Part shown: piece after piece, positions 1 through 25,184 of the stretch
Position numbering within the stretch: position 1 is the stretch's first letter
Layout of the letters: every line of letters starts with the position of its first letter
IMG/VR virus record: IMGVR_UViG_3300025083_000212
Span: 1-25,184 of that record
Direction: 5' to 3' (one strand)
DNA: 25,184 bases
Source of the DNA: a virus
Made by a program: the position numbers and the translations under genes
The notes under the pieces: model-generated
Seen by the model: only the letters and a program-made list of their open reading frames with translations
What the model was told of the DNA's origin: nothing
Databases searched by the model: none

Positions 1-643
1 GTTTGACTACTTTCAATAGTAAGTCTGCCAGCGGTTTTGCTAATAGTGCTGATGTAGTAGCGATGACAGCAATGCCACCCACGGATGCTACTTGTCCGCC
101 ACTAGGAAGACCAGCAATAACTTGCTCAGGTATACCTACTGCTTCTGTAATCTGAATACATTCATTACCAGTCAGTTTGTATTCAACAACTTTCTTTCTA
201 TACCCTTGCACGTATGTGCCGACAGGTTCCTTTGCTTTCTGTGCTGGTGTAGGACATTCTACAATAGCACTAGCAATAGGTGGTGGGTTTACTTCTGGTG
301 CTTCTGGAACCTCTGGTGATTTTGGTCCTCCTGTATTTACTTCTGGAGGACCAGTCAAAATCATCTGGTTTGGTTCATAAGAAATGGGATTAAAACTGGG
401 ATAACCAGAATCGCAATACGTGACCACACCATTAGGATCGTCTTCCCTTAATTGATTATTTTTAGCAGTGTTAGTTTCAGTTGCCTCAACACATCCTGGA
501 ATATTAACTACGGGAACACCAATATCTACAACTACTGGCAGTGCTGTAGGTACTGAAGGTGTTGTATATCGATATGTTTGAATATCATTAATATTAATAT
601 TATTAATATCAATATTCATTCCCGTAATTAAAGGTATGTCCAT
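1..643 (-). CDS. Partial membrane-anchored protein of unknown function (3' end outside window)
   Basis: This open frame starts at an ATG that shares one base with the upstream stop (TGATG at 643) and runs 214 codons off the left edge without a stop. It opens with a low-complexity Asn/Ile stretch (MDIPLITGMNIDINNININD), followed by a region with several Cys. A Pro/Glu/Val-rich linker around residues 105-130 contains PEVPEAPEVNPPP. Near the end of the visible part a hydrophobic segment (VASVGGIAVIATTSALLAK) looks like a membrane span. I do not recognise the family. It is the last visible member of a run of four small, membrane-type genes behind a late-type promoter, so a late role (virion, membrane or lysis) is an inference from position only. 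Confidence 0.75.
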   Translation of the reverse strand, partial: MDIPLITGMNIDINNININDIQTYRYTTPSVPTALPVVVDIGVPVVNIPGCVEATETNTAKNNQLREDDPNGVVTYCDSGYPSFNPISYEPNQMILTGPPEVNTGGPKSPEVPEAPEVNPPPIASAIVECPTPAQKAKEPVGTYVQGYRKKVVEYKLTGNECIQITEAVGIPEQVIAGLPSGGQVASVGGIAVIATTSALLAKPLADLLLKVVK

Positions 644-1272
644 CAGCAATCATTAAATACACTACCAACTTGCGACCCTGCTTCGGAACCTACCTTGTTT
701 CCTAACAACAGTGCCCATCCACCTACTAACCAACCAACATAAGGAATACTCATTGCTGCAGGAACAGCGACACCAGCAGCGATAGCACTACCTGCCATTG
801 CACCTTGACTCCGTGCGCCAGCGTCCGCCACGATACACTCTATGTCTCTTGCAGACTTTCCCTCGCCGTCTAATGCAGCACCTCCTAGGTTGCGTGTGCC
901 GTCCATAGTGAATTGATCACGACGCCACTCACTACGACTTTCAGTGCCACCACCAAACAATCCTTTCTTATTGCTATCAGAAGATAATGATCTTTGTGAT
1001 TCAAGAATTTTAGGATCGTTTGCACGATACTCAATTTCGTATCCATCCTTACCTGCTTTGATAGTATAAGATGAATAATCTCCACGGGGGATATTAATCG
1101 TAGGAACCTGAGGAAGTTTTGGTTCTTCTGGTCTATGAATTACATAACCCAACAAACCAATATGTGCTAAAGCAAAGAGTCCACCTAGTGTCACCGCAAT
1201 CGTTTTGACTGGTGACTTGCTCGGTACATGCTCGGTAGCATATTTTTGTGCTAACTCTTCTGGATTTGTCAT
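643..1272 (-). CDS. Hypothetical membrane protein, 209 aa
   Basis: The 209-residue protein has a hydrophobic span near the N-terminus (about residues 24-46, IAVTLGGLFALAHIGLLGYV) and a second Gly/Ala-rich hydrophobic region near the C-terminus (about 155-190, AIAAGVAVPAAMSIPYVGW). A polar, charged region of about 100 residues lies between them. The start ATG overlaps the preceding stop as ATGA (1272-1269), and its own stop overlaps the next start, so translation is probably coupled across three genes. I recognise no catalytic motif. The Gly/Ala-rich C-terminal region resembles glycine-zipper membrane segments, which is only a compositional impression. Function unknown. Confidence 0.75.
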   Translation of the reverse strand: MTNPEELAQKYATEHVPSKSPVKTIAVTLGGLFALAHIGLLGYVIHRPEEPKLPQVPTINIPRGDYSSYTIKAGKDGYEIEYRANDPKILESQRSLSSDSNKKGLFGGGTESRSEWRRDQFTMDGTRNLGGAALDGEGKSARDIECIVADAGARSQGAMAGSAIAAGVAVPAAMSIPYVGWLVGGWALLLGNKVGSEAGSQVGSVFNDC

Positions 1273-1526
1273 GGCAATCCAATCGCGGCACCAGTAGCAG
1301 CAGGCATACCTATGGCACCACCAGTAGCACTAGGAAGTTCTGGCATCGCTGCGTCCATCATTCCAGGAAGAGCACCAGTGATTGCCTCTGCCGCAGCTGC
1401 AGCAACTTTTTCTTTTGCACTGTCAATGAGCGCATCCTTTTGTGTATACAGATAAGCACCACCCCCTACGATAGCTAAAGAAACTAGACCAGATAACAAC
1501 GCGACACCATTAATCAATTTTTGCAT
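1269..1526 (-). CDS. Small membrane protein with Ala/Gly/Pro-rich tail, 85 aa
   Basis: I chose the ATG at 1526 because GGAG lies about six bases upstream (GGAGAAGAAAG then ATG); an upstream in-frame start at 1598 would overlap the previous gene far more. Residues 5-27 form one membrane span (GVALLSGLVSLAIVGGGAY). A short helical, Ala-rich section follows (KEKVAAAAAEAITGALPG). The tail ends in two near-copies of a nine-residue unit, ATGGAIGMP and ATGAAIGLP. It overlaps the upstream gene by 17 bases and the downstream one by ATGA. Family unknown; a pore- or virion-associated small protein is possible but unsupported. Confidence 0.7.
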   Translation of the reverse strand: MQKLINGVALLSGLVSLAIVGGGAYLYTQKDALIDSAKEKVAAAAAEAITGALPGMMDAAMPELPSATGGAIGMPAATGAAIGLP

Positions 1527-1800
1527 CTTTCTTCTCCAATGTAGGTGCTTCTTTTGAATCGTCTTTCTTTTTAGACGCAACGACACCGAACGTCGCAAGC
1601 GTTCCCGTGAAGACGCTGGCTATAAAAGTCGGATCGATATTTTTTTGAGGAATACCAGGAACAGTTACATAATTAAGGGTCAGAATTGCTGCTGACCATC
1701 CAAGAATAATAACTCGGACGAGAGTTGATACACCCTCATCCGCCCATTCAAATTTGTTTTCCTTTTTGGCTTCCTCTTTCTTCTTCGGATTTGATTCCAT
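1510..1800 (-). CDS. Small holin-like two-span membrane protein, 96 aa
   Basis: The protein has a highly charged N-terminus (Lys/Glu-rich to about residue 20), a hydrophobic segment around residues 28-48 (LVRVIILGWSAAILTLNYV), a short loop, a second span around 58-75 (TFIASVFTGTLATFGVVAS), and a Lys/Asp-rich C-terminal tail. Size and topology resemble phage holins, but I see no family-specific motif, so this is a topological suggestion only. The ATG lies four bases after a hairpin (1805-1821) and about 22 bases after a late-type promoter box. It is the first gene of the left-end membrane cluster. Confidence 0.7.
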   Translation of the reverse strand: MESNPKKKEEAKKENKFEWADEGVSTLVRVIILGWSAAILTLNYVTVPGIPQKNIDPTFIASVFTGTLATFGVVASKKKDDSKEAPTLEKKDAKID

Positions 1801-1804
1801 GAAT

Positions 1805-1821
1805 AAAGAGCTAGGCTCTTT
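1805..1821 (-). other. Hairpin in the leader of the holin-like gene
   Basis: Seven-base inverted repeat AAAGAGC...GCTCTTT with a three-base loop, lying between a late-type promoter box (1822-1829) and the ATG at 1800. Only three T follow it on the minus strand, so it is a poor terminator in that direction. A late transcript starting about six bases after the box would begin inside the 5' arm, so only read-through RNA could form the full hairpin. Confidence 0.5.
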
Positions 1822-2012
1822 TATTTATTTAATAGATATTTTTTTTCTTGTTGATATGGTACATACTCACCAGTTTTAATCTGCCAAGCATGTACTAAGT
1901 CAGGTATTAACCACTGGTCCACCCTAATACACTGCTGCCAGTTAGTAGGGTGAGCACAACTCACTACTACAACAGCAAAGAATGCCTTAACGTGGATCCA
2001 GATAGTATACAT
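1821..2012 (-). CDS. Small hypothetical protein with N-terminal hydrophobic segment, 63 aa
   Basis: The ATG shares its first base with the upstream stop (TAATG at 2012), which argues for a real, translationally coupled gene. Residues 3-19 are hydrophobic (TIWIHVKAFFAVVVVSC), followed by a polar region rich in Trp and Gln. The VVVVSC-A sequence could be a weak lipobox, with Cys19 as the lipidated residue. It follows a secreted metallopeptidase-like gene, so an envelope location is plausible. A spanin-like or lysis accessory role is possible from position only; no family is recognised. Confidence 0.6.
   Translation of the reverse strand: MYTIWIHVKAFFAVVVVSCAHPTNWQQCIRVDQWLIPDLVHAWQIKTGEYVPYQQEKKYLLNK
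1822..1829 (-). promoter_or_regulatory. T4-like late promoter box (AATAAATA)
   Basis: The minus strand reads AATAAATA, one change from the T4 late consensus TATAAATA, placed just before the hairpin and start of the 96-residue membrane gene. It overlaps the stop codon of the upstream 63-residue gene. Confidence 0.5.
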
Positions 2013-2734
2013 TACTCTTTAATATATCCGAAGTCTACCAGATACTTTCTAGTAAGAGCAGTAGGTTCATACACTTCCCACATATTACCGCCAGCACATG
2101 CTGCTAGAGCATTCATCGTCATGTTCTCAGTTCTACCTGCCCAACCTGCTTCTGCTTCCCAAGGTACAGCAGACTTAGGATAAGTACGCTCTGCCATTAC
2201 ACGCCAGATCATAGGAACTTCATCCTCTGGTTTAATAATAGCAATCAAACTATTATCAATTGTACCTGCCATACAATCTTGTGCTGCGTGCCATCCTTCG
2301 TGACGCATAACCATCATGAGAACATTAGGTTGTCCCATGTAATCCTTATTCAGGAAGAAGTTGTTGCTTACTGTGTGATAAACACCACGATGACCATGAG
2401 GGAAATACTTACTATCAGCAAGGAATACATTCACACCAACTTGATTGAGTGAGTGCAACATATTATGAAACTCACCAGTCACACCAGTGAATTCTTCAGT
2501 GTTATCATATTCTGATGAGATATCAAGCATAGAGTATACTTTCTTGACACCATCAGTGCATTCACCCAACAACATACAACCCATACTATCCATGGAGTTA
2601 TATCCTTTAGTGATCTTATGATCATCAGCAAGAATATTTACCGTTGTCTCCTCTGGGTGATGATGTGGAGTAGTAAGTTGATGTGCCACAGCAGGAGTTG
2701 CTGTAAGCAGCAAGGCTAGTAAAAGTTTTTTCAT
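2012..2734 (-). CDS. Secreted zinc metallopeptidase-like protein (HEGWH), 240 aa
   Basis: The N-terminus is a classical signal peptide: MKK, then LLLALLLTATPAVA, with likely cleavage after Ala17. Residues 145-149 read HEGWH, matching the HExxH zinc-binding signature of zincin metallopeptidases, with further acidic residues downstream (WEAEAGW, Glu193/Glu195) as possible third ligands. A His-rich stretch (HHH at 24-26) and four or more Cys suit an exported, metal-binding protein. It follows the endonuclease gene with a two-base gap and shares a base with the next gene. Peptidase activity is inferred from the motif; cell-envelope degradation at lysis or entry is a guess. Similar genes occur in marine T4-like phages, to my recollection, without assigned function. 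Confidence 0.75.
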   Translation of the reverse strand: MKKLLLALLLTATPAVAHQLTTPHHHPEETTVNILADDHKITKGYNSMDSMGCMLLGECTDGVKKVYSMLDISSEYDNTEEFTGVTGEFHNMLHSLNQVGVNVFLADSKYFPHGHRGVYHTVSNNFFLNKDYMGQPNVLMMVMRHEGWHAAQDCMAGTIDNSLIAIIKPEDEVPMIWRVMAERTYPKSAVPWEAEAGWAGRTENMTMNALAACAGGNMWEVYEPTALTRKYLVDFGYIKE

Positions 2735-2736
2735 GA

Positions 2737-3069
2737 TTAATTTTGAAAGGTTTTAATGAAGTACTCAGCGTCAATTACTACTAAAGGTTTCTTACCATTT
2801 TTTTTGATAATAACAATAGGTTCATAATCCCCGCAATTGGACGCTGATTGTTCATATGCGTCCCAGATATTTAGTTTCTCCACGTTCTTGCATTCTATAC
2901 TATGAGGGAACTTTTGTCTAGCTGCTCTTGCCATAATGAGATCTTCTCCACCAGCACCCATAGACCGAGATTCAATGTCCTCAGGATGTACGCTAAGATG
3001 TTCGATCAATTTATCTCTTACCCACTGCTGTAACTTCCTACCCTTTGCCTTAGCAGATTGTGGTTTCAT
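2737..3069 (-). CDS. PD-(D/E)XK-type endonuclease, 110 aa
   Basis: I start the gene at the ATG at 3069 (MKPQSAKAKGRKLQQW), because the upstream in-frame ATGs at 3087/3084 fall inside a terminator-like hairpin (3073-3102). The ATG at 3069 has GGGGG eight bases upstream. A basic N-terminal helix is followed by SRSMGAGGEDLIM and then SIECKN. Asp43 and Glu59-x-Lys61 fit the PD-(D/E)XK nuclease core. Such small nucleases in marine T4-like phages are usually annotated simply as endonuclease; a junction-resolving or recombination role is possible because no gp49 homologue is seen here. Expression appears late and hairpin-controlled. Confidence 0.8.
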   Translation of the reverse strand: MKPQSAKAKGRKLQQWVRDKLIEHLSVHPEDIESRSMGAGGEDLIMARAARQKFPHSIECKNVEKLNIWDAYEQSASNCGDYEPIVIIKKNGKKPLVVIDAEYFIKTFQN

Positions 3070-3102
3070 AAAAAATACCCCCATCATATGATGAAGGTAT
3101 TT
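3070..3102 (-). terminator. Terminator hairpin overlapping the endonuclease ribosome-binding site
   Basis: On the minus strand a near-perfect inverted repeat runs from AAATACC to GGTATTT around an inner CATCATATGATG palindrome, with two G-U pairs in RNA. It is followed by six T at 3075-3070. It ends directly at the ATG at 3069. The GGGGG ribosome-binding site (3078-3082) is in the 3' arm, and the T-run is the spacer to the start codon. It would end the gp61-nrdA-nrdB transcript and hide the site in any read-through RNA. Confidence 0.75.
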
Positions 3103-3105
3103 AGA
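3098..3105 (-). promoter_or_regulatory. Possible late promoter box (TCTAAATA)
   Basis: The minus strand reads TCTAAATA, one change from TATAAATA, overlapping the outer 5' arm of the terminator hairpin. With T4-like spacing, transcription would start near 3092, inside the 5' arm, leaving at most a weak five-base stem and exposing the GGGGG ribosome-binding site. Confidence 0.45.
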
Positions 3106-3300
3106 TTACATTAGGATGTCATCCCACGGATCTGGTATCTGTATTTTATTGCCTGTAAATGAAACGCTTGACCCAGACTCATCGGTCCTAACTTCAGAAG
3201 TGTGTACTCTTCGTCTGTCAGTTTCGGGTCTTTTAATGCTAACAGTTTCCACGGTGGTTGTCTTGTCACAATTGAAAACCAGCGAAAGTATCTTTCTTAA
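3106..3300 (-). CDS. Small hypothetical protein overlapping the nrdB end, 64 aa
   Basis: The ATG at 3300 lies within the last 35 bases of nrdB in another frame. GGAGG sits 11 bases upstream, a long spacing. The product begins with a short hydrophobic stretch (MLRKILSLVFNC) and continues with a Thr/Ser/Arg-rich, charged tail ending in IPDPWDDILM. It fills the space between nrdB and the hairpin at 3070-3102, which supports it being the last gene of the nrd unit. A longer in-frame version from 3426 would mostly shadow nrdB. No family is recognised. Confidence 0.55.
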   Translation of the reverse strand, partial: LRKILSLVFNCDKTTTVETVSIKRPETDRRRVHTSEVRTDESGSSVSFTGNKIQIPDPWDDILM

Positions 3301-4453
3301 CATCCTGCTTAATTCCTCCAACGATGTAACTTTCATTCTCAGTTTCCTGAGGTGCAACTTGAAGACCTTTAGAGGAAATCCAATGCTCGGTCCATGGTAG
3401 TGGATTGTTCTTAGCAGCAACATCATAAACAGGTTTCAAACCGATTGCTTTCATGCGACGGTTAGCAACCCACTCAACATATTGTGTAAGAAGTTTAGCA
3501 TTGAGACCGATCATAGAACCTTTCTGGAAGAGATAGTCTGCCCAGACACGTTCCTCACTTACCGCTGCCTCAAATGCTTGATAGACCCACTGCTCTTCTT
3601 CTTCAGCAATTCTAACCATGTCTGGGTCGTCTCCCTGACGCCATTTATTGATAATGTTTTGTGTAAGAACAAGATGTTGGTTTTCGTCTCTGGCGATGAG
3701 AGAGATAATTTTAGCGGATCCCTCCATGAGTTTAAGCTCTCCAAAAGCGAATGAACACGCGAACGAAACATAGAACCTGATACCTTCGAGGATGTTGACA
3801 TTGACTACAGCGCGATAAAGTTTACGTTTCAGTTCATACAGATCGTATTCAGCACAGGGAACTCCCTCAAGAGCATGTTCCCACTGATTACCACTTCCAT
3901 ATGACTGAGCGTGGTTGATGAAATCATCATACGCACCCGTGACTGTTTCGGCGCGTGATAATATCATAGCGTCATCCAGGATCGTGTCAAGCACTTCTGC
4001 TGGATCAGCATAAACATTTTTAATGATGTGAGTATATGAACGACTGTGGATCATCTCCATGAAACCCCAGACTTCCATACATGCTTCCAGTTCAGGCAGA
4101 GAACAGTATGGAATGAATGCCATACCAGGAGCACGACCCTGAACTGAGTCAAGCATGATCTGATACTTCAAATTAGAAGTAAAGATATGCTTTTGTTCTG
4201 GACGCAATGATTGATAATCACCGCGATCTTTCTGCAAAGAAACCTCTTCAGGTCTCCAGAAGTATCCAAGTTGTGTCTGAGTAAGTTTATCAAACACTGG
4301 ATACTTATAAGTATCATAACGTTGAACACCAAGAGGAGCACCGAAGAACATCGGTTGCTTCTTAGTATCAACTTTATCTTTATTGAATACAGTCATACCA
4401 CGGACAGTGGTATTGATGTCGCTAGATCCTACTCTAAAGTTTACAGGACTCAC
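3266..4453 (-). CDS. nrdB: Ribonucleotide reductase class Ia, beta subunit
   Basis: The beta subunit carries the diiron-tyrosyl radical that NrdA uses to reduce ribonucleotides to deoxyribonucleotides for phage DNA synthesis. The family signature MEMIHSRSYTHII holds the Glu and His iron ligands and the radical Tyr; ARDENQHL gives the second Glu/His pair. Length (395 aa) is close to T4 NrdB (about 388). The frame opens at GTG (4453), which has a strong GAGGAGG about six bases upstream. The next in-frame ATG, at 4396, gives MTVFNKDKV...PMFFG, which aligns by eye with the usual T4 NrdB N-terminus, so the true start could be 4396. It overlaps nrdA by 20 bases. Confidence 0.97.
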   Translation of the reverse strand: MSPVNFRVGSSDINTTVRGMTVFNKDKVDTKKQPMFFGAPLGVQRYDTYKYPVFDKLTQTQLGYFWRPEEVSLQKDRGDYQSLRPEQKHIFTSNLKYQIMLDSVQGRAPGMAFIPYCSLPELEACMEVWGFMEMIHSRSYTHIIKNVYADPAEVLDTILDDAMILSRAETVTGAYDDFINHAQSYGSGNQWEHALEGVPCAEYDLYELKRKLYRAVVNVNILEGIRFYVSFACSFAFGELKLMEGSAKIISLIARDENQHLVLTQNIINKWRQGDDPDMVRIAEEEEQWVYQAFEAAVSEERVWADYLFQKGSMIGLNAKLLTQYVEWVANRRMKAIGLKPVYDVAAKNNPLPWTEHWISSKGLQVAPQETENESYIVGGIKQDVKKDTFAGFQL

Positions 4454-6740
4454 AGTCTTCCTCCTCGGTGTTTTCTATACTTGAAATTAAACTTTCTAAA
4501 CTCTGCTTCACATCTTCCTGATATTCATCAGTCTTGATGTCGTATGTATTCTGATAATAAGAAGTCTTCCAGCCATACTTGTAAGTAGTGAGGAAGTCTT
4601 GTGCCATTACTGAAACTGGAACCTCATTGTTATCAAACTGTTCTGGATTATAAGACCAGTTACCACTAATTCCTTGATCAAAGAACTTTTGCATAACAGC
4701 AACAATCTTAATGTATCCGGCATTAGATGCCATATCCCACAAGAGTGTGTAGTTATTCTTCAGTGTAGTATACTGAGGAACAATTTGCTTAAGAACCCCC
4801 TTCTTGGATTTTTTAATGGACAAGTAAGCTCTTGGCGGCTCAATTCCATTAGTGGCATTTGACACAACGGAACTGCTTTCCGATGGCATTTGTGCGGACA
4901 ATGTTGAGTGCCGTAAACCGAACTCATTGATAGATGCCCTAAGAGACTCCCAATCATAATTGTAATGTGGTGATACGATACTATCTACATCAGTCTTATA
5001 TGTATCAATTGGAAGAATTCCATCAGAATATTTGGTCCTATGGAATGCTTCACATACTCCTTTTTCTTTAGCAACTTCATTAGAAGATTTCAAAAGGAAG
5101 TATTGGAATGCTTCAGTCAATTCATGAACTAAATTCCATGACCCCTGATCATCATAGTGCTCGCCGTTACGAGCGAGGTAATGTGCTAAACCAATAAACC
5201 CTACCCCCAATGATCTTCTCGCCTTTGTAGAGCGTTCTGCAGCGACTACAGGGTATTTCTGATAGTCGATTAGTTCCTCTAGACTACGAACAGAAAGATC
5301 GCATAGTTCTTCCATCTCAGAAAGTTTGTAGATCTTACCTACATTGATAGCAGAAAGAATGCAAAGAGCAATCTCACCATCAGGATCATCGATATGAGTA
5401 AGTGGTTTAGTCGGAAGAGTGATCTCCTGACAAAGATTACTCATATAAACAGGATCTTTAAAGGAAGAGTGAGTGTTGCAGTGATCGATATTCATAAGAT
5501 ACAACCGACCAGTCTCTGCTCTCTCCTTCAGGATGTTTAGAATTAGTTCCTGTGCCCCGACAGTCTTTCTTGGAACAGCATCATTGAGTTCATGCATCCG
5601 ATATAGAGTGTCAAAGTCATCAGTACCAAAAGCATCATAGAGACCTGGTACGTCATGCGGTGAGAACAGGCTAATCTCTCCATTCGCAATGAAACGTTCG
5701 TAGAAAATCTTTGAAATTTGGATTGAGTAGTCAAGTTTCCTCACTCGATTGTCTTCTGTACCCTTATTGTTCTTAAGAACAATAATGTCTTCTATTTCTT
5801 GGTGCCAGATTGGGAAGTGTACTGTAGCCGATCCACCGCGTATGCCATTCTGAGTGCAACATCTGACAGTTGCTTCAAATTTTTTGAGGAATGGGACAAC
5901 ACCTGTGTGCTGTACTTCTCCCCCTCGGATCTTAGCGTTGATGCCACGGATTCTGCCTGCGTTGATACCGATTCCTGCACGTTGAGCAACATACTGACCA
6001 ATCGCCATGTCACTAGAAAAGATGCTATTGAGGGTGTCATCGCTATCAATAAGAACACAGCTAGCAAACTGTCGAAGTGGAGTTCGCACCCCTGCCAAGA
6101 TAGGTGTGGGAACGTTGATCTTGTGTTTGCTGATTGCGTTGTAGTATCTTCTGACATAATCGAGACGAGTCTCCTGAGGATATTCTGCGAAAATTGTAGC
6201 GGCGACTAACAAATATGCATACTGAGGAGTTTCATACATTGCATGTGAACTCCTATCTTGGACGAGATACTTGTCAACTACCTGACGAAGACCAGCATAG
6301 GTAAACAAATAGTCACGACCATGATCTAAGAATGAATGAATTTTTTCCCACTCATCATCAGAATATTTAGTCACTAATTCAGCATCATAGATGCCACGAT
6401 CAATGCCTTCATTCAAATGTTCTTTGAGATCAGGAAATCCATTCTGCCAGTCTGGTCCAAAGACTTGCTTATAAAGACCAAACAATAGTAGACGTGCTGC
6501 TACAAATTGATAGTTTGGATTATCCAAAGAGATGAGATCACTAGCAGAACGAACAAGGATCTCTTGAATTTTATCAGTAGGGATACCATCATAAAATTGA
6601 ATTCCTGAATTCATTTCTACTTGACTCGCAGAAACTCCAGCAAGATTATGACAAGCACATTCGACCATCGAATGAATTTTTTCCAGGTTCAGTGGTTCAA
6701 TTTCACCACTGCGCTTAACAACTTTGATACCGTTACTCAT
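4434..6740 (-). CDS. nrdA: Ribonucleotide reductase class Ia, alpha (catalytic) subunit
   Basis: NrdA reduces ribonucleoside diphosphates in the cytoplasm with NrdB. The 768-residue length fits T4 NrdA (about 754). An N-terminal ATP-cone is visible (VVKRSGEIEPLNLEKIHSM), so allosteric control by ATP/dATP is expected. The active-site cysteines sit in QFASCVLIDSDDT, NLCQEI (with the radical Cys and Glu) and ALCILSAINVG. The extreme C-terminus ends CESCKL, the shuttle cysteine pair re-reduced by thioredoxin or glutaredoxin; no nrdC is in this window. The start overlaps the primase stop as ATGA, so primer synthesis and nucleotide supply are co-expressed. Confidence 0.98.
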   Translation of the reverse strand: MSNGIKVVKRSGEIEPLNLEKIHSMVECACHNLAGVSASQVEMNSGIQFYDGIPTDKIQEILVRSASDLISLDNPNYQFVAARLLLFGLYKQVFGPDWQNGFPDLKEHLNEGIDRGIYDAELVTKYSDDEWEKIHSFLDHGRDYLFTYAGLRQVVDKYLVQDRSSHAMYETPQYAYLLVAATIFAEYPQETRLDYVRRYYNAISKHKINVPTPILAGVRTPLRQFASCVLIDSDDTLNSIFSSDMAIGQYVAQRAGIGINAGRIRGINAKIRGGEVQHTGVVPFLKKFEATVRCCTQNGIRGGSATVHFPIWHQEIEDIIVLKNNKGTEDNRVRKLDYSIQISKIFYERFIANGEISLFSPHDVPGLYDAFGTDDFDTLYRMHELNDAVPRKTVGAQELILNILKERAETGRLYLMNIDHCNTHSSFKDPVYMSNLCQEITLPTKPLTHIDDPDGEIALCILSAINVGKIYKLSEMEELCDLSVRSLEELIDYQKYPVVAAERSTKARRSLGVGFIGLAHYLARNGEHYDDQGSWNLVHELTEAFQYFLLKSSNEVAKEKGVCEAFHRTKYSDGILPIDTYKTDVDSIVSPHYNYDWESLRASINEFGLRHSTLSAQMPSESSSVVSNATNGIEPPRAYLSIKKSKKGVLKQIVPQYTTLKNNYTLLWDMASNAGYIKIVAVMQKFFDQGISGNWSYNPEQFDNNEVPVSVMAQDFLTTYKYGWKTSYYQNTYDIKTDEYQEDVKQSLESLISSIENTEEEDCESCKL

Positions 6741-7717
6741 ACTTTCTTCCAGGCGTTTAATTTAATGATTGCTTCTAGTCCTTGGTAGGTATTACATTCT
6801 ACCAGATTTTGCACGTTGTGTCCAGACATCTTCATGTCATTGATATCTTTTTCAATCACGGTACTCGGCCAGATGACGATACTGTTCCCGGATGAGATAA
6901 GTTTTTCATACTTGGCGACAATCTCTTTGTTTCGTGGTTCATTGTCCAGAACATAAATGAGATCGTTGAACTCAGTGCCATCCAACGTAACGTCAGATCC
7001 ACACATGGCGATTGCATTTGATAAAAACAAGGAATCAAATGGTCCTTCTGTGACATATATTTTCTTAGTATTGTTTACTCTATCAAGTCCAAATAATTTA
7101 GGAAATGATTTATCTAAAATCGTTGTGATGTAACGAAGTTTGGTATTTTTATCTAATGACCTCCCTTGATGCCCAAACACTTTGCCATCACTGGACATTA
7201 GTGGGATGACGATCCTAGATTCTTTTTGATTATTGCTGAGTTTTGCCCAAGCATTGAAGTCCTCTGCGTAGTAAAAAATTGAGAATAAATCCTCTGGAAT
7301 TTGGCGCTGACTTAAGTATACTTTTGCGGGATGTTCTTTATTTAGAGTTTCGACTTTTTTAAGATCTGAGAATATATCTTTCTTAAATACCGGAGTGGGA
7401 ATTTTAAAATCTGGCACTGCAGTATTAGATCCCTTGCCAGTGAGACCTTCTTTATATCTCTCCATAATGTACTCATCATGGAGTGCAGGAGATTGATCTT
7501 TTAAGAAATTTGTAAACGTTCTACCCATGCCACAGTTGTGACATTTAAAAAAGTAATCATTACGTTTCCGATAAAAATAACCCCTAGTTTTATTGCGGTG
7601 CTTCTGTGAGTCACCGCAGTAGGGGCATCTGAATGTATACAGATCTGATTTCTTTTTAGCAAACTTTACAAGTTGAGGCGAGATAAGATTAATATACTTC
7701 GCATCAATGAAATTCAT
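6737..7717 (-). CDS. 61: DNA primase, T4 gp61-like
   Basis: The primase makes RNA primers for lagging-strand synthesis with helicase gp41. The N-terminal zinc site is clear: CPYCGDS (Cys31, Cys34) and KCHNCG (Cys59, Cys62). A TOPRIM domain follows, with VTEGPFDSLFLSN (catalytic Glu, about residue 219) and YVLDNEP (metal-binding Asp, about 254). Length 326 aa compares with 342 in T4. It is the first gene of the gp61-nrdA-nrdB unit, with a strong sigma70-type promoter just upstream (7744-7772). I see no clear ribosome-binding site before the ATG at 7717. Confidence 0.96.
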   Translation of the reverse strand: MNFIDAKYINLISPQLVKFAKKKSDLYTFRCPYCGDSQKHRNKTRGYFYRKRNDYFFKCHNCGMGRTFTNFLKDQSPALHDEYIMERYKEGLTGKGSNTAVPDFKIPTPVFKKDIFSDLKKVETLNKEHPAKVYLSQRQIPEDLFSIFYYAEDFNAWAKLSNNQKESRIVIPLMSSDGKVFGHQGRSLDKNTKLRYITTILDKSFPKLFGLDRVNNTKKIYVTEGPFDSLFLSNAIAMCGSDVTLDGTEFNDLIYVLDNEPRNKEIVAKYEKLISSGNSIVIWPSTVIEKDINDMKMSGHNVQNLVECNTYQGLEAIIKLNAWKKV

Positions 7718-7736
7718 ACTATAGGGGCGAGTTGCT

Positions 7737-8144
7737 TCACCTCACTATAGCAGCTTGCTGGTACGCTGTCAATGATGCTTGAGGCAACTGGTTCATTGTA
7801 GGAGTGCCACCAAAAGTATCGGATATCCTCAGTAAAATGACTGCTGCTGTAGCAACACCAACACTTACCCAACGGAAACGAGAGAGTTGTTCTACTCTAC
7901 CTTCTACTTTATCAATCTTATCTTCTACTTTTTCAATCAGTTTAATTAATGCATTACTATTCTTATCAACTTCGTCTAATCTATTTTCATGACGTTCCAG
8001 AATGATTGCCACTCTGTTACTATTCTCAGATATGGATGTAACTGCTCTTTCTAACTTATCCAACATTTCTTTTGAAAGGTCTTCATAGATATCAAGTTTT
8101 GATTTGAGGACTGCTAAGTCTCTCCCAGATCCAAAAGGTGACAT
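7737..8144 (-). CDS. Coiled-coil protein with C-terminal membrane anchor, 135 aa
   Basis: Residues 10-88 show heptad-like spacing of Leu/Ile/Val with many Glu and Lys (LDKLERAVTSISENSNRV, LIKLIEKVEDKIDKVEGRVE), typical of a long coiled coil. A single membrane span follows at about 91-107 (WVSVGVATAAVILLRI), then a short polar tail. This layout resembles XhlA-type phage proteins and small T4-like membrane proteins, some of which act at lysis, but no diagnostic motif decides it. It starts one base after the stop of the upstream gene, and its 3' end carries the promoter for gp61. Confidence 0.75.
   Translation of the reverse strand: MSPFGSGRDLAVLKSKLDIYEDLSKEMLDKLERAVTSISENSNRVAIILERHENRLDEVDKNSNALIKLIEKVEDKIDKVEGRVEQLSRFRWVSVGVATAAVILLRISDTFGGTPTMNQLPQASLTAYQQAAIVR
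7744..7772 (-). promoter_or_regulatory. Sigma70-type early promoter for gp61-nrdA-nrdB
   Basis: On the minus strand TTGACA (7772-7767) and TATAGT (7749-7744) are separated by exactly 17 bases. The -35 matches the host consensus fully and the -10 in five of six positions. Transcription would start near 7737, about 20 bases before the primase ATG. The promoter lies inside the 3' end of the coiled-coil gene. Confidence 0.75.
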
Positions 8145-8145
8145 G

Positions 8146-8889
8146 TTATACAGATGACGGATTGAACTGCATAATCTTAAGGAAATCTTCTACACTCTTA
8201 TTCATGAGGAAACGATACTGATCCTGAACGCCAGCGTCGAGTGCTTCAAATGTAGCAACCATTCTCTTAGCAACATCAGTGTTAACTCTGAGTGAACGAC
8301 CGTCTCTGAACTGAACGAAACCTTCTACTTCTTGATTGCCATAGGTAGATTCCTGCGCCAGTTTCATGAGAGTTCCAAGAACTTCCAATCCAGGAGCCTG
8401 AGTTCCTGCTGATTCTGATACTTGCTTCTGAAGATTACTAGACTTCTCAGATGCTTTCTTTCTGAAGTCAGACAAACGTGCCTTCATCAGAGTATCCATC
8501 TCTTTAGTCTTATTCTGCATTTTGCCTTTGGCATCCTGCGCTTTCTTCTGAACTTCTTTCTGCTTGTTCAGTTTCTTCTGCTGAGTGATAGATTTCTGTG
8601 CCCTCTCAGTTTCTGATGGACCCTTCTGCTTATCATCAGCTTCGATGATGTGTTGTTCTTGTGTCATTTTTTTCTTTGCCTTCTTGTCTCGGTTGGTTAA
8701 AATTCTGTTTACAAGTTTACGACCTGCTTTTGTTCTACCATCATACTTTTTCTTTTTCTTACTGGCAGGAATACCAGGAGGTTCATGTGCAGGAGGTAGT
8801 GCTACATTAGCACCGGAACCAACAGAATTTGTTGGTTCTTCCCACATTTGATATCTCGCTTGCTGTAGAAGTTTTCTAATGTTTTTCAT
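8146..8889 (-). CDS. Lys/Gln-rich hypothetical protein, possible virion or prohead component, 247 aa
   Basis: The N-terminus carries EEPTNSVGSGANVALPP, a Pro/Gly stretch of a type I associate with virion proteins of marine T4-like phages. A very basic section follows (KKKKKYDGRTKAGRKLVN), then a Lys/Gln-rich likely coiled coil (about residues 85-160). A more globular C-terminal part contains EGFVQFRDGRSLRVNTDVAKRM. It overlaps the preceding gene by ATGA. High charge and low complexity suggest an assembly or scaffold-like role or nucleic-acid contact, but this is inference. No enzyme motif is seen. Confidence 0.75.
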   Translation of the reverse strand: MKNIRKLLQQARYQMWEEPTNSVGSGANVALPPAHEPPGIPASKKKKKYDGRTKAGRKLVNRILTNRDKKAKKKMTQEQHIIEADDKQKGPSETERAQKSITQQKKLNKQKEVQKKAQDAKGKMQNKTKEMDTLMKARLSDFRKKASEKSSNLQKQVSESAGTQAPGLEVLGTLMKLAQESTYGNQEVEGFVQFRDGRSLRVNTDVAKRMVATFEALDAGVQDQYRFLMNKSVEDFLKIMQFNPSSV

Positions 8890-9248
8890 ATTTTATTTAG
8901 TTCTTCTAAACATTTATAATCTGGTTCAACATGATCCAGATAGTTTGGTGGCATCCTGTTTAAGTATATCAGAAAAGATTTGAGAACAGGCCAACAATTT
9001 CTTTCAATTTTATAAAACAGCAAAGGAACTGTTGCATCATTAAATACATTAAAAAGAATAATCAAATGATTTAAAATTAAATGATGTTTAAGTATGTCAG
9101 AATTTATATACTTTCGCATAAGTTTTTTGACATACTTAAATCTCTTTAAATCCTCATCAAATTCTTCTTTAGTAGTACAGTGTGGATTGTTGTAATATTT
9201 AATTGCAAAGAAGACATAGTTGTCTTCGTTCAGTTCATCAAATCTCAT
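8886..9248 (-). CDS. Conserved hypothetical protein of T4-like marine phages, 120 aa
   Basis: A compact, mostly helical-looking protein beginning MRFDELNEDNYVFFAIKYY, with many Tyr, Phe and Asn. A hydrophobic run is present (LILNHLIILFNVFNDATVPL), but it is flanked like a buried helix rather than a membrane span. I recall similar proteins beside virion genes in marine T4-like phages, always without a function. The start is eight bases after the Ig-domain gene and its stop overlaps the next start as ATGA, so it belongs to the same late unit. Confidence 0.75.
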   Translation of the reverse strand: MRFDELNEDNYVFFAIKYYNNPHCTTKEEFDEDLKRFKYVKKLMRKYINSDILKHHLILNHLIILFNVFNDATVPLLFYKIERNCWPVLKSFLIYLNRMPPNYLDHVEPDYKCLEELNKI

Positions 9249-9255
9249 TTAATTA

Positions 9256-9846
9256 TCAGGTAACGGTAAGTGTAGCAGCGTCAGAAGTAACATCAGCACC
9301 ACCGGTAACAGAAACTACACAACGATACTGATTAGCATCGAGTCCTGTAACATCCGAGATGGCAAGTGTATTCGTAGCAGAACCACTGACAACACCTGCA
9401 TCAGATGAATTAGCAAAGTTTGATCCGGCATCAGTAGAAACTTGCCACTGGAAGGAAAGTGTTCCACCTGTAGGACGGGAGACAGCAGCAACAACGAATT
9501 GACCTGCGGCACCACCGGCTACTGAAGCAGATGCTGGTTGTGAATCAATAGTGATACCAAAGTCTGCTGCGATAGCATCATCTGCCTGACTTTCTGCACT
9601 ATTTGCTTCAGGACTAGAGATAACTGCCAGACACTCTGCCTTAGTGCGAGTTACTGTTCCTTGTGAATAGGTGGCAAATGCCCACCAACCAGGACCACTG
9701 ATGCCACGAGCTTTGTTCTCAGCGAGGTTTGCTTCCTGTGCGTCAACAAATACTACAGTCTGAGACTGTGATCCAGGACCGTTACCACGGACTCCTTCAA
9801 CCTTAGTTTTGTTCGCGTTGGAATCGGTATTTCCGTATAACGCCAT
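9256..9846 (-). CDS. Virion protein with C-terminal Ig-like domain, 196 aa
   Basis: Residues 1-90 (MALYGNTDSNANKTKVEGV, then GPGWWAFATYSQGTVTRTKAE) resemble small virion proteins common in marine T4-like phages. Residues about 98-196 form an Ig-like domain: Gly/Ser/Thr-rich strands, the core Trp in FQWQVSTDAG (Trp134) and Cys176 in the NQYRCVVSV strand. Ig-like domains in tailed phages decorate capsids, tails or fibres and are thought to help weak attachment to surfaces. A TATAAATA late promoter 36 bases upstream supports structural expression timing, and AAAGG lies about eight bases before the ATG. Position in the particle is not shown. Confidence 0.8.
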   Translation of the reverse strand: MALYGNTDSNANKTKVEGVRGNGPGSQSQTVVFVDAQEANLAENKARGISGPGWWAFATYSQGTVTRTKAECLAVISSPEANSAESQADDAIAADFGITIDSQPASASVAGGAAGQFVVAAVSRPTGGTLSFQWQVSTDAGSNFANSSDAGVVSGSATNTLAISDVTGLDANQYRCVVSVTGGADVTSDAATLTVT

Positions 9847-9881
9847 GTGATTTACCTTTGAAAGTTTTCGTAATCTTTGAT

Positions 9882-9889
9882 TATTTATA
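9882..9889 (-). promoter_or_regulatory. T4-like late promoter (TATAAATA)
   Basis: Exact TATAAATA on the minus strand, 36 bases before the Ig-domain virion gene. Its first T is also the last T of the run ending the upstream terminator, so the two elements share a base. Confidence 0.8.
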
Positions 9890-9911
9890 AAAAAAGGGGA
9901 GTATACTCCCC
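9889..9911 (-). terminator. Rho-independent terminator
   Basis: On the minus strand a self-complementary 16-mer, GGGGAGTATACTCCCC (9911-9896), is followed by seven T (9895-9889). It lies 27 bases after the stop of the 67-residue gene and ends the 11098-9939 unit. Confidence 0.85.
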
Positions 9912-9938
9912 AGTAAAATACCTAATTAGTAACTGCTA

Positions 9939-10142
9939 TCAGGCTTCTTCGCGAGAATTGATTGCCTTGGTAACAACTTCTAAAAGTTGATCGTCCATAT
10001 CAGTCTTAGTTAACTTAACTGCCTTAGCAAGAATAACAAGACAGATCTCAACAAGTTTCTCACCCAATTCTTCATTGTCTGGAACTTTAGAAACAGCATC
10101 GGAAATAACTTTGGATGCTAGTGGAAGTAGAAAGGATAACAT
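9939..10142 (-). CDS. Small conserved hypothetical protein, 67 aa
   Basis: I start at ATG 10142 because GAGG lies six bases upstream; an ATG at 10154 has no such site. The product opens MLSFLLPLASKVISDAVSKV and continues with a Leu/Ile/Val-rich helix (LVEICLVILAKAVKLTKT). It could be amphipathic or membrane-associated. I recall near-identical short proteins in many T4-like cyanophages, without a function. A terminator follows directly. Confidence 0.7.
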   Translation of the reverse strand: MLSFLLPLASKVISDAVSKVPDNEELGEKLVEICLVILAKAVKLTKTDMDDQLLEVVTKAINSREEA

Positions 10143-10180
10143 GGTAAACCTCATTAGTAATGTCTACCATATATATGCCT

Positions 10181-11098
10181 TTAGTATTTTTTTACCTTCA
10201 TTTTACTTCCACAACCTTCATCTACACTATCTTCACATTTACATTCATCAGTTCCATGAACGGGACACTTAGTTCCTGCTTTGGAATTATTGCATTTGCC
10301 TTCTTCCAATCCCATCTCAGATCTCCAATCGGAGAACTCTTCTTTCTTAGTTCCAATTGCTTTACTGATTGCCTTACGACGCTTCATAAGGTACTTATCA
10401 CTCTTATCAGTATCACCATCATTATCAACATCAGAATCTTCTTTGCCGACTGGATCAAGTCTTTTTTCATCTAGATCTTCCTCCTTCACACAGTTAGGTA
10501 CAACCTTACCGCCCTTCTTCTTAGTTCCCTTTGCCTTGTATCCATCCCAGCAAGAGTCAGCACCGACATTAGCACGGGCTTGCTTCATGCTACCTTCAAA
10601 CAATTTACCGGAGGAAAGTTTTGTTAACGTAGCATCCATCAGTGATGATGAATACTGATCCTCAACAGTCTTTTTATCATCAACTTCTCCGTAGCACTCT
10701 TTTCCAGCAATGCCATCAGAGGATCGCTTGATTAAAGAATCCGAATAATTATCGTTGTACATTTCTTTATGGGTACTTTTTCTTTTATTTATAGATGTAG
10801 ACCCCTCAGGAGTCTTAGTCTTACCATAACGTTCTTTCTTTTGACCTGGTGTCAAATCCTGAAGATACTCTCTGGTCTCATCAGTTCCAAGTTCATGGAC
10901 CTCACTGATATCAGAAATCCAACTTCTAAAAGTCTTATGATCTTCATCTAAACAGATCACATAGTTGGGTCCACGTCTAATAATAGTGCCAACTCTATCA
11001 TTTCCATTACGAACTTTCATTCCTTCAGGGAAGATCTCCTCGTTATAATATTGTTCACGAATATAAACCTTCTGATTGTATTCCGAAAAGTTATACAT
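10181..11098 (-). CDS. Multi-domain protein with EF-hand-like loop and Cys cluster, 305 aa
   Basis: Four parts are visible. Residues 25-66 look like a small beta-barrel (GTIIRRGPNYVICLDEDHKT). Residues 180-205 carry DSCWDGYKAKGTKKKGGK and PNCVKEE, a module I recall from several marine T4-like phage proteins. Residues 221-234 form a calcium-type loop, DSDVDNDGDTDKSD, as in dockerin or EF-hand repeats. The C-terminus has Cys269, Cys278, His281, Cys286, Cys288 and Cys296, which could bind zinc. The architecture suggests a virion or prohead protein, not an enzyme. A late-type box lies just upstream and another lies inside the gene. No clear ribosome-binding site precedes the start. Confidence 0.75.
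   Translation of the reverse strand: MYNFSEYNQKVYIREQYYNEEIFPEGMKVRNGNDRVGTIIRRGPNYVICLDEDHKTFRSWISDISEVHELGTDETREYLQDLTPGQKKERYGKTKTPEGSTSINKRKSTHKEMYNDNYSDSLIKRSSDGIAGKECYGEVDDKKTVEDQYSSSLMDATLTKLSSGKLFEGSMKQARANVGADSCWDGYKAKGTKKKGGKVVPNCVKEEDLDEKRLDPVGKEDSDVDNDGDTDKSDKYLMKRRKAISKAIGTKKEEFSDWRSEMGLEEGKCNNSKAGTKCPVHGTDECKCEDSVDEGCGSKMKVKKY
10786..10793 (-). promoter_or_regulatory. TATAAATA late-type box inside the 305-aa gene
   Basis: Exact TATAAATA on the minus strand, within codons for residues about 102-105. An in-frame ATG (Met113, position 10762) follows 23 bases downstream, so it could drive a shorter C-terminal product of 193 residues. No strong ribosome-binding site precedes that ATG, and chance occurrence is possible. 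Confidence 0.35.
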
Positions 11099-11121
11099 TA
11101 ATAATTTAAATTGTGTTCAAC

Positions 11122-11129
11122 TATTTATT
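11122..11129 (-). promoter_or_regulatory. T4-like late promoter box (AATAAATA)
   Basis: AATAAATA on the minus strand, one change from consensus, 23 bases before the ATG of the 305-residue gene and overlapping the stop of the upstream gene. Confidence 0.5.
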
Positions 11130-11676
11130 ACTTTAACATAATGTCTCTGATATCATCCATAAGTTTTTTACAGTCTCTATCAGAAATAGTTCTAGGCATA
11201 CCAGTTCTAAATGAATTGAAATCAGATTGAACTGCCGCTGCTCTCATCTTACTAGCAGACATACCTTCAGCACCATCAGCATCAGGATCTCTTTCACCAG
11301 CAGATATCACTTCTAGTTTTCTGAATGTATATTCAACTCCATTATACTTACTAATCATAGCATCATACTGTGACACACGGTCAGATCCTGCTACTAAAAC
11401 ACAGTCATGATATGTTCCTTGGAGACCTTGGAGTGCTTTAATAATTGTATTGATGTCACGATCATAAACAATGTTAGTACTCATAGAAGGAAACATCTTC
11501 TTCATGAGATCAGATTTAGTTTTTGAATCCAATGGATTTTTTTTCTTATCCTGAGTATGAGTAGGGTAGATAAGAAAATCATCACCAGCAGCAATCTTCT
11601 CTACTGCTTGCAGAAGTTTCTCATGTCCGATTGTTGGTGGGTTAAATCTACCCCATGCAAATACTACTCGTTTCAT
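11128..11676 (-). CDS. HxGH-superfamily nucleotidylyltransferase, 182 aa
   Basis: Residues 8-18 read WGRFNPPTIGH, the TxGH-type (HxGH superfamily) nucleotide-binding motif of cytidylyl/adenylyltransferases. Residues 138-145 read GMSASKMR, the second signature (SxSxxR) that holds the triphosphate. A central VLVAGSDRV strand-loop also fits. The family includes NMN adenylyltransferases (NadM/NadR type), phosphopantetheine adenylyltransferase and cytidylyltransferases; the sequence alone does not fix the substrate, though the overall look is closest to NadM-like enzymes. The start overlaps the ligase-like gene by ATGA, so the two products are made together. Several T4-like phages carry NAD-synthesis genes, which makes an NAD role plausible. 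Confidence 0.85.
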   Translation of the reverse strand: MKRVVFAWGRFNPPTIGHEKLLQAVEKIAAGDDFLIYPTHTQDKKKNPLDSKTKSDLMKKMFPSMSTNIVYDRDINTIIKALQGLQGTYHDCVLVAGSDRVSQYDAMISKYNGVEYTFRKLEVISAGERDPDADGAEGMSASKMRAAAVQSDFNSFRTGMPRTISDRDCKKLMDDIRDIMLK

Positions 11677-12887
11677 TTGTCTCCTGCTACCCAGTCTTTA
11701 GATACATTAAAGTTTGCTACGCTGAATGACAAACGATCAACTAACTTCACTGCGTTGGTTCCATTACTAACAGCAACATATCCCTCTGGTGCTGTGACTT
11801 CATAACCACCTTCTGTCTTAAGATAGGTTCCAATACGCTCACCCTTCTCAAGTTTGCGAATGAATACTAACTTCGCATCCTGCAATAACTTATATAGTTG
11901 TACTGTGCTATTAAGAGGGTTCTTATTCTTTTCAATAAACTCCAGACCATCAAACATCTTCTTGAGTTTGGTTGCTTTTGCCTTCGGAGTTTTTACTTTA
12001 TCAACTGCCTTCTGACATTCAGTCTCAAAATATTTTGTGAACTCTCTATAGAATGTATTGGGTTCAGGAACTGTTCTACCCTGACGAACATATGTGTTAA
12101 AGAAAATCTTTAATCGTGGTCCTACAGTCAACTGATCCTTAAGAACAATCTGTGCTGCTACCTCATCTAAGAATGATCCTGCTGTGCGAACATGACTAGG
12201 TGCCTGAGTTTTGAGTTGCGATAACTTATTCTTCTCAGTAGGTGTAAGAAGAGTATCCTTTCCTAACTGTCCTGTCTCGGCACTCAATACTAGAATGTCA
12301 TCACTCTTCTTTAATTTACTTACATCAAATCCGAACGAAGCATTCATACTGCTTACATCAGATCCTGAATAAGATGTATGAAATACTACACCGATCTTTG
12401 CTTTCTTTGCCTTCTCATATAGATCACTATCTTCTGGTATGGCATAGGTAATGGTGTTAGGTTGAAATGTGATACAAGTCTTACCATCAATCACCTGAGT
12501 TTTCTTATCATGAGTAAACAACAGGTCACCCTGTGCTACACCACTGATACCTAGTGCTGGAAAATATTTTAATGATGCTTTTAATTTCTCTACCAGACCA
12601 GCAGCATGACCGTGGTTCCTTTCAATATCAGCATCAACATAATTGATCTTCGCATCTTTATTGAAGACTGATTTAGTTCCAACAAAGAAGTTATCTGTGC
12701 CTGGATAGTTGCCACAGAAAATAGCAGGGGCACCATCCCATTTTGTAGTGATCTTAAAGTTATTATTGCCACCACCAGTAAAAGTTTTTGCTAGTAAATC
12801 TAAAAACTTAAATGCATCAGAAGCACCAGCAGCTCCGTCAAATAATATACTATCTTCTAAGTGTTCTAAGTGTGTGTTCTTACTCAT
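11673..12887 (-). CDS. Ligase-like KxDG protein, 404 aa
   Basis: Residues 49-52 are KWDG within TTKWDGAPAIFCG, matching motif I (KxDG) of covalent nucleotidyltransferases (DNA and RNA ligases, capping enzymes), where the Lys becomes adenylated. Further downstream, FFVGTKSVF, ISGVAQGDLLF and KIGVVFHTSYSG are positioned like later motifs of that fold (Ia/III, IIIa and IV), but this assignment is by eye. A C-terminal Lys-rich region (KAKATKLKKM) could contact nucleic acid. It overlaps both neighbours by ATGA. I recall such proteins as uncharacterised in marine T4-like phages. Ligase activity is inference; T4-type gp30 and Rnl genes are not otherwise seen here. Confidence 0.75.
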   Translation of the reverse strand: MSKNTHLEHLEDSILFDGAAGASDAFKFLDLLAKTFTGGGNNNFKITTKWDGAPAIFCGNYPGTDNFFVGTKSVFNKDAKINYVDADIERNHGHAAGLVEKLKASLKYFPALGISGVAQGDLLFTHDKKTQVIDGKTCITFQPNTITYAIPEDSDLYEKAKKAKIGVVFHTSYSGSDVSSMNASFGFDVSKLKKSDDILVLSAETGQLGKDTLLTPTEKNKLSQLKTQAPSHVRTAGSFLDEVAAQIVLKDQLTVGPRLKIFFNTYVRQGRTVPEPNTFYREFTKYFETECQKAVDKVKTPKAKATKLKKMFDGLEFIEKNKNPLNSTVQLYKLLQDAKLVFIRKLEKGERIGTYLKTEGGYEVTAPEGYVAVSNGTNAVKLVDRLSFSVANFNVSKDWVAGDK

Positions 12888-14320
12888 GATCCTGCAATGT
12901 ATTCAGATAAACCTTTTTGTTTCTCCACATAATTACGAATAGCAGTGCCACCCCACTCAATCTTATGTCTGAATTTAATTAGATCATAAACTTTATTATC
13001 ATTTTTATTCTTAGCACTAATGATAACTGCTGGCAGTGGTGCTCCCACAGTAGGATCTCTAGGAACTGATTTGTGATATGTCGATGCCAGTTCCAGATTT
13101 GCTTCTACATCCAAGTCTGGTCTACCGTTGAGTGCTACATGTAATTTAGAGAAATCAAACTTCTCATAACCACTACCAATAATCTCTACGAGTTTTACAT
13201 TCTCCTCATTTTTTGTAGCGAAGTCATCAAGTGTTTCCACAAAATGTCTTCTCCAAGAAGAGTTACCAAACTTATTCTGTATTCTGTTATGCGCCCAGAG
13301 ATAGATATCATTCATCACAGCAGCAGCATGATGCTTAGTTGTTTCCCAATCTCCGTCATTATGTTTGGCGTAGATTGCTTCTAGTTGAACGTTATTGATT
13401 AGATTTTCATCTAAGATAACACCCCAGAAATTATTAACAGTTTGGATATCCCATCCACCAACCTGAGCGAATTGATCTACCTCACGCTTGAGTGAGATCT
13501 GAGTGATAGCTAATTTTCTATTACCATATCTACCAGGAATTGTTATATCTTTCTTCCCATCAATCCTCACAAAGATATCAACCTTTGTCGTTAGTTCACC
13601 ACCAACACCATCAGCTTCGACTTCAATTTTATTGTAAACTCTATTATGATACATGACATTTGCTAACTGAGAAATTTCTCTGGAGTTAGCATACTGAACG
13701 CATGGCGTCATGATACTCATGCGATCAGCAATACCTGATGCCTTCTCATCATTATCTAAAAGTTGCTCGCAAAAAACCAATGACATATTGATGGGCGATA
13801 ACTTAATAGTCAGTTCAACATCATCATCAGGGATCATCTTAGCGGACTCCCTAATAGTTTTAAAATTAGGAGACTTGAATGTATTAAAACTTCCTTTGTG
13901 ATCTGTAGACAGTGTTCTATATTGCTTTTCTAGAATATTTAAAATATCCCTTTCATTAATTCTTTTTCCTTTATTAACAAAACGAGCAGTAATCGCTGCT
14001 GCTAGAATTCCTTCTGCAGCATTACCCATATTATATCTTGCTCTACCACCACCACTACCAACTCCATATCTAATTTTTAGTGTAGTGCGAGAATTTCTTT
14101 CCAAGTCTCTTTCACTAAGACCAGATGCCTGTGCTATCTCAGGATGTACTTTAACTTCATTGCCACCTCTAGCATCATTAAGGATCAGGGGGCGATCCAC
14201 ATTACGATATCTTCCAGTAAGGTATTCATAAAGTTCTACAATCAAACCAATCTTATCAGCTTTATAACTAGTTACTTGATATATTTCATCCTTAGTTCTC
14301 GGACGAATAGAATATGCCAT
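12884..14320 (-). CDS. Hypothetical protein, possible PD-(D/E)XK-type nuclease, 478 aa
   Basis: I do not recognise the family with certainty. The protein has an early Gly/Arg-rich stretch (GVGSGGGRARYNMGNAAEG), with Glu103 in the helix-like part after it. Around residues 245-280, TKVDIFVRIDGKK and then ITQISLKRE resemble the D...xK core of PD-(D/E)XK nucleases (Asp248 and Lys278), though the (D/E) position would be Ser276, which is atypical. The C-terminal half is mixed and ends with an Arg/Lys-rich section (YDLIKFRHKIEWGG). It is first in a three-gene overlap chain with the ligase-like and HxGH genes, so a nucleic-acid processing role is plausible. GGGGG seven bases before the ATG is its ribosome-binding site, inside a hairpin. 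Confidence 0.7.
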   Translation of the reverse strand: MAYSIRPRTKDEIYQVTSYKADKIGLIVELYEYLTGRYRNVDRPLILNDARGGNEVKVHPEIAQASGLSERDLERNSRTTLKIRYGVGSGGGRARYNMGNAAEGILAAAITARFVNKGKRINERDILNILEKQYRTLSTDHKGSFNTFKSPNFKTIRESAKMIPDDDVELTIKLSPINMSLVFCEQLLDNDEKASGIADRMSIMTPCVQYANSREISQLANVMYHNRVYNKIEVEADGVGGELTTKVDIFVRIDGKKDITIPGRYGNRKLAITQISLKREVDQFAQVGGWDIQTVNNFWGVILDENLINNVQLEAIYAKHNDGDWETTKHHAAAVMNDIYLWAHNRIQNKFGNSSWRRHFVETLDDFATKNEENVKLVEIIGSGYEKFDFSKLHVALNGRPDLDVEANLELASTYHKSVPRDPTVGAPLPAVIISAKNKNDNKVYDLIKFRHKIEWGGTAIRNYVEKQKGLSEYIAGS

Positions 14321-14321
14321 T

Positions 14322-14341
14322 AAAAAACCCCCTTACGGGGG
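14322..14341 (-). terminator. Terminator hairpin overlapping the ribosome-binding site of the 478-aa gene
   Basis: On the minus strand CCCCC, a GTAA loop and GGGGG (14341-14328) are followed by six T (14327-14322), one A and the ATG at 14320. It would end the gp43-uvsX-gp41-mazG transcript. The GGGGG arm is also the ribosome-binding site of the next gene, and the T-run is its spacer. Confidence 0.8.
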
Positions 14342-14349
14342 TATTTATT
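14342..14349 (-). promoter_or_regulatory. T4-like late promoter box (AATAAATA)
   Basis: AATAAATA on the minus strand, one change from consensus, directly abutting the hairpin. T4-like spacing puts the transcription start near 14336, in the loop, so late RNA would lack the CCCCC arm and expose GGGGG. Confidence 0.6.
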
Positions 14350-14752
14350 AGAGATCTCCTTCTACTCGGTTCTCTGAATGATTAACATCAAACTCACCAC
14401 CAGGGTAACGAGCCATCAGTTTGTGAACGTTCATCTCAATAACTTCATCGAGAGAAACATTCAGACCCATACATGCTTGAGCGACATACCACATGATGTC
14501 TCCAAGTTCACGTTTGAGATGAAACAGATTTTCATCATTGACAGGTTTACCTTGGAAGATAATCTTCTTAACGATCTCAGTAAACTCACCTGCCTCAGCA
14601 GACATTCCTACAGCAGCAGTAAGTAATCTCTCACTAGGAAACTCTTGTCCTTCTAGTTCTTGAAGACGATAGACAAATGCCTCAAAGTCTTTGCTTTGTT
14701 CTGATGTAACAGCATCAACGAACTCAAGATATGCTTTGGTGTTTACAGTCAT
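14348..14752 (-). CDS. mazG: MazG-type nucleotide pyrophosphohydrolase, 134 aa
   Basis: MazG proteins hydrolyse nucleoside triphosphates to monophosphates; in marine phages they may recycle host nucleotides. The four-helix signature is present: GMSAEAGEFTEIVKKI (Glu53, Glu56) and later RELGDIMWYV (Glu82, Asp85), the Mg-binding acidic residues. The 134-residue length fits the single-domain phage form rather than the double-domain bacterial enzyme. It is the last gene of the gp43-uvsX-gp41 unit, three bases after the helicase stop, and the terminator hairpin follows at once. Substrate preference (dGTP/dCTP type or (p)ppGpp) cannot be read from the sequence. Confidence 0.92.
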   Translation of the reverse strand: MTVNTKAYLEFVDAVTSEQSKDFEAFVYRLQELEGQEFPSERLLTAAVGMSAEAGEFTEIVKKIIFQGKPVNDENLFHLKRELGDIMWYVAQACMGLNVSLDEVIEMNVHKLMARYPGGEFDVNHSENRVEGDL

Positions 14753-14755
14753 AGA

Positions 14756-16144
14756 TTAAAATTTAAATTCAGTTAACTTTGCCATAGATGATTTACTTTG
14801 AGACTTGGCAATCTCCTCAAAGTCATACTGCTCCTGCCCTGAGTCAACAATGTCAACCTGAGCGGATTCCTCTACATCATACAACCTCATCTTTGATCTG
14901 TCAATACCGATAACAAATCTTTTATACGATGTGGTATCGTTATAACGATTCTTGAGTTGCTTGATCATGAGTTGATTGATGCCTTCAAGTTCTTCTGTAC
15001 TGATAAGAGCAAACATAAAGTCTGCAGTAGCAGGTAGTCCAAAAGACTCAGAGGTATCAGTAAGATCAATGTCACTAGAACCATACCCAGAACGAGTAGT
15101 CTGAGTAGCCGAAACAATAGGGACGTTATGTTCGCCAGCAAGTCCGCGAAGTTCTTCTGCAATCGCTTTAATGTTAGTATAAGAATTTACAAGTGCTCCT
15201 TTATATCGTGATGACGCACAGATGTTCAGATAATCAATAAAGATGATGTCTGGTTTAAAACTTTTCTTGAGTGCAAGTTCATTCAGGAGTGCCTTGAAGT
15301 GTCCGCTATGTGCTGACGCTGTAGGATACTCTTTAATAATAAGTTTACCGTTAGTCTTCTGTGCTAATCTATTTACTTTGGAAGTGAAGATTTGTTCCGG
15401 CAGTTCTTCAATGTCCTTGATATTGACGTTGAGAAGATTTGCGTCAATGCGTTCAGCGATCTTCTCTTCTGCCATCTCCAATGTGATGTAGAGGACATTT
15501 TTACTCTGAAGTAATGACGCAGCGGCCATGTGACACATAAACAATGATTTGCCCACCCCAGTACCAGCAAGTGCGATGTTGAGAGTTTTGTTAGAAATAC
15601 CACCCTTCGTAATTTTATTGAAGAGAGACAGATCGAACGGGATTTTGTTTTCATGTCTATGATAGAACTCGTAACGACTTTCATAATCTTCTATGTAGTC
15701 ATGTCCGATGTGCTCGTCAAATGAAACACCTAATGCTTCCTGAAGAATTGATGGGATAGCATCCTCACTTCTCTTCTCATCCTTACCATCAGCAATCTTA
15801 ACACTCTCCAGTAATGCCAAGTAAACTGCACGTTGCTTACACCATTTCTCTGTAGTGTCAAGGATCCAACGATCATCAACTTCAGTGTTATCAATGTCAG
15901 CAATCTTTACTTGCAGTTCCTTATAAGAATCTTCATTCAGATCCTTACGATTATCAACCTCAATAGAAAGTACTTCTTTAGTAGGTGGTTGACCATAGTT
16001 AACCACAAAATCATTAATGATATCAAACAGAATTTTATCAGAGTACTGAATAAAATATTCTGGTTTCACGTAAGGAATAACCTTACGCATATAACTCTCG
16101 TTAGTAACGAGATTTTTCAGGATAGTGCTTTCAATTACTTCCAT
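14756..16144 (-). CDS. 41: Replicative DNA helicase, T4 gp41-like
   Basis: A DnaB-family hexameric helicase that unwinds the fork and loads primase gp61. The Walker A motif is AGTGVGKS (about residues 193-200), Walker B is in KPDIIFIDYLNIC, and VPIVSATQTTRSG is the sensor-like motif H3. The N-terminal 150 residues are helical, as in DnaB/gp41. I start at ATG 16144 ([13 protein letters not shown]), which shares one base with the uvsX stop; an ATG at 16177 would add 11 residues and a 34-base overlap. Length 462 aa compares with 475 in T4. Confidence 0.95.
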   Translation of the reverse strand: MEVIESTILKNLVTNESYMRKVIPYVKPEYFIQYSDKILFDIINDFVVNYGQPPTKEVLSIEVDNRKDLNEDSYKELQVKIADIDNTEVDDRWILDTTEKWCKQRAVYLALLESVKIADGKDEKRSEDAIPSILQEALGVSFDEHIGHDYIEDYESRYEFYHRHENKIPFDLSLFNKITKGGISNKTLNIALAGTGVGKSLFMCHMAAASLLQSKNVLYITLEMAEEKIAERIDANLLNVNIKDIEELPEQIFTSKVNRLAQKTNGKLIIKEYPTASAHSGHFKALLNELALKKSFKPDIIFIDYLNICASSRYKGALVNSYTNIKAIAEELRGLAGEHNVPIVSATQTTRSGYGSSDIDLTDTSESFGLPATADFMFALISTEELEGINQLMIKQLKNRYNDTTSYKRFVIGIDRSKMRLYDVEESAQVDIVDSGQEQYDFEEIAKSQSKSSMAKLTEFKF

Positions 16145-17157
16145 CAAGATCCATAGCAGAATTCTTTCTTGGCACATTCGTCAAGTGCTTGGAGGATTTC
16201 TTCAGTGAAGAACTTCTCAGGATCCTTGTAGATAGCAGAAGGATATACATTCCCATGCTCAGTCTTAACACGGTTACCCACACGCTCAAAGACTCCGTGC
16301 TGTTGACCCAGCTCCAATAGTCCATAATACTTGTCAAGTCCACGTTCGTCAAAGAATAACCTCGTTTCTACAATAGAATTTTCTTTAGTAAAGCGAGACT
16401 TATGTGCCTTCACTTTAATGATATTACCAACCTGCTCAGTACCATCCTTCTCCTTCTTTTTGGTGAGGAATAAAATACTAGAAGCAGCATACTTGAGACC
16501 AGTACCACCACCCATTTCCTTGGTAGGAACATAAGCACCAACAACTTCATAGGTGTGGTTAGTAACAATCAAAGGAATGCCTGCCTGACCCAACTTCAGT
16601 GACAAGATTCTAAAGATAGATTTAATCACCTGAGCGCGGGTCATGTCGCGGGTCTCCTTACCATCAGATGCATCAGCAACTTCCTTAGAGGTTGATAGCA
16701 TACCCAAAGAGTCTAGCACAAATAAAAGCGGTGGGCGATCCTCTTTCTTAAGTTTATTGTACTCGTCAACGATCTTAATACTTTGAGTACGAAACTCCTG
16801 AACTGTAGTTACAGGGACAAGACCCACCCTAGTAACATCAATATCACGACTGCTCATCATGCTCTTAGAGATAGCAGATTCAGACTCAAAATAAATTACT
16901 TGACCATTAGAGTTTTGTGCCAGAAAGTTCTTTACGATTGACAGTGCGAAGAAAGTTTTTCCTGTGCTTGATTCTCCTGCAAGAGCGGTGACTTTGTTTG
17001 ATGGGAGACCACCAAAAATGCTCCCAGACACAAGACCATTGAGGATGTAAGAGCCAGTGTCCACAAAAGTGTCACAATCTCCTGCGGCGATGCCTTCATC
17101 AACAATTGACGCAAATTCATTATCTAACTCCTTGATAACGTTGTTTAAAAATGACAT
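16144..17157 (-). CDS. uvsX: UvsX, RecA-like recombinase
   Basis: UvsX forms filaments on single-stranded DNA and drives strand exchange for recombination-dependent replication. Walker A is [13 protein letters not shown] (residues 58-70), Walker B is [11 protein letters not shown], and the L2-adjacent [16 protein letters not shown] matches the RecA/UvsX core. Length 337 aa is shorter than T4 UvsX (391) but usual for marine T4-like phages. It begins five bases after gp43 and its stop overlaps the gp41 start. Confidence 0.96.
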
Positions 17158-17162
17158 AATAA

Positions 17163-19655
17163 TTACGAAAAGAAACTACTTAATGAGCCGGTGCGCTCAT
17201 GCTTCCATCCAATACATTCTATCACAGATTTGAGAGGTTCCAAGAAGGACTTCTCAAATTGCATCTGATGATTGATGTACTGATCTAACTTAAATTCTTT
17301 AGGAAGCGTGTTAAAGAATGAGATAATGTTCTGACCGATAGGGTTTGGTGTTTTGAGGTAAATGAATTTTACCTTTTCCCCTTCTTGGATAAGAGGAAAC
17401 TTATTAGTAATTTTATACTGCTTGAGATAGTGATTATACAATAATGCACCTCGGACAGCAATAGGTGTACCCTTCTTATAAATCTCCGAATAACTCCGGT
17501 ACTTTTCAAGACCATTACATCCTCGGGGGAATGCAATATCTATGTAACTTTGCTGATGTGTCTCACGTTTGATGTCACTGATATAATCAATCATGTCATC
17601 ATTAGTTCCTTTAATCATAATCTTATATGCTTTCAGAAGTTTGTCTCTGAAATATGCAGGTGTAGATGAACGTTGCGTCTCCAGTCCCATGATCTTCATC
17701 TTAGGTTCCTTATAACGAACACCCTCACTGTCCCATACATTAAGAATATATCTTTTCTTAGCAGTCCAGATGCCACGATTAGCGATGTTCTCGCGTTTCA
17801 TTACCATCTTCTGCTGGTATGCATTTACATACGTCGCCAGTTCTTGGTAGCAACTTTCAATATAAGTTTCAAGTTCCACCTTACAGATCTTATCAAGGAA
17901 GTTAACAACCTTCTCATCAGACGGCGTTCCTCCTTTGAATACGTTCTTAACAAGATCGCCCAGATCAAGATAAATGGAGTCAGTGTCCACAGCAATGACA
18001 TAATCTTTATCATCCGATTTTAGAATTTTATTAAGATACTCATTCATCTTGTTCTCAATCCATCTGATCGAGAGTTGTCCTGAAAGAGTAATTGCTTCAG
18101 CGTTCTCTAGTCGGAAGTACCTGAAGTATTCGTTACCAATAGCACCATAAGCAGAGTTCAGTTGGATCTTACGTGCCATCTGAATGTTATTGTACTTAGC
18201 AATATCCTTAACAAGTTGAGGATTTTTAGTATTCTCATACTCTTGCTTGGCAGCAAGCATCTTCTTCTTGTAAATTGTACGCTCAGTATAAATCTTTTCC
18301 ATCAACTTAGGAAGGAAACCCTGCTTCTTAGTAGTAAACAACGTTCCGTTAGGACACATAGTAACGCCGTCTAGGGTGCTTGTATCAATCTCACGGTTTA
18401 GTAGTTTGTCTACATTAATACCGCTCACACGGTCATCCAGAAGGGTCTCAGGAGAGATATTATACTGCATGATGAGGTGTGGATACAATGAGTTAAGGTC
18501 AAAGTTAACTACCCAATCATAAATGCCAGGTTTAGGTTCTTTCACATAAGCACCAGCATACTGCTGATCTTTAGTACTCTCAGTCTTAGGAGGAATAATA
18601 ATATTTTCCTGAGTGAGAGCATCATAGATGATACTATCCCACATACGAACCTGATAGAATACATCCTCAAAGTTTACCTTGGCATCATATGCCATAGTAA
18701 CAGCGAGTTCAATCAGTTTCATCTTATCTTCCAGCATGTCTACAAGTTCAACGTCATGGATGTTGTACTCAATAAACTTCTGCCAATCACTACGATAGAA
18801 GTCCTGAAAGTTCTCGAACTCAGAGTGATCGAGTTTCTTCTGTCCTAGTTCCACAAAAGCAATGTGGTCTAAACGATAAGATTCTTGATTGGTGTAAGTA
18901 AATTTTTGATAGAGATCATAATAGTCAAGGGTAGCAACACCGATGATATCATAATAGATCTTCTCCTGACCCTTCACAAACAACTTACGTTCACGAACAG
19001 AGTTCCATGGCGACATAGATCTCATATGCTTGATACTTAGCATACGATCAATGCGACGGCAGATGAATGGCATATCAAAGAACTTGACATTCCACCCAGT
19101 GATTACATCAGGAGTTTTCTGCACCCAATACTCTAGGAACTTAAGAAGAAGTTCACGTTCATTCTGACAATAAACATAATGAACATCATCACGGGAGTTT
19201 CTAAACTCACCGCAACCCCAAGTAATAATCTTCTTACTAGTAAAGTCTTTTACAGTAATGCAAAGAATTTCTTCCCGTGCTTCCTCAACACTAGGAAATC
19301 CATTCTCAGATGTAGTCTCAATATCAAGAGACATGATATTAAGTTGACTGAAATCATAGTCAACTTCTTTAGGATACTTACTCAGGATATACTGATATAA
19401 GTATTTGGTATTGCCGTAGATAGTAAAGTTATCTACTGCCTCATAAGTATTAACAAACTCTTTAGCATCTTTAATGCCGCCAAAATGAACGGGTTCTACA
19501 CAGTTGCCCTCAAGAGTTTTATATTTGGTCTGATTTTTTGATGAGACATAAAGAGTTGGAGAGAAGTCTTCACGACGCTCAATCCTTTCACCCCCGCTAA
19601 AACCACGATACAAAACTGTATCATTGATGATAGCAACATTAGTATAGAAATCCAT
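17163..19655 (-). CDS. 43: DNA polymerase, family B, T4 gp43-like
   Basis: Replicative polymerase with 3'-5' proofreading. Exonuclease motifs: [11 protein letters not shown] (about Asp111/Glu113), NVKFFDMPF and [10 protein letters not shown]. Polymerase motifs: [10 protein letters not shown] (about Asp386); [24 protein letters not shown] (about 557-559). The C-terminus ends GSLSSFFS, resembling the short clamp-binding tail of T4 gp43. Length 830 aa versus 898 in T4. I use ATG 19655, which shares a base with the upstream stop (TGATG); a TTG one codon earlier is less likely. It is read from the early promoter before the Sm-like genes. Confidence 0.98.
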
Positions 19656-19906
19656 CAAGCAATAGCATCACGATATAATTTTAGCAGACTATCCATAGGA
19701 TCCACGATAGTAATAATATCACTAGACCTAATAGGAATCTGTTTTTGATATGAATATGGAACAAAATTTTCCATAATAAAATCTGGAATAAATCCAATCA
19801 CCACTTTAGGGTTGATGAGGATGCAATCAGCATCTTCTTCTGGACGTTCTTCAATCTCCGAGATCAGATATTGACCCGTCTTCAGCAATAGAACTTTTAC
19901 TGTCAT
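19655..19906 (-). CDS. Sm-like small protein, second of a tandem pair, 83 aa
   Basis: The start ATG 19906 has AGGAG six bases upstream; a GTG one codon earlier is less likely. The product begins VKVLLLKTGQYLISEI, continues INPKVVIGFIPDFI and ends ITIVDPMDSLLKLY. This matches the preceding gene in order and spacing, so the two are paralogues. The short strands and the LLKTG turn resemble an Sm/Lsm barrel. I recall a published crystal structure of an Sm-like protein of putative cyanophage origin, which would fit this family. If so, an RNA-binding ring next to gp43 is plausible. The gene overlaps its paralogue by 56 bases and shares one base with gp43. Confidence 0.7.
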   Translation of the reverse strand: MTVKVLLLKTGQYLISEIEERPEEDADCILINPKVVIGFIPDFIMENFVPYSYQKQIPIRSSDIITIVDPMDSLLKLYRDAIA

Positions 19907-20213
19907 CACGAACTCCTATGTTTTTAATGTAACTTTCTTTGATATTATCTTGGGGGTCGCAAATGGTAACTACCCAATCTTTATTGACAAAATACTCTTC
20001 TGATTTAGAAGTAGCGAGCCATGGAACGAAACTTAAAACACTGTCTGGTGATTCATTAGCACCCTCAGTGAGAACGCCCTGTTGAACTACAGTAACACGT
20101 ACAGGTTTAATCATGACAAATTCCATAAGTTCCTGAGTTTCGCGATCAATGATCTCACGAAAATCACAAACTATTTCCTCCCCAGATTTGAGGAGAACTA
20201 ATTGAACGGACAT
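19851..20213 (-). CDS. Sm-like protein, first of a tandem pair, 120 aa
   Basis: The N-terminal part reads VQLVLLKSGEEIVCDFREI, then FVMIKPVRVTVV. After an insertion relative to its paralogue come LSFVPWLATSKSEEYF and VVTICDPQDNIKESY. The last 20 residues are a charged, Ser/Asp-rich tail that overlaps the next gene. The first two strands look like the Sm1 part of an Lsm fold. A sigma70-type promoter (20236-20264) and an AGGAG site three bases before the ATG make it the first gene of the polymerase operon. Function unknown; RNA binding is inference. Confidence 0.7.
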   Translation of the reverse strand: MSVQLVLLKSGEEIVCDFREIIDRETQELMEFVMIKPVRVTVVQQGVLTEGANESPDSVLSFVPWLATSKSEEYFVNKDWVVTICDPQDNIKESYIKNIGVRDDSKSSIAEDGSISDLGD

Positions 20214-20235
20214 AAACTCCTAGAATTCAACCCTC

Positions 20236-20264
20236 ATCATAGCATGAGGTCATCTGATTGACAA
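20236..20264 (-). promoter_or_regulatory. Sigma70-type early promoter for the Sm-like/gp43/uvsX/gp41/mazG unit
   Basis: On the minus strand TTGTCA (20264-20259) and TATGAT (20241-20236) are 17 bases apart, each five of six to consensus. Transcription would start near 20229, leaving a leader of about 15 bases with AGGAG before the ATG at 20213. Confidence 0.65.
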
Positions 20265-20960
20265 GCTGGTAACCTTAAGATTTCTTAGATGTGCTGACAT
20301 CTTATCCAGATACCCACGGTTGCGTAGCTCCTTAAACACAAGGTTTTCCACAGCAAACTCGCCGCCACGTTGGATAGCAGATGATCTCATGTCACGCAGT
20401 TTCTCTTTGAGTTTTTCAAATGCATCACGATCATCTGCTCTGTTATCAATCAGGAAATCAATTTTCTCCATGTAGTGCCTCACCTTATTGATGATATTAG
20501 GATCTGAAAGATCTACTTCCTGATATGTGGGACGACGCAACCACAAACTATTCATAAGGGAAAAAACTCCCTGACCGGAAGGGGTTTGATCTCTTCGATC
20601 TTGGGCATAGAGTTCAACGTCGTGTCCATAAATCTGAATATCATGGGTGAGAGCCCATAATTGTTTCTTGTCTCGTAAGTAATCATCAATGAGATCAGGA
20701 CAATCGGCAATATCCTCCTTGGAGACAATAAGATGAAGGTCCAAGTCAGAATACTTAGTATAATTGTAATTGGCATTACCGCCCACTAGCACTACATCGA
20801 TTATAGCACTGTTAGGAATATTTGCAAACTCCGCCCACTCTTCTGCAATACGAACTAGTCCCTGCCTGACTTCAGGTTTCATTGCTTCACCAACCCAGAT
20901 CTTAGGATTTAATTGCTGGTTATATCGGAGAGTAAGTTTTAAATCCCTATATGTTTTCAT
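20250..20960 (-). CDS. Nucleotidyltransferase-fold protein, 236 aa
   Basis: Residues 56-79 carry DVVLVGGNANYNYTKYSDLD and then LHLIV. This is the GG...SDxD signature of the polymerase-beta/MNT nucleotidyltransferase superfamily, with catalytic Asp72 and Asp74. A third acidic residue fits at Asp114 or Glu116 in GHDVELYAQD. The C-terminal half is helical and charged (FEKLKEKLRDMRSS). Relatives modify RNA, proteins or small molecules, including antibiotic- and AMP-transferases and toxin-antitoxin components; the substrate cannot be read here. It stands alone behind a TATAAATA late promoter with a very short leader and no clear ribosome-binding site, so it is probably late. Confidence 0.75.
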   Translation of the reverse strand: MKTYRDLKLTLRYNQQLNPKIWVGEAMKPEVRQGLVRIAEEWAEFANIPNSAIIDVVLVGGNANYNYTKYSDLDLHLIVSKEDIADCPDLIDDYLRDKKQLWALTHDIQIYGHDVELYAQDRRDQTPSGQGVFSLMNSLWLRRPTYQEVDLSDPNIINKVRHYMEKIDFLIDNRADDRDAFEKLKEKLRDMRSSAIQRGGEFAVENLVFKELRNRGYLDKMSAHLRNLKVTSLSIR

Positions 20961-20978
20961 CAGGACAGACTTTAATTA

Positions 20979-20986
20979 TATTTATA
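20979..20986 (-). promoter_or_regulatory. T4-like late promoter (TATAAATA)
   Basis: Exact TATAAATA on the minus strand, 18 bases before the nucleotidyltransferase ATG. It begins six bases after the T-run of the upstream terminator. Expected start near 20973 gives a leader of about 12 bases. Confidence 0.75.
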
Positions 20987-20992
20987 AGCAAG

Positions 20993-21028
20993 AAAAAAGA
21001 GGGTTACCTGACTGTGACCAGGGCCCTC
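20993..21028 (-). terminator. Rho-independent terminator
   Basis: On the minus strand GAGGG...CCCTC (21028-20999) encloses an inner CCTG...CAGG pair, followed by six T (20998-20993). It closes the petF unit 24 bases after the stop of the 70-residue gene. Confidence 0.75.
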
Positions 21029-21052
21029 TGCGACGACGATATTCAATTCTAT

Positions 21053-21265
21053 TTAGGTAAAGTACTTATCAAGAACTTCATTACGTTCTTCTTCATGTGC
21101 GATGATATCAAGTTGATCTTGAATGGCAGCAAGAACATCAGGATGTTCACCAATACCAACAGGGTTCTCTAGATAGACTTCAATGTTTGCTTTTGCTTTA
21201 GCAATGTTACCATTAGCATCAGCACGGAGTGCATCTAGAATTTTAAAACGAAGTGTATCAGTCAT
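21053..21265 (-). CDS. Conserved hypothetical protein, 70 aa
   Basis: A small helical protein (MTDTLRFKILDALRADANGN, then NPVGIGEHPDVLAAIQDQLD). I recall very similar proteins in many T4-like cyanophages, always without a function. The start shares one base with the stop of the 23-residue microprotein (TAATG at 21265), so translation is coupled through petF, microprotein and this gene. A terminator follows. Confidence 0.8.
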   Translation of the reverse strand: MTDTLRFKILDALRADANGNIAKAKANIEVYLENPVGIGEHPDVLAAIQDQLDIIAHEEERNEVLDKYFT

Positions 21266-21336
21266 TATTTTTTAGGAGTAAGTTTATATGCACCGAAAAT
21301 AGCGCCTGTGATAAGGGCAATCATTAAAACTTCCAT
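21265..21336 (-). CDS. Membrane microprotein, 23 aa
   Basis: A 23-codon frame fits exactly between petF and the 70-residue gene, sharing one base with each neighbour (TGATG at 21336, TAATG at 21265). It begins [18 protein letters not shown] and ends in LTPKK: one short membrane span with a Lys-bearing tail. The precise stop-start linkage on both sides is the main evidence that it is translated. Function unknown; a small membrane partner of ferredoxin-dependent electron transfer is speculation. Confidence 0.65.
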   Translation of the reverse strand: MEVLMIALITGAIFGAYKLTPKK

Positions 21337-21626
21337 CAGTAAAGTTCCTCTTCCTTTTCAGTCAGGATAACCAAGTCTGATGTTGGATACGAAACACAGG
21401 TAAGTAAAAATCCTGCCTCAAGTTGATCGTCATCAAGGAAAGATTGATCGCTTTGATCGACCGTTCCCTCTACGATTTTTCCAGCACAAGTAGAACAAGC
21501 ACCAGCACGACAGGAGTATGGAAGATCTACTCCTGCTTCTTCAGCGGCATCAAGAATATACTGATCGCTCTCACATTGAATAGTGTGATCACCCTCAGTG
21601 GTCTTGAGGGTAATGGTGTAGGACAT
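21336..21626 (-). CDS. petF: Plant-type [2Fe-2S] ferredoxin, 96 aa
   Basis: A soluble electron carrier. The iron-sulfur ligands are Cys39, Cys44, Cys47 and Cys77 in [13 protein letters not shown] and LLTCVSYP, the exact plant/cyanobacterial ferredoxin pattern; length is also typical. In a cyanobacterial host it would take electrons from photosystem I and could feed phage-used reductases such as bilin or nucleotide-reducing systems. It is the first gene of an early-type unit with a sigma70-like promoter 29 bases upstream. The ribosome-binding site is weak (AAGAAAG). Confidence 0.95.
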
Positions 21627-21654
21627 TTACTTTCTTGTAGTTGACATGGTATAT

Positions 21655-21682
21655 ATTATACCACACTTCATACAATTATCAA
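21655..21682 (-). promoter_or_regulatory. Sigma70-type early promoter for petF
   Basis: On the minus strand TTGATA (21682-21677) and a perfect TATAAT (21660-21655) are 16 bases apart. Transcription would start near 21648. It overlaps the last codons of hsp20. Confidence 0.65.
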
Positions 21683-22119
21683 TCGCCTGTCAACTCATAT
21701 GTTTTCTTTTTCTGATGATCAGGAATAATTCTCTTTAATCTAATTGTGAGAAGACCGTTGGTTAGGTCAACACTTCGGACCTCAACATCATCAGCAATAG
21801 TTCTACTCCAGGTAAATGCACGACGTGCAATTCCTCTTTGTAGATACTCATGATCTGATTCAGAATCTCCAGGTTTAGTGCATTGAACAAATAATTTATT
21901 TGATTCTGTCTCAACTTTAATATCTTCTTTAGTGTAACCAGCAAGTGCTAGTTCTAATCTGAAATCAATACTAGATTCTTTGACAAGATTATGTGGTGGA
22001 TAATTTGCATTTGATTCATGGACTGTAGCAAATCTACGAATCCATTCATCCATACCAATACCAAATCTTGATGCATCATTCAATAGCGCATCAATATCCG
22101 CAATGTTATACTTAACCAT
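21679..22119 (-). CDS. hsp20: Small heat-shock protein, Hsp20 family
   Basis: An ATP-independent chaperone that holds unfolding proteins. The alpha-crystallin domain covers about residues 45-140: IDFRLELALAGYTKEDIKVE near its start, RGIARRAFTWSRTIADDVEV in the middle, and NGLLTIRLKRIIP at the end, including the conserved GxLTIxL signature. Length 146 aa is typical of phage Hsp20. AAGGAG lies eight bases before the ATG. A CATAAATA late-type box upstream suggests late expression, perhaps for virion assembly. Confidence 0.93.
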   Translation of the reverse strand: MVKYNIADIDALLNDASRFGIGMDEWIRRFATVHESNANYPPHNLVKESSIDFRLELALAGYTKEDIKVETESNKLFVQCTKPGDSESDHEYLQRGIARRAFTWSRTIADDVEVRSVDLTNGLLTIRLKRIIPDHQKKKTYELTGD

Positions 22120-22152
22120 TATAGTAGCTCCTTAAAAAGCGAGTTTGTGTTG

Positions 22153-22175
22153 TGTGGACCCCTAAGGCATCCACA
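22153..22175 (-). other. Hairpin in the hsp20 leader
   Basis: Inverted repeat TGTGGA...TCCACA with an 11-base loop on the minus strand. The predicted late start (near 22172) falls inside its 5' arm, so the full hairpin would form only in read-through RNA. It does not cover the ribosome-binding site at 22128-22133. Confidence 0.35.
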
Positions 22176-22177
22176 AA

Positions 22178-22185
22178 TATTTATG
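22178..22185 (-). promoter_or_regulatory. T4-like late promoter box (CATAAATA) for hsp20
   Basis: CATAAATA on the minus strand, one change from consensus, seven bases after the T-run of the regA terminator and about 58 bases before the hsp20 ATG. Confidence 0.6.
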
Positions 22186-22192
22186 ACACAAC

Positions 22193-22225
22193 AAAAAAAG
22201 CAGATACAGTATAAACCGTATCTGC
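22193..22225 (-). terminator. Rho-independent terminator after regA
   Basis: On the minus strand GCAGATAC and GTATCTGC (22225-22200) form an eight-base stem with a ten-base loop, followed by seven T (22199-22193). It closes the gp62-regA unit. Confidence 0.85.
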
Positions 22226-22276
22226 CTATAAGGGTTTCCGACTTTTGTAGAGACCGCACGAAAAGAGTCTCAAGTC

Positions 22277-22284
22277 TATTTATG
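22277..22284 (-). promoter_or_regulatory. Late-type box (CATAAATA) overlapping the regA stop
   Basis: CATAAATA on the minus strand spans the regA stop codon. The regA terminator lies between it and hsp20, so from here only a transcript of about 80 bases would be made. Chance similarity is possible. Confidence 0.3.
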
Positions 22285-22720
22285 CCTCAGTAGTTGTTAC
22301 TACCTTCTTCTTACCAATATTATATTTTGCCTCAAGAGTCCATTCGACTTTTTCTTTGTAGGCAATAACTTTAATCTGGTTCAGTGGTGATACATCTTCA
22401 ATTGCTTCAGACTTAAGCACCTTAATCAATTCCCAATCAACTAAGAGTTGAGTGATACGATTACGACGCTGCACGTCATTCAATGTAAGATTAGATCTCT
22501 TACCATCAAGAGCAAATAACTCTTTAAAGTGTACGATATAATAACGACCCTGCTTATGAAGAATGTGGCAGGATTGATATAGTTTTTTTTCTTTCCTAGA
22601 AGCAACACCAATACGTGTCAGTGTTTCTCTTACTTTCAGGAAATCATCGGGTTCATTAAGAAGAACCTCCACCATGTCGGCGGGTTCCCATGTTACTTCG
22701 ATATCAGTTGATGTCGTCAT
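22280..22720 (-). CDS. regA: RegA translational repressor
   Basis: RegA binds ribosome-binding regions of early phage mRNAs and represses their translation. The match to T4 RegA is plain by eye: EPDDFLKVRETLTRIGVAS, LYQSCHILHKQGRYYIVHFK and the later LLVDWELIKVL. Length 146 aa against 122 in T4; the excess is partly an N-terminal extension (MTTSTDIEVTWEPAD) before the T4-like start MVEVLLNEP. The ATG at 22720 overlaps the gp62 stop as ATGA, as expected for the gp62-regA order of T4, which supports this start. Confidence 0.96.
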   Translation of the reverse strand: MTTSTDIEVTWEPADMVEVLLNEPDDFLKVRETLTRIGVASRKEKKLYQSCHILHKQGRYYIVHFKELFALDGKRSNLTLNDVQRRNRITQLLVDWELIKVLKSEAIEDVSPLNQIKVIAYKEKVEWTLEAKYNIGKKKVVTTTEA

Positions 22721-23103
22721 TGCTTACCACCTTTACTCAATTTAAGTTTAATACAATTTAGCTGTTCGTCAGAAAGAAGACTAAGAGCGGATCGTGCTTT
22801 CTCATTACTATAACCATAATAAGTTTTCACTATTTCCAGATCTGTAATTTTTTCCTTTTTCAACCACGGAGAAAATCTCCGTTTTGGTCTGACAATATTT
22901 AGTAAAAATTCATATTGTAGTTTCTTGGATAAGTGGTGGTTGATATTAATCTCATTCGATACCATTATAGTATCGATAAAACCAGACAGACACTTGTTAA
23001 TAATGAATGGTGGGTATTCATTTTTGTTCTCATCAGTCATGATGTTTTGTTTCTCATGATTGATAGAATTCAACCAATGTTTCAGTTCAGTTTTCGCCAT
23101 CAT
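22717..23103 (-). CDS. 62: Sliding-clamp loader small subunit, T4 gp62-like
   Basis: With gp44 it forms the ATP-driven complex that loads the gp45 clamp for gp43. Recognised from PFIINKCLSGFIDTIMVSNE, YEFLLNIVRPKRRFSPW and IVKTYYGYSNEKARSALSLL, together with the adjacent regA. Length 128 aa is shorter than T4 gp62 (187) but usual for marine relatives. Two ATGs (23103, 23100) both overlap the upstream stop. Gp44 and gp45, which usually precede it, are not in the window; two oxygenases and a methylase stand there instead. Confidence 0.9.
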   Translation of the reverse strand: MMAKTELKHWLNSINHEKQNIMTDENKNEYPPFIINKCLSGFIDTIMVSNEININHHLSKKLQYEFLLNIVRPKRRFSPWLKKEKITDLEIVKTYYGYSNEKARSALSLLSDEQLNCIKLKLSKGGKQ

Positions 23104-23651
23104 CTCATTTCAAAGTATTGGTTTTTAGTAGCACCCTTAGGTTTAGGCCAAGAATGTATATCCATAGCCATAGTTATACGAACATCATCAAAGTTATTGG
23201 GTGGAACCCAGTGATGAACACTAGAAGAAAATAACATTAATTCTCCTCTATTGTTATCACATTTTTCTCCCTCAAACCACGTCCCTAAATCAGGATTACC
23301 TCCTATAAAAAGATTAGTACAAGTCCAATCTACTCTAGGTGCGTCAGGGTCTCTAGGATCTCGATGGCAATGTTTAGCAATACCTTCTCCTTTCCTAAAA
23401 GTATTTGCCCAGCATTGAACAAATTTCCTGCGTCCCGAAACTATCTGTAATTTAGGAACAATAATATCAGCAACCACATTATCATAAAGATAATTATGAC
23501 ACCAATGTCTTCCGGTAAGAGAATTAGTAGCAGTACCCATATGAACATCTTCACCAAGGGATTTCACATGTTCTTCTGTTTCTAAAATTCTAGCATAAAG
23601 AATATCACATTCTTCAATGCTCAAAAAATTAGGAATTTTAAATGTTTTCAT
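23100..23651 (-). CDS. 2OG-Fe(II) oxygenase-like protein, 183 aa
   Basis: Non-haem iron, 2-oxoglutarate-dependent oxygenases hydroxylate proteins, nucleic acids or small molecules. The central QCWANTFRKGEGIAKHCHRD (His94, His96, Asp98) and the later SSVHHWVPPN (His146/147), followed by RITMAMD (Arg158, 2OG-binding), fit the HxD/H...H...R pattern of the double-stranded beta-helix fold. The exact iron ligands are not certain. Start ATG 23651 is two bases after the stop of another oxygenase, and its stop overlaps gp62. Substrate unknown. Confidence 0.75.
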   Translation of the reverse strand: MKTFKIPNFLSIEECDILYARILETEEHVKSLGEDVHMGTATNSLTGRHWCHNYLYDNVVADIIVPKLQIVSGRRKFVQCWANTFRKGEGIAKHCHRDPRDPDAPRVDWTCTNLFIGGNPDLGTWFEGEKCDNNRGELMLFSSSVHHWVPPNNFDDVRITMAMDIHSWPKPKGATKNQYFEMR

Positions 23652-23653
23652 AA

Positions 23654-24244
23654 TTACTGATAATCAAAACAAGACCAAATAATATTTTTTGTTCCCTCGT
23701 TTACAGGGATAGATTTATGAATGAAGTGAGGACCACAAGGAAAAACTAATATACTATTCTTGATAGGTTTCACTGAAATATTTTCATTAAAAAATTCAGT
23801 TTCACCTCCCATAAAACTATCATTTAAATAAAAGATAGCTGATAGAATAAATTTAAACTTGCCATGTAAATCAACATGCCACTTATACTCTTCATCAGTT
23901 TCATAATTTCTAAAATGAAATCTAGTACCTATTTTTTCAGGACACGTAGCGATTAATGTATGAGAGAATAAACTATTGTCATTAGTATATCTTTCCCAAA
24001 TGTCAAAATAAATTTTATTAAGATCACTAGTAACTTTTAAAAGTTTACCTTTAGATTTTGGGGAATAGTGGGACTGAGATAATTGAGTTATATCATAACT
24101 ACTATTTTTTACAAAAAAACTTTGTTTCCTGGGATTAATTTTAGGATCATTATGAGCAACTTCCAAACAAGTTTGAAGTATACTATCAGTATCTGCTACA
24201 TTTAGATACTGCCAAATAAAATTACTGTGTTTAATTACTTCCAT
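23654..24244 (-). CDS. Prolyl-4-hydroxylase-like 2OG-Fe(II) oxygenase, 196 aa
   Basis: The core reads YKWHVDLHGKFKFILSAIFY, with His123-x-Asp125 as iron ligands, then YLNDSFMGGETEF and FPCGPHFIHKSIPVNEGTK with the distal His176. Where most relatives have Arg for 2-oxoglutarate (GTRY), this has Lys185 (GTKN). I start at ATG 24244, overlapping the methylase end by 14 bases; a GTG at 24268 is possible but less likely. The coding sequence is visibly richer in AT than the methylase before it (about 20% GC in one 60-base sample near 24001 against about 47% near 24361), which suggests separate acquisition. Confidence 0.8.
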   Translation of the reverse strand: MEVIKHSNFIWQYLNVADTDSILQTCLEVAHNDPKINPRKQSFFVKNSSYDITQLSQSHYSPKSKGKLLKVTSDLNKIYFDIWERYTNDNSLFSHTLIATCPEKIGTRFHFRNYETDEEYKWHVDLHGKFKFILSAIFYLNDSFMGGETEFFNENISVKPIKNSILVFPCGPHFIHKSIPVNEGTKNIIWSCFDYQ

Positions 24245-25067
24245 AATTAAATAGCAAGAGTTCAGCACGATCTTTCTGTTCGTTCATATAATCACCTGTA
24301 GACCTCATGGTATAAGTCAGATCATAAGTACAGGTCATCCAGTCTCTGAAGCGGTCCTTGACCATCTGAGCGGAGTTATATGAGATTAACTGACGAGCAA
24401 GGTGGTTGTCGCAATCAGCAGCAAACTGATCATGATCGAAACGCTTATGCAAATCTCCCTTGTTACCATAGAGATTATCTTTGATATCATAGGGTGGATC
24501 AGAATATATAAAACAACGTAGATTGTCTGTAAGCAGTCCTTCATATGACCAGTTAGTAATTTTCCAGTTCTGAATTATTTCTGAGTATCCTTTTAGTTTC
24601 TCGATTCCACGCACTGTGAAGTTGGCATCTGATGCCTGCCTGCTAAAGGATGAGGACTCAGTGAGACCAGAAAAAGAGCACTTGTTAATAATGTAAAAAC
24701 TAACAGCACGAGATAGATGGGATTGATCATAATCATTAACCAGTTGTTTTGCTTCAATGAATAAATTTTTTGCTGATACAGGTTCAGGATGTTGCTGCTT
24801 AAGTTTCAATAACTCATCACATAATTCCCGACTGTAATCTTGAAGAACTCTCCAGAAGTTATACAAAGGTTCGTAAAGATCGTTCACCCACACAGGGATA
24901 TCTGGGTGTGCTTTAGTGAATGCGATAGCAACACTACCACCACCTAGAAATGTTTCCCGATACTCTTCAATGCCATCAGGGAAACGTGGAATAAGATACT
25001 TGGTAGCGCGAGACTTACCACCAGGATATCTAAGCGGCGTCTTGAGAGACTTCAAAGTTTGGTTCAT
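24231..25067 (-). CDS. dam: Dam-type DNA N6-adenine methyltransferase (D12 class), 278 aa
   Basis: The enzyme methylates adenine, using S-adenosylmethionine, probably in phage DNA. The N-terminal LRYPGGKSRATKYL (residues 12-25) is the D12-class signature, ETFLGGGSVAIAF (38-50) is the FxGxG-type AdoMet motif, and SDPPYD (189-194) is catalytic motif IV. Length fits Dam (E. coli 278). The start overlaps the end of an upstream gene by 38 bases and its end overlaps the oxygenase. GATC specificity is likely for Dam-like members but not proven here. Roles could include protection from host restriction. Confidence 0.93.
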   Translation of the reverse strand: MNQTLKSLKTPLRYPGGKSRATKYLIPRFPDGIEEYRETFLGGGSVAIAFTKAHPDIPVWVNDLYEPLYNFWRVLQDYSRELCDELLKLKQQHPEPVSAKNLFIEAKQLVNDYDQSHLSRAVSFYIINKCSFSGLTESSSFSRQASDANFTVRGIEKLKGYSEIIQNWKITNWSYEGLLTDNLRCFIYSDPPYDIKDNLYGNKGDLHKRFDHDQFAADCDNHLARQLISYNSAQMVKDRFRDWMTCTYDLTYTMRSTGDYMNEQKDRAELLLFNYGSN

Positions 25068-25184
25068 GATATTTAAGGTATTCCCAGAAGGTCATTTTAA
25101 GTTCTTTCTGTGTCATGCCACAATGAGCGGCGGCAGCAGGAAGATTCATAGAAGCATAGAAGAGACCTTCATGTGCTTCGTTCA
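25030..25184 (-). CDS. C-terminal end of an unknown protein (5' end outside window)
   Basis: A frame enters from the right edge and runs 50 codons to a TAG at 25032-25030, overlapping the methylase start by 38 bases. The visible end includes NEAHEGLFYASMNLPAAAAH, then MTQKELKMTFWEYLKYHE. It looks like a helical, coding-quality sequence, but I cannot name it; the clamp-loader large subunit normally expected upstream of gp62 is not recognisable in this fragment. Confidence 0.6.
   Translation of the reverse strand, partial: NEAHEGLFYASMNLPAAAAHCGMTQKELKMTFWEYLKYHEPNFEVSQDAA

Follow-up and report, generated by a model that had tools for sequence, protein, structure and literature searches.

How can one short run of bases close one operon and open the next in a compact phage genome? 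The question is raised by a junction in a 25,184-base IMG/VR virus fragment (the window, i.e., the whole stretch of DNA that was analysed), whose DNA relatives are T4-like cyanophages and which encodes a mazG-like protein, a gp41-like helicase, UvsX, NrdA and NrdB, a primase and a RusA-like resolvase. A box of the late-promoter type, a hairpin and a T-run stand there between the mazG-like gene and a gene for a 478-aa protein. It is likely, in our view, that this junction is a late promoter nested in an intrinsic terminator, the 3' arm of which doubles as the ribosome-binding site, and that the late start frees the gene.

Anatomy of the two junctions in the window

Positions 14349–14318 of the minus strand (site 1) read AATAAATA, CCCCC, GTAA, GGGGG, T6, A and ATG without interruption, letter for letter as given in the preliminary description. 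The late-promoter-type box AATAAATA (14342–14349) lies 21 nt from the ATG and is overlapped by the TAA stop codon (14350–14348) of the upstream ORF, the mazG-like pyrophosphatase gene (14348–14752). The 5' arm of the hairpin, CCCCC (14337–14341), is followed by the loop GTAA (14333–14336) and by the 3' arm GGGGG (14328–14332), a Shine-Dalgarno-like run 7 nt 5' of the ATG; the double role of this arm, in the terminator and as ribosome-binding site, had been proposed before and we read the sequence likewise. The T6 run (14322–14327) completes the intrinsic terminator sequence, and a single A (14321) separates it from the ATG (14318–14320), which is retained in orthologs. All these features are on the minus strand, as is the downstream ORF, the 478-aa gene (12884–14320, phrog_3560). 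The stem of five G-C pairs and one A-U pair, the loop GTAA and the T6 directly 3' of it have the sequence pattern of an intrinsic terminator (computed fold −12.5 kcal/mol, z −2.5). The plus strand scores too, as a weak terminator. Searches of Pfam and NCBIfam assigned the 478-aa protein no function; the gene is presumed late, and this is an assumption because the protein has no known function.

The motif NATAAATA has been published as the late motif of S-PM2 (PMC2984593) and CTAAATA as that of Aeh1 (PMC1524935), and the late boxes of T4 lie at −13 to −6 (PMC1524935). In 15 related genomes and the window, the two 7-mers with the highest enrichment 12–36 nt before ATGs are ATAAATA (17.6-fold) and CTAAATA (14.5-fold), and the distance from box to ATG peaks at 19–25 nt in the relatives. 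Site 1 has a TATAAATA/NATAAATA-type match at this promoter distance, as expected of a T4-type late promoter. Homologs of gp55 were found in seven of the seven relatives tested, and of gp33 in four of the seven, some of these relatives being fragments. With the box of site 1 at −13 to −6, the CCCCC arm occupies −5 to −1 and the predicted +1 is G14336, the first base of the loop, and the entire C arm would thus be missing from late RNA. The preliminary description had suggested a start near 14336 with this very consequence, and the published T4 spacing places the predicted +1 exactly there. The +1 predicted in this way is a purine for 25 of the 27 hairpin-bearing boxes described below; in boxed genes without a hairpin it also prefers purines, C being used in only 5%.

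In T4 late promoters the bases that follow the box are A/T-rich (PMC2988020), a typical feature which is not known to be strictly required. Site 1 has no such stretch: its bases −5 to −1 are all G or C, compared to an average of 1.3 of 5 for the other late boxes. Since such a G/C run is unusual for late promoters, the late promoter of site 1 may be weak.

The same design had been claimed for positions 3067–3105. A second composite (site 2, minus strand, 3105–3067) does occur there, before the RusA-like gene, but its box is CTAAATA, not ATAAATA. The order is TCTAAATA, CCTTCATC, ATAT, GATGGGGGTATTT, TTT (3072–3070) and ATG. The stem of the hairpin (3073–3102, 13 bp, loop ATAT, GGGGG in the 3' arm) extends into the box TCTAAATA (3098–3105), the fold is stronger (−15.3 kcal/mol, z −5.3) and the predicted late +1 is A3092. 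At both window sites, the predicted +1 falls within the 5' arm or directly behind it, and late RNA is thus predicted to be without the 5' strand of the helix. The true ATG of the resolvase gene (2737–3069, 110 aa) is at 3067–3069. The longest RusA-like ORF (2737–3087, minus strand) starts within the hairpin, whereas the start that orthologs conserve is the ATG at 3069; automatic annotation may misplace the start of this gene.

When the window was searched for a box, a hairpin with at least four G-C pairs, a T-run and an ATG, exactly two sites were found, and none of 300 dinucleotide-shuffled windows had any. The bare 7-mer ATAAATA shows no enrichment in the window, with 8 copies against an expectation of 7.6. 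The eight copies are all on the coding (minus) strand, though their total is at chance level. A possible weak third case precedes the 96-aa DUF6450 gene (minus strand, 1797–1828: AATAAATA, AAAGAGC, CTA, GCTCTTT, ATTC, ATG). It is not claimed here: it reaches −6.9 kcal/mol locally, and another fold is preferred when the flanks are included.

Recurrence and conservation in related phages

A search of related genomes for the composite of box, hairpin and ATG, as had been advised, revealed a strong enrichment directly before ORFs. Hairpins were detected and gene starts assigned with scripts of our own, and the ORFs used were unannotated. In 27 of 400 boxed genes, a hairpin of −11 kcal/mol or lower stands between box and ATG, compared to a mean of 6.0 and a maximum of 10 in shuffled leaders; it is absent from more than 90% of late-box genes. 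Among terminators directly before an ATG, 23 of 37 have a late box within the hairpin or next to it, vs 8 of 257 other terminators (Fisher 3e-18), which links the box to pre-ORF hairpins. In terminators elsewhere the box, if present, is mostly 3' of the terminator, and the classic order of terminator then late box is frequent too, with 36 boxes at +30 to +45. The pre-ATG terminators belong to 24 families, ten of which have a boxed member (binomial 0.002, a modest value, and many of the sites are orthologous). The composite recurs before at least ten gene families. Under a strict screen, the boxed pre-ATG terminators numbered 0 of 0 in T4 and 0 of 1 in RB49.

The IMG/VR sequences were scanned with the pattern TAAATA, CCYCC..GGRGG, T-run and ATG. 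Of 145 matches, 138 open an ORF, and these represent 13 families. On the contrary, none of the 46 matches opens an ORF when the same hairpin is preceded by AAAATA or ATAATA.

The predicted +1 lies within the hairpin for 25 of the 27 boxes: in the 5' arm (11 boxes, mostly with two or three bases of the arm left), in the loop (3 boxes) or in the 3' arm (11 boxes). The last group corresponds to a second layout, in which the box is in the loop, e.g., before gp13 in S-RSM4 and ACG-2014h. In most families the 3' arm is GGAGG or GGGGG, 5–10 nt from the ATG. The composites of S-H25, P-RSM4 and S-RIM8 keep the box, the hairpin and the T-run, but their 3' arm is pyrimidine-rich and has no ribosome-binding site. 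The translational half of the design is therefore not universal.

Orthologs of the RusA-like gene (n = 80) were gathered with the true gene start as query. The hairpin and T-run are present in 41 of the 48 boxed leaders and in none of the 32 unboxed ones. In 25 aligned leaders, the TAAATA letters are invariant and the T-run is nearly so. The stem covaries: 13 cells are changed on both sides, a number which was reached in none of 500 shuffles. One base of the box is unchanged in eight leaders despite the loss of its pairing partner, which indicates that the box is conserved for itself. Close homologs of the 478-aa gene keep the upstream element; in remoter homologs (51–60% identity) CTAAATA is kept, and it lies in the loop of a hairpin or has no hairpin. 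The same mazG 3' end, by which the upstream gene was recognised as mazG, and the same box/terminator cassette are followed by several different genes; for this reason the cassette may be a place at which downstream genes are exchanged.

The composite had been expected at early-to-late borders, and the expectation fits where annotation exists: a non-late gene (mazG, nrdB, psbA or psbD) is upstream and a virion or late-type gene downstream. In S-PM2, nrdB is followed by the composite and then by the RusA-like gene; in S-H25 and P-RSM4, psbD or psbA precedes a gene of a head-protein family; in the present case, mazG precedes large proteins without assigned function. The sister genes with a box include those for a major head protein and for gp13, the neck protein; a head-tail adaptor and a homolog of a tail-fibre assembly protein are encoded by others. 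In the cultured isolate S-PM2, the element (AJ630128, 115171–115202) is located between nrdB and S-PM2p152; its box is GATAAATA and its hairpin has a CCTCC arm.

Proposed mechanism and competing explanations

We propose that a polymerase coming from the upstream mazG operon would copy both arms of the hairpin. The hairpin and the U-run would terminate most of the upstream-derived RNA, and in the remaining read-through RNA the GGGGG ribosome-binding site would be locked away by pairing. At the late stage of infection, the sigma factor of the phage would start RNA at about 14336, past the C arm. Because the start is after this arm, the late RNA would form neither the terminator nor the lock, and the 478-aa gene would be expressed. 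In computed folds, the probability that the GGGGG of site 1 is unpaired is 0.001 in read-through RNA and 0.60 in late RNA; the values for the G-run of site 2 are 0.002 and 0.53, respectively. That the G-run is folded in read-through RNA and is followed by a T-run terminator favours a two-layer block which late initiation releases. The sequences themselves show the anatomy, its recurrence, the covariation of the stem and the link between box and pre-ORF hairpin, whereas the start at 14336, termination in vivo, the translational block and the late timing of the 478-aa gene are inferred. S-H25, P-RSM4 and S-RIM8 have retained the terminator although their stems contain no ribosome-binding site, an argument for termination as the more general component of the mechanism.

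The arrangement could merely save space, a late promoter overlapping the terminator of the upstream operon in a compact genome, with no lock, so that the coincidence of G-run and ribosome-binding site is a by-product. The composites of these same three phages, which have no Shine-Dalgarno sequence in the 3' arm, are what this explanation expects, and the frequent order of terminator then late box also speaks for it; we nevertheless consider it unlikely, as a GGAGG or GGGGG arm at 5–10 nt from the ATG is the rule in most other families, and as T4 gene 49, the T-run of which is much weaker, has the same layout. Alternatively, the hairpin may act only as a translational lock, as in T4 e, soc, 49 and I-TevI, the T-run being an incidental A/T spacer. 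This class is published (PMC3014915, PMC2988022) and the leader of gene 49 has TTTATT at this place, but the T-run is nearly invariant across RusA-like leaders and is present even where the stem contains no ribosome-binding site, which makes a lock alone quite improbable.

The two remaining explanations deny the promoter or the design itself. If AATAAATA were the mere A-rich flank of a bidirectional terminator, one would expect AAATA to pair with TATTT, which it does in some leaders, and the other strand to terminate as well, which the weak score of the plus strand allows. The altered flanks AAAATA and ATAATA are however never found before an ORF in the scan described above, the box is invariant even without a pairing partner, and remote orthologs keep CTAAATA in a loop or without any hairpin. 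The altered-box scans and the invariance of the box thus rule out this explanation, to which we give very little weight. A chance meeting of an A/T-rich octamer with a hairpin, which the chance-level count of ATAAATA alone in the window might suggest, is statistically refuted by the shuffled windows, the conservation in relatives and the enrichment before many gene families, and its probability is negligible.

We return to the proposed terminator that would contain a late promoter and be dismantled by its own late start. It is an even question whether such self-dismantling terminators form a general compact operon junction in marine T4-like phages, with the late box at the 5' base or in the loop, and with a version for host-type sigma-70 extended −10 promoters too. 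A sigma-70 extended −10 sequence (TGTGATATAAT/TGTGATATACT) adjoins the 5' arm of a pre-ATG terminator in S-PM2, Syn9 and S-RSM4. In S-RIM8, the related TATGATATAAT adjoins the 5' arm of a pre-ATG terminator; the nesting is the same, with an early-type promoter.

Relation to known phage systems

T4 genes 49, e, soc and I-TevI already illustrate the principle. The leader of T4 gene 49 (endonuclease VII), AATAAATACCCTTATCTATTTAAGGTAAGGGTTTATTATG, resembles site 1: AATAAATA is followed by a C-rich arm, a loop, a G-rich arm which is the ribosome-binding site, a T-rich spacer and the ATG. It differs in its spacer, TTTATT, which makes a poor terminator, and site 1 precedes a different gene, after mazG. 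The product of gene 49 is a Holliday-junction resolvase, like that of the RusA-like gene at site 2, and the leader design is common to both. Endonuclease VII and RusA belong to different protein families.

In T4 e, soc, I-TevI, I-TevII, I-TevIII and segB and in Aeh1 mobE, the late start avoids a hairpin that sequesters the ribosome-binding site (PMC3014915, PMC2988022). In these genes, as proposed here, the ribosome-binding site is inaccessible in early or read-through RNA and the late start drops the 5' strand of the helix. By computation, the cyanophage element behaves as the e, soc, 49 and I-TevI class does: the ribosome-binding site is paired in the long RNA and free in the late one, and the predicted +1 has the corresponding spacing. 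The idea is therefore not new in principle, because its translational half is established T4 biology. The T4 and Aeh1 cases are however described as translational only, whereas in the cyanophages the hairpin doubles as a canonical intrinsic terminator, is met in many families and also exists with the box in its loop. What is new is the terminator T-run, the spread over ten gene families and the box-in-loop form. No prior description of a late promoter inside a cyanophage terminator was found in the literature searched, which left out most subscription papers.

The published late promoter of the cyanophages S-PM2 and Syn9 (NATAAATA; PMC2984593) has this motif too, likewise at the distance from the ATG that suits a promoter; in the relatives of the window CTAAATA is an equally enriched variant, as in Aeh1 (PMC1524935).

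If the proposed mechanism is true, a single element of about 30 bases ends an early or metabolic operon, bars the translation of stray RNA and starts a late gene, and the early/late switch needs no factor beyond the late transcription machinery of the phage. This would explain how late genes are insulated from the transcription of mazG, nrdAB and psbA/psbD in compact cyanophage genomes. The element would also allow one to search marine phage contigs for late genes, and the trick of T4 gene 49 would be a recurrent design among phages whose hosts differ greatly. Phage isolates such as S-PM2 are a ready test system for the element.

Like the usual operon border of T4-like phages, the composite closes one operon and opens the following one, but the usual order is terminator then box, whereas in the composite the box is inside the terminator or 5' of it. 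The classic order is also seen in the window, on the minus strand at 9911–9882 and 22227–22178, where a strong hairpin and a T-run are followed by a late box (TATAAATA and CATAAATA, respectively).
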